Below are positions 1 through 64,000 of a DNA stretch of 64,000 nucleotides, in pieces. The translations under genes were made by a program, and so were the position numbers. Source of the stretch: Salisaeta longa DSM 21114 (GTDB lineage: Bacteria; Bacteroidota; Rhodothermia; Rhodothermales; Salinibacteraceae); the NCBI RefSeq assembly GCF_000419585.1, contig NZ_ATTH01000002.1, positions 1 to 64,000 of the forward strand. Reading direction: 5' to 3'. Position 1 is the stretch's first letter; each line of letters opens with the position of its first letter. The notes under the pieces were generated by a model. That model did no database searches, had not been told where the DNA came from, and saw only the letters and a list, made by a program, of their open reading frames with translations.

Positions 1-252
1 GCCCTCCCAGCCGCGGAGCGATACCGCGTCGTACATGAGGCCCACCCACACGCCCAGCGCCATCGCGCCAACCATGAGCACCCACAGCTGATAACGCGTC
101 CACCGCCGGGTGGCGTCGAGGCTGCGGCGCGCGGCGGCGCCATCGCCGTTTTGCAGCGCCTCAAGCGGCGGCGCACCCAGCAGCGCTTTCGCATCGGGCG
201 TGTCGAGCATACGCAGCGCGCGCCGGTAAGGGGACGGAAGGGATTCGTTCAT
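1..252 (-). CDS. Partial membrane protein (3' end beyond the window)
   Basis: Reading leftward from an ATG at 250-252, the frame stays open to the window edge and gives the first 84 residues of a protein. The first ~50 residues are polar and Arg-rich (MNESLPSPYRRAL at the start). A hydrophobic segment follows at about residues 55-76 (QLWVLMVGAMALGVWVGLMY), a probable transmembrane helix. I do not recognise the family. The frame is supported by its uninterrupted length and the clean soluble-then-membrane organisation. It is divergent from the permease at 467, so 253-466 should carry both promoters. Confidence 0.55.
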   Translation of the reverse strand, partial: MNESLPSPYRRALRMLDTPDAKALLGAPPLEALQNGDGAAARRSLDATRRWTRYQLWVLMVGAMALGVWVGLMYDAVSLRGWEG

Positions 253-466
253 GCTTGGGGCAATCATGGAGGCAACACACGACAGCTGCGCGCAATATCG
301 CGGGCAACACGAACGCCCAACGCACCACGCCCCTCCTTGTTCAAGACGAATTTATGCTTCACGTCGCGTGCAACTTCAGAAAATGTAACAGCATCGTCTT
401 GCATTCGTCGCCGGGTTCTGTCACCTTGCTACGGTTCTTCTTCAGCAACGAAATAGCATCTCCCCC

Positions 467-1798
467 ATGGCAGACGGACAGCTCGGACGCTTCTCGTGCG
501 TGTCAATGGCTCTAGGCGGTATGATTGGCGGCGGCATCTTTGCCGTCCTCGGCGTGGTCGCGCAGATTGTGCACGGCGCCACGTGGTTCGCGTTTGTCCT
601 GGCTGGCGGGGTGGCCCTGTGTGCGGGGTACTCCTTCAATCGCTTGAATCGGTGGACCGACGCGGGCGGCGGCTCGGTGACCTTCGTGCAGCAGTTCACC
701 GGCTCGTCGACCCTCGCGGGCATGACCGGCTGGACGCTCCTCGTGGGCTACGTCGGCTCGATGGCCATGTATGCCTACGCATTTGGGAGCTTTGCGGTGG
801 GGCTCAACTTCATCCCCGATGTTTTCTTTGGCCTCCCAGCACGTCCTTTCGTCTCGGTGGGCGCCATTGCCGGGTTTGTGGGCCTCAACCTGCTGGGCGC
901 GCAATCAACCGGCACCGCCGAGAACGTACTGGTGGGCGTTAAACTGGCCATTTTAGCGGCCTTCGGTCTGGGCGGCCTCTACTACGGCGCAACGCACGAC
1001 GCGCTGGTGGCCGGATGGGACCGTGTGGTGTCGTTTGGTCCGATCATGGCTGCGGCCATCTCGTTTGTCGCGTTTCAAGGGTGGCAGCTCTTGTACTACG
1101 ATCAGGAGAGCATCCGAGACGCGGTGGATACGATCCGGTCGGCGGTGTACATTGCCATTCCGGTGGCGGTGGCGCTCTACGTCATTGTGGCGATTACCAC
1201 GGTGAGCCTTGCCCCCATGGATGTGATTCGACACCACCCGGAGCGCGCGCTGGCGGTGGCGGCTGATCCCTTTATTCCCTACGGCATCCTGATTATCTCC
1301 ATCGCGGCCCTCTTTTCTACCGGCAGCGCCATCAACGCCACGCTCTTTAGCACCGGCTACTTTGCCAAGTCTATGATTGCCAACGACTTGCTGCCCGACC
1401 GCGTGGGCCAATCAAGCACGAAGGGCCTGCCGCGCCGCACCGTCCTTCTCCTCGGCGGCGTCACGGCGGCATTCACGCTGTACGGCAGCCTCAACGCCAT
1501 CACGTCGTTTGCGTCGCTCGCGTTCATCGTGGTGTTTGGAAGCATGTGCGTGCTGGCATTTCGTGAGCGCGCCGCGCGCGACATCCAGCCGGCGTGGCCG
1601 CTGATTGGGGCCGTGGGCGCTTTTGCCTTCTTCGTGCTCATGTTCTGGCACCTGTACCGGGCCGAGCGCGCCACCTTCTTTGCTGTGCTGGGTATTGCAG
1701 CGGCTGTCATCGCGGTTGAGCTGTTGTACTTCGAGCGCTCGTACCTCGTGGAGGAAGCCGCCGTCGCCGAATCCTGGATCACCCCCGACGACGCATAG
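467..1798 (+). CDS. APC-superfamily amino acid permease
   Basis: A 443-residue integral membrane protein with about 12 hydrophobic segments along its whole length. The N-terminal GGMIGGGIFAVLG (residues 17-29) is the glycine-rich helix-1 signature of the amino acid/polyamine/organocation (APC) superfamily, where the substrate backbone is bound. The family imports amino acids or related amines by proton symport or exchange; the substrate cannot be told from sequence. The ATG at 467 is placed so that the signature lies close to the N-terminus, as usual. The gene converges on the AsmA-like gene at 1860 with only ~60 bp between. It has no obvious operon partner. Confidence 0.85.
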   Translation: MADGQLGRFSCVSMALGGMIGGGIFAVLGVVAQIVHGATWFAFVLAGGVALCAGYSFNRLNRWTDAGGGSVTFVQQFTGSSTLAGMTGWTLLVGYVGSMAMYAYAFGSFAVGLNFIPDVFFGLPARPFVSVGAIAGFVGLNLLGAQSTGTAENVLVGVKLAILAAFGLGGLYYGATHDALVAGWDRVVSFGPIMAAAISFVAFQGWQLLYYDQESIRDAVDTIRSAVYIAIPVAVALYVIVAITTVSLAPMDVIRHHPERALAVAADPFIPYGILIISIAALFSTGSAINATLFSTGYFAKSMIANDLLPDRVGQSSTKGLPRRTVLLLGGVTAAFTLYGSLNAITSFASLAFIVVFGSMCVLAFRERAARDIQPAWPLIGAVGAFAFFVLMFWHLYRAERATFFAVLGIAAAVIAVELLYFERSYLVEEAAVAESWITPDDA

Positions 1799-1859
1799 CA
1801 CGCCTTTTCGCTTTCGACCCGGCCGCGCGCCGTGACAGGCCCCACGCAGCAAGCCGTGC

Positions 1860-4475
1860 TCAGCGGTTGTTGTTGAACAGGCCGCGAATGAGCCCACCCG
1901 CGTCGCGCGCGAGATCCTGCAGCGCCTGCTTGAACGCGTCGGTATCGACGGCGGGCTGCGGATTGGATACCGTACCGCCCATGCGCACCGTCACCTCCAC
2001 GGTCTTATCTTTCCCCGACAACCGGCCCAGCAAGCCGCTCAGACCGCTTCCGCCCAGTCCCGCAAGCTTCGAGCCCTCAATCATGGACGTAGGCACCTGC
2101 ATCGTAAACCGTAGGTCCAGCTGCCCGCCCAAGCCCATTGCGCCCGACACGCTGCTCTGGATGCGATTGTTTTGCAGCGCCCAGTCGTCAATCTGCAGGG
2201 CGCCGTTCCGGATCGTAAACGAGCCGCCCAGCCGCTTGAAGTCGGTAAACGACGGCACCTGAAAGCCCAACGCCTCTGTAAGCGCGCCCACCACGCCAAA
2301 GTTGCGGTCGAGCCCGCCACTTACAACGATGGAGCGCCCGTCGGCGCGCAGGGCATTAGGATTCGGCAGGAGGCCGCTCCCTAGTCCCGAACCGCCGGTC
2401 ATGTTGAGGTCGAGCGTTCCGGTTACGATACTGCCCAGGCGCGTCCACTCCTTCAAAAACGCACCGGCCTGCGCATCTTTCAGTTGGATGTCGTAGCTAA
2501 GCGCCGTAGCCGGGGCCGGAGCAAACGATACCGCCGCAGCGCCCCCCGCGGACGAGGCAGCGGCCACGAGCGGCGCCGTTCCCGTCAGCCGCGCCGCGGC
2601 CTGCGTCGCCGCCGGGGTCTGATCGAGCGTCATGCCGCCCGCAAGCTGCCCGCCATACGTTTGGCCCGACAGGTTGCGGATGGCCATGCGGCGGTTGCCT
2701 GCACGAATGTCCATCGACAAGTTTTCGAAGCGCTGCGGCTCGTTCAGCAGCACCCCAAGCGCCACCGATCCGTTCACCGTCATCTCGGGGAGCGTCACGT
2801 CGCCGTACTGCTCCCGCGCGATGGCCGCGGGGTCGCGCCCGTTGATTTTGGCGCCGGCCAGTTGCGCCGTAAACAGGTCGGCATACGTCGGCGGATCGCT
2901 CTCCTTAGGCTCCGGCAGCAGCTCCACAAGATCGAGCCGCTCCGAACGCAGCGCAAATGTCGTATTCAGGGCCGGATTGCGTTCGGCGAACGCTGCTTCT
3001 ATCGGCAGCAGCTGCCGCACCTCGGCGCTAAGCGTCATCGACTGATCGCCGGAGCGCAGCGGCAGATCGGAAAATTGCAGGCCGGTGCCGGTAAACCGAA
3101 CCGTCCCCTCCGGAATCTCCAAGGGGTGGCGGAGGGCGGTGGTAGGGTAACGGATTTGGTTGAGCGCGAGGGTGCCCGTCAGGCGCCCGCTGCCGGGATC
3201 GGTGGCCGGCCCGGCGAACGTGAGGTCGTAGGTTGCATTGCCCGCGATGTCTGTAGACGTTTCGCTCAGTGACGCGAGCGCCGCCAGGTTCGCCCCGCCC
3301 GACAGCGCGGCCCGCAGGCGCGGCGTGTCGGTACGCAGGTGATGCGCGGCGAGGGTGCCCCGCAGCGGTTCGTTTAGGAGTTGCCCGCGCATCGAGCGCA
3401 CGGCCATCGTGTCGAGCGACAGCGCCACGTCGGCCGTTAAACCACGCAGCACCGCGGTCTCCTGATAATCGACGCCAATGTCGCGCAACTGTCCGGCCGC
3501 GCGGAGGCGTAGGACGTCGAGCGAATCGAGCGGACCCACGAGCGAGCCGTCGAGCGTGAGCGCGCCCCGTGGCTGCACGTCCTGAAGCATCTTGGGCGGA
3601 AGCAGCGCCGCGAGCTGCGAGAGGTCGGCCTGGGTGACAGCAAACGAGAGGTCCGCCACCGGTCCGGCATTGATCCGGCGCAGGCTGCCCTTGGTGGAGA
3701 GCGTAAGCGGCGGCGTTTGGATGTCGAGGCGGCGCACGCCAATCCGCGCACTGTCGAGGGCCGCGCGCACGTCGTACGCAATGCGGGCCTGACGCAGCGC
3801 GAGGGTGTCGGAGGACGTCTCGGGCAGCACCGCCTGCAACGCTGCGATGCGCACCGTGCCCGTGCTGGCAACCGCCGATCCGGCCGTAGACGCCTGCAGC
3901 TGCGCACCAAACGCAAGCCGTGCCGATTGCCCGGTGGCGCGGTCGGTATACAGCAGCTCCGCATCTTCGATACGGAAATCTTCCACCACAAGGGATGGCG
4001 CGCCACCGCCGCCCGACGCTGCCGCGCTGGTATCGGACGCCGCCGTGAGCGCGTCGATGTTCGAACGTCCACTCTCTGCCACGATGTAGCGCACCACCGG
4101 CGCGACAAGCACCACCGACGTCGGCCGGATGGTTCCCGAAAACAGCGGCCACAGCGCCACCTCCACCCGCAGCGCCTGCAGGTGCATCATGGGCGCCGCA
4201 CCAAAGCCCTCCGGGTTGGCAATGCGCACGTCTTCCGCGCGCACCGCGGGCCAGGGCAAGACCTGGAGCTCGATGGAACCGAGCTGTACCGGCTGCCCCA
4301 CTGCTGCTTCGAGGGGCGGCTCAACCGCTTTGCGCAACGTGCTGGAGGGCACCAACTGCGGAATCAGCCAGGCGCTCGCGAGGAGCACGATCACCAAGCC
4401 GGCTACCGGCACGCCCACCCAACGGAGCAGGCGGCGCGTGCGTGAAGGAGGCGACGAAGCAGAGTCGGCGGTCAT
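1860..4475 (-). CDS. AsmA-like outer-membrane biogenesis protein
   Basis: An 871-residue protein with one N-terminal membrane helix (about residues 15-38, VGVPVAGLVIVLLASAWLIP) followed by a long periplasmic part. The organisation and the 'PSSTLRKAVEPPLEAAVGQPV' style start match AsmA-family proteins, and the C-terminal third (FGVVGALTEALGFQVPSFTDF... with IRNGALQIDDWALQNN) resembles the AsmA C-terminal domain. Family members are anchored in the inner membrane; many are thought to be bridge-like proteins that carry phospholipid to the outer membrane. Alternating beta-strand-like stretches through the middle agree with that. The gene is single, and the ATG at 4473-4475 precedes the basic stretch and helix. 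Confidence 0.8.
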   Translation of the reverse strand: MTADSASSPPSRTRRLLRWVGVPVAGLVIVLLASAWLIPQLVPSSTLRKAVEPPLEAAVGQPVQLGSIELQVLPWPAVRAEDVRIANPEGFGAAPMMHLQALRVEVALWPLFSGTIRPTSVVLVAPVVRYIVAESGRSNIDALTAASDTSAAASGGGGAPSLVVEDFRIEDAELLYTDRATGQSARLAFGAQLQASTAGSAVASTGTVRIAALQAVLPETSSDTLALRQARIAYDVRAALDSARIGVRRLDIQTPPLTLSTKGSLRRINAGPVADLSFAVTQADLSQLAALLPPKMLQDVQPRGALTLDGSLVGPLDSLDVLRLRAAGQLRDIGVDYQETAVLRGLTADVALSLDTMAVRSMRGQLLNEPLRGTLAAHHLRTDTPRLRAALSGGANLAALASLSETSTDIAGNATYDLTFAGPATDPGSGRLTGTLALNQIRYPTTALRHPLEIPEGTVRFTGTGLQFSDLPLRSGDQSMTLSAEVRQLLPIEAAFAERNPALNTTFALRSERLDLVELLPEPKESDPPTYADLFTAQLAGAKINGRDPAAIAREQYGDVTLPEMTVNGSVALGVLLNEPQRFENLSMDIRAGNRRMAIRNLSGQTYGGQLAGGMTLDQTPAATQAAARLTGTAPLVAAASSAGGAAAVSFAPAPATALSYDIQLKDAQAGAFLKEWTRLGSIVTGTLDLNMTGGSGLGSGLLPNPNALRADGRSIVVSGGLDRNFGVVGALTEALGFQVPSFTDFKRLGGSFTIRNGALQIDDWALQNNRIQSSVSGAMGLGGQLDLRFTMQVPTSMIEGSKLAGLGGSGLSGLLGRLSGKDKTVEVTVRMGGTVSNPQPAVDTDAFKQALQDLARDAGGLIRGLFNNNR

Positions 4476-4683
4476 AACAGCACGTCATTAAGGAAGAGGC
4501 GATGCACAACAGGTGGTAACGCGGCCCGCCCGAAGGGTTCTGATGCCCGCGTTGCAACCGTTGAAGGCCGGTGCATTGGAATTTTTGGACAGCCCACGCC
4601 TCTCCAGGAGACCGGCGTTCGCTTGCTGCGTATAACGTGCTTCACGTCGTGCATCTCGCGCGGCGCAACCTAACGAGAAAACT

Positions 4684-4965
4684 ATGGCTGCAGCATCGGT
4701 TCAGATTACACAAGACGCCGCCGCGTCGCGCTTTGAGGCCCAGCTGGGGTCCTCGACAGCCACCTTGCATTACATTGAAGCCCCCTCCAGCATTGTCCTG
4801 TCGCAACTCGACGTGCCACACGGACTTACCGGGCGTGGCATCGACGCCGCGCTGATTCACGCGGCCCTCGCGTACGCGCGCGCGAATGATTTAAAGGTCA
4901 CACCGGCGTGTCCCTTCATCATCGAGTACTTACGCGAACACCCGGCGTACGATGGGCTTCTTTGA
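4684..4965 (+). CDS. Small GNAT-family (YjdJ/NATD1-like) acetyltransferase
   Basis: A 93-residue protein that fits the small single-domain N-acetyltransferase family (COG2388 type). Evidence is the segment with GRGIDAALIHAALAYARAND (residues ~49-68, equivalent to the acetyl-CoA pyrophosphate-binding G/A loop) and the C-terminal PACPFIIEYLREHPAYDGLL, which closely matches the 'CPFVxxyIxxHPEY' ending of that family. These proteins are short because they lack the N-terminal half of a full GNAT fold. The natural substrate is unknown. The ATG at 4684 is the only one consistent with family length. It stands alone just before the tRNA-Asp gene on the other strand. Confidence 0.8.
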   Translation: MAAASVQITQDAAASRFEAQLGSSTATLHYIEAPSSIVLSQLDVPHGLTGRGIDAALIHAALAYARANDLKVTPACPFIIEYLREHPAYDGLL

Positions 4966-5040
4966 GCGTCGGTAGGCAGAGCAAACGCCCGGAGGCGCGC
5001 GGCCCACGGGCGTTTCAAGCAACATCAACGATGGTGGAGG

Positions 5041-5114
5041 CGGTCCGGACGGGACTCGAACCCGCGACCTCTGCCGTGACAGGGCAGCATTCTAACCAAC
5101 TGAACTACCGGACC
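5041..5114 (-). tRNA. tRNA-Asp (GTC)
   Basis: The complement folds as a complete 74-nt cloverleaf. The acceptor is GGTCCGG/CCGGACC (7 perfect pairs) with discriminator G. The D arm starts GTTC, the anticodon stem is CTGCC/GGCAG around loop CTGTCAC (anticodon GTC), and the T arm GCGGG-TTCGAGT-CCCGT is canonical. CCA is not encoded: CCTC follows the discriminator. The 5' G, the discriminator G and the GTC anticodon are all as expected for aspartate. Confidence 0.97.
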
Positions 5115-5430
5115 GTGTCCCCGGATAATCATCTGCTCCGGGTCAAGTTGGAAGGATCAACCGGTCATCGGTTCCATCGGCTTCTATGAACACTAAGTGC
5201 AACAGTGGAAATGCGCCGCGGCCGTACCGTCAACGACCGCCCGCATCCATCTTCACTGGGTCTTGCTACAGCGCGCGCCGTTTCTTCGTGACCTGCGCCG
5301 CTTGGGTGCGAACTATTGACGGCGACGCGGGTGTAGTAGGCTACACTACATCAAGTACTCACTTCTGATGATTGTGCCGCGTGGCTCACGCCCGTCCATC
5401 ACTCATCAGAATGCAAGACACAACAGCATT
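5115..5430 (+). promoter_or_regulatory. Upstream region and probable long 5' leader of the cold-shock gene
   Basis: About 316 bp without a credible gene. A TTGACG at 5316-5321 is a possible -35 element. The inverted repeat GTGTAG-TAGG-CTACAC (5331-5346) lies where the -10 and start site would be; TACACT at 5342-5347 is a possible but poorly spaced -10. If transcription starts near 5350, the leader is about 80 nt, in line with the long structured leaders of cspA-type mRNAs. The promoter assignment is weak. Confidence 0.25.
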
Positions 5431-5634
5431 ATGGAGACCGGAACCGTGAAGTGGTTCAGCGCCGAGAAGGGCTTTGGATTCATCGCCCCAAGCAACGGCA
5501 CGAAAGACGTATTTGTTCATCAGAGTAATGTCCGCGGATGGGACGCCGACCTCAAGGAAGGCGACCAGGTCGAATTCGAGGTCGAAGAGACCCCGAAGGG
5601 CCTGAGCGCCATCAATGTGGATCTGGCGGCCTAG
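5431..5634 (+). CDS. Cold-shock protein (CspA family)
   Basis: A 67-residue single cold-shock domain. [18 protein letters not shown] carries RNP1 (KGFGFI) and DVFVHQS carries RNP2 (VFVH), the two aromatic nucleic-acid-binding motifs. The C-terminus [20 protein letters not shown] is canonical. Such proteins bind single-stranded RNA/DNA and melt RNA secondary structure in the cytoplasm. An in-frame upstream ATG (5368) would add 21 residues unlike any family member, so the ATG at 5431 is preferred. No Shine-Dalgarno is visible. A rho-independent terminator follows at 5693. Confidence 0.95.
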
Positions 5635-5660
5635 CGCCCCGTTCCCGCGGATGATTACCG

Positions 5661-5679
5661 TGCAGGCCTCGCGCCTGCA
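5661..5679 (+). other. Hairpin in the 3' UTR of the cold-shock gene
   Basis: A perfect 7-bp inverted repeat (TGCAGGC at 5661-5667, GCCTGCA at 5673-5679) with a 5-nt loop, between the csp stop codon and its terminator. It has no U-run, so it is not itself a terminator; it may protect the transcript 3' end. Confidence 0.4.
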
Positions 5680-5692
5680 ACCAATTAGCAGA

Positions 5693-5721
5693 AAGCCTGT
5701 CCCCACAAGGACGGGCTTTTT
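5693..5721 (+). terminator. Rho-independent terminator after the cold-shock gene
   Basis: A 10-bp stem, AAGCCTGTCC (5693-5702) with GGACGGGCTT (5709-5718), containing one G-T pair, a 6-nt loop, and a T5 run finishing at 5721. It closes the cold-shock transcript. Confidence 0.85.
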
Positions 5722-5827
5722 GCGTTTGTAACAGGCCGCTGCGCTTCGCAACATACGTTACGCATGCCCTGCAGTTGTGTCTTGGAAATGTGTCATCGGG
5801 TTTCCATGCTATGCTCCGTTACAGCTT

Positions 5828-6025
5828 ATGGCGCACCGCGTATCCATCAATCCGCAAACGCTCCGCGCACTGGCGTTAGATGCCGAGGTCCGGCGCCTGG
5901 CCCTTCAGGCCCGCCAGCTCGACGCGCTCTCGGGGGCAAACGAGTACGCACAGGCCTGCCGTGGGGAACGCCTCACCGCCAAACCGTTGTTGTGGAAGCA
6001 GATGGCATCAACCGTCTGGAACTAA
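5828..6025 (+). CDS. Small hypothetical protein (65 aa)
   Basis: A short reading frame beginning [29 protein letters not shown] and ending [12 protein letters not shown]. It is rich in Ala, Leu and Arg, is predicted helical, and has no Cys or membrane segment. I do not recognise it. It lies between the csp terminator and the CPXCG gene on the same strand. Support is only the open frame and plausible composition; in-frame upstream extension to 5777 is possible but less protein-like. Confidence 0.35.
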
Positions 6026-6129
6026 ACGTGTCGCCTCATGCCTCATCCGGAACGACGTACCGCCCCTCTTCCTTTTCACCTCTAGCACGCGGCCCTGCGG
6101 CACGGAGCACAGCGCAAATCGTCTGCAAC

Positions 6130-6327
6130 ATGCAACGAGCTATGGATCTGATCGAGCACACCTTCACGTGCCCTTACTGCTGGGAGCCCATCTCGATGCT
6201 CGTCGATCCATCGGTCCGATCGCAGACGTACGTTGAAGATTGCGAGGTGTGCTGCCGGCCGATTCGGCTGCAGGTAGAAGCGCGCCGCGGTGCACTCGTT
6301 CGGTTTACAGCAGAACGTGCGCAGTGA
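6130..6327 (+). CDS. CPXCG-motif cysteine-rich small protein
   Basis: A 65-residue protein with two cysteine pairs: CPYC (residues 14-17) and, after [16 protein letters not shown] (38-41). This is the pattern of the small CPXCG-motif family (Pfam PF14255), a putative zinc-ribbon fold of unknown function. The body after the second knuckle ([21 protein letters not shown]) also fits the family. ATG at 6130 or 6142 are both possible starts; the family core begins just after the second. No operon is evident. The BrnA-like gene converges on it with ~44 bp between. Confidence 0.75.
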
Positions 6328-6371
6328 GGGCTTCCATAGCCCAGACCTCCACTTTTTAGGCACTATCAGCC

Positions 6372-6701
6372 TTACGTCTCCTCCTCGTGCTCAAAACGCT
6401 TTGAAAGAACAAACGCCTTGAGCACATCATTTATGCGGCGCTGATAGCCCCGGCCGCCCTGCTTGAAGTAGCGGACGATGTCTTCGTCAAGCCGAATCGT
6501 GATACGCTTCTTTTTAGCAGACGGCGTAACCAGTCTTGCGTTACGGAACCAGTCGTCGTCCAGCAGGAACGCATCGGGGGCATTGGCAACCGCCTGATGA
6601 ATATCTTCATCCGTCTGCTGCGCAAGTGCTTCCCAATCCGTCCGGCGTTCCATCGCTTCAAGTTCGTCGGCCGAGACCGTCGTAGTATCTTTCGCTTTCA
6701 T
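6372..6701 (-). CDS. BrnA-like antitoxin without a visible toxin partner
   Basis: A 109-residue protein from the ATG at 6699-6701 (MKAKDTTTVSADELEAME...). The C-terminal part, KKKRITIRLDEDIVRYFKQ then GYQRRINDVLKAFV (about residues 64-100), matches the ribbon-helix-helix DNA-binding end of BrnA antitoxins (PF14384), which autorepress brnTA and neutralise the BrnT ribonuclease. BrnT is normally encoded just upstream, but none of the three frames of 6702-7000 shows a BrnT-like protein. The frame stays open up to an ATG at 6947, adding 82 Arg-rich residues of no recognisable family. That longer start cannot be excluded, because the putative operator lies just before it. Confidence 0.65.
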   Translation of the reverse strand: MKAKDTTTVSADELEAMERRTDWEALAQQTDEDIHQAVANAPDAFLLDDDWFRNARLVTPSAKKKRITIRLDEDIVRYFKQGGRGYQRRINDVLKAFVLSKRFEHEEET

Positions 6702-7104
6702 CTTCCCTGGCTCGTCGTGCTGAAAGGCTCCAACGACGACCGCGAAGTCGGAGGGACGCGATCGACGTTTGAAACTACGCCTCAACACCTCTGACGTGCC
6801 GCGAGAGAGGACACGTTTACGACGATCCGGCTTCTCTATTGTCTTTCTGGGCAGCGGTGCGAGCAGCTCGCACATCATCCCCCGTGCTGGGTGAAGCTCT
6901 GGCGCCGCACCGACTTTCCGGGCCCATTGCGGCAAATCGTAGCGCATAGATCCTAACTTCCGATAAGGGACAGTTATCGGATACTAACCGATAAAGAAGC
7001 AATACCGACTGGGGACCGAGCCGTCTCCAGATTGGTCACTTTCTCCTCTCTACACTTGCTTCAAAACATCAAGAACGATTTCTTGTGTCATGGAGTATTC
7101 TTAA
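6702..7104. other. Region between the BrnA-like gene and the 1028-aa gene
   Basis: About 400 bp with no confident gene. The complement is open from 6947 to 6702 in frame with the BrnA-like gene, but the encoded residues look arbitrary. It contains the CCGATAA operator cluster (6960-6994), and base composition turns AT-richer from about 6950 rightwards. A GGAG at 7092-7095 lies 9 nt before the GTG start at 7105. Confidence 0.4.
6960..6994. promoter_or_regulatory. Three-half-site operator CCGATAA-N7-TTATCGG-N7-CCGATAA
   Basis: Three 7-bp half-sites occur at 6960-6966, 6974-6980 and 6988-6994 in alternating orientation, each separated by exactly 7 bp, so that successive sites are 14 bp apart. 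This regular layout is typical of an operator filled cooperatively by a dimeric repressor. It sits between divergent genes (the BrnA-like gene on the left, the 1028-aa gene on the right). The BrnA-like RHH protein is the natural candidate binder; that is inference. Confidence 0.55.
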
Positions 7105-10100
7105 GTGAGCCTACGAGAGGTTTCCTTACTATTGCCTTTCTCACCTGATGTCCAACCACCAGATATGAACGCTATTCTAGGCCTATCGAATCCGCAATCA
7201 GTCACTACTCTTGCCGAAAGCCTTACCTCCATTGGATATGCAGTGAAATCTATCGTCAGGGCTGACGGCCTCAAAAAAGACACAGAACGAGCAATCATCA
7301 TCTTTGAGGACCTGGTAACTTGGGAAACGTTGCTCAATGAAGTTGAGCAAAAGGGTCCACCCGGGACCGAGCATTTTCCGGTGAGCCGGACGGAAATCCG
7401 CAGTCAACTTTCTACACTTCTCGAATCACTCCACGACAGCCTTCCAACGTCTCTCCAACGTGCACTCCTCAGAGCGACTTATGTTGGAGAGGGATGGACT
7501 GCTGTAGAAAAGACAGGAAGTACACGCGGGCAGACGGACATCTGGGTTGCAGTAAGTGGTCACCGTACCGTTCTGATTGTTGGATCGGAAGTGGAGGAAA
7601 TTCCAGAACCTTTGCAGTGCGAAACGAGTCGGTTCGGTCGAGACGTTTTTCAGGCCGATAATACAAAGGTATTCAAAGGCCACCGTCTACGATCTGCACC
7701 GTTGCGTGAGTTGGCAGCACAAACCGCGCGCGATCCGGAAGACCGGCTTCATGAAGCAGCAAAAGCAATGCTCTTTGAGGAAAATCTCTCATCTGCTGCA
7801 TTTCTTTTATCATTTCTTGCAGACCATTTAGCGTGCAGCTCAACTTCTGATGAGCATGCAAGCGAAAGACAGAAAGCCGTGCAGGTGCTGTACCATGCAG
7901 CACACAGCCAGAGCGACGAAGAATCTTCGTTTCCCATTCCCTATCGTTATGCGGAGGACGATCGCCTCGTTGAACACGGATGGCTTCACAAAACTCTGGA
8001 GATAGACGAGATGCTACTGGCGTGGCTTGAAACGTCCTCTACTTTAACAATTCCATCTACGGGTGAGGAAGTTTCGGGACGCTATCTCTTAACAGACCAA
8101 CGTTCGGCTTTAGTAGCTGTATCAGATAGCGGATATTCCCACGTTCAACACTTTGACGCACATCGTTTGGAGGTGACAGACGTTACAGGAAAAGATACCG
8201 TGACAATTGGAGACGTTAGCTTCCGGACCACCCTAAGCAATGATGTCTTGTACCAAGACCTCGCGGCAGCATCTCAAGTAGACGGTACCGAGCGTGTGTT
8301 TGCAGTGATGCATGCTCTGTGGACTACGTCAGTCATGAAGCAAACGCCTCTGGACAACGCAGGAGCCTTGTCTGGCACCCTCAGGGATGCTCCTCGTTGG
8401 ACGAAGTCTGGGGGAGGACATACCGAATCAGACAAGAAACATCTTCTTCGTCTTGCATCTCACGTTCTTGACGATGGATCTTCCAGCCAGAAGCTGATCG
8501 CCTCGTATGTTCTCCAAGTTATTGCCGAAAGCAGCGATACTGACCTATCCACGCCCGAGCAGAAACACCTGGCTGATGCTTTGAAACGGCATGCGCAGCA
8601 CACCAAAACAGCTCAGTCGCTCACGGAGATGCTCAGTGAATGGCACTTGCCACCAAGTGGCATACAGGCTACATGGCCCGTGGAAGGAGTGTCGAAAGAA
8701 ATTGAAAACTGGCCCGCATGGGCACTGCCGCTGTACCGAGTGCAACACGAAACCGCGCTTCAGCAAACAGATGAGGATGAAGAAGCGATTCTTGTCGATC
8801 TTGACTGGGCCCTGCGCTTAATTGATGCAGGCCATACAGAGGAAGCAATTGATCTTCTAGAAACTCATCTGGATAATCTTCCGGACGAAACACACGAGGA
8901 CCTGCTTCCAGCGCCAGAGGAAGATTTATCAGAAGGCGAGGGAGGACAGCTCTTGCATGTTGCCATACTCGACATGCTGAAAGAAATTCAGGAAGACTAT
9001 AAGATTCCTCGAACGCTACAGCGTCTTGCTGAGCTTCAGCCTCTCCGAAAAGATCGACTCCGCGAGCTTAAGTGCCATGCAGAGCCACGTCTGAAAGAAA
9101 AGACTGTGCACGCGCTGCAATTTCTTGAGGGAGAAGAATCAAAAAAAGCTGACGTAGAACGCAGCGTTAGCGGTACACTGCGTACGGAGGAGTTGGAGAA
9201 GATTCGGCATCCAGCAACCCAGGACGGAGGATTCATGGATAGCCTGAAAGAGATGCTAGCCGAGCAAGAAGAGCCCGATCAAAGTGCAATACGCTCACAG
9301 TGTGAGCGCATCACCGCGGACGCTGGTACCCCACTCGCAGATGCCCTTGCAGATGCCACCTTTGTTCTCGGGATTCCCGGGTTGGAGGTCTTTGTATCGC
9401 GAGGAAAGCACTCTACAGGTATTCGCAGCCTCAGCGATGATCCACCCAGTTTATTGATAGGTGGAGATCACCTTGACCCAAGTAGCGGTGTCTTCCTAAA
9501 AGAAGAACCGCTCCGCTTTGTTATAGGTAGTGAAGCAGCACACATTGCTTTTGACCACGCACGCATCACAGGTCGAGACGTACGACAGGGAATTTGGAAT
9601 AAGCTCCAAGGCGGAGTGGAGCTCGCGCTCGACTTTGTACCAATGCTATCGAAGCTTCCTCAGATACAGAAGCTTTCGAAGAACTCAGCTACGAGAAAAG
9701 CTATTCAGGGGATTAGCAAGTTCGCAGCGCAACGTGATGTCCATCCTAGCCAAGGCTTGTCGGCTTTTACATCAATTGTAGCAAATAAGAAAGAAACCAA
9801 GGCTGTTCTGGATATATTAACTAGTAAAAAATCTATTAAAAACATTAAAAATATTGCAATCGAGGACAAAAATAATAGTAAACGAAGCACCCTTTCTCCT
9901 GACCAAAGAGCTTTGTTAGCGACTTCTCGCGTGATGCAACTTACGGCCGACCGCGCCGGACTATTGCTATGCCACAGCCTAGAAAGTGCTATTGAGGCAA
10001 TGATTGCTCTCGATGAACGATACCATGGTCTGCCTTCCCTTTTCCAGAAATATGGCTTGGTTGAAGTTCTTTCTCGGCGAGATAGTAATGGGAATATTTT

Positions 10101-10191
10101 ACATCAGAATCTTGCTGTTCGAATTGCTTCACTCATATCTTTTTACCTATCAGACACTTGGGACGAGTTGGTTGACCGCGTCTACGCATAA
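7105..10191 (+). CDS. Large protein with a degenerate M48-peptidase-like C-terminal domain
   Basis: A 1028-residue protein with no signal peptide or clear membrane helix. Residues ~440-710 look helical and repeat-like (for example RLIDAGHTEEAIDLLETHLDNL), as in TPR-type scaffolds. Near the C-terminus LRFVIGSEAAHIAFDH (residues ~803-818) has the layout of the M48 zinc site HExxH-x(4)-H, but the first His is Ser809. The later TADRAGLLLCHSLESAI (~946-962) matches the M48 'ADRAGLL' block. This suggests a catalytically dead M48-like domain. The gene is clearly AT-richer than its neighbours, especially after 9780 (runs of Lys/Asn/Ile codons), a sign of transfer. GTG at 7105 has a GGAG 9 nt upstream; ATG at 7165 is an alternative. 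No function can be assigned. Confidence 0.6.
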   Translation: MSLREVSLLLPFSPDVQPPDMNAILGLSNPQSVTTLAESLTSIGYAVKSIVRADGLKKDTERAIIIFEDLVTWETLLNEVEQKGPPGTEHFPVSRTEIRSQLSTLLESLHDSLPTSLQRALLRATYVGEGWTAVEKTGSTRGQTDIWVAVSGHRTVLIVGSEVEEIPEPLQCETSRFGRDVFQADNTKVFKGHRLRSAPLRELAAQTARDPEDRLHEAAKAMLFEENLSSAAFLLSFLADHLACSSTSDEHASERQKAVQVLYHAAHSQSDEESSFPIPYRYAEDDRLVEHGWLHKTLEIDEMLLAWLETSSTLTIPSTGEEVSGRYLLTDQRSALVAVSDSGYSHVQHFDAHRLEVTDVTGKDTVTIGDVSFRTTLSNDVLYQDLAAASQVDGTERVFAVMHALWTTSVMKQTPLDNAGALSGTLRDAPRWTKSGGGHTESDKKHLLRLASHVLDDGSSSQKLIASYVLQVIAESSDTDLSTPEQKHLADALKRHAQHTKTAQSLTEMLSEWHLPPSGIQATWPVEGVSKEIENWPAWALPLYRVQHETALQQTDEDEEAILVDLDWALRLIDAGHTEEAIDLLETHLDNLPDETHEDLLPAPEEDLSEGEGGQLLHVAILDMLKEIQEDYKIPRTLQRLAELQPLRKDRLRELKCHAEPRLKEKTVHALQFLEGEESKKADVERSVSGTLRTEELEKIRHPATQDGGFMDSLKEMLAEQEEPDQSAIRSQCERITADAGTPLADALADATFVLGIPGLEVFVSRGKHSTGIRSLSDDPPSLLIGGDHLDPSSGVFLKEEPLRFVIGSEAAHIAFDHARITGRDVRQGIWNKLQGGVELALDFVPMLSKLPQIQKLSKNSATRKAIQGISKFAAQRDVHPSQGLSAFTSIVANKKETKAVLDILTSKKSIKNIKNIAIEDKNNSKRSTLSPDQRALLATSRVMQLTADRAGLLLCHSLESAIEAMIALDERYHGLPSLFQKYGLVEVLSRRDSNGNILHQNLAVRIASLISFYLSDTWDELVDRVYA

Positions 10192-10262
10192 GAAGTTATC
10201 CATATTGCTTTTATAAAAAAGATTAAAAATTACACCGGCCGGCTACTCTGGCATTCAGGTAT

Positions 10263-10847
10263 TCAGTTGTGCGGATGCTGACCGCGCACCATATGCCAGT
10301 GGTGCCGCTGGTGATGGCCGCCGTACGCAAGCAGGCCCATGTAGCCTAGCGCCCGGATCTTAGGTACGTCCGATGGTGTGTCGGTGGTCGTCCGGAGCAC
10401 GAACACGCCTCCGTCCCGGCGCACGTCCATCGTCCATCCCGTCTCTTGTTTCAGCATGTGCGGGTGAGCCTTCAGGACACGCTTCAGAGCAGCGCGCGCT
10501 GCGTCGTGTGTTGGACGAACGTGCACTTCCAGCCCGCTTTCAATCGGACGCTTCTGCACGATCTCCACGTGCATGGCCACGTGATGCATATCGATCAGAT
10601 GACGGCGCAGTGCGTCTACGTCTACTTCCGACCAATCGGTGGTCGGATCGTTTTCGAGCGCCCTGATGGCCTCCTGCACGGTACCGAAGATTGCATTCCC
10701 TGGGGCGTGCAGAGGCGTCACCGACCCGCCGGAGTGCTGAGCCTCTGCAGGGTGCTGCCCCCCGTGGTGTTGGGCATGAAGCGGCGCGCCAAAGAATGCC
10801 AAAACCAGCAAACCAATCAGAATGGAGACGTGGGTCTTGTTTCGCAT
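10263..10847 (-). CDS. Exported His-rich hypothetical protein
   Basis: A 194-residue protein with a clear Sec signal peptide (MRNKTHVSILIGLLVLAFFGAPLHA, cleavage near residue 25). It is followed by a His-rich stretch (QHHGGQHPAEAQH) and ends in another (GGHHQRHHWHMVRGQHPHN). More His/Met clusters sit in the middle (DMHHVAMHVEI). The His density suggests metal binding in the periplasm, possibly copper or another divalent metal. The central region (EVHVRPTHDAARAALKRVLKAHPHMLKQETGW) is a predicted alpha/beta domain that I do not recognise. It is divergent from the sulfur operon. Confidence 0.7.
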   Translation of the reverse strand: MRNKTHVSILIGLLVLAFFGAPLHAQHHGGQHPAEAQHSGGSVTPLHAPGNAIFGTVQEAIRALENDPTTDWSEVDVDALRRHLIDMHHVAMHVEIVQKRPIESGLEVHVRPTHDAARAALKRVLKAHPHMLKQETGWTMDVRRDGGVFVLRTTTDTPSDVPKIRALGYMGLLAYGGHHQRHHWHMVRGQHPHN

Positions 10848-11218
10848 AAGGAGGCCAAGGATGTAAGTGGCAGAACCGGGTCAAGAACAATACGAGCCTC
10901 GTCCATACATTGATCAATAGACGAATCGTTTTCGACTGTATTCTTGGTTTGCGCCGCTTTCAACCATCCGGATGGCGCCCTACCGCATCGCCTGGTCCAC
11001 GCTGGGGTGCATGACTTGATGGCCGTACAGCAGCACCCTACCCGATGCATCCGCTCCGTTGCGCCCAAACGGCAGGTGTTGAATCCGTGGGGGGTGAGCC
11101 CGCGAATTTGGCACGCCCAGGTTTCGCCATTTGTTAACACAACGCATGCAACCCACTATATAGCTGAGCGATAATATACTTGTAATTACAAGTACCGACA
11201 TAAAAACAGTAGCGACTT
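10848..11218. promoter_or_regulatory. Divergent promoter region of the His-rich gene and the sulfur operon
   Basis: 371 bp with no gene of its own. The notable element is the 18-bp palindrome at 11177-11194. AT-rich hexamers near 11157-11175 (TATATA, GATAAT) could serve as -10 elements just upstream of it. No matching -35 with standard spacing is convincing. Confidence 0.35.
11177..11194. promoter_or_regulatory. Perfect 18-bp palindrome before the sulfur operon
   Basis: TACTTGTAATTACAAGTA is fully self-complementary and ends 24 bp before the first ATG of the operon. Position and symmetry suggest an operator overlapping or just downstream of the promoter, as used by ArsR-type (BigR/SqrR) or TetR-type sulfide sensors. 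No such regulator is encoded next to it, so the binder is unknown. Confidence 0.55.
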
Positions 11219-11779
11219 ATGAATTGGCTTGCACAACCGTGGCCCTGGTACGTCGCGGGGCCCCTCATTGGCCTCATCGTTCCGGCGCTCCTTCTGCTGG
11301 GCGGCAAAACGTTTGGCGTTTCGGCCAACCTCCGCCACATGTGCGCGGCGACGGCACCGGCCGGGCTCGAGTTTTTGGACTACGACTGGAAGCGGGCGGG
11401 CGTCTGGAATCTGACGTTCGTGGTGGGCGTGGCCCTCGGCGGCTGGCTGACGGTGACGTACCTCAACGGGCCCACGGGCCTCATCGGCATCTCGGCGGCT
11501 ACCGTGGCCGATTTGCGGGCGCTGGGCATCACCGACTTTACCGGGTTGGTGCCGCGTGACCTTATCAGCTTCTCGGCGCTTGGCACGCTCCCCGGCATCG
11601 TGGCTGTGGTGGTGGGCGGCTTCCTGGTGGGGTTCGGCGCGCGCTACGCGGGGGGCTGCACCTCGGGGCACGCTATTAGCGGCCTCGCGGCGCTAGAGGC
11701 GGCTTCGCTGATTGCCGTGGTCGGCTTCTTCATCGGCGGCCTCTTCGTCACGCACGTGCTGCTGCCGCTCATTTTGTAG
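11219..11779 (+). CDS. YeeE/YedE (TsuA-type) sulfur transporter, first half
   Basis: A 186-residue membrane protein with about four to five helices. The conserved [17 protein letters not shown] (residues ~140-156) carries the cysteine characteristic of YeeE/YedE proteins, which move thiosulfate or other reduced sulfur across the inner membrane. Full-length members have two homologous halves; here the halves are separate genes (this one and 11830), a common Bacteroidota arrangement. It is the first gene of the operon, 24 bp after the palindrome, and is followed by the second half after 50 bp. Confidence 0.85.
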
Positions 11780-11829
11780 ATCTGGCGCACACGCCTTCCC
11801 CTGATTTTATACCCTACATATAAGGCACT

Positions 11830-12312
11830 ATGGCTACGAAAACCGCTGCACACCAATCGACGGAGACCCGCGAGGCCACGTCGCCCTACCGGGGCCTTCT
11901 GCTGTACCTCCTCATGGGCCTCTACATGGGCGTCGTGTTCACGAAGAGCGAGGTCATTTCCTGGTTTCGCATTCAGGAGATGTTTCGCTTCGACAGCTTT
12001 CACATGTATGGCATCATCGGATCGGCCGTTGCGGTGGCCGCGCTGAGCGTGTGGCTTATTCGCCGCTACGACCTGCGCACGCGCGATGGCGAACCCATCA
12101 CGCTCAATCCCAAGAAGCTGGGCCGCGTAAACACGCGCTACTGGCTGGGCGGCATCATCTTTGGCCTGGGCTGGGCCCTCACCGGCGCCTGTCCCGGACC
12201 CATCTTCGCCCTCATCGGGGCCGGCGTGGAGGTGATGGTTGTCACGCTCCTGAGCGCCCTGGCTGGCACATGGGCATACGCCGCGCTTCGCCCCTACCTT
12301 CCGCACTACTAA
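11830..12312 (+). CDS. YeeE/YedE-type sulfur transporter, second half (DUF6691-like)
   Basis: A 160-residue membrane protein with four likely helices. A short polar N-terminus ([20 protein letters not shown]) precedes the first helix, and [21 protein letters not shown] (residues ~116-136) carries the conserved GxCPGP cysteine motif of the YeeE/YedE fold. It should pair with the product of 11219 to form the complete sulfur-compound channel. The next gene, the persulfide dioxygenase, begins 79 bp downstream. Together they imply import of sulfane sulfur followed by oxidation. Confidence 0.85.
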
Positions 12313-12391
12313 TCTCGCACGTTTATCACGCGGCGCGTGGGCCCTTTCGGCTCACCGCCCCACTTGCACTCCCTAACCAACCCAACCTGCT

Positions 12392-13843
12392 ATGTTTTTC
12401 CGACAGATGTTCGACGAGAAGCTCGCCCAGTACGCCTACCTCGTAGGCTGTCAGGAAACCGGCGAGGCGCTCGTCATCGATCCCGAACGCGACATCGACC
12501 GCTACATCGAGGCCGCCGCGGCCGAGGGGCTCACCATCACGGCCGTCACCGAAACGCACATTCACGCCGACTTTCTCTCCGGCGCCCGCGAGCTCGCCGA
12601 ACGCCTCGACGATGTCACCCTCTACCTCTCCGACGAGGGCGATGCCGACTGGAAGTACGGCTGGACCGAGGGCTACAACGTGACCTTCTTGCATGACGGC
12701 GACACATTCTCCATTGGGAATATAGAAGTGGAGGCGGTGCACTCGCCCGGCCACACGCCCGAGCACCTCAGCTACCTCATCACCGATCGCGGCGGCGCGG
12801 CCGATCGGCCCATGGGCATCGCCACGGGCGACTTCGTATTCGTGGGCGACCTCGGCCGCCCCGACCTGCTTGAAACCGCCGCCGGACACGCGGGCGTCAT
12901 GAAGCCATCGGCGAAGCGACTGTACAAGTCGACGCAGCGCTTCCTCGCCATGGACGATTACCTGCAGGTGTGGCCCGGCCACGGCGCGGGCAGCGCGTGC
13001 GGCAAGGCGCTGGGCGCCGTCCCGGAAACCACCGTGGGATACGAGCGGCGCTTCAGTCCGGCCATCGACGCCGCACAGCAGGGCGAAGACGATTTCGTGT
13101 CGTTCATCTTAGCGGATCAACCCGAGCCGCCGGTCTACTTCGCGCGCATGAAGCAGCAAAACCGCGACGGCGTGCCGCTGCTGGGGACGCTGCCCACGCC
13201 TGACGTCCTCGATGGTGCAGACGTGGAGGCGCTCGCCCTTGACGCCGACGACACCGTCGTCCTCGACGCGCGCGCCGACCGCGAAGCGTTCATGGCGGGG
13301 CACCTGCCCGGGAGCCTGTATGCGGCCTGGAGCAAGTCCTTTCCCACCATCGCGGGCTCGTACGTCACGCCCGACGAGGACATCTACCTCGTCATCGACC
13401 CCGCAGACGCCGAGGAGGCCGTTCGGAACCTCGTGCGCATCGGGCTCGACCGCGTGCAGGGCATCATCGCGCCGGAGACCCTCGCGGCCTATGCCGAAGC
13501 GGGCGGTGCGCTGGCGTCCATCGACCGGATCACCATCGACGCCCTGGACGAGGCGCGCGCGGCGGATGAGGCGCACGTGGTGGATGTGCGCTCGCTCGCA
13601 GAATACCGCGACGGCCACGTGCCCAACGCCCAGCTGGCCCCGCACACGCGGCTTACCACCCTGCTCGACGAGCTACCGCGCGATGAGCACCTGGTGGTGC
13701 ATTGCGGAAGCGGAGCCCGCGCGGCCGCCGCATCGAGCCTGCTGACCCGCGAAGGCTTCGACCTAACGTACGTCGACGGCACCTTCGACGAGTGGCTGGA
13801 GGCGCACCCCGACGAGCAGGTTGCCGAGCGCGCCACCGCATAA
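12392..13843 (+). CDS. Persulfide dioxygenase-rhodanese fusion (ETHE1-like MBL fold)
   Basis: A 483-residue fusion. Residues 1-~250 are a metallo-beta-lactamase-fold persulfide dioxygenase: THIHAD (55-60), HSPGHTPEHLSYL (~114-126) and GDFVFVGDLGRPDLL (~148-162) supply the ligands of the mononuclear iron site. Two rhodanese modules follow. The first (~265-370) has no cysteine at its active loop and is probably structural. The second (~385-483) has HCGSGARAA with Cys at ~438 as sulfur acceptor. Such enzymes oxidise glutathione or other low-molecular-weight persulfide to sulfite, and the rhodanese shuttles sulfur to thiosulfate. The protein is strongly acidic. It is the core enzyme of this sulfur operon. 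Confidence 0.92.
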   Translation: MFFRQMFDEKLAQYAYLVGCQETGEALVIDPERDIDRYIEAAAAEGLTITAVTETHIHADFLSGARELAERLDDVTLYLSDEGDADWKYGWTEGYNVTFLHDGDTFSIGNIEVEAVHSPGHTPEHLSYLITDRGGAADRPMGIATGDFVFVGDLGRPDLLETAAGHAGVMKPSAKRLYKSTQRFLAMDDYLQVWPGHGAGSACGKALGAVPETTVGYERRFSPAIDAAQQGEDDFVSFILADQPEPPVYFARMKQQNRDGVPLLGTLPTPDVLDGADVEALALDADDTVVLDARADREAFMAGHLPGSLYAAWSKSFPTIAGSYVTPDEDIYLVIDPADAEEAVRNLVRIGLDRVQGIIAPETLAAYAEAGGALASIDRITIDALDEARAADEAHVVDVRSLAEYRDGHVPNAQLAPHTRLTTLLDELPRDEHLVVHCGSGARAAAASSLLTREGFDLTYVDGTFDEWLEAHPDEQVAERATA

Positions 13844-13863
13844 CGCATGCCCCCCCACGTGCC

Positions 13864-13931
13864 CCCAGATGGCGCCGCGCGCGTCATCTGGGAGCTGCGG
13901 GGACCCACGCGGCGGGTGGACGACCTCCACC
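13864..13931 (+). other. Two hairpins between the dioxygenase and TauE genes
   Basis: CCCAGATG (13864-13871) pairs with CATCTGGG (13885-13892), and GGTGGA (13915-13920) pairs with TCCACC (13926-13931). Neither is followed by a T-run, so they are more likely RNA-processing or attenuation structures inside the 125-bp gap of the operon than true terminators. Confidence 0.35.
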
Positions 13932-13968
13932 GCACACATCTCACACTACTAAATAACGATACAAGATT

Positions 13969-14733
13969 ATGGGATGGACTGCATGGATCGGTGCCCTGGC
14001 GATCGGACTTGTTCTGGGACTGCTGGGCTCGGGCGGGTCAATTTTGGCGGTGCCCGTGCTGGTATATCTGGCCAACGAAACGGCCAAGCTCGCCATTGCC
14101 GAATCGCTCGGCATTGTCACGCTCATTAGCCTGGTGGGGGCGATTCCGTTTGCGGTCCGCAAGCAAGTGGACTGGCGGAGCGTGGCCTTTTTTGGCATTC
14201 CGGGCATGGCCGGCGCGTACGGCGGCGCCTACCTCTCGCAGTTCATGAGCGGCGCGCTGCAGCTGGCCATCTTTGCGTTGGTGATGCTCGCCGCCGCCGT
14301 CATGATGTTTCGCGATCCCCCTGTGCAGGAAGAAGAGAGCGCGCCCCACGCCGCCTGGAAAATTGTAGCAGAGGGCCTTGTGGTGGGCGTGCTCACCGGA
14401 ATTGTGGGCGTGGGCGGCGGCTTTTTGATCGTCCCCGCGCTCGTCCTGCTTGGCGGACTACCGATGCACCTGGCCGTGGGCACGAGCCTCGTCATCATTG
14501 CGCTAAAGAGCGCGAGCGGCTTCGTCAAGTACATGGACGTGCTGGCCGCTAGCGGGCTGACGATGCACTGGGACCTGATGCTGGTCTTCAGTGCCATCGG
14601 CATCGCCGGAAGTTTTGTGGGCGGCCGGGCGGGGCAATACGTCCCCCAGCGCCGCCTGAAACGCGGGTTTGCCGTGTTTCTCGTGCTGATGGGCGTGTTC
14701 GTGTTCTGGCAAAACATTACGGGACTTGTCTAG
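13969..14733 (+). CDS. TauE/SafE-family sulfite/organosulfur exporter
   Basis: A 254-residue membrane protein with about eight helices in two similar halves. Glycine-rich loops are conserved in both: GLLGSGGSILAVPVLVYL (residues ~19-36) and GIVGVGGGFLIVPALVLLGG (~145-164), the duplicated TauE/SafE signature. Family members export sulfite, sulfoacetate and similar anions. As last gene of the sulfur operon it most likely removes the sulfite made by the upstream dioxygenase. No terminator is obvious in the 110 bp after it. Confidence 0.88.
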   Translation: MGWTAWIGALAIGLVLGLLGSGGSILAVPVLVYLANETAKLAIAESLGIVTLISLVGAIPFAVRKQVDWRSVAFFGIPGMAGAYGGAYLSQFMSGALQLAIFALVMLAAAVMMFRDPPVQEEESAPHAAWKIVAEGLVVGVLTGIVGVGGGFLIVPALVLLGGLPMHLAVGTSLVIIALKSASGFVKYMDVLAASGLTMHWDLMLVFSAIGIAGSFVGGRAGQYVPQRRLKRGFAVFLVLMGVFVFWQNITGLV

Positions 14734-14848
14734 AATGGCCCCGAAGCAGCACTTCATACACACCCCCACCACCCGCCAGTGCGGCAGTACGCGCTGACGG
14801 GCGGCAGGGGCTGTCTGCAACCAGACGTTAACCAACGGGGTGCGCGGC

Positions 14849-15016
14849 CTACAGGTCGATGTCGACCTGCACCTTTATCGGCTTCGTGGGGTGGCGATCG
14901 CTTTCGAGCCATACGCCCGCAACCGGCACCTCCGTGTCGTCCTCAAAGTCCTTGAGAAGGCGCCCGATGGTTTCTTCGAGCTCGCGGCGGCGTTTTTGCA
15001 TCTCCTTGATTTCCAT
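14849..15016 (-). CDS. Small coiled-coil hypothetical protein (55 aa)
   Basis: A 55-residue protein starting MEIKEMQKRRRELEETIGRLLKDFEDDTEVPV and ending in a beta-like segment (GVWLESDRHPTKPIKVQVDIDL). The first half is a charged amphipathic helix suited to coiled-coil pairing. The open frame continues further upstream but becomes Arg/Pro/Gly-rich and unlike protein, so the ATG at 15014-15016 is preferred. I do not recognise the family. Its strand is opposite to the flanking TauE and ABC genes. Confidence 0.55.
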   Translation of the reverse strand: MEIKEMQKRRRELEETIGRLLKDFEDDTEVPVAGVWLESDRHPTKPIKVQVDIDL

Positions 15017-15396
15017 AACAGCGGTAGCGATTGGTGATAGAACAACGTAGGGCCTGCGGATCGCCCGCGGCCCGCGGCCCAACCGACCGTCTGCGCAATC
15101 GTTTGCGCGACGCTCATTTGAACCGTATCGGCAAGGTAGAGGCGCCACCGGACGTATCGGACGCCTTTTGTCCGATGGCGGCACCGCGCCCCGGCCTGCC
15201 ACCCCTCCCGATACGGCAATGGTGCCCTCCCCACATTCAAATCGAACGCATTGTCCCCCCGCGGCGGCCCGCTCCGTGCCGAAACGGTTCGGGGATTCGC
15301 GGGCGCCGGGGCGTTTCCTGCCACGCTTCAGGCACTTACGCCCCACCGACGCGTTGGGCTTCGTGCTTGCGCTATTTCGCACGGCGGCTCTCTTGT
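15017..15396. other. Non-coding stretch before the ABC ATPase
   Basis: 380 bp, very GC-rich, with no convincing gene. It contains a hairpin ATCGGAC (15156-15162) with GTCCGAT (15170-15176) and a longer-range inverted repeat CCGTATCGG (15123-15131) with CCGATACGG (15208-15216) that encloses it, so a folded leader RNA is possible. It matches no riboswitch class that I know. Confidence 0.3.
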
Positions 15397-16116
15397 ATGC
15401 TCCACCTTACCGATCTTTCGAAGCGCTACGGCGACGAGCGCGTGCTGCGCGACGTATCGCTCACCGTCCATGCCCAGGAGACGCTGGCCGTGCTGGGCCG
15501 CTCGGGCAGCGGCAAAACGACCCTGCTCAAGATTGTCGCCGGCCTGGAGCCTGCCGACGCGGGCACGATCGCCCTCGACGGCCGCGATATTTCCAAGGAG
15601 AGCGCCCAAAACCGCGGCATCATCTACCTGAACCAGGAGCCGCTCCTCTTTCCGCACCTTACGGTGTTCGAGAACGTGGCCTTTGGCCTGCGCCTGCGCA
15701 ACGTCGACGCGGCTGCGGTGAAGCGCCGCGCCCTGCGCATGCTCAGCGCCCTCGGCCTCTCCGACCATCGCAGCAAGTCGCCCGATCAGCTCTCCGGGGG
15801 CCAGCGGCAGCGGGTCGCCTTTGGGCGCGCCATCATTGTGAAGCCGCCGCTGCTCTTGCTCGACGAACCCTTCTCGAACCTCGATGTGGCCGTGCGGCGC
15901 GACATGCAGGACCTGTTTCAGCGCCTGGCCCGCGCGCACGGCATCAGCACGATGTTTGTGACGCACGACCTGAAGGAGGCCCTGCGCATGGGCGACCGCC
16001 TCGCCCTCATCCGCGACGGCGCGCTGCGGGTGTATCCATCGAAAGAAGCGTTCATCGCCGATCCGTCGACCGGCGTGCAAGACGAACTGGCGTTCTGGAA
16101 CGAGCTGCCGGCCTAA
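15397..16116 (+). CDS. Solitary ABC-transporter ATP-binding protein
   Basis: A 239-residue ATPase with all motifs intact: Walker A GRSGSGKTT (residues 34-42), Q-loop YLNQE (Gln80), signature LSGGQ (132-136), Walker B LLLLDEP (152-158) and H-loop His190. The layout is that of importer ATPases of the iron/polyamine/sulfate (Fbp/Pot/Cys) group, but the usual C-terminal regulatory domain is missing and no permease or binding protein lies nearby. ATG at 15397 is preferred because the upstream frame is not protein-like. Its stop codon overlaps by 4 bp the stop of the convergent regulator gene. It may serve a transporter encoded elsewhere. Confidence 0.88.
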   Translation: MLHLTDLSKRYGDERVLRDVSLTVHAQETLAVLGRSGSGKTTLLKIVAGLEPADAGTIALDGRDISKESAQNRGIIYLNQEPLLFPHLTVFENVAFGLRLRNVDAAAVKRRALRMLSALGLSDHRSKSPDQLSGGQRQRVAFGRAIIVKPPLLLLDEPFSNLDVAVRRDMQDLFQRLARAHGISTMFVTHDLKEALRMGDRLALIRDGALRVYPSKEAFIADPSTGVQDELAFWNELPA

Positions 16117-19100
16117 TGGGCCGTCGACCCATCGGAGGTGGCCGTGTGCTGCTCCACGTAGGCCGTGGGCGAGCACGCGTAGTACTCCTGAAAGGCGCTG
16201 CTGAACGTCGAGAGGCTGTTGTAGCCCATCGCGTAGGCCACCTCGGTCACCGAGCCTTCCTCGTCGCACAACAGGCGGGCCGCGTGCTCCATGCGTGTGT
16301 TGCGGATGAGGTCGCCCGGCGAGGGCAGGTTGTGCTCGTTAAAGCGCCGGTACAAGGTGGATCGGCTCATGGCCAGCGCCTCGGCCAGTGCGTCTACGCC
16401 AAACGTGGGGTCGGTCAGGTGATCGTGCACGGCGGCGCGGCTTTGCTCGTACAGCGCCTGCGCCTCGCCCGCGTAGGCCGGCATGGGCGCGGTGTCGCCG
16501 TCGCCCAGGGTGTCGGGCGGGGGAGGCGGCGCCGAGCGCTCGGCGGCCGCGCCCTGTTCGCGTTCCAGCTGCCGCCGCAAACGCTTGCGCAACGACAGGA
16601 CGCCGCGCACCCGTGCTTCCAGCACCTCGGCGTGGAACGGCTTGGTGATGTAGTCGTCGGCCCCGGCGTCCAGCCCATGCACTTCATCGTGGGCCTCGGC
16701 GCGGGCCGTCAGCAAAATGACCGGAAGGGCGGCGGTGTGCGGGTCGCCCTTCAGGGCCTTGGTCAGCGCCAGACCGTCCATCACGGGCATCATGACATCG
16801 GCCAGGATGACGTCCGGCAGGTGCTCGCGCGCCTTGTTCAGCCCCTCGCGCCCGTCGGCCGCTTCCACCAGACGAAAGTCCTCGGCCAGGATGGAGCGCA
16901 CGTAGCCGCGCACGTCGGCGTTGTCGTCCACCACCAGCACCACCGGCGCATCGTCGGCCGCTGAGCGGTGGGCGGTCGTCGCGGCGTCAGCCGACGACGT
17001 ACCGTTGCCCGCGTGCATGTACAAGGCCTTGAAGGCATGCGCAGCGGTATCGGCGGTTTCCAGCGAGGTGAGGGCATTGGGCCGGTCGAGGCTGTCGACC
17101 ACCTGCTCGTCCGACAGGTGGTCGCGCCCGCGAGGCATCCACACGCGAAAGGTGGAGCCCTCGTCGGTGGTGCTGTCTACCGTGATGGTGCCGCCGTGAT
17201 GCTCCACGAGCTGCTTCACCAGCGCAAGGCCGATGCCGGTGCCCTCCTGCGAGCGCGGGTGGTCGTGCGCGACGCGCGCGAAGCGGTCGAAGATGTGCGC
17301 TTGTTCATCGGCCGGAATGCCCACGCCCGTGTCGCGCACGATGATGGCCGTGCCGGTCGTTTGCTCGTGCACGTGCACCGTCACGCGGCCGCCGGAGGGG
17401 GTAAACTTGATGGCGTTCGAGATCAGGTTGCTCACGATCTGCTCCAGCAGCTCCGGGTCGGCGTAGGTGGTGGGCACCAGGCCCTCCACAGAGCGCTCGG
17501 TCGTTTGCTCTAGCGTGATGCCTTGCTGCTCGGCCAGCGGAGCAAACACCTGGGTGATGCGCGCGACGGCCGCGGCCATGTCGGTAGGCTGCGCCTGGAT
17601 GGTCATGGTGCCGGCATCGAGGCGGGCGAGGTCGAGGAGCTGCTGCACAAGCCGCAGGAGCCGGTGCGCGTTGCGCTCGATGCGCTCCACCTGGTGGAGG
17701 GGCGCTTCGGGGTGCTCCGTCATCCAGGTGCGTAGCGCGCGGGCGGGGCCCAGAATGAGGGTGAGGGGCGTCCGAAACTCGTGGCTTACGTTGGCAAAGA
17801 AGCGCGACTTGGCCGCGTCGAGCGTCTTCAACTCGTGGGCTTGCTGCTCAATCTGCTGCTTCTGGCGGCGGATTTTGGCGGTGCGCTGCGCCACCTGCTC
17901 CTCCAGGGCCTTCTGACGCGCCCGCGTGCGCTGCGCCCGCCAGCGGCCCGCTCCATAGAGCGCCACGGCCAACACGATGCAGTAGGCGCCGTACGCCCAC
18001 CACGTGCGGTACCACGGCGGCAGCACGTGCACATAAAGGGTCGCAGGCGCACCCTCCACGCCATACAAGTTACGCGCCTGCACCTCCATCCGATGCGCGC
18101 CGGGTGCCATGCGCCCCAGCGACACGTACGGCGTCGTTTGCCAGGCCGACCACGCATCGGCCCGGTCGAGGCGATAGCGGTACTGCACGGCCGCGTGCCC
18201 CGCGGGCGGCTGGCCCTGGTACTGCGCGTAGGTCATGGCGCCGATGAGCACCCGCACCGGAAAGGCCGAGGGATCGAGGCCCGCGGCCGAATCCTGAACG
18301 GCGGCCTCCACCGCAACCGACGAGTCGCGGACGGTGGCCGTGCCCCGAATGACGGTGGCAAACGAGTGTTGCGTGCGGTACAGCTGCCGCACGGCATACC
18401 GCACGAGCGTCTGACCGGTGGCAAACCACACCACGGAGTCGGCTTGGGTGGTGATGGCCTGCACGGCGCCCACATCGATAACGCGCTGAAACGGCCCCGC
18501 CAGCCAGTTGTAGCCGCCGGCCGGCGTGCGCTGCGCGCGTCCCACCGCCTGCAGGCCAAACCCGAGCCACACCCGGTCGGGGCTTTGCGCGGCGACGGCC
18601 GTTACCGGATGGCCTGTGGGAATGTCGGTGGAGAGGGGTTCGAAGCGTTGTTGCGGCCGCGCAAACCGGTACAGTCCGGCGCTCGTGCTCACCCACACGC
18701 GCGATCCAATTTGCAGGGTGCGGTTGCGCGCGGCCGTCGGGAGGCCGTCGGTGGTGTCGTACACGGTGGCCACGCGCCGCGCGGGCTGCAACGGGTCGTC
18801 GATGCGCTGAATGCCGCCGCCGTATCCAATCCAGAGGGTGCCGCTGGCATCCTGGGCAATGGAGGTACCCGGCTGGGGCGTGCGCGTTGGCAGACGGCGC
18901 GCCGTCCACCGGCGCCCGCGGCGCTCCACCATCCACACCGCCCCTTCAGCGCCCGTCACGTACACCACGTCCTGCGTGCGATCCACCCGGAGCGCCCGCC
19001 CGCTGATGGGGGCAATCTGCGAAAGACGGCCGTCCGTCCACTGCCAGAGGCCCTCCTGCGCGGCCACAAACAGTCCGTACCGCGTGGGCAGCAAGGCGTG

Positions 19101-20255
19101 AATGGCACCGAGGCGTGCAATGGCCCGGAACCCATCACCCGATTTCTGCAACAGCGCACGGGCCGTGGCTACGTAGAGGCGCCCGTCGTGGAACGCCACA
19201 TCCCGAAGCGACGCCTCGAGGCCATCGCGGGCATCGAAGAGGGTCACCGGATCGGGCCAGGCCACGCGCACCACGCCGGCGCCCGTAGCAGCCCAGAGCG
19301 CGCCGCCGGGCCCCACCATCACATCGGGGATGCGGTTGGAGGGCAGGCCCGCCGCGGTAGAGAGGTGGAAGCGGAGCTGGCCCTGCGGCGTAAGGATGTA
19401 GAGGCCGCGGGTGGCGGTGGCCAGGGCAATGTCTTCGTTGGGCAGCCGCACCGCGTCGTGCACGGTGGCGTTGAGCAGCACCCCGTCGATGGCCGTGCGC
19501 CAGCGCGCGATGGAGGTGCCATCGAACCGGTAGATGCGACGCTCGGCTACGATGAGCCGTTGGGCGTCCTTCCACGGCAGTACGGCCTGCAACGCGCCGG
19601 TGTACGGCGGTAGGGCCACAGGCAGGAGCCGCGGCGCGGAGCCATCGAGCCGCACCAAAAAGCCGTCGGTGCGCTGCGCATACACGCCGCCCGCGCCGTG
19701 CACCAGCGTGCCCACTGCGCCCTTCAGCTCAATCGCCTGCACGTTATCGCCGGTGACCCGGTACACCCGATCGTCCGCATGCACCCACAGGCCCTCCGCG
19801 CTATGCACCACCCGCCGCACCGCGAGGCTGTCGGTGGTAGCGGTGTTGGCGAGGGGCACCCGCTGCCACAACGCGCCGTCGTCGCTCGGCGCGCTCCGCC
19901 GGAACAGTCCGCTCTTTGTGGCAACGTAGGGGTGCCCGTTGCGGAAGGCGATCGATCGCACGTGCCAGCGCCCGCTGCCGGGCGGAATCGTCCACGCGGT
20001 GCCGTCGTAGCGCCGAATGCCCTGCGCCGCAAGGCCCAGGTAGACCTGTCCGGTGCGGCCGTGCGCGAGCGTCGCGACCCTGGGCGTGCCCCGGTATTGC
20101 TGCGGAGCGATGGTTCGCACAACGGGCCAGCCGTGCGCATTGGCCGACTGCCCCACGGCCGTGGGGGCCGCGAGCGGGGCGCCTAACGCCAGTAGCAAGA
20201 GGGCAAGGAGGTAACGCACGAGGGCGTATGCGCATGAGGGAGAGGAGCCGCTCAC
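16113..20255 (-). CDS. Hybrid two-component system regulator (HTCS)
   Basis: A 1380-residue sensor and response regulator in one chain. A signal/anchor (residues ~13-38) is followed by a periplasmic beta-propeller sensor of Reg_prop type (~40-620), a Y_Y_Y-like beta-sandwich (~640-740) and a membrane helix (~752-772). The kinase has the phospho-acceptor His825 in SHEFRTPLTL and an ATP-binding domain (VSNLISNAIKFT, DTGVGI, GTGIGLALVK). A receiver follows with phospho-acceptor Asp1153 in VILADVMMPVMDG, then an AraC-type DNA-binding domain (~1280-1380). Such proteins usually sense sugars and switch on polysaccharide-utilisation genes, but no SusC/SusD pair or glycosidase is nearby. The start is GTG at 20255; an in-frame GTG at 20219 would give a tighter signal peptide (VRYLLALLLLALG). 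Confidence 0.92.
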   Translation of the reverse strand: MSGSSPSCAYALVRYLLALLLLALGAPLAAPTAVGQSANAHGWPVVRTIAPQQYRGTPRVATLAHGRTGQVYLGLAAQGIRRYDGTAWTIPPGSGRWHVRSIAFRNGHPYVATKSGLFRRSAPSDDGALWQRVPLANTATTDSLAVRRVVHSAEGLWVHADDRVYRVTGDNVQAIELKGAVGTLVHGAGGVYAQRTDGFLVRLDGSAPRLLPVALPPYTGALQAVLPWKDAQRLIVAERRIYRFDGTSIARWRTAIDGVLLNATVHDAVRLPNEDIALATATRGLYILTPQGQLRFHLSTAAGLPSNRIPDVMVGPGGALWAATGAGVVRVAWPDPVTLFDARDGLEASLRDVAFHDGRLYVATARALLQKSGDGFRAIARLGAIHALLPTRYGLFVAAQEGLWQWTDGRLSQIAPISGRALRVDRTQDVVYVTGAEGAVWMVERRGRRWTARRLPTRTPQPGTSIAQDASGTLWIGYGGGIQRIDDPLQPARRVATVYDTTDGLPTAARNRTLQIGSRVWVSTSAGLYRFARPQQRFEPLSTDIPTGHPVTAVAAQSPDRVWLGFGLQAVGRAQRTPAGGYNWLAGPFQRVIDVGAVQAITTQADSVVWFATGQTLVRYAVRQLYRTQHSFATVIRGTATVRDSSVAVEAAVQDSAAGLDPSAFPVRVLIGAMTYAQYQGQPPAGHAAVQYRYRLDRADAWSAWQTTPYVSLGRMAPGAHRMEVQARNLYGVEGAPATLYVHVLPPWYRTWWAYGAYCIVLAVALYGAGRWRAQRTRARQKALEEQVAQRTAKIRRQKQQIEQQAHELKTLDAAKSRFFANVSHEFRTPLTLILGPARALRTWMTEHPEAPLHQVERIERNAHRLLRLVQQLLDLARLDAGTMTIQAQPTDMAAAVARITQVFAPLAEQQGITLEQTTERSVEGLVPTTYADPELLEQIVSNLISNAIKFTPSGGRVTVHVHEQTTGTAIIVRDTGVGIPADEQAHIFDRFARVAHDHPRSQEGTGIGLALVKQLVEHHGGTITVDSTTDEGSTFRVWMPRGRDHLSDEQVVDSLDRPNALTSLETADTAAHAFKALYMHAGNGTSSADAATTAHRSAADDAPVVLVVDDNADVRGYVRSILAEDFRLVEAADGREGLNKAREHLPDVILADVMMPVMDGLALTKALKGDPHTAALPVILLTARAEAHDEVHGLDAGADDYITKPFHAEVLEARVRGVLSLRKRLRRQLEREQGAAAERSAPPPPPDTLGDGDTAPMPAYAGEAQALYEQSRAAVHDHLTDPTFGVDALAEALAMSRSTLYRRFNEHNLPSPGDLIRNTRMEHAARLLCDEEGSVTEVAYAMGYNSLSTFSSAFQEYYACSPTAYVEQHTATSDGSTAH

Positions 20256-20378
20256 CTATTGTTGCATCGTATGAACCGCATGTGTACAAGGTTCTTTTGC
20301 ACGGGCCGGCGGCAGCGCGTATCGTGCTGTTTTGGGGAAGGCTTCGCGGCGCGCACGCGGTTCAGACGTACGTGCCGT

Positions 20379-22076
20379 TCAGAAAAGGTCTTGCATTTCC
20401 GCATCCGGGTCGGGGGCCGCGCCGCCCGCACCGTTGGCTCCGCCCGTGAGGTACTGCTGCCGGTGCAGCCGCAGCGCTTCGTAGAAGTCCGTGCCGTACG
20501 TGCGCGACTTCACCACAATGGGCATGGGCACCGCGTGGCCCAGCACAAGCGCCTGCTGCTTTGCATCGAGCGAGGCCAGCACCTGCCGCAACGACGACGC
20601 ATCGCTGGTGCCCACGAGCGCCGCGCCCATGTCCTTCTCGTCGCTCAGCTTGGCAACCAGCTTCGTGCCAATCTGGCTGAGCACCTCCTCGTCAATGGCG
20701 CTGGGCCGCTGATCGACCACCAGCAGCGACACGAAGAACTTCCGCATCTCGCGGGCAATCTTGCCAAAGGGCGTCTCGTGCGCGATGCCCGGTGCCAGGA
20801 ATTTGTGCGCCTCCTCGATGGTAATCATGAGCGGCCGCGGCTTATCGGCCTCCTGCTTGGTGCGGCGGTATACGTTGGTTTTTTCCTCGTAGGCCGTGCG
20901 AATCCGGCGCGTGATGGCATTGGCCACCAGCAGATACACCCGCAGGTCGTCGTACCGGCCAAACTCCAGCACCACCGACGTGCCATCGTCGAGGTTTTCG
21001 AGGAGCGCATCGAGCACGTCGTAGTTGGCGGGCGACGGATCGGTGCGGAAGAAGTCGTACTGCTCAAACGGGGCGAGCTTGCGCTGCAGCGCCTCCAGCG
21101 ATCCCTGGTGGGCGCCGGTTTCCTCGGCCATCGCTTCAAAGTCTTCGCCGCGCGCCGACAGCAGCGTGCGCAGCCAGTCGGTGTTGTAGCGGTTGCGTAG
21201 CAGGTGAGCGCTCTCGGCCGCCGTGGCATTTAAGTTGAGCGTATCGCGCAGCGGCAGAATGTCGGACGGCTCGATCTGGTCGGCGTGCAAGTGGACCTCG
21301 TGGTCGGCCTGCTGGCCGCGCTCGCGGGTCGTCTCGGGGTCGAGCGTAAAGATGCTCACCTTGTGCGGAAAGAGCGCGCGCAGGCCCTTCACAAACGTCT
21401 CGTCGCCTTCCGCCCGGTCGCCAAAGCCGTACTCCGAGTGCATGTCGAAGATCAGGTTCACCGCCCGATCGGTTTGCAGCGTGCCCGCCAGCAGCAAACG
21501 GGTGAGGAAGGTCTTGCCGGTGCCCGTCTTCCCAAACACCGCGTTGGAGCGCTCCACAAACTTGGGCAGGTGGATGCACACCGGGATGTCGTCCATGCCA
21601 ATGGGCTGCCCGATGTGAAAGTACGTATCGCCGCCCGCATTGGCCTCGTGGCCGAACACGCGCGCCACGTCGTCTTCGGTCGCCAACGCGACAGGCGCAA
21701 AGTGCGCCGGAATGGTTTTCACCGACTGCGGCTCCTCTTCGGTGAGGTCGAGCGCCGTGTCGTTGGGCAGCATCAGCATCGGTTTAATCGCGACCGTCGC
21801 GTACGTGCCCGTGCCGCGCAGCACATCGCGCAAGAGGTCGTCGGTAGCGCCCGGCGGGTTGATGAGGATCTGCTCGTTCGCCGCCTCAATCTCCACATCC
21901 GTAATCATCGAGAAGAACGCATACTGCTCGCCCTTGATAACGACAAACGTACCTGCAATAACGGACTCAACGCCGGTAGAGGCATCCAGCTTCATTTCGA
22001 GGCCGCCGTTGAGCGACCCGTGGGTGATGACGCCAAGCGTCTGCGGGCGGGGCGTGGGGGCGGGAGAATCGGGCAT
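20379..22076 (-). CDS. HerA/DUF87-type hexameric ATPase
   Basis: A 565-residue protein. The N-terminal ~150 residues (VITHGSLNGGLEMKLD, GTFVVIKGEQYAFFSMI) look like the beta-barrel (HAS-barrel) domain of HerA. Walker A FGKTGTGKTFLTRLL is at residues 182-189, and the C-terminal part (FVSLLVVDQRPSAIDEEVLSQ, GTKLVAKL, ALVLGHAVPMP) is the conserved DUF87/HerA core with the sensor region. HerA proteins are DNA-translocating or DNA-end-processing ATPases, often paired with NurA nuclease or an antiphage partner; no partner is seen here. ATG at 22076 is chosen; in-frame ATGs at 22127 and 22139 would add a short polar tail. Confidence 0.8.
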   Translation of the reverse strand: MPDSPAPTPRPQTLGVITHGSLNGGLEMKLDASTGVESVIAGTFVVIKGEQYAFFSMITDVEIEAANEQILINPPGATDDLLRDVLRGTGTYATVAIKPMLMLPNDTALDLTEEEPQSVKTIPAHFAPVALATEDDVARVFGHEANAGGDTYFHIGQPIGMDDIPVCIHLPKFVERSNAVFGKTGTGKTFLTRLLLAGTLQTDRAVNLIFDMHSEYGFGDRAEGDETFVKGLRALFPHKVSIFTLDPETTRERGQQADHEVHLHADQIEPSDILPLRDTLNLNATAAESAHLLRNRYNTDWLRTLLSARGEDFEAMAEETGAHQGSLEALQRKLAPFEQYDFFRTDPSPANYDVLDALLENLDDGTSVVLEFGRYDDLRVYLLVANAITRRIRTAYEEKTNVYRRTKQEADKPRPLMITIEEAHKFLAPGIAHETPFGKIAREMRKFFVSLLVVDQRPSAIDEEVLSQIGTKLVAKLSDEKDMGAALVGTSDASSLRQVLASLDAKQQALVLGHAVPMPIVVKSRTYGTDFYEALRLHRQQYLTGGANGAGGAAPDPDAEMQDLF

Positions 22077-22812
22077 GGCGGAACCGGCGTGTGCAAAAGG
22101 CGGGCGTTCGTGCGATGCGCTTGCCATGTAGTATAGCACGCGAACCGCTCAGATGTTGGCGCAACTGGACATGGGGGCAACTCGCAGTTGATACGTGACC
22201 TGATTGAGCGGGCCGCCCGCAGTGTAAAGAAGCAATGGAGCGCAGACATGACAAACGAAAAACACTGGGGATTATGGATAGATGAAATAGATTTTTAGCA
22301 CAAAAGGCTGCCATCGGTTGTGCTGGAGTGGGCTATCTGCCTCATTACATGACAACATTCAGATGGCTCTTCACACTCTCATATTTTCGTTAGTATGAGC
22401 AACGTAGGGCAAAGGTTACCCTACGGGAATATTGCGCCTGTTAGGTGAGAAAGAGTCCCGAAGGGTCATCCTTGTAGGAGATCTATTTTGTCGCATAAAA
22501 CCCGCGTTGAATCAGAGTGGAAATCGCCGAACTACTCACATGCGCGCATTGTAAAAGATTGTCCACTCCGTTTGGAATGACGTAGCAAACGAACACCGGT
22601 CTATCTGGAACAGCAAGCGAACAGAACAGCGTCATAAGCCGTCGTAAGGACAGGCCTGAGCGGGAGACTTGCAGGCTTGAAGACGCAGTTACGTCTTGGC
22701 GTATACGATAGGTAGCGTCTCTGCATCAGCGTTCTCGCATCCGCACTTTTCCGTACCGCCCGTATTTCCTCTGCAACGTCAACTCTCCACGCGCACATAC
22801 ATTCCCTATTTG
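22077..22812. other. Long non-coding stretch
   Basis: About 735 bp without a credible gene, more AT-rich than its surroundings between 22240 and 22600. Short frames exist (for instance 49 codons on the complement around 22635-22488, ending LIQRGFYATK), but none resembles a known family. The right end must hold the promoter of the gene at 22813. A decayed mobile element is possible, but no terminal repeats or transposase remnant is visible. Confidence 0.35.
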
Positions 22813-25203
22813 ATGCATGATGACCCGTTTCAGGTTGAAACCAAATACCAACGCTTACAAGCCGACCTGCTCCGTCCTGCAAGCGTCAATTGGAAACTGG
22901 CCCAAGTCGTCTCGTTTCTGGAGTGCCTTCCCGACGCGACCGGCATGTTCGAGACGTATGTGCTGGAGATCCAATCCATCCTCGCCTTGCTCGTGCCTCG
23001 GATGGCCCCAATCGGCTGGGCGCCCGAACGCTTGCACCAGCTGATCGACCGCTTGGTCGTCATCTCCGACCGCTTGCCGTCTACCGCGCCCGGGTGGCCC
23101 GCTACGCTGGATGGGTTGCGTCGTGCCACGGCCCGTCTGTATGCGTATGCCGGAGCGCCGCGCCATGCTCTTCGCGTGATGCACGGGACTCCTTTTGACG
23201 AGTCCATCCATGCCGAGGCGGTCGGGGATGCCCCGTCCGGGGACGTTGCTCCCTTCAACCGCCTGGCTACCCTGGCAGAACAGAGCGATGGTTCCGATGC
23301 CGAGCGGCTCCGTACGCTGCTGGATACCTGGACAGAGCCTCTGCCGGAACATCCCATTCCAACGGTAGAGTGCCTTTCGAACGAAGCTGCGTCCACATCA
23401 GGAACGCTCATCGACCGCCTGAAGCAACGTGCGGTGCCTCGCATGGTCGGCGGATTCACGGCGCTGCATGTGGACCTGCTGGGGCGTCGTTCGGATGCGG
23501 ATGCTTTCACGCTGGAAGGCTATGCCGACGCCACATCCACCTCGGCGGATACGCTTCTCGCGCCCGTCTGGTCGGCCGTGCGCGACCTGCTCAACGACCG
23601 CTCGCCCACCTTGGCACAGGGCCATTGGAACGGACGTGTCCGTCTGACCGCAGGGCCACCGGTTGCGGGGCGGTCGCTTCATCTGGCCCTGGCTGTCGAG
23701 TTGATGACCGTCCTCCAGGAGACGCATCCGCAGCGCGTCCGCCTTCGTCCCCGTTCCCGGATCGCCTTTACCGGCGTTCTGGAGGCCAACGGCGCCGTCC
23801 GTCCTGTCAACAAAACGACCCTCCCCACCAAGGTCCAAACGGCGTTTTTCAGTCCCGTCACCACGCTGGTCGTTCCGGATGCGCAGGCCGACATCGCCCG
23901 CGCCGCCCGAGATGCGCACGCAGACCGCTATCCGCACGGTGCCCTCACCATCGTAGGCGTCTCGTCGCTCCGTGCGGTGTACCACAACCGCACCCTCATC
24001 CGCCGTGTGTCAACCGATCGTTTTCGATACGTCCTGCGTGTGGCTCGCACCTATTCCACCGCCACCGTGGCCACCGTCAGCGGCGTTATGATTCTCCTCT
24101 TGCTCAGCATTATCGCCTGGATGACTATCGGTCCGCTTGATCAAAACCCCGTGGCGGTGCGCTTTGGCGGCAAGCACATGATCCTTCAAAATGACAACGG
24201 CCAGGTTGTGGAGCGCGTGCATGTCGGCCCAGACATCGTGAGGCAAGCAGTGACCGATACCGATGGGGAGACGTTCAATGCCTATGCACTGGTAGATGGG
24301 GACGGCGACGGCCAGAACGAGATCTGTTGGGCCGGTCCCCGACACACCGATTCCCGAAACGAAAGACAGACCCATCCACTAGAGTATGTGCAGTGCCGGG
24401 GCGTCGGAGACGAGACGGTACAGTGGGCGCTCCCCCTTCGATTTGAGGTGCCCTTTTCGGATCAGCCGGAACTCACGACCCGCGTCTTCAGCGCGATGGA
24501 TCTTCAGGCGGGCGACTGGGATGCCGATGGGACGCCCGAGTTGTACCTCACGGCCAATCATCAGCCGTACTTTCCCGGCCTGCTGCTCAAAATCGACGTG
24601 CTCACCGGAGCCGTGTTGCAACAGTACGTGCATCCCGGTCATCTGGAGCGGCTCGCGTCGTACGACCTCAACGGCGATGGCGTCCGTGAGATTATGGTGC
24701 CGGGGGTGAGCAATGCCTTTTGGGAGGCCGTGCTCGCTGTCCTCGATCCACGCGACATGGACGGGCATGCACCGACGCAGACGCCCTACGCTGTGCGCGG
24801 ACAGTCACTGGTCCCTCACATTGCGTACATCCGATTTCCGCCCACCGTCGTACACACCGCGCGAAGCGTCAACTTGAACCAGGCACGGGCGGTCGTCTCG
24901 CGCGCCGTAGGCCAGCGACAGTTCAGCGTGAAGGTTGCCGAGGGCACCAACGCGGACAAAAAGAATGGCCTGCACACGCTGATTCACTTCACGTTCGACC
25001 TGGAGCCACGCGCGATGGGCACCTCCAGCGAATACGACGCGATGGCCCGGCGTCTTGTAGACACAGGCGCCTTGGAGGCCGTCCCAACCGATGGCGACCG
25101 CCGGGCCTACCTGGCGCGCTTGCCATACTGGACCGGCACCGGCTGGACGACCGAGCCGACGGTGCATTGGCCGGGGGCAGATTCGAGCCGGGCGTGGGAG
25201 TGA
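22813..25203 (+). CDS. Membrane protein with inactive Lon-protease-like domain and FG-GAP-type repeats
   Basis: A 796-residue protein from ATG 22813. Residues 1-~210 are helical and unrecognised. Residues ~270-395 resemble the Lon (S16) proteolytic domain: RIAFTGVLEANGAVRPV matches the Lon 'TGE..L.G.V.PVGG' block, a lysine follows at Lys340, and TTLVVPDAQ matches 'vilP..N'. The active-site GPSAG is AGPPVAG here (~280-286), without the catalytic Ser. One membrane helix (~416-440, VSGVMILLLLSIIAWMTI) leads to an outer part with DGDGDGQNE, DWDADGTPE and DLNGDGVRE (about residues 496, 570 and 618), calcium-loop FG-GAP/VCBS-like repeats. No function is known; a signalling or assembly role at the envelope is a guess. 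An in-frame upstream start at 22696 adds residues that look non-coding. Confidence 0.6.
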   Translation: MHDDPFQVETKYQRLQADLLRPASVNWKLAQVVSFLECLPDATGMFETYVLEIQSILALLVPRMAPIGWAPERLHQLIDRLVVISDRLPSTAPGWPATLDGLRRATARLYAYAGAPRHALRVMHGTPFDESIHAEAVGDAPSGDVAPFNRLATLAEQSDGSDAERLRTLLDTWTEPLPEHPIPTVECLSNEAASTSGTLIDRLKQRAVPRMVGGFTALHVDLLGRRSDADAFTLEGYADATSTSADTLLAPVWSAVRDLLNDRSPTLAQGHWNGRVRLTAGPPVAGRSLHLALAVELMTVLQETHPQRVRLRPRSRIAFTGVLEANGAVRPVNKTTLPTKVQTAFFSPVTTLVVPDAQADIARAARDAHADRYPHGALTIVGVSSLRAVYHNRTLIRRVSTDRFRYVLRVARTYSTATVATVSGVMILLLLSIIAWMTIGPLDQNPVAVRFGGKHMILQNDNGQVVERVHVGPDIVRQAVTDTDGETFNAYALVDGDGDGQNEICWAGPRHTDSRNERQTHPLEYVQCRGVGDETVQWALPLRFEVPFSDQPELTTRVFSAMDLQAGDWDADGTPELYLTANHQPYFPGLLLKIDVLTGAVLQQYVHPGHLERLASYDLNGDGVREIMVPGVSNAFWEAVLAVLDPRDMDGHAPTQTPYAVRGQSLVPHIAYIRFPPTVVHTARSVNLNQARAVVSRAVGQRQFSVKVAEGTNADKKNGLHTLIHFTFDLEPRAMGTSSEYDAMARRLVDTGALEAVPTDGDRRAYLARLPYWTGTGWTTEPTVHWPGADSSRAWE

Positions 25204-25467
25204 GGCGGTCCGTCTGGAGCAGACCGATCAGGTCTCCGACACCTGACAGGTCTTGCACTTCAAACAGACCACACGGGGCAGCCGAAGCGTCGTAGTGCTG
25301 ACTGGCACAAATGTCGTTACAGTTTCGTTTCAAAAAGGAATTCAGCAGAAGGGGCGAATTGCGAGGACATTACATGTGAAGTGAACAAGCTTTCGGTTGC
25401 ATACGGATTCAGCCTTCGTGCGTGCACCTTACCTCCGATTTTCTTTCCTCTACCTCCCGTCTGTACC

Positions 25468-28400
25468 ATGTCACGTCAGATCATCATCCCGAAAATTGTT
25501 CTCTATCTTCTTGGATTTGCGATCCTCTTTCCCATACCGAGTGCCTTCGCGCAGACAAGCATCACGGAGGACATCGTCACCGATACAGAGTGGACACAGG
25601 CAGGAAGTCCCTACATTGTAGAGTCCAGCATATCCGTTGATGCAGGAGCCACGCTAACGGTGCAAAGCGGGGTAGTCGTGGAGATTGACTTCCAGGAAGA
25701 CATCGTCGTCCGCGGCGCGCTGGTGGCCGACGACGTCACCTTCGAGGGGAACGACACCGACCTCACCGCAGACGAAAGCGGCACGCTCACGATCACCAAC
25801 TCCCGGTTTCCGTCGGACTCTGGCAACTATGTGCGTGTGAAGCTCTACAGCACATCCGCCTCGACGCTCAACGGCAACACCTTCGATGGAGTCCGCCCGC
25901 TTTTCGAACGACTGGGGGCTCCAGCGTCAACAGTCAGCAGCAACGCCTTCTCCAACGCAGACGCCCAGTTTGTTTATGCCGACGACACCGGGACGACCGC
26001 AGAGGTAACGGCCGACGCCACGATGCGCACCTATCAGGGGCTGCCGGTCAAGATCGTCGAGACGGTAATCGTAGACGCAGCAGCGACGCTAACTGTGCAA
26101 AGCGGGGTGGTCGTGCAGATTGACTTCCTGGAAGACATCGTCGTCCGCGGCGCGCTGGTGGCCGACGACGTCACCTTCGAGGGGAACGACACCGACCTCA
26201 CCGCAGACGAAAGCGGCACGCTCACGATCACCAACTCTCGGTTCTCCGAAATGCGACTGTACTTCCAAGGTACGTCTACAGGAAGTGTAAACAACAACGA
26301 TTTCCTGTCGTCCAGTTCCACCTACGCCTTAGAGAACGACGGCACAAACATTATCGATGCCGAAAATAACTACTGGGGGAGCGCCAATGGACCCACCCAT
26401 CCTGGCAACCCTGGCGGAAACGGACTGCAAGTTAGTGACAACGTTGACTACGAGCCGTGGCTGCAATCAAGCCCCAGCGCTTTTGCCGCCCCAAACGGTC
26501 TCACCGCTACGTCCAGCGACGGCCAAGTCGATCTCAGTTGGACGGCCAGCACCGCCGCCGACCTCGACGGCTACAACGTCTACCGCGCCACATCGTCGTT
26601 CAGTGATCCGGCGAATGCCACGAAGCTCAACAGTACAGCGATCGCAGACCCGTTTTTTACGGACAACAGCGTCACGAATGGAACGACCTATTTTTACGGC
26701 GTCACCGCGGTTGACGCCGATGGCAATGAGAGCGGACTCTCCAACGAGGCAAGCGCGACTCCATCACCGGGTGGCATCAGCGAAACTCTGGAGATCGGTG
26801 CGGTGACGCTCTACGCCGATGCCATCGAAAACACGTCCGGCTCGGTTTATGAGGCGACGGGAAACGTAAGCATCAACGAAATTCTTCAATTTTCAGGCAC
26901 TGTTACGGCCGATACCGAGGCGCTCTCCATTGCAGGGGATGGGTCTATCTTTGTGACAGAAATCCCTTCCCTGGGCAATGTGGTATTGTATGAAGGAGCG
27001 TTCGATTTCAACTTGGCAGATGAGATTACAACGACTCTGGAGGGCGAGGCGCTCAGTGCGACCAACAGTCTGCTTACCGCTGCGAGTTTACCGGTGCATG
27101 TTGGAGAAATCGAACTGCTGAGCGATGGGGTTCGAATCGGAGGTGAGATCGTCCTTCCCGATGTCATTGGCAGTGTGGAGGTGGCCGTTGAAACGCTGCA
27201 AATTACCCGGAGTAGCGGCTTCGATATCGCGGGCACCCTCTCAGTTGAGGAGGTGCCGTTCCGAAACGGCATCGCGACCCTCGAAAGCCTCGAACTCACG
27301 TTCGATAGCGCTGAGAATCGGTTTTCGGGAGCAGCGGACCTGAAGACCCCTGCACTTGGCTTGGAGGCCGAAGCAGAACTGCTTGATGGACTGCTCAATA
27401 CGGTTGCTGTAGAGATTGAGGTATCGCCGCCTGTCCCCATCGCAAATACAGGACTTGGCCTCTCTGGAGGAGGCGGAGGAATTGAGAACATCGTCGAGCC
27501 TCCCCCAACCTTGTTCGTCTCTGCAGACATCACCCCGATGACCGGAACCATCGAGACCGTAACGCTCGATGACCTCACGCTGGCCTACACCTTCGGCGAG
27601 CGCTTGGAAGGGAGTGGACGAGTGACTGTCTTTGATGAGGACGTGGGAGGCGCTGTGGTCACTGTTGAGACACAAAGCCTCGCCTTCGAGGGAGACGCGA
27701 GTTTCACAGTTCGAGATAACAACATTTTAGACGGCCAGATTAGCGCGGGAATCAATCAGGTATCCACAGGTTACGATGTTTCTGGAGGGGTGAGCGCCCA
27801 ACTCCAGGTTCCGTCTTTGGGCGATGGCTTTCCATTTGGTTGGCTGGAGTCGCTTCCGGAGGTTGAACTCCCGTATACAGTTGCACAAACGGAGAATTAT
27901 TTATTGAACGCTGCGATCACGGGTGAGGTGGAAATCGCTTCCTTTGGGGTAGCGTATGGCTTGGCCTATGTCAACCCCACCATCGAGGCGGATTTTGCCC
28001 GCAACATGGAGAACCTCAATGAGGATCTCTTTCCTGTTCCCGCACTTAAGCCGTCGTTGGCGAAACAACAAGAGAATCGGTTTGAAGGACAGAGCCTCAT
28101 TCTGGGTGGGAACCAGCAACTCAACGCACAGGCTCGGGCGACTGCAGATACAATCCGGCAGCAATTTACCCTCAACACTATCCAGTCTGGACTGATCATT
28201 CGTGTTGACGGCTCAGGGGAAGTACCGTCATTTTCCGTAACGCTTCCGAACGGTCGCACCGTGAGCGCGAGTGATGCATCCGCTGAGATCACCTTCAGTG
28301 AAGAAAGTGGCAGTGGAAAAGCATTCGCTACATTTGGTGCCCCCACCACTGGTATGTGGTCGGTAAACCTGCCCTCTGGCCCGGAAGTCGCTGTAGACGT

Positions 28401-31176
28401 GATCGGCGCGAATCCTGCGCCATCGTTGGACCTGGACCCACCTGAAGTATCAGGAGACAACGTGTCGCTGTCGTGGACCGTACAGGACAATGATCCGGTC
28501 ACCGTTGATCTTTTTTATGATACAGACTCCGGTGGCCAAGATGGTACGCTCATCGCCGAAGATGTGTCAGGTACCAGTTACACTTGGCCGACAACCGGAC
28601 TCACTCCGGGTCCCTATTACATCTATGCACGCGCCTCGGATGGAATCAATTCACCGGCGATCCGCTATGCTTCCACGCCGGTGCAGGTGGCTCCAAGAAA
28701 CGAATTGACAGTGCCGACCGATCTCGATGCGGCCGTGCGAGATACGGTACTGGACATTTCGTGGTCTGCGAGTCCAGATGCAGTAACATACACGCTCTTT
28801 TACGAGGAGGGCGAAGAGGTCAACTTTACGTCACCATCACTTCCTGTTGGAGACACCACTGGCATCACCTTGGACGAAATTCCCTCTGGGCGCACCTATA
28901 CGCTGGCCGTTGTTGCACGTGACGACGATGGCGGCTACAGTGCACTTTCTCTTCCGCAAACGGTGAACTACACCCGGAATAGTGGAAACAATCCGCCGAA
29001 ATTTGTGGATCCGACACCGCCAGAGACAAGTCGCGAGGGCGAATCATACAGCTATACATTTGCGGCGAACGATGCCGACAACGATCCACTGTCGTTTTCT
29101 CTACTCGAGGCACCTGACGGCATGATGATAAGTTCAAGCGGCGTGGTTTCCTGGACGTCGGTCCCAGGTGTTCACAATGTGCGTGTTCAGGTTGCTGACA
29201 ATGCTGGAGGTCTCGACTCACTATCCTACATTCTACGCGTAACCAACGAAAAGAGCTCTCAAGCTCACCTTTCATTTGGCGCGTCCCGGTATATAGGCTC
29301 CGATGCGCTTGGCACGGTTACATTATCTGACTTTGAACAGAATGTATCCAGTACGCGTGTTGACTCAGTGGACTTGACAGTACAATCCGTAACCGACGAG
29401 GTCGATCTCCGTCTTTATGAAACGGGTGCCAACACAGCCACCTTTGCTGCTGCATTTTCGTTTTCCAACTCCGCCGATCACCCTACACTGAGTGTCCAGG
29501 CTTTTGACACTCTTCGTGTTGAGTACGCTGATTCTTTCCCGGTTGAGGTGGTCGAGGCCCGCGCACTGTATGAGAGGCAACTTGCACCTGTCGCACCTGA
29601 AGGAATCATAACTGATCGTGGCTCACAGCAGGTCACATTGTCTTGGTCGGAGAATGTTGAGGCGGACTTGAAGGGCTATTTCGTGTACCGTGCTGAGTCT
29701 CCGTTCAGTGACGCATCAAATGCCGTCCGGCTCAACGATGAAGTGATTAGCACCCCGGGCTACGCGGATACTGATGTGAATAGTGGTATAACATATTACT
29801 ATCGTGTTGCTGCCGTGGACGACGAAGGCAACGAGAGTGCATTGTCTGCCCAAACGTCTGTCTTCCTTTACCCTGAAACCGTTGAGGCGTCAATCACACG
29901 CACATTTGGGGATGCCAGCGGTCCGGAAGACTACCGCCTCGTGGCGCTTCCTGGTAGCGATGAAGTGCCCCTGGCCTCAAGCCTTGGAGAAGAGGCCGGA
30001 ACCGACTGGCAAGCGTATTGGGATGATGGCTCCGCGAGCGATTTCCTTATCCGCTATGACGGATCCAACGTATTCACCTTCACGCCCGGCCGCGGCTTCT
30101 GGCTCACCAGTCCAGAGGACTGGGCGACCAGCGTTTCTGCACCGTCAATTACGCTGCGTGGCGATACCGTTGCGGTGATCGACCTGCACGACGGATGGAA
30201 CATCATTGCCAACCCGACAGACAAAGATGTCGAGTGGACGCGTGTGGAGGCGATGCATCCCGACGCGACGCTCCAGTCTCCCTGGACCTTCGACGGTACC
30301 TTTGCACAGGCCGATACGCTCGCCTCTGCAACCACAGGAAAAGCGTATTATTTCCTTAATGACGCGGGCCTCGATTCATTGGCAATTCCGTACCCCGGCG
30401 CTCCGTTCATGGGCGAGATGGCTCCACCGGTGCAAGCTCAACGCGTGGCAACCGCAACATTGGCGCTGACGGCGACACGGCCCAATGGAGTAGCCACGAC
30501 AGCGCTTATCAGCCTCAGCAGCGCTGCGGCTACAGGACCTGATCCTTTAGACCTGGTGGGACCTCCAACGAAGTTCTCGCCGGTCAGCCTGCGCTTCGTG
30601 CAACCGAAATCTGAGGAAAACGGCGTACCAGCGCGGGAACGCATGCTCGCACGGGAGTGGCGGCCGGTTCCGGAGCAGGGCCACACGTTCGACATCCGCC
30701 TCTCGTCTAAAAGTGATTCACCCCTGACTTTTCGGCTGAATGGCCTTGATTCGCTTCGTTTCGATCATGCTTCCCTAATTCATCCTGAAGCCGGTCGGTC
30801 GCATGATATTGAAGGGCGTGCGGTTGAGGTGACAGTTTCGGAAGGGACGACGCGACTGCAACTGGCGGTAGGCACGCCCGCGTACGTTACGCGCCAGCAA
30901 GAGAAGGTGCGTCCGAAGAAACTGCGCCTTCGGGCCTATCCCAACCCCGCGCGCTCGGTGGCAACGCTTGAGTACACGCTCCCCGAGGCCCGTCCGGTGC
31001 AGCTCGTCGTGTACGACGTACTCGGACGAGAGGTCGTGCGCCTGGTTGATGGCCAGCAGACCGCGGGCCGCCACCAGGTTCAACCGCCTGTAGAGCGCCT
31101 TGCGAGCGGCATGTACTTCGTCCGGCTGCGCGCGGGCGACCGCCTGCTGACGCGGAAGCTGGTCATCGTTCAGTAA
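25468..31176 (+). CDS. Giant T9SS-exported surface protein with FN3 and cadherin-like domains
   Basis: A 1902-residue protein. The signal peptide ends in PSAFAQ (MSRQIIIPKIVLYLLGFAILFPIPSAFAQ). Two near-identical beta-helix-like blocks follow (residues ~57-114 and ~202-259; ...VVEIDFQEDIVVRGALVAD...). Next come a fibronectin-III domain (~345-440, GYNVYRATSSFSDP), a long beta-rich region (~450-950), further FN3-like domains, a cadherin-like domain around NDADNDPLSFSLLEAPDGM, and another FN3 with the same VYRA..PFSD motif. The last ~85 residues (AYPNPARSVATLEYTLPE ... GMYFVRLRAGDRLLTRKLVIVQ) are a type 9 secretion type-A sorting domain. It is expected on the cell surface as an adhesin or matrix protein. 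ATG 25468 is chosen because it starts the signal peptide. Confidence 0.88.
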   Translation: MSRQIIIPKIVLYLLGFAILFPIPSAFAQTSITEDIVTDTEWTQAGSPYIVESSISVDAGATLTVQSGVVVEIDFQEDIVVRGALVADDVTFEGNDTDLTADESGTLTITNSRFPSDSGNYVRVKLYSTSASTLNGNTFDGVRPLFERLGAPASTVSSNAFSNADAQFVYADDTGTTAEVTADATMRTYQGLPVKIVETVIVDAAATLTVQSGVVVQIDFLEDIVVRGALVADDVTFEGNDTDLTADESGTLTITNSRFSEMRLYFQGTSTGSVNNNDFLSSSSTYALENDGTNIIDAENNYWGSANGPTHPGNPGGNGLQVSDNVDYEPWLQSSPSAFAAPNGLTATSSDGQVDLSWTASTAADLDGYNVYRATSSFSDPANATKLNSTAIADPFFTDNSVTNGTTYFYGVTAVDADGNESGLSNEASATPSPGGISETLEIGAVTLYADAIENTSGSVYEATGNVSINEILQFSGTVTADTEALSIAGDGSIFVTEIPSLGNVVLYEGAFDFNLADEITTTLEGEALSATNSLLTAASLPVHVGEIELLSDGVRIGGEIVLPDVIGSVEVAVETLQITRSSGFDIAGTLSVEEVPFRNGIATLESLELTFDSAENRFSGAADLKTPALGLEAEAELLDGLLNTVAVEIEVSPPVPIANTGLGLSGGGGGIENIVEPPPTLFVSADITPMTGTIETVTLDDLTLAYTFGERLEGSGRVTVFDEDVGGAVVTVETQSLAFEGDASFTVRDNNILDGQISAGINQVSTGYDVSGGVSAQLQVPSLGDGFPFGWLESLPEVELPYTVAQTENYLLNAAITGEVEIASFGVAYGLAYVNPTIEADFARNMENLNEDLFPVPALKPSLAKQQENRFEGQSLILGGNQQLNAQARATADTIRQQFTLNTIQSGLIIRVDGSGEVPSFSVTLPNGRTVSASDASAEITFSEESGSGKAFATFGAPTTGMWSVNLPSGPEVAVDVIGANPAPSLDLDPPEVSGDNVSLSWTVQDNDPVTVDLFYDTDSGGQDGTLIAEDVSGTSYTWPTTGLTPGPYYIYARASDGINSPAIRYASTPVQVAPRNELTVPTDLDAAVRDTVLDISWSASPDAVTYTLFYEEGEEVNFTSPSLPVGDTTGITLDEIPSGRTYTLAVVARDDDGGYSALSLPQTVNYTRNSGNNPPKFVDPTPPETSREGESYSYTFAANDADNDPLSFSLLEAPDGMMISSSGVVSWTSVPGVHNVRVQVADNAGGLDSLSYILRVTNEKSSQAHLSFGASRYIGSDALGTVTLSDFEQNVSSTRVDSVDLTVQSVTDEVDLRLYETGANTATFAAAFSFSNSADHPTLSVQAFDTLRVEYADSFPVEVVEARALYERQLAPVAPEGIITDRGSQQVTLSWSENVEADLKGYFVYRAESPFSDASNAVRLNDEVISTPGYADTDVNSGITYYYRVAAVDDEGNESALSAQTSVFLYPETVEASITRTFGDASGPEDYRLVALPGSDEVPLASSLGEEAGTDWQAYWDDGSASDFLIRYDGSNVFTFTPGRGFWLTSPEDWATSVSAPSITLRGDTVAVIDLHDGWNIIANPTDKDVEWTRVEAMHPDATLQSPWTFDGTFAQADTLASATTGKAYYFLNDAGLDSLAIPYPGAPFMGEMAPPVQAQRVATATLALTATRPNGVATTALISLSSAAATGPDPLDLVGPPTKFSPVSLRFVQPKSEENGVPARERMLAREWRPVPEQGHTFDIRLSSKSDSPLTFRLNGLDSLRFDHASLIHPEAGRSHDIEGRAVEVTVSEGTTRLQLAVGTPAYVTRQQEKVRPKKLRLRAYPNPARSVATLEYTLPEARPVQLVVYDVLGREVVRLVDGQQTAGRHQVQPPVERLASGMYFVRLRAGDRLLTRKLVIVQ
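25636..25808 (+). repeat. 173-bp direct repeat, copy 1
   Basis: Within the giant T9SS gene. It is nearly identical to 26071-26243; the segment after the first ~35 bases differs at only a handful of positions. The offset is 435 bp, a multiple of three, so the frame is kept. It encodes a repeated beta-helix block. Confidence 0.85.
26071..26243 (+). repeat. 173-bp direct repeat, copy 2
   Basis: Second copy of 25636-25808, at an offset of exactly 435 bp. The near identity at synonymous positions points to recent duplication or gene conversion. Confidence 0.85.
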
Positions 31177-31270
31177 TTGTCCACGTGGCACATGCCCCGG
31201 CCGTAACGCGCTCAGCGCGGGCCCGGCCGGCGGCTGTCCGCCTTGTACGCACTATTCATTCAGATCCTGT

Positions 31271-31717
31271 ATGCCCATGTTGCTGTCTCCATCCCGTATA
31301 TTCCATATTGCTCAAAAAGCCGGCATCGCACTGCTGCTAACGGTCGCGCTTGTCGGATGCGATTCGGGCGGCGGAAATGACACAACCGATCCCGGCTCTG
31401 GCACCGACGACCCCGGGCCCGTCATTCCCGATGCGCCGTCTAACCTCACCGCAACCTCCGGCGATGCCCAGGTGACGCTCGACTGGCCGTCCGTGTCACA
31501 AGCGGAGCGTTACACCGTGTACCGCGCGACCACTTCCGATCCGTCGGCCCCAGGAGAAACGGTTGAGACGGGACTGACGAGCACCGAATATACCGATACC
31601 GGGGTGTCCAACGGCGTAACGTACTATTACCAGGTGACGGCCGTCGCTGATGAGGAGAGCGAACTGTCAGACGAGGCCGAAGTGACGCCCTTCTCCCCGC
31701 CGCCGTCCCGCCCGTAG
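31271..31717 (+). CDS. Lipoprotein with one fibronectin-III domain
   Basis: A 148-residue lipoprotein. The signal peptide ends in the lipobox LVGC (Cys at ~33), followed by a Gly/Asp/Thr-rich linker (DSGGGNDTTDPGSGTDDPGP) and one FN3 domain (residues ~55-140: PSNLTATSGDAQVTLDWPSV ... YTVYRATTSDPSAP ... SNGVTYYYQVTAVADEESELS). The FN3 domain is close in wording to those of the giant protein just upstream, so the two probably share ancestry and may act together at the envelope. It lies 94 bp after that gene on the same strand and is followed by a strong terminator. Confidence 0.85.
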   Translation: MPMLLSPSRIFHIAQKAGIALLLTVALVGCDSGGGNDTTDPGSGTDDPGPVIPDAPSNLTATSGDAQVTLDWPSVSQAERYTVYRATTSDPSAPGETVETGLTSTEYTDTGVSNGVTYYYQVTAVADEESELSDEAEVTPFSPPPSRP

Positions 31718-31782
31718 GGCCTGTATCGCAAACGTACCGTTCGAAACGGACGGTCGTCTACCTTTTGTTTTGCCAATCATCC

Positions 31783-31822
31783 GCCAGGAACGGGCCGCAC
31801 GCCGTTCCTGGCTTTATCTTTT
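31783..31822 (+). terminator. Rho-independent terminator after the lipoprotein gene
   Basis: A perfect 11-bp stem, GCCAGGAACGG (31783-31793) with CCGTTCCTGGC (31802-31812), an 8-nt loop, and a T-rich tail TTTATCTTTT (31813-31822). Confidence 0.9.
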
Positions 31823-32276
31823 GTCTTCCTGAAAGGAGATTCCGCCGAACCTCTACACGCCTACAAAAAATTCACACTTGTAGCTCATGGAGTGCTCTGC
31901 AGGATACAAAACCCGTAAGGACTCCTGGCTGAAAACAAATTACAGGGGCTGAATTCAATGTCAGCGTTTGTATTTCAGGACGCCGGACATTCGGTGTCCT
32001 GGGTGGTACCTGCTGTACCCGATGTTACGCATCGGATGCAACTCCCCATCAACGCCCCTCAATGAATGCAACTCGACCGGCGCGCCGCACTTCCTGCGCG
32101 CCCTACGCGGTGGATGATAGCTCGGTGCTGCCGGTGGGGGTGGCACCGGGCGCCCCACCGCTCGGTACAGACGGCAGACGGTCGGTTGCCGCAGCCCAAC
32201 CCTTCACGTTTTCTTTACCGCGTGTAGACCAGCGTTCGCTTGACGTTTCTTCCAGCGCCTTTTATTGTCTTATCGA

Positions 32277-32305
32277 TCGTTATTTGTAAATGGTCTAAAT
32301 AACGA
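32277..32305. promoter_or_regulatory. Inverted repeat with TAAATGGTCTAAA, upstream of the Cys-rich gene trio
   Basis: TCGTTATTT (32277-32285) is inverted as AAATAACGA (32297-32305) around an 11-bp spacer. The 13-mer inside (32287-32299) differs at two positions from the one before the siderophore-receptor gene (33857-33869). It lies 21 bp before the next ATG, a natural operator position. Confidence 0.5.
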
Positions 32306-32320
32306 CTTGCGCGATGTCTC

Positions 32321-32722
32321 ATGCGTCGCGTGCGTGCTTTTCTGACTCCACCCTGCTTCGTGATGTGCTCTTCGTATGCTTTTGCGGCGGCCGCGCTCGA
32401 TCCGTCGTCGCCGTACCTGTACGCCACCGTACGGGGCACCGTCCTGCACTGCGCGTGCTGCGGGCGCTTTCAGTTGATCTTCGACGAGACGGTGCTGCTT
32501 CTGTCGGCGCGCGACGTCCGGCGGTTGCAGCGCGTGGTGCGCGCTGCGGTGCAGGCAAACGGCGCGTCCCGTCCGCTGCGCATTGGACGAGCGGGCACCG
32601 ATGCGCCGCCCACATGTATTCCGGCGGCCGACCTCGCGGCCTTGCACGCCTTGCTCGATGGCGCCGCTGCCATGCATGAGCTGTCGACGATCCTGCGCGA
32701 TATGTCCGTTTCCACCGCCTAA
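32321..32722 (+). CDS. Small Cys-rich protein, paralogue of the next gene
   Basis: A 133-residue protein. The core starts at ~residue 38 with GTVLHCACCGRFQLIFDE, followed by a variable middle and a helical end (DLAALHALLDGAAAMHELSTILRDM). The same plan (GTVL-x-CACC-x-R...F, then ALxxLLDGAAAMxELxxxL) recurs in the next gene, so the two are paralogues. It resembles the small CxxC-type proteins of Bacteroidota annotated as DUF6686-like, but I am unsure of that name. The CACC cluster could bind a metal. Alternative start ATG at 32363. First gene of a three-gene cluster behind an operator-like repeat. Confidence 0.6.
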   Translation: MRRVRAFLTPPCFVMCSSYAFAAAALDPSSPYLYATVRGTVLHCACCGRFQLIFDETVLLLSARDVRRLQRVVRAAVQANGASRPLRIGRAGTDAPPTCIPAADLAALHALLDGAAAMHELSTILRDMSVSTA

Positions 32723-32736
32723 CGGCCCTTCCGGCT

Positions 32737-33102
32737 ATGCCCCACGCCCCCGACGACACGTCTGTTTTGTTTCAAACCGAACACGGTACGGTGCTGCGGT
32801 GCGCCTGCTGCAACCGCATCGAGGTTGTGTTTGGCAACATTGCCCTGGCCGAGGAGCCGCCGCTGTTTGCCCGGTTTCATCGCCTTGTGGCGGGCCTCGA
32901 CCTCGACGCCCTCTGTGCAGACCACCCGGATGTCTCGCATCCGGTCGTCCTCTCGGCGGATGGCGACAAGCTTGCGTTCCGCTTTACGTGCGACGAAGCC
33001 CGCGCCCTCCGCGAACTCCTCGATGGGGCAGCCGCCATGCTGGAGCTGGAGGGCTTGCTGCAGGAGACGCTTCACCCCGATGCGCCCGCGTCCGATGCCT
33101 AA
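32737..33102 (+). CDS. Small Cys-rich protein, second paralogue
   Basis: A 121-residue acidic protein with GTVLRCACCNRIEVVFGN (residues ~17-34) and a conserved helical C-terminus (CDEARALRELLDGAAAMLELEGLLQETL). It begins 14 bp after its paralogue. The central segment (LVAGLDLDALCADHPDVSHPVVLSADGDKLAFRFTCDE) adds two further Cys. Function unknown; the cysteine spacing suggests metal binding or thiol chemistry. The shared operator motif and the following siderophore-type receptor make a link to metal homeostasis plausible, but that is inference only. Confidence 0.65.
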   Translation: MPHAPDDTSVLFQTEHGTVLRCACCNRIEVVFGNIALAEEPPLFARFHRLVAGLDLDALCADHPDVSHPVVLSADGDKLAFRFTCDEARALRELLDGAAAMLELEGLLQETLHPDAPASDA

Positions 33103-33122
33103 CCGCTCTGCCTCCTTACGCC

Positions 33123-33338
33123 ATGCCTGCTCTTCACCCCGACGGCTTTGCTGCGCCCGCCGATGCTGTGCCTCCCAACGCATCAGAGCGCGCCGCGGCC
33201 CACTATCAACGCGCCCTTGCCGCCCTGGCGGCTGGACGCTTTGCCGACCTGCAGGGCACAGCGCGCCGCCGCCTGATCGTCCAGCTGCGGACCGCCCTGG
33301 CGACGATCCGCACGCGCAAATGCGCAGACCGCCCGTAG
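33123..33338 (+). CDS. Small hypothetical protein (71 aa)
   Basis: A 71-residue protein (MPALHPDGFAAPADAVPPNA...) starting 20 bp after the second Cys-rich gene, on the same strand and probably co-transcribed. The C-terminal half is a basic Ala/Arg-rich helix pair (HYQRALAALAAGRF, RRLIVQLRTALATIRTRK). It has one Cys near the end. No family is recognised. Spacing and context are the main support. Confidence 0.5.
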   Translation: MPALHPDGFAAPADAVPPNASERAAAHYQRALAALAAGRFADLQGTARRRLIVQLRTALATIRTRKCADRP

Positions 33339-33358
33339 ATCAGCGTGCGCCGGGTGGG

Positions 33359-33724
33359 CTATGCGTGCTGCTCCAACCAGTCGATGAGGGCATCGGCGTT
33401 GCGGCGGTTCGCCTTGTACCACACATCGAAGGCGTCGCCCAGCACCGGGATGAGACCGACGAGCGCATCGAGCACGCTCCGCGCAATCATTTGGGCAACA
33501 AGTCGCCACGGCGCACCTTGCCGGATCGCCTCGATAGGTACGTACGATGATACCAGCAACCCGGCGTAGTCGCCCGCTACCGGAATGAGGCTGAGAAGCG
33601 ATTCGAGCCCGAAGCGCACCGGCGTAAACGGAATGCGGAAGACCTCGTCGGTCCACGTCGCAAAAGTATCCAGTCGCTCGATAACAGCCGCGGTATCGGA
33701 AGACCGTGTGGCAGTGGCAGTCAT
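33359..33724 (-). CDS. DUF4112-family membrane protein
   Basis: A 121-residue protein. The pattern IPFTPVRFGLESLLSLIPVAGDYAGLLVSSYV (residues ~31-62) followed by MIARSVLDALVGLIPVLGDAFDVWYKANRRNADAL (~79-113) is the DUF4112 signature with its two 'G-L-[IV]-P-V-x-GD' repeats. It should have two or three membrane segments. Its role is unknown. It converges on the small-gene cluster and is divergent from the siderophore receptor at 33897. Confidence 0.85.
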   Translation of the reverse strand: MTATATRSSDTAAVIERLDTFATWTDEVFRIPFTPVRFGLESLLSLIPVAGDYAGLLVSSYVPIEAIRQGAPWRLVAQMIARSVLDALVGLIPVLGDAFDVWYKANRRNADALIDWLEQHA

Positions 33725-33851
33725 AGCAGATGCTGTACGATGAAGATAAGTGCATGGTCAAAACAACCGTGAACGTGCGGTGATCCGCGGCTCGCTGTTT
33801 TTGAAGGTTCGACGGAAAGACGCGCCGTGGTTGCATACAGCCGCGTTCACT

Positions 33852-33870
33852 GTTTATAATTAGTCTAAAC
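33852..33870. promoter_or_regulatory. Operator-like inverted repeat overlapping a -10 element of the siderophore-type receptor
   Basis: GTTTA (33852-33856) is inverted as TAAAC (33866-33870) with a 9-bp spacer. TATAAT (33855-33860) is a perfect -10 hexamer inside it, and TAATTAGTCTAAA (33857-33869) matches the motif upstream of 32321 at 11 of 13 positions. The 19-bp symmetrical box over a -10 element is how iron repressors of the Fur/DtxR type act; the sequence is not a classical Fur box. Confidence 0.5.
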
Positions 33871-33896
33871 GTTTGCTATCAGTTACGGATCTCGTT

Positions 33897-36323
33897 ATGC
33901 ATCGCTTGTTTCGCTCCAACCGTTCGGCTCTGCCGCTTCTCTTGGCCTTCCTGATGTCGTTTGGCCTGTGGGCCGCGCCGGCAGCGGCTCAAACCACCGG
34001 CCGCATCGCAGGTGTTGTCGTCGACGCTTCCACCGGCGATCCGCTGCGTGGGGTCAACATTGGCTTGCGCGGCACAACGCTGGGGACGGCCACCAACCGC
34101 GACGGCCGCTTTGTCATTGCGGATGTGCCGCCGGAGACGTACGTGCTTGCGGCGTCCTTCATCGGCTACGAAACGATTGAGCGCACCATCGTCGTGCCGT
34201 CGGGCGAGACCACGCGGGTGCGCCTCGCCTTTGCCCCCACCGACATTGAGCTGCAGGGGGTGGAGGTGATTGGCCGCCGCGCGCAAAGCTACACCACCGA
34301 CTACAGCTTCGTCGCCACCAAATCGGCCACGCCGCTGCCGCTCGTGCCGCAGTCGGTGTCCGTCGTCACCAAAGAGGTGCTGGAAGACCAGCAGATCTAC
34401 CGGCTCAACGACGTGTTCAAGAACGTGGCGGGCGTGACCACCTTCTCCGGCTACAACGATTACACGTCGCGCGGCTTCCGCAACCAGGATGCCCGGCTCA
34501 TCAATGGACTCAAGGCGGGCTTTTCGTTCTGGACGAACCCGATCCTGCCGCACATTGAGCGGGTCGAGATCATCAAAGGGCCGGCGTCGGCGCTGTTTGC
34601 CAACACAAACCCCGGCGGCACGATCAACATGGTCACCAAAAAGCCACTCGCCGCACCGCGTCAGGCCATCGACTTTACGCTGGGCAGCTACGACACCTAC
34701 CGCGCCACGGCCGACTTTACCGGCCCGCTCACGGACGACCGCACGGTGCTTTACCGCCTGAACGTGGGCTACGAAAATGCCGATTCGTTCCGGCGCCTGC
34801 AATTCAACGAGTCGCTGCTGATTGCCCCCTCCGTCTCGTTCCTGCCCACCGAGGACACGCGCGTGAACGTCGACTTCGTGTACAGCACGGTGAGCACGCG
34901 CCTCGATCGCGGGCAGCCCATCTTCAACGAAACGGAGAACCTGACCTCAACGCCCATCAGCTTCTCGCTGAGCCAGCCGGGCGACTTTATGGACAACACG
35001 AACTTTCACGTGACGGCCTCGCTGAGCCACGAATTTACCGACTGGCTCGCGTTTAACAGCTCGTATATGAAGTTCCGCTACGACCACGACCTGGAGGAGC
35101 ACCGCACGAGCAACGTCTTCCTCCCCAACGACCCGACAACGCTGCAGCTGGCGTTCATCAAGCGGAAACAGACGCGCACCGTCGACAACGTGACCAACTA
35201 CTTCACGATTGACGGAGAGACGGGCGCGCTGGCGCATCAGGGCCTCCTTGGGTTCGACTTCCTGCAACAGGACGATAACCGCACGCAGTGGGGCGCGCGC
35301 GGCGCGGAGTTCTTCATCCTGCCCGATGGCACGCGGACGCCGGGCGGCAATGTGGGCAACTTCAGCCTTACCAACCCGACGTACACCATCGAAGGCCGCA
35401 ACCCGTCGACGTACGTGGCGAACTGGTTCTCGCAGCCGTGGCTCATTGATCCGGTGCGGCGGCGCACATACGGCCTGTACGCGCAAGACCAGATCCAGTG
35501 GAACGACCTGCGCGTGCTGCTGTCGATGCGCCACGAGTGGTACTACGACATCCTGCCGCAGGGCGATGGCACGACGCGCACGGTCGAGCAGACGTCGTGG
35601 TTGCCGCGTGTGGGCGTCGTGTACAGCGTCCTCGACGGGCTCAACATCTACGGCACGTACACCGAGGGCTTCCAGCCGCAGGCCGCCAGCGTGATCATCA
35701 ACCCGCAGGTGGGCGGGCCTTTCGATCCAGAGGAAAGCCTGCTCTACGAAGGCGGCGCGAAGGCTACGCTGTTTGGCGGACGCCTCTCGGCCACGACGGC
35801 GATCTACCAGATCACGAAGCAGAACGTGCTGGTGAGCGCCAACGACCCGGGTAACCCCGAGCGGCTCGTGCAGCGCGGCGAGGAGCGCTCGCGCGGTATC
35901 GAGTTCGAAGTGGCCGGCTCGCCCGTTGAGGGGCTGCAACTGACGGCCAACTATGCCTACAACAATGCCGTGATAACGGAAGCCGCGCAGCCCGCGAACG
36001 AGGGCGACGTGAAGGAAAACGCCCCGCACCACATGGGCGGCTTCTGGGCGACGTACACGCTGGATGGCGGCCCGCTGGAGGGCCTGGGCGCGGGCGCCGG
36101 CGCGCACTTCGTCACCGAGCGCAACACGTTCGAAGAAAGCCTGCAGCTGCCGGGCTACACCGTGGCCAATGCCTCGGTGTTCTACACGGTGAACAATTTC
36201 AAAATCACGGCCACCATCAACAACGTGTTCGACAAAACCTACTGGGTGGGCGGCTACAACTTCGGTCGCCTCTACCCCGGCGCGCCGCGGACGATGCTGC
36301 TAAAGGTGGGCTATACGTTTTGA
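33897..36323 (+). CDS. TonB-dependent siderophore-type receptor
   Basis: An 808-residue outer-membrane receptor. A signal peptide (MHRLFRSNRSALPLLLAFLM...APAAAQ) is followed by a carboxypeptidase-D-like domain (residues ~35-115, GRIAGVVVDASTGDPLRGVNIGL). The plug domain then begins ATPLPLVPQSVSVVTKEVL and contains RGFRNQD and ERVEIIKGPASALFANTNPGGTINMVTKKP, the hallmark of the FhuA/ferrichrome-type group. A beta-barrel ends in the aromatic residue of VGYTF. It imports a chelated metal, most likely Fe(III)-siderophore, using TonB energy. ATG 33897 is chosen since it begins the signal peptide. The PepSY protein at 36606 is the usual neighbour of such receptors. Confidence 0.93.
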   Translation: MHRLFRSNRSALPLLLAFLMSFGLWAAPAAAQTTGRIAGVVVDASTGDPLRGVNIGLRGTTLGTATNRDGRFVIADVPPETYVLAASFIGYETIERTIVVPSGETTRVRLAFAPTDIELQGVEVIGRRAQSYTTDYSFVATKSATPLPLVPQSVSVVTKEVLEDQQIYRLNDVFKNVAGVTTFSGYNDYTSRGFRNQDARLINGLKAGFSFWTNPILPHIERVEIIKGPASALFANTNPGGTINMVTKKPLAAPRQAIDFTLGSYDTYRATADFTGPLTDDRTVLYRLNVGYENADSFRRLQFNESLLIAPSVSFLPTEDTRVNVDFVYSTVSTRLDRGQPIFNETENLTSTPISFSLSQPGDFMDNTNFHVTASLSHEFTDWLAFNSSYMKFRYDHDLEEHRTSNVFLPNDPTTLQLAFIKRKQTRTVDNVTNYFTIDGETGALAHQGLLGFDFLQQDDNRTQWGARGAEFFILPDGTRTPGGNVGNFSLTNPTYTIEGRNPSTYVANWFSQPWLIDPVRRRTYGLYAQDQIQWNDLRVLLSMRHEWYYDILPQGDGTTRTVEQTSWLPRVGVVYSVLDGLNIYGTYTEGFQPQAASVIINPQVGGPFDPEESLLYEGGAKATLFGGRLSATTAIYQITKQNVLVSANDPGNPERLVQRGEERSRGIEFEVAGSPVEGLQLTANYAYNNAVITEAAQPANEGDVKENAPHHMGGFWATYTLDGGPLEGLGAGAGAHFVTERNTFEESLQLPGYTVANASVFYTVNNFKITATINNVFDKTYWVGGYNFGRLYPGAPRTMLLKVGYTF

Positions 36324-36388
36324 TGGAGGAAGCACCCTTCGCCCTCGCCAAGATCACCCGCCCGGAGGTCAGCGGAAGCATGCGCCTA

Positions 36389-36435
36389 GAAATTCTCGAT
36401 GTCTGACGCCTGAAAGGCGGAGTTGCGAGAATTTC
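36389..36435. other. Long inverted repeat between the receptor and PepSY genes
   Basis: GAAATTCTCG (36389-36398) is perfectly inverted as CGAGAATTTC (36426-36435) with a 27-nt spacer that holds a small hairpin (GCC-TGAAA-GGC). It lies in the 282-bp gap after the receptor stop. It may fold in RNA and limit read-through into the next gene, or be a protein-binding site. No T-run follows. Confidence 0.4.
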
Positions 36436-36605
36436 AGCGAGCGAATCGCTGGCCTCAGGTGATCTTGGCGCCGGCGTGATCTTTTGGGTCCCGTTTTGGA
36501 TCCAGCCAATATGGGACATAAAGCGGCTGCTTATTGCCCGCAATAGCCGCAACAATCTGCACACCGCTGACGGCAACGCAACCAACAATCGATACGATCC
36601 AGACG

Positions 36606-38414
36606 ATGGGTAATTGGCGCAAAACGCTGTTCCGGCTGCACGGATGGATCGGGCTGAACCTGGGGTTGCTCCTGTTCGTGATCTGCTTCTCGGGGACCGT
36701 CGCCACGCTCTCGTACGAGATTGACGCGCTCATCCACCCGTCGCACCGCGTGGAAAACGTTCCGGCTGATGCCTCCGTCGACTGGACGGCGATGCACAAG
36801 ACCCTCGCTGCGGCGTTCCCCAATGGCACCAACCTGGGCGTGTACGTGACGGGCTCGCCGTACGTGGCCGCGCTGCCGGATGCCGCCGCGGTAGCGTACG
36901 TAGAACAAGCCAACGACGCCGTCCGCAAGGTCTACCTGAACCCGTACACCGGCGCGCTGCAGGGCGACACCAGCTTCTTCAACGCGCAGCGCTTCTTCCG
37001 TTCGTTTCACCGCCGCTTCTTCGACGGCAACCGCGGGATCGTCATCGTCACGCTCATGGGCGTCCCGCTGCTGCTCTCCATTTTGTCGGGCTTCTTGTTC
37101 TACAAGGGCTGGCTGAAACAGATGATCACGCTGCGATGGGACCGCGGGCCGCGGTTGCGGTGGTCGGACCTGCACAAGGGCGCGGGCATCTGGGGGTTGC
37201 TCTTTTCGCTCATTATCGCCCTCACGGGCATCTTCTACTTTGTGGAAATTGGGTTTCAGGGCGCTGGCAACTATGCAGCGCTGTTGCCCAAACCGCTGCC
37301 GCAGGTCAACGAGGCCACGCTGGACCGCTTCGGCCCCCGGCCCGAACTGCTCCCCGCCGGTACGTACGTCGCGCGCGCCACGGCTGCCTTCCCCGAACTG
37401 ACAGCGCACGCCGTCCGGATGCCTACTGCCCCCGATGATGCCGTGTACGTAGCCGGTCAGGCCGGCAATCCACTCACGCGCGACCGCGCCAACAAGGTGC
37501 TGTTGCATCCTTTTACCGGCGAAGTCCTCGGGGTCCAGCGGAGTAGCAGCCTGGGCGTGGTGCCCTTCATCACCGACGCTGCCGACCCGCTGCACTTCGG
37601 CTACTTCGGCGGACTGGCCACAAAGATCCTGTGGTGCGTCTTCGGCCTGATCCTGTCGTTTGCCGTGCTCTCGGGCACGTACCTGTGGGTGGTGCGCTCC
37701 ATGCCGCGGCAGCGCCGGCCGCAACGGTCGGGCGACGAAGCGGCCGAACCGTCGGACGCGGGCCTCGGGCCGGTGCCGCTGCTGCGTGGGGCGGTGGTGG
37801 CTACCGCGCTCGTCCTCGCCTATTTTGGCGTCGTGAGCGTGTCTACCGTCCAGGGCATCCGCTATTACGCCCCTACGCCCGCGCCCAAAACGGTGGCCAG
37901 CGACCTTGCGGCCGGGCCGTTTCGCCTCGACGTGCAGTGCCGCATGCCCTGCGATGCAGGCCGCGAGGCCACGTTCATCGCACAGTTCCGGGGCGCGGGC
38001 CTGCCAAATCTGCAGCGCGCAGCGCTCGTGCTACCCGGTGATTCGGTGGTTGCCCTAGAGGGCCCCGCGCGTGCGCCGCGCGCCACCGTGACGGCCGCCC
38101 CCAATGACACGCTGCAGCTTGCGCTCACGCAGCACGACGGCACCACGCACCGCGCAGCCTTTGCCGTTCCCAGGACTCCAAGCGTCCAAGCAGCAAGTTT
38201 GCCTGCTTGGCCGCGCGTTCCCAACGGCGTGTGGGGGGTCGTGGGGGCGTTTCTCGTGCTCACGGCCGGTTTCATTGCCGGCTGGCTGATGCTTTTGGTG
38301 CGCGCCTTCCGCGCGAAGCGGCAGACGCTACAGCGCAAGGCGCGGCGCAAGCGATCGGGCCCGGCCAAAGGCGTCACGCTGCCGCCCGGGGCTACGCTGC
38401 CGCCCTCCTCGTAG
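36606..38414 (+). CDS. PepSY-associated transmembrane protein (iron-reductase-like)
   Basis: A 602-residue membrane protein. TLFRLHGWIGLNLGLLLFVICFSGTVATLSYEID (residues ~6-39) is the conserved first helix of the PepSY_TM family. Further helices lie at ~147-165, ~200-220, ~343-372 and ~410-430, with periplasmic PepSY-type loops between (VRKVYLNPYTGALQGD, ANKVLLHPFTGEVLGV). Conserved HxG and HRRFF histidines suit haem ligation, as proposed for family members that reduce Fe(III)-siderophores at the inner membrane. A ~130-residue soluble segment and a final helix (~540-565) extend the usual length. It follows the siderophore-type receptor, giving a receptor-plus-reductase pair. Confidence 0.85.
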   Translation: MGNWRKTLFRLHGWIGLNLGLLLFVICFSGTVATLSYEIDALIHPSHRVENVPADASVDWTAMHKTLAAAFPNGTNLGVYVTGSPYVAALPDAAAVAYVEQANDAVRKVYLNPYTGALQGDTSFFNAQRFFRSFHRRFFDGNRGIVIVTLMGVPLLLSILSGFLFYKGWLKQMITLRWDRGPRLRWSDLHKGAGIWGLLFSLIIALTGIFYFVEIGFQGAGNYAALLPKPLPQVNEATLDRFGPRPELLPAGTYVARATAAFPELTAHAVRMPTAPDDAVYVAGQAGNPLTRDRANKVLLHPFTGEVLGVQRSSSLGVVPFITDAADPLHFGYFGGLATKILWCVFGLILSFAVLSGTYLWVVRSMPRQRRPQRSGDEAAEPSDAGLGPVPLLRGAVVATALVLAYFGVVSVSTVQGIRYYAPTPAPKTVASDLAAGPFRLDVQCRMPCDAGREATFIAQFRGAGLPNLQRAALVLPGDSVVALEGPARAPRATVTAAPNDTLQLALTQHDGTTHRAAFAVPRTPSVQAASLPAWPRVPNGVWGVVGAFLVLTAGFIAGWLMLLVRAFRAKRQTLQRKARRKRSGPAKGVTLPPGATLPPSS

Positions 38415-38451
38415 CGCGCGCTCGGCCGTGCGGCATCGCAGTTTAACAACC

Positions 38452-38483
38452 GGTTCCATGGAACCATGGAACCACGGTTCTGC
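38452..38483. repeat. RGWWCYRY octamer array, 4 units
   Basis: Consecutive 8-bp units GGTTCCAT, GGAACCAT, GGAACCAC and GGTTCTGC at 38452-38483. Each is a degenerate palindromic hexamer RGWWCY followed by RY. The array lies in the 87-bp gap between convergent genes and repeats the unit type of the large array before parA. Confidence 0.75.
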
Positions 38484-38501
38484 AGCGCAACCGAAGCGGC
38501 C

Positions 38502-40547
38502 CTACAGCGGGAAGGGCGCCGGCCCGTCGATCGTGGGCCCCTGAAGCGCTACGGCTGCTCCATCGCCCGCTTTCGTGGTCGTGAATCGCGCGCGGCGCAC
38601 CACGGCGATGCCGTCATCGCCCGGCGGGGTCGTGGGCGGCGGGGTCGTGAGCAGTTCGACGTCGACGCCTTCCCCATGCACCGTCGCCCGCCCTATGCCG
38701 TACGCGTTGCTGTCGACGTACGCCAGGTGGTCGTTCAGGCGGCTTCCGGCGGTCTTGGCTTGCGCGAGATTGCCGGTTCGGGCCGCCACGGCGCTGGCCT
38801 TTGCGCCGTACAGGAATGTGAGGTTGAGGGCCTCCACCGCCTCGCCGGCCGAGGGGTCGTCAAAGGTCACGAGCGGCCGCAGGGGACTGTCCTCGGGCAG
38901 CGCTTGCGCAAACGCCCGATACAGGCTCGGCGAGCTTACGCCGCAGATGGAAAACTCGGTGCCCATCGGCGCCGCTCCATCGCCCGCAAACGAGGGGTAG
39001 AGCTGCCCCGCGAACGAATTGTGGTTGTCGCCCGAGAGCGAGACGAGCGGCGTGCCGGCCTCTTTAGCGAACGCAAGCAGCTCACGGCGCTCGGTCAGGT
39101 AGCCGTCCCACGTGTCGGTCGTCATCACCACCGTCTGGGCGTTCGGGTCGACGGCGTCGAGGTCGAGGCGCATGGGCATGAGCGGCACGCCGTGGCCCCA
39201 CACCGTCCACGTGGCGGTGCTTTCGCGCACCACCTGCTTCCACCACGCCTTCTGGCGCGCCCCCAGCATGCTGCCGGGCGCGGCGGTGCGGCGCGTGTTG
39301 GGGATCTCCTGTTCGCCCACCGTTACCGTTTCCGGCGGGGTACCGTTGTTGTACGCGCGGCCCGCGTCGAACACCTCCACCACGTCCAGCGGCGTGAGGT
39401 ATCGGTCGGAGCCCGCCAGCTGCTGGTTCAGCGGCGGCGGCACGGGATGCGGCGTGCGGTAGGAGCGGCCGTCGGTGAGCACCAGCTCCAGGTGCTGCCC
39501 CCATCGGAAGTTGCGGTAGATGGTCATCGAGCCCACGGCCGCGCGGTTGTTCGGCTCGTTCACCAGCCCGGTACGGTCGGTGGCATCGAGCGGCGCATTG
39601 CGAACGGCCGCCGAGCGAAAGTCATCGGCTTGTGAGGGCGCGGCGGGCGACCCTTCGTGTTCGGAGAGGCGCGCGGGGATGTACTCGAACCACGCCTGGT
39701 TGGCCGCTACCTTCCGCGCCTGCGCCGGCTCGTCGCCCGCGTCATAGGTCGAGGCGCTCTGCCAGGCATCGTTGGTAAACTCGTGGTCGTCCCACACCTG
39801 CACAAACGGCCAGCGCGCCCGGGCGGCCTGCAAATCCGGATCGGACAGGTACGTCCGGTAGAGGTGACGGTAGTCATCCACCGTTTCGGCGTGCCAGGTG
39901 CCGTCGCCGTGGCGGCCGCCCGCCGGAAACGGCGACACCGACCGCGCCCCGCCGTAACCGAGGCCCTCGTAGATAAAATCGCCGAGATGCAGCACAAAGT
40001 CGATCTGTTCCTCGGGCGGGGCGGCCTCGTCTTCGCGGATGAGCGTGCGGTAGATGCCGTAGTATCCGGCCTCGTAGGCCTGGCACGAGGCAAAGGCCAG
40101 GTGAACGGGCCGGTCGGCCGTGGGCGCAGGCGCCGTGCGGGTACGGCCCCGCCGCGAGGGCGTGCCGTCTGGTGCCAGAAAGCGGTAGTACAGCACCGTA
40201 TCGGTCGGCAGGCCGTGCACGAACACGCGCACGGTGTGGTCGCTGGCCGCGGTAGCCGTCACGCGGCGCTCTGCCAGCACCGTCTGGAAGTCGGCGGTGC
40301 GGCTGATCTGTACCGTGAGCGGAACGGGCCGCTGTGTGGGTGGCGGCTCGGTCCGCTGCACGCGCGTCCAAAGCAAAATGGAGTCCGGCGTCGGATCGCC
40401 CGAGGCTACGCCCTGCGGAAAGTGATGCGCCGGGTTGGGGCGCGGGCGTGCCGCGTGGAGCGGACGAAACGGGACGGCTACGGATACCGCGAAGCAGCCG
40501 GCCCCGCGAAGAAACGTCTTGAGAAACGAACGGCGATTGGTACTCAT
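38502..40547 (-). CDS. PhoD-family alkaline phosphatase/phosphodiesterase
   Basis: A 681-residue exported enzyme. The twin-arginine-type signal (NRRSFLKTFLRGAGCFAVSVAV) is what PhoD enzymes use, since they fold with Ca2+/Fe3+ before export. The N-terminal FN3-like PhoD_N domain (HHFPQGVASGDPTPDSILLWTRVQ) precedes the metallophosphoesterase part: FASCQAYEAGYYGIYRTL, FVLHLGDFIYEG, QVWDDHEFTND and SGDNHNSFAGQLYPS supply the metal ligands. PhoD releases phosphate from phosphodiesters and monoesters, often lipids or teichoic-type polymers. It starts 54 bp after the TonB receptor on the same strand, so the two probably form an operon. Confidence 0.93.
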   Translation of the reverse strand: MSTNRRSFLKTFLRGAGCFAVSVAVPFRPLHAARPRPNPAHHFPQGVASGDPTPDSILLWTRVQRTEPPPTQRPVPLTVQISRTADFQTVLAERRVTATAASDHTVRVFVHGLPTDTVLYYRFLAPDGTPSRRGRTRTAPAPTADRPVHLAFASCQAYEAGYYGIYRTLIREDEAAPPEEQIDFVLHLGDFIYEGLGYGGARSVSPFPAGGRHGDGTWHAETVDDYRHLYRTYLSDPDLQAARARWPFVQVWDDHEFTNDAWQSASTYDAGDEPAQARKVAANQAWFEYIPARLSEHEGSPAAPSQADDFRSAAVRNAPLDATDRTGLVNEPNNRAAVGSMTIYRNFRWGQHLELVLTDGRSYRTPHPVPPPLNQQLAGSDRYLTPLDVVEVFDAGRAYNNGTPPETVTVGEQEIPNTRRTAAPGSMLGARQKAWWKQVVRESTATWTVWGHGVPLMPMRLDLDAVDPNAQTVVMTTDTWDGYLTERRELLAFAKEAGTPLVSLSGDNHNSFAGQLYPSFAGDGAAPMGTEFSICGVSSPSLYRAFAQALPEDSPLRPLVTFDDPSAGEAVEALNLTFLYGAKASAVAARTGNLAQAKTAGSRLNDHLAYVDSNAYGIGRATVHGEGVDVELLTTPPPTTPPGDDGIAVVRRARFTTTKAGDGAAVALQGPTIDGPAPFPL

Positions 40548-40601
40548 GGCAACGGGTAGATACGAAGGAATGACGGATGTGCACGCGGCGATACAGTGCG
40601 T

Positions 40602-43169
40602 TTAGAACCGGCCCGATAACCGGATGCCAACGAACCGCGGCGGGCCCGCAATGAAGGTGGGCACCCCGAATGCCCCGCCCGTATTGCCCGCGTCGATGAT
40701 GTATTCCACGTCGAACAGGTTCTCCACGTAGCCTTCGACGCGAAAGCGACCAACGGTTACCCCGGCGCGCACATCCACCAACGCGTAGCCGTCCTGGCTG
40801 ATGTTTTCCTCATTCTCTTCCTCGAAGTATACCTTCGACTTGTACCGAACGGAGGGGCGCAGGAAGGCATTCACCCGCGGGGTGATGGCATAATCGACGT
40901 TCACGCCGCCTGCTGCGCTGTGGCGCGGCGTCAGGCGAAACGTATTGCCGGCCAGCTCCTGCGGGTCGCCCTGTGCATCGGTCTCGTCAAAGGTCGCATC
41001 GATGAGGGCGTAGTTGCCGAACACCGTGACGCCGTCCGCGATGGCAAACCGGGCCTCCGTCTCCAGCCCCATGGCGGATGCCTCCCCCGAATCGCGGGGA
41101 CGGTTGATAAACTCACCGTTTTCGTCGAGCTCCACCACCGAGGTCTGGAAGTTGCTGTAGTCGTAGATAAACCCGCTTAGGCTGTACTCAAATCGGTCAT
41201 TGAGCTGCAAGCCCTTGAAGCCCGCCTCGTAGCTCCACACCGTCTCGGCATCCAGGATGTTTGCGCCGTCCGCTTCCACGTTGATGACGTTCGGCCGCCG
41301 CCCGCGCGACACCGTGGCGTAGGCGTTGATTCCCTCGGTAATGGCATAATCGGCCGCCACACGGCCCACCGCCGACCAGAAGGTCTCGCTTGCCGAGAGG
41401 CGTCCATTGGTGGGCGCAAACAGGTTGTTGGGGGCGGCGCCCAGTAGCGCGCCCAGGCGGCCCGGCGTGGCGCTGTTGGTCACCTCATAGGCTCCCGTCA
41501 TGTCCTCAAAAGTGCCGCGCAGGCCCGCGGTTAGCGACAGCGCATCGGTCACGTCCACCGTGCCGTCGATAAACGCCTCAGCCGCGGTGGTCGTCCCGAA
41601 GTTGGTGAACGCCTCCTCGTGCGAGGCTTTCAGCGGGATGGGGGCGCCGGTTTGCGGATTGGGGATCGCCGGGATGAGCACCGGCTGGCCGTTTTCATCA
41701 ACGAGCGGCACGTTGGGGTTTAGAAGCGCGATGAAGCTGCGCTCATCGGTGCGGAAGGGCACGCGCTGGAAGCCGTCTTCCCAGAAGAAGTTGAGCCCCC
41801 CAAAGCCGGAGAAGCGCCCGGGACTTTCGTAGGTTACGCGCACCTCCTGGCTGAACTGCTGCCCCTCGGCATCCTCATCAAACTGCAACGCCGGCGCCGC
41901 GGTGCCATCCGCATCGAAGCGCTCCAGCGAGTCGAATTCGCGGTAGGCGGTGATGGTGTTAAGCGTCCACCGCGCCGACAGCGCCTGATCCACCAGCACG
42001 GTAGCATCCCACACGGTGCGATCGATAAACAGGTCGTCGTCGGCCAGTACCGGATCGGCGCCCATGGCGGCAATGCCATTCGGGTCGGTGGTGCCTCCGG
42101 GCGGTGCAAATGTGCCGCTTTTGAACGACGTACCGGGCGGCGTATCGCGCTGGTAATTGGCAATGACATCGACCACCGTGCTATTTGTCGGCAGCCAGCG
42201 AAGCGCCAGCCGCGATGCGAAGGTTTCTTTTCCGTTGAGGGCATCTCCCGTCACGTTTTCGATGAAGCCGTCGCGCTTGTTGTAGATGCCGGCCACCCGT
42301 ACAAACAACCGATCTTTCACCAGCGGCGTGTTGAGGTAGCCGGTGAGGTAGCGTTCGTTTTCGGTGCCCGTGCCCAGCTCGATGCGCCCCGAACGCGTGT
42401 TCTCGGCGCGGTTCTGGATGATGTTGATGGCGCCAATTTGGGCAGCGCGGCCAAACAACGTGCCCTGGGGCCCTTTAAGCACCTCCACCCGCTGCAGGTC
42501 GTAGAGCTCCACCACCGAGCCCCGCGACTTGCTGATGGAAACGCCGTTTTGGTAGACGGATACCCGCGGCTGAATGCGCGAGTCGCCGTTGTCGCTGGTG
42601 ATACCGCGCACCACGAAGCCCGGGTTGTTTACGCTCTGGATTTGCACCTGCAGGCCCGGCACGTATGCCGCGAACCGATCGAGCTCCTGCACGCCCAGGT
42701 CGTCCAGCAAGTCGCCCTGGAACGAGGTGAGGGCAATGGGCACCTCCTGGATCTGCTGGATGCGCTTTTGCGAGGTCACCGTAAGGCCCTCCAGGCGAAG
42801 CGTTTGCTCTTGGAGGCGAATGGACAGCGCAGGCATGTCCCCATCCACCGTAACGGTTTCGCGGTACGGGCGGTAGCCGACGAAGGTAACGATCAGCGTC
42901 TGCTCGCCATACGGCACACCGGTAATCTGGAAGTAGCCCGTGGCGTTGGTCTGGTCGCCCAGCGGAACGCCCCGTCCGGAGGTCGTCCCCTGCACGATTA
43001 CCGAGGCGCCCGGCAACGCGCGGCCCGCGGCGGTGCGCACCTGACCGGTGATGGTGCCGGTTTCTTGCGCGGCCGCCGGGCGAGGCGCGAGCACGAAAAA
43101 CAACAGGAGCGGCAGAAGAACCTTTGTGATGTCGAGGGGCACGGTACAGCGCAGCGTATCGCGGGGCAT
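40602..43169 (-). CDS. TonB-dependent receptor paired with PhoD
   Basis: An 855-residue outer-membrane receptor from the ATG at 43169. The signal peptide (ITKVLLPLLLFFVLAPRPAAAQ) leads to a carboxypeptidase-D-like domain (GTITGQVRTAAGRALPGASVIV), then a plug with EVPIALTSFQGDLLDDLGV, FVVRGITSDNGDSR and YDLQRVEVLKGPQGTLFGRAAQIGAINI, and a barrel ending GIRLSGRF with the terminal aromatic. The plug style is that of the iron-complex/vitamin B12-type receptors rather than SusC. Coupling with PhoD suggests import of a phosphorylated or phosphate-linked compound, or a siderophore freed by PhoD. An in-frame GTG at 43175 adds two residues. Confidence 0.92.
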   Translation of the reverse strand: MPRDTLRCTVPLDITKVLLPLLLFFVLAPRPAAAQETGTITGQVRTAAGRALPGASVIVQGTTSGRGVPLGDQTNATGYFQITGVPYGEQTLIVTFVGYRPYRETVTVDGDMPALSIRLQEQTLRLEGLTVTSQKRIQQIQEVPIALTSFQGDLLDDLGVQELDRFAAYVPGLQVQIQSVNNPGFVVRGITSDNGDSRIQPRVSVYQNGVSISKSRGSVVELYDLQRVEVLKGPQGTLFGRAAQIGAINIIQNRAENTRSGRIELGTGTENERYLTGYLNTPLVKDRLFVRVAGIYNKRDGFIENVTGDALNGKETFASRLALRWLPTNSTVVDVIANYQRDTPPGTSFKSGTFAPPGGTTDPNGIAAMGADPVLADDDLFIDRTVWDATVLVDQALSARWTLNTITAYREFDSLERFDADGTAAPALQFDEDAEGQQFSQEVRVTYESPGRFSGFGGLNFFWEDGFQRVPFRTDERSFIALLNPNVPLVDENGQPVLIPAIPNPQTGAPIPLKASHEEAFTNFGTTTAAEAFIDGTVDVTDALSLTAGLRGTFEDMTGAYEVTNSATPGRLGALLGAAPNNLFAPTNGRLSASETFWSAVGRVAADYAITEGINAYATVSRGRRPNVINVEADGANILDAETVWSYEAGFKGLQLNDRFEYSLSGFIYDYSNFQTSVVELDENGEFINRPRDSGEASAMGLETEARFAIADGVTVFGNYALIDATFDETDAQGDPQELAGNTFRLTPRHSAAGGVNVDYAITPRVNAFLRPSVRYKSKVYFEEENEENISQDGYALVDVRAGVTVGRFRVEGYVENLFDVEYIIDAGNTGGAFGVPTFIAGPPRFVGIRLSGRF

Positions 43170-43517
43170 GAACACATCGCAGATTAGATGGAGGAGAACA
43201 CGCAGCGCTTGCAGAACACAAGCACCGCTTAGGGTGGACTTGTAGTAAAAGAGCGGCCGTCGCTCCTTGTGTTACCCCGCACTTACCATTGGTTTATCAA
43301 ACGGTTACGCAGCCTATTTTGTATAAGGGATTAGGCCGTCAATACCTGTCTCATTATCATTTGATTACAATCCGAAATATCCTTCATTTTGCTCTTTGTA
43401 TCTATTACCTTGACTTTGATTTGAAAGGCTTAGCTAATCATGTCTGACCTCGGGCACACTACCCTGTAGGCTGCATGGTACGCTTTCACTGACCTACTTT
43501 CCAACACACGTTTGCAC
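43170..43517. promoter_or_regulatory. Divergent promoter region between the TonB receptor and a T9SS protein
   Basis: About 348 bp; the middle (43300-43440) is distinctly AT-rich. It has no gene. Both flanking genes start from it, so promoters for both must lie here, but no -35/-10 pair or operator stands out. Confidence 0.35.
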
Positions 43518-45131
43518 ATGAATCGAACGGTACGGTACCTCGCAAGCAGCATGCTGCTCATGGGTCTGCTCTTTTGCAGTGCAGAACCGGCAGCTGCACA
43601 AACGTTTTCGATCTACGCCTCCTCCTCAGACCTGACGCCGAGTGGCGGCGCGGCCGATGCGCAGTGCCTTGCGCAGGTCGGCGGTGGCACGGTCGTATTC
43701 TACAACACATCTGAGCAGGGCATTTACGAATGGGACGGGTCATCGCTGACGGTGCACACGGCCCCGTCGACCTTGCAGAGCAACATCACAGCGGTGAGCG
43801 AAAATATCGACCGGTGCGACGGAGTGTTCTACGATGCCACGAGTGGGTCGATTTACTTCTCGCTGCGCGCGAGCAACGAGACCAATCAACCCAATTACAT
43901 CTACCGAACAAGCGTTGCTGATGCCACGGACTTCGACTTCGTGGAGCTAGACGGCGTTTTGAGCGTGGAGGTGTACAACAGCGAGCTGTACTTTGCCAGC
44001 TACGCCTTCTTCGATGACACTGGCACGCGTGAGGATGGCATTTACAAGCTCCCGCTGGACCTTTCAGGCACGCCCACAGCCGTAGCCACCAACGCCGACC
44101 TGTCGCTAGGCACCGACATCGCGATCGATGATGCAGGCACCCTCTACGCATACTCCAACTCCTTTGCCGACGGGAATTTCGGCCAAAAGGTTGTATCGGT
44201 GGACTTGACCGCCGCTTCGCCCACGTTCCAGGTCTTTGTGGATCCCTACGCAAGCGGCAGCCCGCTTACAACGGGCGACGATAACTTAAACTTAGCGGAT
44301 CTGGATTTTGTCACGTTTGGCGGCACCGACTACCTAGTCGCGTACAACGAAGGCAGCGCCGACGAATTTGCAACCATCCGCACGAGCGACCAGCAGATCG
44401 ACCTGCTGTTTGAAGGGGCCGACATTGTCAGCAACACGTCGGCGGGCGGCTACACCAGCAGTTTTGCCGATCCACTGGCCGTAGCCAGCGACGGCACGCT
44501 CTACGTCGGAAGCCGTGACGGATCGAGCAGCACCGACTACATCGCATCGGCTTCGGGCGCCGCGCCCCTGCCGGTGGAGCTCACCGCCTTCACCGCCACG
44601 GCCAATGGACAGGCCGTCACCCTCCGGTGGCAAACCGCTTCGGAGACCAACAACGCCGGCTTCTACGTGCAGCACCGCGCTCCTGGCGCTTCCTGGTCCA
44701 CGCTCCGCTTTGTTGAGGGTGCAGGGACAACCACCACGCCGCAGCGCTATGCCTTCACGGCCGAGGCGCTATCCCCTGGCACGCATGCCTTCCGGCTGCG
44801 CCAGGTAGACCTCGATGGGACCGCGACGCTGAGCGACCTGCGCACCATCACCGTGCGGCAGCAAGCGGGCCTCGTGCTGCAAGGGGCCCATCCCGTAACC
44901 GCTGGACGTAGCGTCCCGATCTCGGTTCAGCTGCCGGGCAAGCAGGCGGTTCGCGTATCGCTCTACAACGTACTCGGCCAGCGCGTGCAAACCATTTCAC
45001 GGGGCACGACCGGTGCCGACGGACGCTTGCAAACGCGCCTCTCAACCGAGGGCCTAGCGAGCGGGTTGTACTTTGTGCAGGTACAGGGCGCATCGCGCAC
45101 CTATACGAAGCGGCTGTCGATCGTTCAGTAA
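43518..45131 (+). CDS. T9SS-exported hypothetical protein
   Basis: A 537-residue protein with a signal peptide (MNRTVRYLASSMLLMGLLFCSAEPAAAQ) and a T9SS type-A sorting domain over the last ~85 residues (PVTAGRSVPISVQLPGKQAV ... SGLYFVQVQGASRTYTKRLSIVQ). Residues ~28-345 are a beta-propeller-like domain with repeating acidic blocks (VEVYNSELYFASYAFFDD, TDIAIDDAGTLYAYSNS, PLAVASDGTLYVGSRDGS). Between the two is the familiar T9SS linker domain LPVELTAFTATANGQAVTLRWQTASETNNAGFYVQHR. It is probably surface-attached; binding or catalytic function is unknown. The ATG at 43518 begins the signal peptide. Confidence 0.85.
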   Translation: MNRTVRYLASSMLLMGLLFCSAEPAAAQTFSIYASSSDLTPSGGAADAQCLAQVGGGTVVFYNTSEQGIYEWDGSSLTVHTAPSTLQSNITAVSENIDRCDGVFYDATSGSIYFSLRASNETNQPNYIYRTSVADATDFDFVELDGVLSVEVYNSELYFASYAFFDDTGTREDGIYKLPLDLSGTPTAVATNADLSLGTDIAIDDAGTLYAYSNSFADGNFGQKVVSVDLTAASPTFQVFVDPYASGSPLTTGDDNLNLADLDFVTFGGTDYLVAYNEGSADEFATIRTSDQQIDLLFEGADIVSNTSAGGYTSSFADPLAVASDGTLYVGSRDGSSSTDYIASASGAAPLPVELTAFTATANGQAVTLRWQTASETNNAGFYVQHRAPGASWSTLRFVEGAGTTTTPQRYAFTAEALSPGTHAFRLRQVDLDGTATLSDLRTITVRQQAGLVLQGAHPVTAGRSVPISVQLPGKQAVRVSLYNVLGQRVQTISRGTTGADGRLQTRLSTEGLASGLYFVQVQGASRTYTKRLSIVQ

Positions 45132-45161
45132 ATGATCGGAAGCACGTTGTGCACTTCGTCA

Positions 45162-45203
45162 AACGGCGGTGTCTGGGGCTTCCCAGGCCCGCCGTTTTAT
45201 TTT
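45162..45203 (+). terminator. Rho-independent terminator between convergent genes
   Basis: AACGGCGG (45162-45169) pairs with CCGCCGTT (45189-45196), with a nested CTGGG/CCCAG stem in the loop, then TTATTTT. It ends the T9SS gene and touches the stop codon of the convergent small gene at 45197. Confidence 0.8.
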
Positions 45204-45592
45204 GAGTCTGCTGCGCCTTTGCGTCTCTTCTTAAGCGTTCGCGCAGCAAACGCCAATCCGGCAAGGGCCAGCCAGGCGTGTCCGCCGAGTGGAGCCGGTG
45301 TAGGCGTCGCTGGGAAAGCGGGGGCGTTGGGCCGAGCGCCTCCGGGCTGCTCAATCCCTGCAATTCCCGTCTTGTTATGGAAAGCGTTATGAGGAGCTTG
45401 TGACGCGCTTCTGACGCCAGCGCTTCGGTGGCCAGGCGCTTGTGGAGCAGCCCATCCTGGCAGATCCCCGGCCCTCTGTGGAAGGGGCGGCTGCGGCATT
45501 CCCACCTGCGCATGTACGGAAGGTGCCTCAAAAAGCGCGCAAAGGAGCACAAAAAGTGCCAGGCGGCGCAAAAAACGTAGCATCATGAGCAT
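45197..45592 (-). CDS. Small exported protein with a PID-CTERM-like C-terminal sorting signal
   Basis: A 131-residue protein with a signal peptide (LRRLALFVLLCALFEAPSVHAQ), a Pro/Ala/Gly-rich, low-complexity middle, and a tripartite end: APLGGHAWLALAGLAFAARTLKKRRKGAADSK, that is, a P-x-G-G motif, a hydrophobic helix and a basic cluster. This matches the plan of PID-CTERM/PEP-CTERM proteins, which are processed by an exosortase-type peptidase. No exosortase gene is in the window. The ATG at 45590-45592 is one of three close Met codons. Confidence 0.6.
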   Translation of the reverse strand: MLMMLRFLRRLALFVLLCALFEAPSVHAQVGMPQPPLPQRAGDLPGWAAPQAPGHRSAGVRSASQAPHNAFHNKTGIAGIEQPGGARPNAPAFPATPTPAPLGGHAWLALAGLAFAARTLKKRRKGAADSK

Positions 45593-45778
45593 CTATCTGT
45601 TGCGATTTGTGGTGGGGCGATCGTGCCTTGCAGCGTCGTAGCTCTTGCCGCATAGCTGCCACACAGCCTTTCGACACAGCCCCTGTTGCTTCTTCTGGCT
45701 TTGCTGCTGAAGAAGAACAGCAAAAGGAAACAGCGTCTGGGGAATCAGGTCTGCGAGCCGGTCCGAAGGCTGCTTTGC

Positions 45779-48700
45779 TTAGCGAATGTGCATCAGCCGG
45801 AGCGTCTTGGTGAACTCCGTTCCGCTGACGCGCAAGAGGTAGAGTCCGCTGGCCAGGCCCTGTCCGTCGATGCGCAACCGTTTTTGCTGCTGCGCGGCCA
45901 CCGGTCCGCGGTAGATAGTGCGCACGCGGCGGCCGAGCACATCGTAGAGCACGGCTTCCACCTGTTGCGGCGCACGTACCGTAAGCTGCACGGTGGTTTC
46001 TTGCCGAAAGGGATGCGGAGCGGGCTGCGAGAGCGCCGCGCGCTGCTGTAAGGCAATGCGCACCGTGACCGGGTCGCTGTAGTGCGCGCTGCCGTCCACA
46101 TCAACCTGACGCAGGCGCATGGTGTGAAGGCCATAGTTGAGGCGCCTGGTGGTGAAGCGATACGTTTGCGGGGTTTGCGTCGTCCCGGCCCCTTCAATAA
46201 AGCCCAGGTCCGTCCATTGGCCCTGATCTCCTTTGTGCTCGATGTAAAACCCAGCGTTATTTGTCTCGCTCGCTGTCTGCCACGTCATCCGTACCCGCCG
46301 CTTGTCAGCGGTCGCCGTAAGCCCCGACAGCTCCACGGGGAGAGCACCGATCGGCGCTACGTGCAGCATGAAGCGCGGCGATGATGCTGTTGCCTTCGAC
46401 CCCGCGCGTGTCTTCGCGTTGGGGAGCGTCGTAGTCAGCGTAACCGGTTGCGGCAGCGCGCTGCTGTGCGTTCTTTTCGCCTGTGACGTAGTCTGCGTCT
46501 GCTGCGTAGCCTTCGCCTGCGGCGCAAAGGTATACTTGAAGCCGTCGGTGAGGCGCCGTGTGCTGCCCTCGACCTGATCGATGAGCTGGGCTCCCCATCC
46601 GTCGGGCAATGCCAGACGATTTACCTTTACGGTGAGTGCATCAATCGTCCCCTGTCGCTGCACATGCATGGGCACTTCTAACCTCTGCCCCGAGAGATCC
46701 AGCGCGTATGAGGCTTGTGCGCGCAGGTTGTCGCCTGAAACTGGCCCAAAGGCAAGAACCCCATACGTTGTCCCGAGAGGTTCGAGCTTGCTGGCGTCGT
46801 AGGCATCTTGGCCTTCCTGGGCGTCAGATCGAAGCACCAGGCGCGTTGCTGCATCATAGGTGACAGTTTGTCCGCTGGCCTGCCCGGTGAGCGTAAATGC
46901 CACGCTTCCTTGTGTGCGGGCGGCCTTGGGGGCTGCCTTCGATAATGCCCCGTGCGGCGTACGTTTGTAGAGGATGCTTGCCCGCGGCGCTTGGCCCGTG
47001 TGATTGAAGGTGACGGATCTAGTCGTGGTTGCCCCCTCGGTGAAGGTATTATACTCCACAAAAAACGCGCCCCAGGGATGTATCACGTCGCTGTCATCAG
47101 TGGCCTGGGTAATCAGGCGGTAACTCCCGGTGCCGTCTCCGGCCGTTGGATCCCATGCCTGCACCGTACTTGAAAATCCAGTTCCCAGGTTGAGGCCCGA
47201 GAGGTCGAAGGGGTTTGCGTACGGATTGCCAATGAGATGCCACTCGCTAGATTCCGGAATGCTTACAGTTACGTCCTGGGTTACGCGCGGGCTCGCCTGC
47301 CGGGTCGTGACGGAAAGGGGCAGGTCTTGCGCAAATACGTACCAAATAAAGCCCTGGCCCGGCTCAAGCGGATCGCTGGTGCTTGTCGCAGCCGTCCAGT
47401 ACTGGCCGTCTGTGGCACTTCCCGGGCCGTCGTAGCTGAGGTAAATATTCGGATCGGCGCCGGGATATGACCCACTAACGCCTTGCACAAGCCCCGGCAA
47501 ATCGCCCACGGTAAGACCGCCTACAGGAGCCGAGAGCATGCGCCACCCCGCGGTGCTTTGCAGGGTGGTGGTAACGGCCAGCGTCTGCTCGGGGCCGCGC
47601 AGGCCCGGCGATCCGTTGTCAGTCGTCAGGCCAAGCGACGCCGTAGCCGTTGTCCAGAGGGCCCCGTCGTTGTTATTCTCGCTTGCGGTGCCTGTGTACA
47701 CCATCGAGGCACCGGTTGGATCGGGCCAGGCGGGCCCGTCATCATAGGCAATGATGTCTATCTTTGTCCCGCCGCCGTCTTCAAGAATGAGCTCGTCGGC
47801 ACCATTAGCAATGGCGATGTTCGCGTAAACATAGTTGCAGGGCACCCCGCCGTTAGCGCTGGAAGTTCCGTTGCGGCACAGCACCGCGTACCCTCCGGCA
47901 GGCACCACCACGCTGTTCCCAATGGTATGCGTGTCAGTATCCGTGTCGCGTATGGTCCATCCCTGCATATCCACAGGCGTACGGGATGGATTGTGCACTT
48001 CAAACCACTCGCCATCACTATCAGGAACCGCGTCCGGGTTCTGCATGACCTCTGTGATGAGAAGCGACGCAGCGGGCGTACCGCCGCCACCGCCTCCTCC
48101 ATCGCTGCTGCCGCCGGTTACGGCGATATCGTCAAGGAAAAGATCCTCTGATCCTGCGTTGTTTTTGAGTCGTACGCGCAGCCGTAGTGTGGTCCCCGAG
48201 AGGCCCGCGGTGGTCACCGTAGCGCTTCCCCAATCCTGATCGTTCGGGAGGTTGCCCACCAACGTGTGCGTGCTGCTGCCGAGGCCGTTCCAGTTTGTAA
48301 TGGTCGTATACGTCGTGCCGCCATCGGTGCTGTACTGAACATCAGCGAAGTCCGTCCCCTCGTGATCACCAGTTTCGCTCAGTGTAAGCGCCACATCAAC
48401 ACCCGCGTAAGCCGAGATGTCGATGGACTCGGATGTCCACGTTACCACGCTTGTGGTCCCATCTCCATCGTCAATGTCGTTGGCTCGAAGCGCCTGATCG
48501 GTTCCGTCGTTGGCCACCTCAAAGATGAAGCCCGTATCGGCCGTGCTGGTCTCTAGGGTCCACTTCCCATTGCCGGGGCTGGTGGTGCCGGTCGCATACG
48601 GCTCAAAATCTTCCGCATAAATGGCGGTTGGCGTACCACTGCCGTCATTATCGCTGATGGAGACGTCCACGGTGCCCGGCGTGCTAACCCCGCCCCCGTT

Positions 48701-49870
48701 GGGGTTTTGCAAGGCAAAGGTAGCGGTTTCGCTGCCCTCTACGTTCGTGTCGTCCGAAAGGGAAATGGTGATGGTTTGCGTTGCGCCGCTGCTGGCGCTG
48801 CTGGCAAAGCTGACCGTCTGCGTGACTTACCCCCCAAGGTCTGCTGCTGAAGCTGTGCTGCTGCTTTGCAATACAACGTCGGCCGACACTGCCGTCCCAT
48901 TGGCATTGCTGAGCGTCACCGTGAGCGTTGCATTGCCGTCGCCTTCGCCCACCGAGAACGTGCTCTGACTAAACGCGAGCGCCGGACCGCTTGTCTGGAA
49001 GAATGCACGTTCGGCGAGCGTCGGGTCTATCACAAAGGGGTTGGCATTGCCTTGTTTTCCCTCAATCCACTCGCTCCGGTCGTATTCGTTCTGGTCCACC
49101 GGGTCGCCGTCATGCCAGGTGAGCAGCTGGTTTTTTTGTGCGTCAAAGAAGTTGGCGTCGCTGATTGTATTTGGATAAATAGCCCGGTAGTAGAAAATGG
49201 CGCGCGCGGCATTGCCCTGGTGCGACTCACGCGGCTCAAAGCGCGAGGTGTAGGATGTATTCGGAAAGGCCCCATCGAGCTCGCTGTATCCATCAATGGA
49301 GCTTGTGGGTGTGTCCGGCTGCGACTGGTCCTGAATATACCAGGTATCGGTCGACGCGTCAGATATTTCGTCGTACGGATAATTGCTGCGTGCACTGTTG
49401 ATGGACTGCTTGACAGGGAAGAGGTTGTGCATATCGCTTTTTTGCGGCTCGCTGCCGGCGCCCTTCGACTGCGGCCAGGTGTGCTCGGCACTGATGCCCG
49501 CGCCACTTTGATACGCAGTACTGCTTGGATCTTGCCCTTGGGGGATGTCTACCGAGTACCCGCCGTAAACACCGATCAGCATGCCGTCTCGGGTATCGAG
49601 ATACCGGTAGAGTTTGTCGCGTGCCACATCATACCCGAGCGTGCTGGTTGGGCTGTAATCCTGGCGGATAGCATCCAACAACGCTTGACCTTTCAAGCCG
49701 GGATAAAGCGTTTGCTGGGTTTGCCCGTGTGCAGTGGACACGCACAACGCAAGAACGACGACTATGCCCACGAGAAGCAGCCGCAACCAGCGGTGCGTCG
49801 GGCGTTGGTGTGCCGGGTTTAACTGACGCGCATGGAAACGAGGTACATACGAAGGGACCGATAGAGGCAT
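45779..49870 (-). pseudogene. T9SS-exported endonuclease-I/lamin-tail protein gene interrupted by one in-frame TAA
   Basis: One gene of 1363 codons in one frame, broken only by TAA at complement 48827-48829. The N-terminal part (347 aa, 48827-49870) has a signal peptide ending AHG and an endonuclease I (NucM) domain with HTWPQSKGAGSEPQKSDMHNL (from His130), then the start of a Calx-beta domain ending SAADLGG. Directly after the stop, in the same frame, comes VTQTVSFASSASSGATQTI and the rest of the Calx-beta domain, a jelly-roll-like region (SNGKWTLETSTADTGF), a lamin-tail domain (LLITEVMQNPDAVPDSDGEW) and a T9SS sorting domain (PFRQETTVQLTV ... KTLRLMHIR). Extracellular DNA digestion for nutrients or phosphate is the likely ancestral role. 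The shorter product could still be a secreted nuclease, but without its sorting domain. A sequencing error cannot be excluded. Confidence 0.85.
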
Positions 49871-50231
49871 ACGGGACTTGTAATGCGGGTGGGGAAAAAG
49901 ACAGGGGAGCGCGCGCCTGGGTGGTAATCAGTGCACGCCAACCGCATTACAGGGTAATGGTCACTGTATGCTCACAAATTATGTCACTATTAATATATAA
50001 ATTTTTCAAATTAGATATGTATGCGCATAATACACACAGAAGTGTTCTTATTTTAATGAATTATTATGTATCTCGGATATTACAAAAGTATAAAGTCTAT
50101 GTAATGAGGTGTTAGGACATCAGCGCATTTGGTGGCACGCCTGCCTATCGACGAGGCCTTGAGCTGCCGACAGCGTGTGGCGGCCCGAGCGGTTCGTGCT
50201 ATCTTACAGAATCGCAGCGCACATATGCTAC

Positions 50232-50271
50232 AGAACCATAGAACCATGGAACTGTGGTTCTATGGTTCTAC
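50232..50271. repeat. RGWWCYRY octamer array, 5 units
   Basis: Units AGAACCAT, AGAACCAT, GGAACTGT, GGTTCTAT and GGTTCTAC, in exact 8-bp register. The outer units form perfect 15-bp inverted arms (50232-50246 and 50255-50269) around an 8-bp centre. Same unit type as 38452 and the parA-upstream array. Confidence 0.8.
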
Positions 50272-50360
50272 CTACGGCAACATACAGCAGACGGCACCCG
50301 GGCAGGACGCCAGCCGCCCGTTCGCGAGCGGCCCCGAAGCTTTGATCCGTCTACACAGCG

Positions 50361-50391
50361 AAAAGGCTCCACGACCGATGGTCGTGGAGCC
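50361..50391 (-). terminator. Rho-independent terminator of the Bax-inhibitor gene
   Basis: On the complement, GGCTCCACGACC and GGTCGTGGAGCC (50365-50376/50380-50391) form a perfect 12-bp stem with a 3-nt loop followed by TTTT. It lies 30 bp after the stop of the gene at 50422. Confidence 0.85.
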
Positions 50392-50421
50392 TGCTGATAC
50401 GCTGCAAGTGCCCGGGGCCCG

Positions 50422-51135
50422 CTAGTCGTTGGAGAGCAAGCTGAGGACGTACCAGAACATCAGCGCAACCGACGAGAACAGCTCCAGCGCCGCTGCTACG
50501 TACCGGTCCTTGGGGTAGTGGTGGATGATGTTGGAGGTGTCGTACAGGATCGCGGCACCGGCAAAGGCCACCATGGCGACGTTGAAGAACGTGCCCAGCT
50601 GGAAGCCAAACAGCACCCCCGCTGCGATGAGCACCAGCGCCACGATGCCGCCCCACATGAGCACCCCGCGCAGGAAACTGAAGTCTTTACGCGTATAAAA
50701 CGCGAGCGCCGTGAGGCCGCCAAAGCCCATCAGGGTGATGTACGCGGCGCTTTCAATGACGCCACCGCCCGCGGCATAGTGCGCCACGTAGAGCAGCGGC
50801 ACGAAGATGATGGCTTCGGCCGCTACAAATCCCGCCAGGGCCAGGTACTGCAGGGGGAGCGACTGCGTCCGGTGCGCTGTGCGGCTCGCCAGCCAGCCGA
50901 CCACCATAAAGCCGCCCAGCACCAGCAGCCAATTTACGCCCAACAAAGCCTGCGCGATCGTTCCGGCGAGGCCCGAAGCGAACAGCACCACCTCAATGCC
51001 AGCAAACGCAGCAATGGCCAGCGCTACGTGCAGGTACGTCCGAAAGATGAAGGTCGCGCGCGTCGAGGCGTCCGCCTGCGCCACCGGCGTCCACGATAGC
51101 GCAGCAGAATCAAGCGATGTAGAGGCATTCGGCAT
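50422..51135 (-). CDS. Bax inhibitor-1/YccA-family membrane protein
   Basis: A 237-residue protein with a polar N-terminal tail (~30 residues) and seven hydrophobic helices. The late segments AFAGAAILYDTSNIIHHYPKDRYVAAALELFSSVALMFWYVLSLL carry the conserved 'YDT..I...' and 'ALxLYxDxxxLF'-like motifs of the BI-1/YccA family (here ALELFSSV). Members are inner-membrane pH-sensitive Ca2+ leak channels or modulators of FtsH proteolysis. It stands alone, divergent from the tetR-RND operon, with its own terminator. Confidence 0.88.
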   Translation of the reverse strand: MPNASTSLDSAALSWTPVAQADASTRATFIFRTYLHVALAIAAFAGIEVVLFASGLAGTIAQALLGVNWLLVLGGFMVVGWLASRTAHRTQSLPLQYLALAGFVAAEAIIFVPLLYVAHYAAGGGVIESAAYITLMGFGGLTALAFYTRKDFSFLRGVLMWGGIVALVLIAAGVLFGFQLGTFFNVAMVAFAGAAILYDTSNIIHHYPKDRYVAAALELFSSVALMFWYVLSLLSND

Positions 51136-51274
51136 AGCGGAGCCAGAAGGTTTGACAGAAGAGAGGTCGGGCCCCGCAACGCAGATTTATGATGGGGCGT
51201 TCCCTCCGTTACACGGCGTTCAACCTGCACGTGCGTTGCGGGCCCGTCACATAGAAGCGCATCCGTAACACCAT

Positions 51275-51307
51275 TGTCAACCATTTTGTTCAACCAGATG
51301 GTTGACA
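51275..51307. promoter_or_regulatory. Operator-type inverted repeat over the -35 of the tetR-RND operon
   Basis: TGTCAACCAT (51275-51284) is perfectly inverted as ATGGTTGACA (51298-51307). The right arm contains TTGACA (51302-51307), a consensus -35; 17 bp later GTTTAT (51325-51330) is a fair -10. Binding of the TetR product here would block the promoter, the usual autoregulation of efflux operons. Confidence 0.65.
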
Positions 51308-51365
51308 TTGACAGCGCGCTATCCGTTTATGTGGATGTTCGTTGTTCCCCTTGTGCCTTTTGCCA

Positions 51366-52016
51366 ATGGCTTCTGGCTCTTCGCAGCCCCTCGATGACTA
51401 CTCCGACACGGAGCGCGCGATCTTTGACGCCGCGCTGCATGAGTTCGCGCGCAAGGGCCGCGACGGGGCACGCATGCAGGCCATCGCCGATGCCGCCGAC
51501 ATCAACAAGTCGATGCTGCACTACTACTTCCGCAGCAAGGAGCAGCTCTACGAACAGGTGTTTGCGTACACCATGCAGCGCTTCATGCAGTCGTTTGGCG
51601 CCTCCCTGCACGAGGCTGCTACGTTCAAAGAAACGTTGCGCGCCTTCATTGATGGGTACGTCTCTTTTATACAGGACAATCGCGCCGTTGTGAAGCTGAT
51701 GGTAGGCGAAAACCTCTCCGGCGGCACCCTGCTGGCTGAGCACATGGGGCAGTTTCGGTCTATGGAGGGCGCCCCGCCGCGCATCATTACCAACCGCATC
51801 GAAACGGCGATTGCTGAGGGGACCGTACGGCCGGTTGCTCCTGAGCACGCCACACTAACCATTGTGTCGTCCTGCCTCTTCTTCTTTGTGATGGAACCCA
51901 CCGTTCGCGTGTTTGCCCCCGCCGCCCACGACGATTGGCCGGCGTTTGTGGAGGCCCGCAAAACGCATATTTTCGACCTTATTTACCACGGACTGGCCCC
52001 TCGCGACGCCTCGTAA
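51366..52016 (+). CDS. TetR/AcrR-family transcriptional repressor
   Basis: A 216-residue regulator. The N-terminal helix-turn-helix is typical (TERAIFDAALHEFARKGRDGARMQAIADAADINKSMLHYYFRSKEQLYEQVF, residues ~16-66). The C-terminal ligand-binding part is all-helical, and the HYYFRSKEQLYEQVF wording is common in regulators of Bacteroidota RND operons. It starts the operon tetR-tolC-hlyD-RND, only 13 bp before the outer-membrane gene, and probably represses it through the inverted repeat at 51275. The ATG at 51366 is the one nearest the domain start. Confidence 0.9.
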   Translation: MASGSSQPLDDYSDTERAIFDAALHEFARKGRDGARMQAIADAADINKSMLHYYFRSKEQLYEQVFAYTMQRFMQSFGASLHEAATFKETLRAFIDGYVSFIQDNRAVVKLMVGENLSGGTLLAEHMGQFRSMEGAPPRIITNRIETAIAEGTVRPVAPEHATLTIVSSCLFFFVMEPTVRVFAPAAHDDWPAFVEARKTHIFDLIYHGLAPRDAS

Positions 52017-52029
52017 GCCCCCACGCCCT

Positions 52030-53574
52030 ATGCGCTCTCGGTTTGTTGTCTTCGTTACGGTCTGTTGCGCCGCGGCCCTCGCGGGGTGCTCCCTTACGCC
52101 CACCATGCCCGTGCCCGAGGCCCGCCAAAATCTACCGGAAAGCTACGCAGGGCCCCTGCCCGACTCCCTGCTGTTTGCCCTGCCCGACACCACGACGTCT
52201 GCTGCAGATGACCGGCCGACCGCCCGCGACACGGCTGCATACCGCGCGCTTCGGTGGTGGACGGCCTTCCACGATCCCACGCTCAATGCGCTCATCGACA
52301 GTGCGCTTGTGGGCAACCTCAACCTTAAAGCGGCCCGCGCACGCTTACAGCGGGTGGCCGCTCAGTTTCGCATTGCGCGGGCGCCGCTCTTTCCGAGCGT
52401 GCAAGGCAGCGGATCGGTCACGCGGCAGAGTCAGCCGGCCAACACGGGCATTGGCGGAGCCATTGGCGGGGGCGGCCAGCAGTTCCCCAGCCGGTTTTCA
52501 TTCACCACGTACACCGCCTCGCTTGGCCTGTCGTACGAGATCGACTTCTGGGGGCGCATTCGCAGTCAGCGGAAGGCAGCCCTGAGCGAGTTCTTTGCCA
52601 CCGCGGCGGACCTGCAAGGCGCGCGGCTCGCGGCCATCAGTCAGATGGTGAGCACCTACTTTCAGGCTGTTGCGCTGGATGCGCAAGTGCGCTTGGTAGC
52701 ACGCGACATTACGTTGCTGCGCGATCGGCTCGCCCTCACGCGCAGCCGGTACGCCCGCGGCCAGGCGACGGCGTTTGCCGTGTATCAGCTCAAGCAGCAG
52801 CTCGCCGCGGCCCGCGCCCAACAACCCGACCTGCACGCCCAGTTCCATGATGCCCGCACGCGGCTCGCCCTCCTCGCGGGCGCCTACGCCGGATGGGAAC
52901 GCGCGCTGCTGCGCACCACCGGCGGCCCCCTCGGCCCCGATACGCTCCGGTTGGGCCGCGTACCGGCCGAGGTGCCCCTGCAGCTGCTGGGCCAGCGCCC
53001 CGACGTGATGGCTGCGGCCGCCCGGCTGGAGGCCGCCCGCCAGCGCATCGGGGCCGCCCGCGCCAATCTATTGCCCACGGTGTCCCTGAGCAGTCAGGTG
53101 GGCCTGCAAAGCAGCAGCCTGGAGGACTTGTTTTCGCCCGGACAGTGGTTCTCCAACCTTATGGCGTCGCTCACGCAGCCGCTGTTTCAGGGCGGCGCGC
53201 TGTGGGCGCAGGTTGAGGTGTCGCGCGCGACGTACAAACAACGCCTGGCGGCCTACGAGCAAACGCTGCTGACGGCCTACCAGGAGGTGCAGGCGGCCCT
53301 CGTCACGTACAACCGGGCCCGCGAGCGCTGGCGCCGCGTGCAGGCCCAAGTGGCCGCCGCGCGCAACGCCCTCGGCACCCAGCGGCTGCGCTACCGGCGC
53401 GGCATTGGGACTTACTTTGCCCTGCTCGATGCCGAGCGGGCGCTGGTGCAGGCGCAACAGCGCCGGGCGACCATTCAGCTGGCCCTCGTGCAGGCCCGCC
53501 TGGGGGTGCACCGGGCATTGGGCGGCGCCTGGACCGACGCCCCGCCCCCCAGCGATCCGCGCCTCTTTCACTGA
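52030..53574 (+). CDS. TolC/NodT-family outer-membrane efflux lipoprotein
   Basis: A 514-residue outer-membrane channel subunit. It has a lipoprotein signal with lipobox LAGC (Cys ~20), a RWWTAFHDPTLNALIDSAL motif near residues 75-95, and the two long coiled helical hairpins typical of the family (LGLSYEIDFWGRIRSQRKAALSEFFA; later MAAAARLEAARQRIGAARANLLPTVSLS and TQPLFQGGALWAQVEV). It forms the trimeric exit duct of an RND pump. It is second in the operon and 26 bp before the adaptor gene. Confidence 0.93.
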   Translation: MRSRFVVFVTVCCAAALAGCSLTPTMPVPEARQNLPESYAGPLPDSLLFALPDTTTSAADDRPTARDTAAYRALRWWTAFHDPTLNALIDSALVGNLNLKAARARLQRVAAQFRIARAPLFPSVQGSGSVTRQSQPANTGIGGAIGGGGQQFPSRFSFTTYTASLGLSYEIDFWGRIRSQRKAALSEFFATAADLQGARLAAISQMVSTYFQAVALDAQVRLVARDITLLRDRLALTRSRYARGQATAFAVYQLKQQLAAARAQQPDLHAQFHDARTRLALLAGAYAGWERALLRTTGGPLGPDTLRLGRVPAEVPLQLLGQRPDVMAAAARLEAARQRIGAARANLLPTVSLSSQVGLQSSSLEDLFSPGQWFSNLMASLTQPLFQGGALWAQVEVSRATYKQRLAAYEQTLLTAYQEVQAALVTYNRARERWRRVQAQVAAARNALGTQRLRYRRGIGTYFALLDAERALVQAQQRRATIQLALVQARLGVHRALGGAWTDAPPPSDPRLFH

Positions 53575-53600
53575 CACGCTTCACTGCTTTCCGTATTGCC

Positions 53601-54833
53601 ATGAAATCATACCTGATTGGGGCCGGACTCATTGCAGGCAGCATCGGACTTGCGGTGTTGCTTGGCGTGCTGGCCCCCCAGCCGCCCACGCAGCCCCCAC
53701 CGCCGCAGGCTCCGCTGGTGCGCACGGCGCCCGTCACCGTTCGCACCGGCAGCCTCACCGTGCAGGGCACCGGCACTGTTGAGCCCGCCCGCGAGATTCA
53801 GCTGAACGCCCAAGTAAGGGGCCGCCTCGTGCGCGTGAGCGACGCCCTCGTAACCGGCGGCCGCTTCTCCGCCGGCGAGGTGCTCGCCCAGATCGATCCC
53901 ACCGACTACCGGAGCGCCGTGGCGCAGGCCCAGGCGCAGGTCACCCAGGCGCGCTTCAACGTTATTCAGGCGCGCCAGCAGGTGGAAGTTGCACGGCTGG
54001 AATACCAAAACATCAAGCAGCGCACCGGGCAGGCGCCCAACGTAGACACCACGGCCCTGGGGTCGCTCATCTTTAAGGAGCCGCAGTTGCGACAGGCGCA
54101 GGCGGCACTCAAAAGCGCACAAGCCCGGCTGCAAACGGCCCGCGCCAACCTGAACCGCACGTCGCTGCAGGTTCCGTTTGACGGCATCGTGCGCACCAAG
54201 CAGGCCGATCTGGGCGCGTTTGTGGCGCCCGGCACACCCATCGCCACCGTGTTTTCGACGGAAGCCGCCGAGGTGACTGTGTCGCTCTCGGCACGCACGG
54301 CCGCGCTCATTCCGGGCCTGTGGAGTACCCGCGCGCGGCGGCGGCCCAACGACCTGCCCGCCCGCGTGCACCTCACCTACGGCGACGCTACCTTTCATTG
54401 GACCGGCTACGTAGACCGTGTTGAAGGCGCCCTCGACCGGCAGACGCGCACCGTGGACGTGGTGGTGCGCGTTCCGCGGCCCTACCAGCGCTCCGCCACC
54501 CGCGGCCTACCCCTGCAGATGCCCGAGCAGCCATACCGCCCCGAGCGCCCGCCGCTGGCCGTGGGGCACTACGTAACCGTCGACATCCAGAGCCGCAGCC
54601 CCGCCCCATACGCCGTAGTGCCGCAGCGCGCCGTGCGCGTACGCACCCCGGGCAAGCCGCCGGTGGTGTGGACGGTGGTTGGTGACACCATGCTCGTGGA
54701 ACGCACGGTGCGTGTACTCCAAACCGTAGAGGAGCAGACGTACCTTGCCCCGGGCCTCTCCGAAGGCACGCCCATCATCACGTCCGACATCCGCGTGCAA
54801 ACCGACAGCATGCGGGTGCGCGTGTCGCCATGA
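53601..54833 (+). CDS. RND-efflux periplasmic adaptor (HlyD/MexA family)
   Basis: A 410-residue protein with an N-terminal membrane anchor (~residues 4-26, IGAGLIAGSIGLAVLLGVLA), a Pro-rich linker and the lipoyl/barrel-sandwich halves (TGTVEPAREIQLNAQVRGRLVRV; later ARANLNRTSLQVPFDGIVRTKQADLGAFVAPGTPI). These flank an alpha-hairpin (AQAQAQVTQARFNVIQARQQ). The C-terminal beta-barrel and membrane-proximal domains follow (VTVDIQSRSPAPYAVVPQRAV). It links the inner-membrane RND pump to the outer-membrane channel. The arrangement with the neighbours completes a tripartite exporter. Confidence 0.93.
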   Translation: MKSYLIGAGLIAGSIGLAVLLGVLAPQPPTQPPPPQAPLVRTAPVTVRTGSLTVQGTGTVEPAREIQLNAQVRGRLVRVSDALVTGGRFSAGEVLAQIDPTDYRSAVAQAQAQVTQARFNVIQARQQVEVARLEYQNIKQRTGQAPNVDTTALGSLIFKEPQLRQAQAALKSAQARLQTARANLNRTSLQVPFDGIVRTKQADLGAFVAPGTPIATVFSTEAAEVTVSLSARTAALIPGLWSTRARRRPNDLPARVHLTYGDATFHWTGYVDRVEGALDRQTRTVDVVVRVPRPYQRSATRGLPLQMPEQPYRPERPPLAVGHYVTVDIQSRSPAPYAVVPQRAVRVRTPGKPPVVWTVVGDTMLVERTVRVLQTVEEQTYLAPGLSEGTPIITSDIRVQTDSMRVRVSP

Positions 54834-54897
54834 TGCCCCCGCACGCCGATCCTCCACCGCCTGCCCAATTTCCCCTTCCCCAACCGCCTAACCGCAG

Positions 54898-57800
54898 ATG
54901 AACCGAGCCATTGAGTGGTTTGCCCGTAACGGCGTTGCTGCCAACTTACTGATGGTGCTGTTGCTGTTTGGCGGCGGCATTGCGGCCTCTACGACCGTGC
55001 AGGAAGTGTTTCCGGAATACGCGCTCGACGCCATCCAGATTCAGGTGGCCTACCCCGGCGGCTCGCCCGAGGAAGTGGAGGATGCCATTGTGCAGCGCAT
55101 CGAGGATCGCATTCAGGGCGTGGAAGGCATCGACCGAATTGTGAGCGTTGCCACGGAAAACGCGGGCGTCGTGACGGCCGAGCTAAAACAGGGCACAAAC
55201 GTCCAAAATGCCCTCAACGACATCAAGCAGGAGGTGGACCGCATCACCTCATTTCCGCCGCAGGCCGAAGAGCCTGTGGTCGCTCAGCTTGAAAATCGCC
55301 AGCAGGCCCTGCAGCTTGCGCTGTATGGGAACGCAAGCAAACGCGTCCTGAAAGAACTGGCACAGCAGGCAAAAGACGAACTCACCCTTAAGCCTGAAAT
55401 TTCGCTGGTTCAGATTGGCGGCGTGCGCAGCTACGAAATCTCCATTGAAGTGCCGCGCGAACGGTTGCGTGCGTATGGCCTGACGCTTGCCGAGGTGGCC
55501 GCGCTCGTTCGGCAGGGCAGCCTCGACCTGCCCGGCGGCAGCGTAGAAACCAGCGAGCAAACCGTCACCATCCAAACGGAGGGCGAAAACTACACGCAGC
55601 GCGACTTCGAGAACATCGTGATTCGCGCGCAGCCCGATGGCACGAAGCTGCGCCTGGGCGACATTGCCACCGTGGTTGATGGATTCGACCAAAACGCCGA
55701 CCTCATCACGCGCTTTAACGGCCAGCCGGCCGTACTCCTCAACATCTTCCAGGTTGGCGACGAGCAGGTGCTGGCCATTGAGGAGGTTGTGAAGCAGTAC
55801 CTGGACGGCGAGCTTCAACGCACGATGCCCGCGGGCATCGAAGCGGCCATTTGGCAAAACAACGCCAGCGACCTGCGCAGCCGCCTGAGCCTCCTCATTG
55901 AAAACGGACTGCTGGGGCTTCTCCTCGTCATCGTCGCGCTCACGCTGTTTCTGGAGCCGCGCCTGGCGTTTTGGTCGTCGGTGGGCATCTTGCTGTCGTT
56001 CATCGGCGCATTTGCCATCATGCAGTTTGTCGGGATCTCGATCAACCTGCTGTCGCTCTTTGGCTTCATCCTGGCCATTGGCATCGTGGTGGATGACGCC
56101 ATTGTGGTGAGTGAAAACATTTTTGCGGAGCAGGAACGCGGGCGCTCGCCCCTGCAGGCCGCCATTCAGGGCGCGAAGCGCGTCAGCATTCCGGTGGTGT
56201 TTGCCGTGCTAACCACCGTGGCTGCGTTTGCGCCGCTATTGTTTGTGGCGGGCACCATCGGAAAGTTTTTGAGCGACATCCCGGCCATCGTCATCATTGT
56301 GCTGGCGCTGTCGCTGCTGGAGGCGCTGCTTATCCTGCCGCACCACCTGTCGCTGGTCGACCGCACCCAAAAGCCACGCAACATGGTGGCACAGGGCCTA
56401 GAGCGGGCCCGCACCTGGGTGGGCGCGCGGCTGCGACTGTTTGTAACCGGTCCGCTAAAGCATGCGTTGCGGTTTGCTACGCGTCGGTACGGCCTGACCC
56501 TCTCGGGCGGTCTCGCACTGCTCATCGTAGCGTTTAGCTTTGTGGCAAATGGCTACATTCCATTCCAATTCTTTCCCGCGATTCAGGGGAAGTTGGTGTC
56601 GGCCCAACTGGAGATGCCGGCCGGGACTACGCCTGAAGAAACCGCGCGCGTAGCCGAGCAGCTCCGTCGCACCGGCTACGCTGCCATCCACCAGTTGGAG
56701 CGGCAGGCGGGCGTGCCGCGCGGTAGCCTCATCGACAACCTGTACGTAACCGTCGGGCGGCAGCCGCGGGCCAACAGCGGCCCCAACAGCGCCGGGTTTA
56801 CCGCTACAAAGGCTAATGTGGCGGAAGTGAGCTTTGAGATGATTGACCCGGAACGGCGTGACGTAACGTCGTCGCAGTTTGAAGAGGCGTGGCGTAAAGC
56901 AACCGGTGCGGTACCTGGCGTGCGCTCGCTCGTGTTTACGGCCAATGTGGTGCAGATTGGAGAACCGGTATCCGCCGAGCTTTCCGCTGGTACGCCTGAG
57001 CAGCTTGAGCGCGCCGTGCGGGCCGTGCAAGACTCGCTGGGGCGCTTTACGGGCGTGTTTGACATCAAGAGCGACCGGGCCCAGGGCCAGCGCGAGGTGA
57101 ACCTCCGCCTCAAACCGGCTGCTCGTACCCTCGGGCTTACGCTCAACACCCTCGCGCAGCAGGTGCGCGCCGGGTTCTTTGGCGTCGAATCGTACCGTTT
57201 GCAGCGCGGGCGCGACGAGGTGCGGGTGTACGTACGCCTGCCCGATCATCAGCGCAACGCCATTGAAGACCTCTACCAGTACCGCATCCAGGCGCCCAAC
57301 GGTGCACAGGTGCCGCTGGAGGAGGTGGCCCATGCGAGCCTCGGCTATGCGCCCACCCAAATCAACCGACAAGACGGGCGGCGCGTGATTACGATAACGG
57401 CTGATGTGAACGCGGCCATCGTAACGGGCCAAGAGGTGACGGCCACGCTAGAATCGCGCATCTTGCCCAATATCAAAGAGCAAATTCCAGGGCTCACGTT
57501 TCAGTTTGGTGGCCAGCAACGGCAGCAGCGCAAGGCGCAACAGTCGCTGCTCATTGGATTTGCGCTAGCGATCTTTGCCATCTATGCCTTGCTTGCCATC
57601 CCCATGCGCTCGTACCTGCAGCCGCTGGTTATCATGAGTACCATTCCATTTGCGTGGATTGGCGCGATCATCGGTCATCTCGTGCTGGGCATCTCACTAG
57701 GGCTCTTGAGCATCTTCGGTATCGTAGGCCTCAGCGGCGTGATTGTGAACGACGCGCTGGTGATGCTGGACTTTGCCAACGAGGAGCGCGCGAAAGGCAC

Positions 57801-58107
57801 CGATTGGGTTGACGCCGTTGTGCGGGCGGGGCAGGTACGCTTTCGGCCGATCCTCCTCACGTCGCTCACTACGTTTCTTGGCGTCTTCCCGATCATTATT
57901 GAGCAGAGCGTGCAAGCGCAATTCCTCATCCCAATGGCCGTGAGCCTCGGGCTGGGGATTCTCTTTGGCACGGCCGTGCTTATGATGATTGTGCCCGCGC
58001 TGGCCGTCTTTCAGCGCGATGCGGTGGCCTGGGTACAAACGCGCCTGCTGGGCTACGACGTGCCGTCCATCAGCTACGGTCCGTACAGCGCTTCTGAGGC
58101 CCCTTAA
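54898..58107 (+). CDS. RND-family inner-membrane efflux transporter
   Basis: A 1069-residue pump with 12 transmembrane helices in two repeats. Each repeat has one N-terminal helix, a large periplasmic porter loop and five more helices. EVFPEYALDAIQIQVAYPGGSPEEVED (residues ~37-63) opens the first porter loop. Helix 4 carries the proton-relay aspartates in GIVVDDAIVV (~397-406), which define AcrB/MdtB-type proton antiport. The second half repeats the plan (VGLSGVIVNDALVMLDFANEERAKG). The substrate is unknown; the group includes drug, bile-salt and lipid exporters. It is the last gene of the operon. Confidence 0.94.
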   Translation: MNRAIEWFARNGVAANLLMVLLLFGGGIAASTTVQEVFPEYALDAIQIQVAYPGGSPEEVEDAIVQRIEDRIQGVEGIDRIVSVATENAGVVTAELKQGTNVQNALNDIKQEVDRITSFPPQAEEPVVAQLENRQQALQLALYGNASKRVLKELAQQAKDELTLKPEISLVQIGGVRSYEISIEVPRERLRAYGLTLAEVAALVRQGSLDLPGGSVETSEQTVTIQTEGENYTQRDFENIVIRAQPDGTKLRLGDIATVVDGFDQNADLITRFNGQPAVLLNIFQVGDEQVLAIEEVVKQYLDGELQRTMPAGIEAAIWQNNASDLRSRLSLLIENGLLGLLLVIVALTLFLEPRLAFWSSVGILLSFIGAFAIMQFVGISINLLSLFGFILAIGIVVDDAIVVSENIFAEQERGRSPLQAAIQGAKRVSIPVVFAVLTTVAAFAPLLFVAGTIGKFLSDIPAIVIIVLALSLLEALLILPHHLSLVDRTQKPRNMVAQGLERARTWVGARLRLFVTGPLKHALRFATRRYGLTLSGGLALLIVAFSFVANGYIPFQFFPAIQGKLVSAQLEMPAGTTPEETARVAEQLRRTGYAAIHQLERQAGVPRGSLIDNLYVTVGRQPRANSGPNSAGFTATKANVAEVSFEMIDPERRDVTSSQFEEAWRKATGAVPGVRSLVFTANVVQIGEPVSAELSAGTPEQLERAVRAVQDSLGRFTGVFDIKSDRAQGQREVNLRLKPAARTLGLTLNTLAQQVRAGFFGVESYRLQRGRDEVRVYVRLPDHQRNAIEDLYQYRIQAPNGAQVPLEEVAHASLGYAPTQINRQDGRRVITITADVNAAIVTGQEVTATLESRILPNIKEQIPGLTFQFGGQQRQQRKAQQSLLIGFALAIFAIYALLAIPMRSYLQPLVIMSTIPFAWIGAIIGHLVLGISLGLLSIFGIVGLSGVIVNDALVMLDFANEERAKGTDWVDAVVRAGQVRFRPILLTSLTTFLGVFPIIIEQSVQAQFLIPMAVSLGLGILFGTAVLMMIVPALAVFQRDAVAWVQTRLLGYDVPSISYGPYSASEAP

Positions 58108-58209
58108 CGCTGCTTCGTGAACATTCAATGAGCCGTCGACTTCTAGCAACGCGTCGCGTATGTTATTTAGATCGATTATATCTTGCCTGTTCACTACAAC
58201 GAACAATCC

Positions 58210-58767
58210 ATGCGTACCCTGTCTCGCACGATCGCAGCGTTTGTCCTGCTCGCCTTTTTCGCCCTCCCCTCGGCCCATGCGCAGGAGTTGGTGCTTGGTG
58301 AGGAAGTGATTGATCCCGGGATTCGCTTCACGTTTATTGGGGCACCTGAAGGCGACGTGACCCCGAAAAGTCAGAACCTAGCGGCCATTGCATCCGACCT
58401 GCACCTGGAGGTGCTTGCGACGTGGACGGAAGAGGCCGCGGTGAAGTCTCCCGCTGGCGGTTTCATTCCGTATGTCCGGATGTACGCTCAGGTTACCAAT
58501 GAGCGCACGGACCAGACCAACTTCGTCACGCTCATTCCGCACCTGAACCTGTCTGATGGCTTCCACTACGCCCGCAACATCGCGCTGCCTGGGCGCGCAG
58601 ACGATGCCTACACGGTCACGTTTAGCCTGGAGCCGCCCGAGCCCTCGGAGGTGGCGTACCACGCCGATTGGCGCGAGCAGTTTGGCAGCGATGGTGTTTT
58701 TGCACCGCAGACGTTCACCTACGAGAATGTGAACTTGCTCGACGTGGTTGAGGCTTCGCGCGAGTAG
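58210..58767 (+). CDS. P19/Tp34-like periplasmic iron-binding protein
   Basis: A 185-residue exported protein (signal MRTLSRTIAAFVLLAFFALPSAHAQ). The mature part has the P19/Tp34 (PF10634) pattern: SDLHLEVLATWTEEAA, GGFIPYVRMYAQVTNERTDQT, LIPHLNLSDGFHYARNIALPG and YTVTFSLEPPEPSEVAYHADW. The conserved histidines sit where the metal site of P19 lies (HLEV, HYARN, YHAD). The family binds Cu/Fe in the periplasm and delivers ferrous iron to an FTR1-like permease, normally encoded next door; none is here. It starts 102 bp after the RND gene and is followed by a strong terminator, so it is probably transcribed separately. Confidence 0.75.
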   Translation: MRTLSRTIAAFVLLAFFALPSAHAQELVLGEEVIDPGIRFTFIGAPEGDVTPKSQNLAAIASDLHLEVLATWTEEAAVKSPAGGFIPYVRMYAQVTNERTDQTNFVTLIPHLNLSDGFHYARNIALPGRADDAYTVTFSLEPPEPSEVAYHADWREQFGSDGVFAPQTFTYENVNLLDVVEASRE

Positions 58768-58791
58768 CCAAGAGACACGTTTTGTTTGCTG

Positions 58792-58829
58792 AGTGCGCTC
58801 CGTGAATCCTCACGGGGCGCACTTTTTTT
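58792..58829 (+). terminator. Rho-independent terminator after the P19-like gene
   Basis: A 14-bp stem AGTGCGCTCCGTGA/TCACGGGGCGCACT (one T-G pair) with a 4-nt loop, followed by a run of seven T (58823-58829). Confidence 0.92.
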
Positions 58830-58882
58830 GCGGCCGGCCGTTTCGCTGCGCACGGCCTGCGTGTACGAGTCGCTGGGGGAAG

Positions 58883-59839
58883 CTAGGGGCTAGACCTCCC
58901 TTCTGTCGAGGATCGCGAGTACGTGGTTTCGTGCATCTTCGCCGTCCCCGGCGCAAGCACGCAGGTCTGCACAACGTATGCCTCAGGCGTCGCCCGAACG
59001 CCCCTCAGGCGCGGTCCATCGGTTACGGCCGACACGGCGACCGCCACGTCTTCGGTGCGCACGAGGTCTTTCGCACGCAGCGTGCCTGTGCTGTAGCCCG
59101 CTTCCGTCACGCGCGTTTTTTCGTCGGCCGACTGCGGTGCGAGACGCGCGTGGAATGCGGCACCGGCCGCCTGTGCCATCGCAGCCGCGAGTACGCCCTC
59201 GGGCGCCCCGCCAATGCCCCACAGCAGGTCGGCAGGACCATGGCCGGTGACGACATCCAGGGTGAGCGGAATCTCGCCGTCGTCGAAGGGACGGACATGG
59301 GCGCCGGTTTGCGTGATGGCCTGGATGAGGTCTGCGTGCCGGGGCCGCTGTTGCACCGCGAGGGTGAGCGCTGCGATGGGGCGGCCGAGGGCGTCTGCAG
59401 CCGCGCGCAGAAGCACGGGCACCGGTGCATCGAGGGGGAGGCATCCACGGAGGGCAGGCGGGCCGACGACCTTCATCAGGTAGTGGGCCGCGGCGAGGTC
59501 GCGCAGTGTCCCCTGCGGAGCAACAGCCACGACCGTCGTGGCACGATCCGCGCCCGCTGCCGTGCGGGTCGTGGCGTCGAGGGGGTCGACGGCTATGTCA
59601 TACCGCGCGCCGCCTGCGGGGCCGTAGCATGCGCCCGGAGGAAGCATTGGGGCGCCGTCTTTTGCGCCCTCGCCCACGACGATGCACGTCCGGTATGGTG
59701 CCGATGAGAGGACCTGCTCCATCGCATCGACAGCCGCCCGGTCGGCGCGGATTTTGTCGCCTCGGCCAATCCAGGGATACACCGCGCAGGCCGCTGCTTC
59801 TGTGAGGCGCTGCGCAAACCGTGATCGTTCCGTAGCCAT
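58883..59839 (-). CDS. glpX: Class II fructose-1,6-bisphosphatase (GlpX family)
   Basis: A 318-residue enzyme of gluconeogenesis. The family motifs are present in order: GRGDKIRAD (residues 25-33), GEGAKDGAPML (56-66), DPLDATT (85-91; typical members read DPxxGTT/N) and GIGGAPEGVLAAAM (~212-225). It removes the 1-phosphate of fructose 1,6-bisphosphate using Mg2+ or Mn2+. The Gly-to-Ala change in the third motif and a C-terminal Ser-rich tail are unusual, so either a variant enzyme or a related phosphatase is possible. ATG at 59839 is preferred; an in-frame upstream start at 59923 adds non-family residues. Divergent from parA across the octamer array. Confidence 0.85.
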   Translation of the reverse strand: MATERSRFAQRLTEAAACAVYPWIGRGDKIRADRAAVDAMEQVLSSAPYRTCIVVGEGAKDGAPMLPPGACYGPAGGARYDIAVDPLDATTRTAAGADRATTVVAVAPQGTLRDLAAAHYLMKVVGPPALRGCLPLDAPVPVLLRAAADALGRPIAALTLAVQQRPRHADLIQAITQTGAHVRPFDDGEIPLTLDVVTGHGPADLLWGIGGAPEGVLAAAMAQAAGAAFHARLAPQSADEKTRVTEAGYSTGTLRAKDLVRTEDVAVAVSAVTDGPRLRGVRATPEAYVVQTCVLAPGTAKMHETTYSRSSTEGRSSP

Positions 59840-59923
59840 GGGGGCGGCGTGTGGTGAAGGACGCAAGGGACCTACCCCACGAGCGGGAGCCTCACGCGTT
59901 TCCGATATGATGTATCGCACCAC

Positions 59924-60059
59924 AGGACCGCGGTACGTTGGAACTATGGAACTGTGGTTCTATGATTCTATGGTTCCACAGAATTGTGGTACGTCACTTC
60001 TGCGGTACTGTAGAACTATGGAACCGCAGTTCTATGATTCTACGGTTCTGTCGACAATT
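59924..60059. repeat. RGWWCYRY octamer array, block 1 (about 17 units)
   Basis: Read in steps of 8 from 59924: AGGACCGC, GGTACGTT, GGAACTAT, GGAACTGT, GGTTCTAT, GATTCTAT, GGTTCCAC, AGAATTGT, GGTACGTC, ACTTCTGC, GGTACTGT, AGAACTAT, GGAACCGC, AGTTCTAT, GATTCTAC, GGTTCTGT and CGACAATT. Most fit RGWWCYRY exactly or with one mismatch. The hexamer and the RY spacer are each self-complementary in degenerate form, so the array reads alike on both strands. Confidence 0.85.
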
Positions 60060-60095
60060 ACGACACCAAAAGCCCTTTTATCGCACCTGATACCC

Positions 60096-60231
60096 GGTTC
60101 TGTGGTACCGTAGTACCGTGGAACCATGATTCTACAGTACTATAGTTCTACAGTACCATAGTGCTACAGAACTTTGGTACCACAGAACCATAGTAGCATG
60201 GAACGCTGGAACTACAGAACCACGGTACCAC
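60096..60231. repeat. RGWWCYRY octamer array, block 2 (17 units), ending 21 bp before parA
   Basis: In register from 60096: GGTTCTGT, GGTACCGT, AGTACCGT, GGAACCAT, GATTCTAC, AGTACTAT, AGTTCTAC, AGTACCAT, AGTGCTAC, AGAACTTT, GGTACCAC, AGAACCAT, AGTAGCAT, GGAACGCT, GGAACTAC, AGAACCAC and GGTACCAC. A 36-bp unrelated spacer separates it from block 1 and shifts the register by 4. Its place beside parA makes it a candidate partition site. Confidence 0.88.
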
Positions 60232-60252
60232 CATCAAACCACGAGAGGCGGC

Positions 60253-61062
60253 ATGTACACCATTGCGGTTGTCAATCAGAAGGGCGGCGTTGGCAAAACC
60301 ACGACCACCGTTGCGCTCGCAACCTTTCTTCACCACCGCGGCTATCGCGTGCTGGTCGTTGACCTCGACGCGCAGATGAACGCCACAAAGTGGATGCTGG
60401 GCCGCCAGCTTTCGCAGGATGAAGCGTCGGTCTACGACTCGCTCGTGGCGAAGAAGAAAGACCGGACGGGTGCCGCCGACTGGCCCCTGGCTGACCTCAT
60501 CGAAACGTCGCACATTGGCTTCGACTTCGTGCCAGCCAACATGGACTTGTCGAGCGCGGATGCAGAACTTGCCAATAACCTGTTTCTGCTGAATGATCGC
60601 CTCGAAGAGGTTGAAGCATCCGAGACGCATGCGTACGACTTCTGCCTCATCGACTGCCCGCCCTCCCTCGGAACGCTGGTCATGCTCGGCCTCACCGCCG
60701 CCGATGGAATGATCGTGCCCATCAAAGCAGACGAGTTTTCAATGGACGGTCTGGGGCAGCTCATCAAGACGGCGAAGACGATCAAACGTGTCAATCAGGA
60801 TCTCTCCATCCTGGGCATTCTGATGAACAACCTCGACTGGCGGTTCGGACAGGTGAAGGAAGGTGTGGCCCAGCTCGAAGACGCGTACGGAAGCAAGCTG
60901 TTCAGCACCAAAATTCCGCTGCGGGCACGCATCGTGGAAGCGACGGCAGGAAGAGACCTCCACGAACACGCTTCGGGCACCGATGTTCGTGCGTACTACA
61001 ACGCGCTGGTCGACGAAGTCGTGGAACGCACGGGTGTTGGGATGCCGGTACCAGCGGGATAG
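60253..61062 (+). CDS. parA: ParA-type partition ATPase
   Basis: A 269-residue Walker-type ATPase. The deviant Walker A KGGVGKTTT (residues 10-18) with the signature lysine, the switch I VVDLDAQMNATKW (~35-47) and the FCLIDCPPSLGTLVMLGL segment (~133-150) place it in the ParA/Soj/MinD group. No N-terminal HTH domain is present (type Ib-like). It would segregate the replicon by ATP-dependent, nucleoid-associated patterning with a DNA-binding partner. AGAGG sits 5 nt before the ATG at 60253. The octamer array lies directly upstream and the partner gene 58 bp downstream. Confidence 0.92.
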   Translation: MYTIAVVNQKGGVGKTTTTVALATFLHHRGYRVLVVDLDAQMNATKWMLGRQLSQDEASVYDSLVAKKKDRTGAADWPLADLIETSHIGFDFVPANMDLSSADAELANNLFLLNDRLEEVEASETHAYDFCLIDCPPSLGTLVMLGLTAADGMIVPIKADEFSMDGLGQLIKTAKTIKRVNQDLSILGILMNNLDWRFGQVKEGVAQLEDAYGSKLFSTKIPLRARIVEATAGRDLHEHASGTDVRAYYNALVDEVVERTGVGMPVPAG

Positions 61063-61120
61063 GCCTCGGTGTTGGTTAATCCCTCCACATCCTTTCTAGC
61101 AAGCCCCGTAGGTTTTCAAC

Positions 61121-61537
61121 ATGCCAAAGCCGAAGAAAGACACCGATTCACGGCGTAGTGTGCTTTCAATTCCTGATCTCGACCTTGAAGAAGATGATGG
61201 GGGGTCAGGCGATGCTCAGTCGTCCGAGGAGCCATCGCCGCGAGCATCAAAAGACGAAGCCCCGACCCCTGAATCAGCGCTATTCCCCATTGCAGAAACC
61301 ATCAACCGGCAGAAAATCGGCGTTCACATTGACGAAACGGTTGCTGAGGCTTGGCGGGCTGCATGGGTCAAGCTTCTGTCAGTAGATCCGAAGCTCAACA
61401 AGGGTGTGGTTGTGGAGGCCGCGTTGCGTCTTGCCGTTGAAGAGTTTAGAGAGAAGGGCGAGGAGAGCCGCCTGTACGAGGTGTTAGAGGAGACAGTCGC
61501 AGCAGAACGAAGCGGAGACAAAGACACGAATCCGTAG
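61121..61537 (+). CDS. Putative ribbon-helix-helix partition partner
   Basis: A 138-residue protein. The first ~65 residues are acidic and disordered-looking (LSIPDLDLEEDDGGSGDAQ...). The C-terminal half contains KIGVHIDETVAEAWRAAWVKLL then NKGVVVEAALRLAVEEF (about residues 69-116), a beta-strand plus two helices as in ribbon-helix-helix proteins. Placement just after parA is that of the centromere-binding partner (ParG, Omega or ParB-like analogues). The low-complexity N-terminus may contact ParA, as the ParG tail does. Weak homology, strong context. Confidence 0.6.
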   Translation: MPKPKKDTDSRRSVLSIPDLDLEEDDGGSGDAQSSEEPSPRASKDEAPTPESALFPIAETINRQKIGVHIDETVAEAWRAAWVKLLSVDPKLNKGVVVEAALRLAVEEFREKGEESRLYEVLEETVAAERSGDKDTNP

Positions 61538-61683
61538 CAGATCAGAGGCAAAAACGCGCGAGTGAAACCGGACATTTCAAGCCAAAAATGCCGCGCGCCC
61601 TATTACTATATTATTCTATTATACCATTAACTATATTACACCCCTTCGCTAAGTCCAGCAAACCCAAGCGCTTCGATGTGGGC

Positions 61684-62104
61684 AAGTGTGACACTTTCGT
61701 ACCCTAAGTGTGAGAGAATCGTACCGTTAGTGTGACACTTTCGTACCCTAAGTGTGAGAGAATCGTACCGTTAGTGTGACACTTTCGTACCGGACATCTT
61801 CCAAGTGTGAGGGAATCGTACCGTTAGTGTGACACTTTCGTACCCTAAGTGTGAGAGAATCGTACCCCACCCCCGTTTAACAGCGATAGACGGGGGGCTA
61901 AGTGTGACACTTTCGTACTTGGTGTGAGAGAATCGTACCGAGACGATGCTAAGTGTGAGGGAATCGTACCCGTAGGCTCCTAAGTGTGAGAGAATCGTAC
62001 CACCCCCGCCTAGCAGCCGCGGATCGTGCCTCAAGGGCGGGTTTAACGGGCTGCGTGAGGCTCAAAAGTGAAGCGGCAGCAGCTAAGTGTGCGAGTTTCG
62101 TACC
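61684..62104 (+). repeat. Iteron array (13 copies, two alternating types)
   Basis: Thirteen 20-bp sites ending TCGTACC or a near match. Starts are 61684, 61706, 61728, 61750, 61772, 61803, 61825, 61847, 61900, 61920, 61951, 61982 and 62085. Type A reads (A/T)AGTGTGACACTTTCGTACC; type B reads AAGTGTGAGAGAATCGTACC (some with GAGGGAAT). The first five alternate A-B-A-B-A with exact 22-bp spacing, and B-A-B follows. These are typical Rep-binding sites of a theta-replicating, Rep_3-controlled replicon. Confidence 0.92.
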
Positions 62105-62182
62105 GAGCATGGCCATTCTGGCGTCTCTGCAGTACACTATCCGCAGGTATTACCCCAAAAACACCCAGATACAGCGGTATTC

Positions 62183-62222
62183 GGTACGAAACCATCACAC
62201 ACGGTACGATTCCCGCACGGTT
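62183..62222 (-). promoter_or_regulatory. Two inverted iteron-like sites before rep
   Basis: GGTACGAAACCATCACACAC (62183-62202) and GGTACGATTCCCGCACGGTT (62203-62222) are the iteron read on the other strand, one of each type, set end to end. In iteron plasmids, sites like these form the operator at which Rep represses its own gene. Confidence 0.65.
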
Positions 62223-62321
62223 GTCCGTGCAGCACGGCCCGGCCGTCGCCCGTCCGTACGATGTAAGGAGGCCCGTTGCTGCCTCTGCTCGATTCTTCAG
62301 AAGGAGCGCCTGCACGGTCGC

Positions 62322-63359
62322 ATGAGTACGCAGAAGGAAATACAGTTTGCCTCGCAGGACGAGCTCGTTGTCAAGTCGAATCGGTTTGTAACGGCGAAAT
62401 ACGACTGGACGCCCACGGAGCACCGCATCATCGCGATGATGATTGCGCAGTTGAAGAAAGACGACGAGTCGTTCGACGTGCAAACGATTCACATCCGCGA
62501 CATTCGGGAGATGACCGAAACGCGCTCGAAGGACTTGTACAGTCGCGGCGAGGAGATTTGCCAGAAGCTGCTGGCGCAGAAAATTGAGATTCGCACGACC
62601 GACACCGAGGGCCTGCGGGAGTATGAGGGCTACAATTTGCTCTCCACGTGCCGCTATTCGGAGGGATCGGGCGCTATCCAGGCAAAGTTTAACGAGGACA
62701 TGCGGCCGTTTTTGCTGGAGCTGCGGCGGCGGTTTACCATCTACCAGCTGCAGTATGTGATGCGCTTGCGAAGTCAGTACTCCATCCGCATCTACGAGAT
62801 GCTAAAGATGCGCGAGGGCCTCGGGTTTTATCGAGTTACCGTGGAGCGGCTGCGCGAGTTGCTGATGATCACGCACAAATACACCGGGTCGTTCTCGCAG
62901 GTCAAAGCGAAGGTGCTGGAGCCTGCGCGTGAGGAGATCAAGGAGAAGTGCGACATCCTGTTCACGTATCACGTGGAGCGCGAAGGCCGCACGCCCGTCG
63001 CGATCAACTTCATGATTCACTCCAATCGGGACGTAGAGCCCGCGGTGAGTCAGGACGAAATCAAGCGGCTGAAGGCCCGCCGCGTCCCCGACGACGACGC
63101 AGCCGGCAACGGCGCGCGGGCGTCGGAGGCGGCGAATGGAAACGAAGGCGACGACGCGCCCCTGAAGCTCGACGGCTATCAGATGTTTTTGACGGAGCGC
63201 ACCCAGGAAGAACTAGAGGCGATGGGCGACAAAGAGCTTCAGGAGCTCCGTGAGGCCGCCGAGAAGCGCGTATCGGACCAGCACCCGGAGGTTGGGTCGT
63301 CGTATCGGGCCAGCGAGGTATACCGCGTCATGAAGCGTCTGTGGGCCGACCGGCAATAG
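62322..63359 (+). CDS. Rep_3-family replication initiator
   Basis: A 345-residue initiator. The first winged-helix region (ELVVKSNRFVTAKYDWTPTEHRIIAMMIAQLKKDD, residues ~12-46) and the second (LRSQYSIRIYEMLKMREGLGFYRVTVERLRELLMI, ~149-183) are the pair that defines RepB/Rep_3 (PF01051) proteins such as RepE and Pi. They bind iterons as monomers and the operator as dimers. The C-terminal ~100 residues are acidic and not part of the conserved fold. The ATG at 62322 starts the recognisable domain. The iterons lie directly upstream. Confidence 0.93.
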   Translation: MSTQKEIQFASQDELVVKSNRFVTAKYDWTPTEHRIIAMMIAQLKKDDESFDVQTIHIRDIREMTETRSKDLYSRGEEICQKLLAQKIEIRTTDTEGLREYEGYNLLSTCRYSEGSGAIQAKFNEDMRPFLLELRRRFTIYQLQYVMRLRSQYSIRIYEMLKMREGLGFYRVTVERLRELLMITHKYTGSFSQVKAKVLEPAREEIKEKCDILFTYHVEREGRTPVAINFMIHSNRDVEPAVSQDEIKRLKARRVPDDDAAGNGARASEAANGNEGDDAPLKLDGYQMFLTERTQEELEAMGDKELQELREAAEKRVSDQHPEVGSSYRASEVYRVMKRLWADRQ

Positions 63360-63431
63360 CGCGGAGTATGCCCCACCCGGGGCCCGCTATCGCATCAGCC
63401 CTATCGCATCAGTCGGCGCCTGTGCCCGCGC

Positions 63432-63761
63432 CTATGCCCGCGAGCCATCGCCGCCCGTGCGGTCTGTTGAACCGTTGTCCGCATCGTCGAGGTGCTCTCG
63501 GAGAAAGTGCATAGTCTCGGCAACAAGCTCCTGGGCAGCTTCGTCATCCGTCTCGTCGGCGCAGGCCTCTTGCACGAGTTCGATGGTTTTGTTGTACTGC
63601 TGAAGGTAGTTGCGGCAGTTATCGCATTTGCTGATGTGGCGCTCAAACTGCCGGGTCGTTTGCGCATCGAGCGTGCCCTCCTGGTATGCGACCAGAAAGT
63701 CGTTCACCTCTTTGCACGTAAGCATGAAGCGTCGCCGCAGCGCCGTAAGGGGATTCGTCAT
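63432..63761 (-). CDS. Zinc-binding anti-sigma factor (soluble, ZAS type)
   Basis: A 109-residue protein with LTCKEVNDFLVAYQEGTLDAQTTRQFERHISKCDNCRNYLQQY (residues ~14-56). This is the zinc-binding anti-sigma motif, with His and two Cys in H-x3-C-x2-C after an upstream Cys. No membrane helix follows; the acidic tail is short, so it is a cytoplasmic ZAS protein that probably senses thiol oxidation. Its start lies 4 bp after the sigma gene's stop codon, so the two are translationally coupled. Confidence 0.88.
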   Translation of the reverse strand: MTNPLTALRRRFMLTCKEVNDFLVAYQEGTLDAQTTRQFERHISKCDNCRNYLQQYNKTIELVQEACADETDDEAAQELVAETMHFLREHLDDADNGSTDRTGGDGSRA

Positions 63762-63765
63762 GGGG

Positions 63766-64000
63766 TTAAGCGGTGTCGTCAGAAAAATACTGGGTCAGTA
63801 AGGAGCGCAGCGCCTGGCGGGCCCGGTGCAAGCGCACGCGCACCGCACCGCGGCTGATGTCTAGCAGCTCGGCGGTTTCTTTGGTCGAGCGCTCCTCCAA
63901 ATCGCGTAGGATGATGACCTCGCGGTACGTGTCCGAGAGCTCGTCGAGCGCATCGCGCACAAGCTGCTTCCGTTCGTTTCGCTCGGTCGACTGCTCCGGG
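63766..64000 (-). CDS. ECF-family RNA polymerase sigma factor (5' end beyond the window)
   Basis: The visible part is the C-terminal 77 residues, in frame from the right edge. LVRDALDELSDTYREVIILRDLEERSTKETAELLDISRGAVRVRLHRARQALRSLL is sigma region 4 with its helix-turn-helix, followed by a short tail. The start codon and region 2 lie past 64000. The anti-sigma gene follows after 4 bp, the standard arrangement for an anti-sigma-controlled ECF factor. Confidence 0.92.
   Translation of the reverse strand, partial: PEQSTERNERKQLVRDALDELSDTYREVIILRDLEERSTKETAELLDISRGAVRVRLHRARQALRSLLTQYFSDDTA

Follow-up and report, generated by a model that had tools for sequence, protein, structure and literature searches.

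Few model systems are known in which an RHH protein reads the centromere of a plasmid. The RHH repressor MetJ acts on tandem 8-bp palindromes, the met boxes, which differ from the candidate centromere array described here in being few and in serving metabolic regulation rather than partition. On plasmid pMF1 of Myxococcus fulvus, the operon is repressed by the small ParB of the parCAB system, whose binding sites, imperfect palindromes of 8 bp, lie close to par and also elsewhere along the plasmid (PMC3235114). In the Omega/parS system of pSM19035, one 7-bp repeat accommodates one RHH dimer, there are several parS sites, and ParA is activated only when four or more repeats are contiguous (PMC9499535). 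In the parH/ParG system of TP228, ParG coats degenerate boxes and acts also at the operator (PMC7308502). SCP2 offers a case in which the centromere site lies within the gene of the protein that binds it: its parS, one 18-bp inverted repeat, is part of the ParT coding sequence (PMC12260392).

The window analysed here comprises the first 64,000 nucleotides of contig C2 (150,924 bp) of Salisaeta longa DSM 21114, whose 3.4-Mb genome has two other contigs. The P-loop of the window ParA lies near residue 10, too close to the start of the protein for a DNA-binding domain to precede it. The locus has two marks of a type Ib system, a ParA-type Walker ATPase lacking an N-terminal HTH domain and a putative centromere of short tandem repeats adjoining parA. 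The nearest ParA in the plasmid collection was that of Salinibacter ruber pSR118, with 46% identity. On its other, upstream side the array is flanked by a divergent glpX-like FBPase gene. The Rep_3 gene beside the par locus is plasmid backbone, and the 22-bp and 31-bp repeats, which adjoin the par locus and do not belong to the octamer array, are probably iterons for replication. The coordinates of these features are collected in Table 1.

Table 1. Features of the par region and of the satellite arrays in the window
Feature	Position	Strand	Remarks
Satellite mini-array, 4 contiguous RGWWCY units	38452..38481	.	Intergenic, convergent genes either side
Satellite mini-array, 5 contiguous RGWWCY units	50232..50269	.	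Intergenic
Array block 1, 16 units RGWWCYRY	59924..60051	.	Slot 17 fits 3/8
Gap without units, 44 bp	60052..60095	.	May be promoter region
Array block 2, 17 units RGWWCYRY	60096..60231	.	Last base 21 bp before parA ATG (60253)
parA, Walker-type ATPase, 269 aa	60253..61062	+	AAA_31 E = 2.6e-46
RHH-like candidate centromere-binding protein, 138 aa	61121..61537	+	Directly downstream of parA
22-bp and 31-bp repeats (AGTGTGA..TCGTACC)	61684..62001 (61684-61867, 61922-62001)	.	Between RHH gene and Rep_3
Rep_3 family replication initiator	61986..63359	+	Start codon uncertain; Rep3_N E = 2.7e-35

The array upstream of parA consists of 33 octamers of the form RGWWCYRY over 308 bp. The starts of the last unit of block 1 and the first unit of block 2 are 52 bp apart, which is 6.5 times 8, and the blocks are therefore shifted in register by 4 bp. 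The initial annotation had described about 34 units in two blocks of 17 with a 4-bp shift, ending 21 bp before parA. The two blocks, the shift and the distance to parA were all recovered, whereas slot 17 of block 1 fits the pattern at only three of eight positions, and the count becomes 16 and 17 with a gap between. RGWWCYRY was matched at all eight positions by 21 units, at seven by nine units and at six by three, and elsewhere no stretch of the plasmid reached more than 5 matches in 17 in-phase slots. Among periods of 5 to 16, period 8 gave the strongest signal (z = 13.5), reached by none of 500 dinucleotide shuffles. The matrix pooled from all units correlated with its own reverse complement (r = 0.96), and none of 2000 base-relabelled matrices reached this value; relabelling was used instead of shuffling the column order, which is too weak to decide on palindromy. 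By the same measure palindromy was clear in the window array, and borderline or negative in several relatives.

Distinct sequences make up 30 of the 33 octamers, showing that the window array is not a recent tandem amplification. The WW core was AA in 11 units, TA in 10, TT in 10 and AT in none (n = 31); about three AT cores are expected from independent halves, so that their absence is weak evidence. Each unit with a WW core retains at least one GT/AC half-site. The 2-bp RY spacers were AT (10), AC (9), GT (7) and GC (3). GATC is absent from the window array (AT core 0/31), and AGATCT is present in Salinibacter arrays. A search of the window for the parA promoter gave no clear candidate.

The initial annotation regarded such an array as belonging to no known repeat class. 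This does not hold, since in pMF1 the iterons to which ParB binds are imperfect palindromes of 8 bp (PMC3235114), and the repeats of pSM19035 and TP228 are related. Like pMF1, with its period-8 units of the AGATGTCT type, the window plasmid carries 8-bp imperfect palindromes both at par and dispersed along the plasmid. The pMF1 arrays differ in having another core and in being short, and pMF1 has an extra parC gene upstream of parA, where the window has the divergent glpX-like gene. With pSM19035, which has an RHH protein where the window has a predicted one, the window shares contiguous short repeats upstream of a parA-like gene, and several sites on one plasmid; the pSM19035 repeats, however, are 7-bp non-palindromic WATCACW elements in 7–10 copies, whereas those of the window are palindromic RGWWCY with period 8. 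TP228 has an RHH protein, with an unstructured N-terminal tail, and degenerate boxes with spacers, and has a separate operator role. Its boxes are tetramers with AT-rich spacers, in contrast to the hexamer palindromes and 2-bp RY spacers of the window.

The predicted product of the gene at 61121 has an N-terminal MPK motif, a short linker and a beta-helix-helix domain at residues ~65–112, a pattern that aligned across 10 loci. No family was found for it in Pfam or NCBIfam. The family profile matched PDB 5YTP (E = 1.8e-4), a single distant match. AF2 runs on the protein alone and together with two relatives gave low-confidence models, the model of the product itself having helices at 72–88 and 94–112, and a fold search with this model returned no useful match. 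We therefore call the protein RHH-like, on the basis of the sequence pattern and the one distant profile match. Relatives of the protein were found in Salinibacter altiplanensis (G193), in other genomes of the same family, in one genome of the same order and on S. ruber pSR116; a phylum-wide sample of 394 genomes contained no member beyond the window's own family.

The window and ten plasmid-type parA-RHH loci from Rhodothermia, 11 loci in all, were compared. The initial annotation had proposed scanning related genomes for period 8 beside parA genes, and the scan found arrays at all ten related loci. Periodicity alone detected a period-8 array upstream of parA in 10 of the 11 loci (nine of ten relatives and the window), with the signal reached by 0–2 of 500 shuffles. 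At the remaining locus (G165) the upstream region was negative in the periodicity test (57 of 500 shuffles) and matched the motif of its own intragenic array at z = 8.6.

Intragenic arrays of this kind were found in the RHH genes of the relatives. The best period between 5 and 16 in the RHH gene was 8 in all ten, a result reached by 0 of 500 codon-order shuffles, and shuffles of synonymous codons that kept the protein sequence reached the signal in 0–52 of 3000 cases; three of the ten loci are closely related, and a p-value combined over loci from the synonymous-codon test overstates their independence. As 8 is not a multiple of 3, repeats in the protein are not an easy cause of this period. 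The arrays occupy the part of the gene that codes for a linker, probably disordered, which joins the RHH domain to a conserved motif at the N-terminus (MPKK...LLPxVxLDE in the Salinibacter group). No intragenic array was found in the RHH gene of the window, the one locus of the 11 that lacks it, and in an alignment of the RHH proteins the window protein is shorter exactly at the position of the array. This gap suggests that the intragenic array was lost in the window lineage, or gained in the others. The parB gene of pMF1 differs from the RHH genes of the relatives in having no array. When the pMF1 sequence (EU137666) was re-read, period-8 arrays were found, some of them inside genes. Two of these, built on the pMF1 motif, are located within the genes pMF1.16 and pMF1.19c, not parB (L117, 14091-14154 and 15854-15901). 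SCP2 ParT is unlike the Rhodothermia readers in being a clamp-like ParB relative rather than an RHH protein, with a single inverted repeat and no octamer array.

Several other kinds of partition locus were also covered. No period-8 signal was present in the parB gene of HTH-type ParB loci (Sphingopyxis, Azospirillum, Phaeobacter, Cohnella and Sebaldella), and no octamer arrays were present at the chromosomal parA-RHH relatives of Salinibacter, chromosomal parA genes with an RHH-like domain nearby (L098–L105). Plasmids of Rhodococcus and Gordonia (L113 and L116) showed a period-9 signal upstream of parA, with z values of 8.5 and 5.4, which perhaps represents another spacing class of centromere array.

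Outside parA loci, matches to the RGWWCYRY pattern were mostly homogeneous repeats with mostly identical units, unlike the arrays at parA. Homogeneous tandem repeats of the types (AGTTCTAC)n, (GGTACTAC)n and (GGATCTAT)n occur in intergenic DNA with no parA close by (L056, 6855-6956; L058, 116-161; L059, 7076-7177; L065, 6999-7036). Such 8-bp repeats in other Rhodothermia genomes lend some credit to the notion that the window array is a selfish or neutral microsatellite that came to lie near parA by chance. We consider this highly improbable, as the window units differ among themselves while keeping the degenerate pattern and its palindromy, 11 loci have an array at the corresponding position, and a motif specific to the plasmid is common to the upstream and intragenic arrays. 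Arrays with no link to partition genes had been named in the initial annotation as evidence that would count against a centromere; only homogeneous, microsatellite-like repeats of other genomes were of this kind, and no degenerate array was.

To compare the two arrays of each plasmid, a matrix derived from the intragenic array was used to score upstream regions. It scored the upstream region of the same plasmid at z 5.9–9.2, with only 3.5 in G203, and was near noise on the upstream regions of most other motif groups. Mean motif similarity was 0.79 between upstream and intragenic arrays of the same plasmid and 0.47 between plasmids. In seven of ten loci the intragenic array most similar to the upstream array was that of the same plasmid, and in two more it came second or third among near-identical motifs; G203 failed in this comparison, probably because the automatically chosen upstream stretch was misplaced. 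For pSR118 and for loci in three other genomes (G194C6, G199C1 and G193C2), the upstream and intragenic arrays were the two best sites in the replicon DNA scanned (22–165 kb).

The motifs fall into a GWWC group (window, pSR118, G193, G194 and G188), a GTAC-like group (pSR116), a CGC-like group (G183 C178) and a TCG/GAC-like group (G183 C145, G199 and G165). The two plasmid loci of genome G183 differ from each other in both motif and RHH protein. Motif similarity was correlated with identity of the RHH domain (Mantel r = 0.40, 113/5000) and with identity of eight ribbon residues (r = 0.50, 64/5000). The motif thus diverges together with the RHH protein, which points to a specificity of its own for each plasmid.

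These data also bear on the idea that the array forms part of the origin of replication, with either the initiator Rep_3 or a host factor binding to it. A Rep_3 gene and repeats do lie within 2–4 kb of the array; Rep_3, however, probably has iterons of its own, the 22-bp repeats that separate the RHH gene from rep, with similar 22-bp repeats at the corresponding place in relatives, and the motif of the array tracks the RHH protein. Moreover, rep is in the opposite orientation on pSR116, yet the period-8 arrays are retained at parA-RHH. An origin function therefore has very little to commend it.

The initial annotation located the main array and missed the intragenic arrays of the relatives as well as two satellites on the window plasmid. 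The satellite at 50232 scored 51, against a maximum of 11.5 in shuffled sequence. In the whole 3.4-Mb genome all matches to a two-unit pattern were on C2, except for one pair on C1, which is a chance pair. With four and five units the satellites may, by analogy with the pSM19035 rule, be long enough for ParA activation. They are also relevant to the possibility that the array is a transcriptional operator only, serving the parA operon and the divergent glpX-like gene, and no centromere. The array does lie directly upstream of parA, in the Salinibacter relatives it begins at a conserved promoter-like TTGCCT-17-TATACT, as read from the sequences, and autorepression has been reported in type Ib systems (PMC3235114). 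Against this, 33 units over 308 bp far exceed the need of an operator, the satellites lie away from the operon, and in the relatives a further array is retained within the RHH gene. For the satellite at 38452, flanked on both sides by the ends of genes, an operator role is difficult to envisage. A purely regulatory role is accordingly improbable, if a little less so than the two alternatives above.

We consider it very probable that the array serves as parS, the centromere, and probably also as the operator, of a type Ib ParA-RHH system on the 151-kb plasmid, read by the predicted RHH product of 61121. A centromere read by this product had been put forward in the initial annotation, and comparison of sequences now supports it well, through the synteny of 11 loci, the motif present in two places on each related plasmid, its change together with the RHH protein, and the confinement of the pattern to a plasmid with satellites. 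By analogy with the model systems, each dimer of the 61121 product would bind one 8-bp near-palindrome (YRGW|WCYR), with a two-stranded ribbon in the major groove, and adjacent dimers would pack cooperatively every 8 bp so as to coat both blocks. The coated array would stimulate nucleoid-bound ParA and be carried by it, and would repress the parA operon, while the two satellites would act as additional loading sites.

On balance we lean slightly towards a further proposal, that plasmids of this Rhodothermia family have a self-carried centromere. Selection would maintain a functional centromere array within the coding sequence for the linker of the RHH protein that reads it, so that gene and cognate site move and change specificity together. 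The window plasmid would be a derived form in which the intragenic copy was lost and the long upstream array and the satellites compensate. The repeat class itself was already known; what appears new is that an array is embedded in frame in the gene of the protein that reads it, that the motif turns over while the period stays constant, and that in the window a long array takes the place of the intragenic one. The part of the literature that our search covered contained no account of an RHH-type array maintained in frame within its reader gene, of turnover in such an array with the period unchanged, or of this Rhodothermia family. With a constant 8-bp period and varying cores beside their reader proteins, the 11 loci form a natural set for the RHH recognition code and for plasmid incompatibility, and an array that also encodes part of the protein reading it offers a clean test of how a centromere and its binding protein stay matched.
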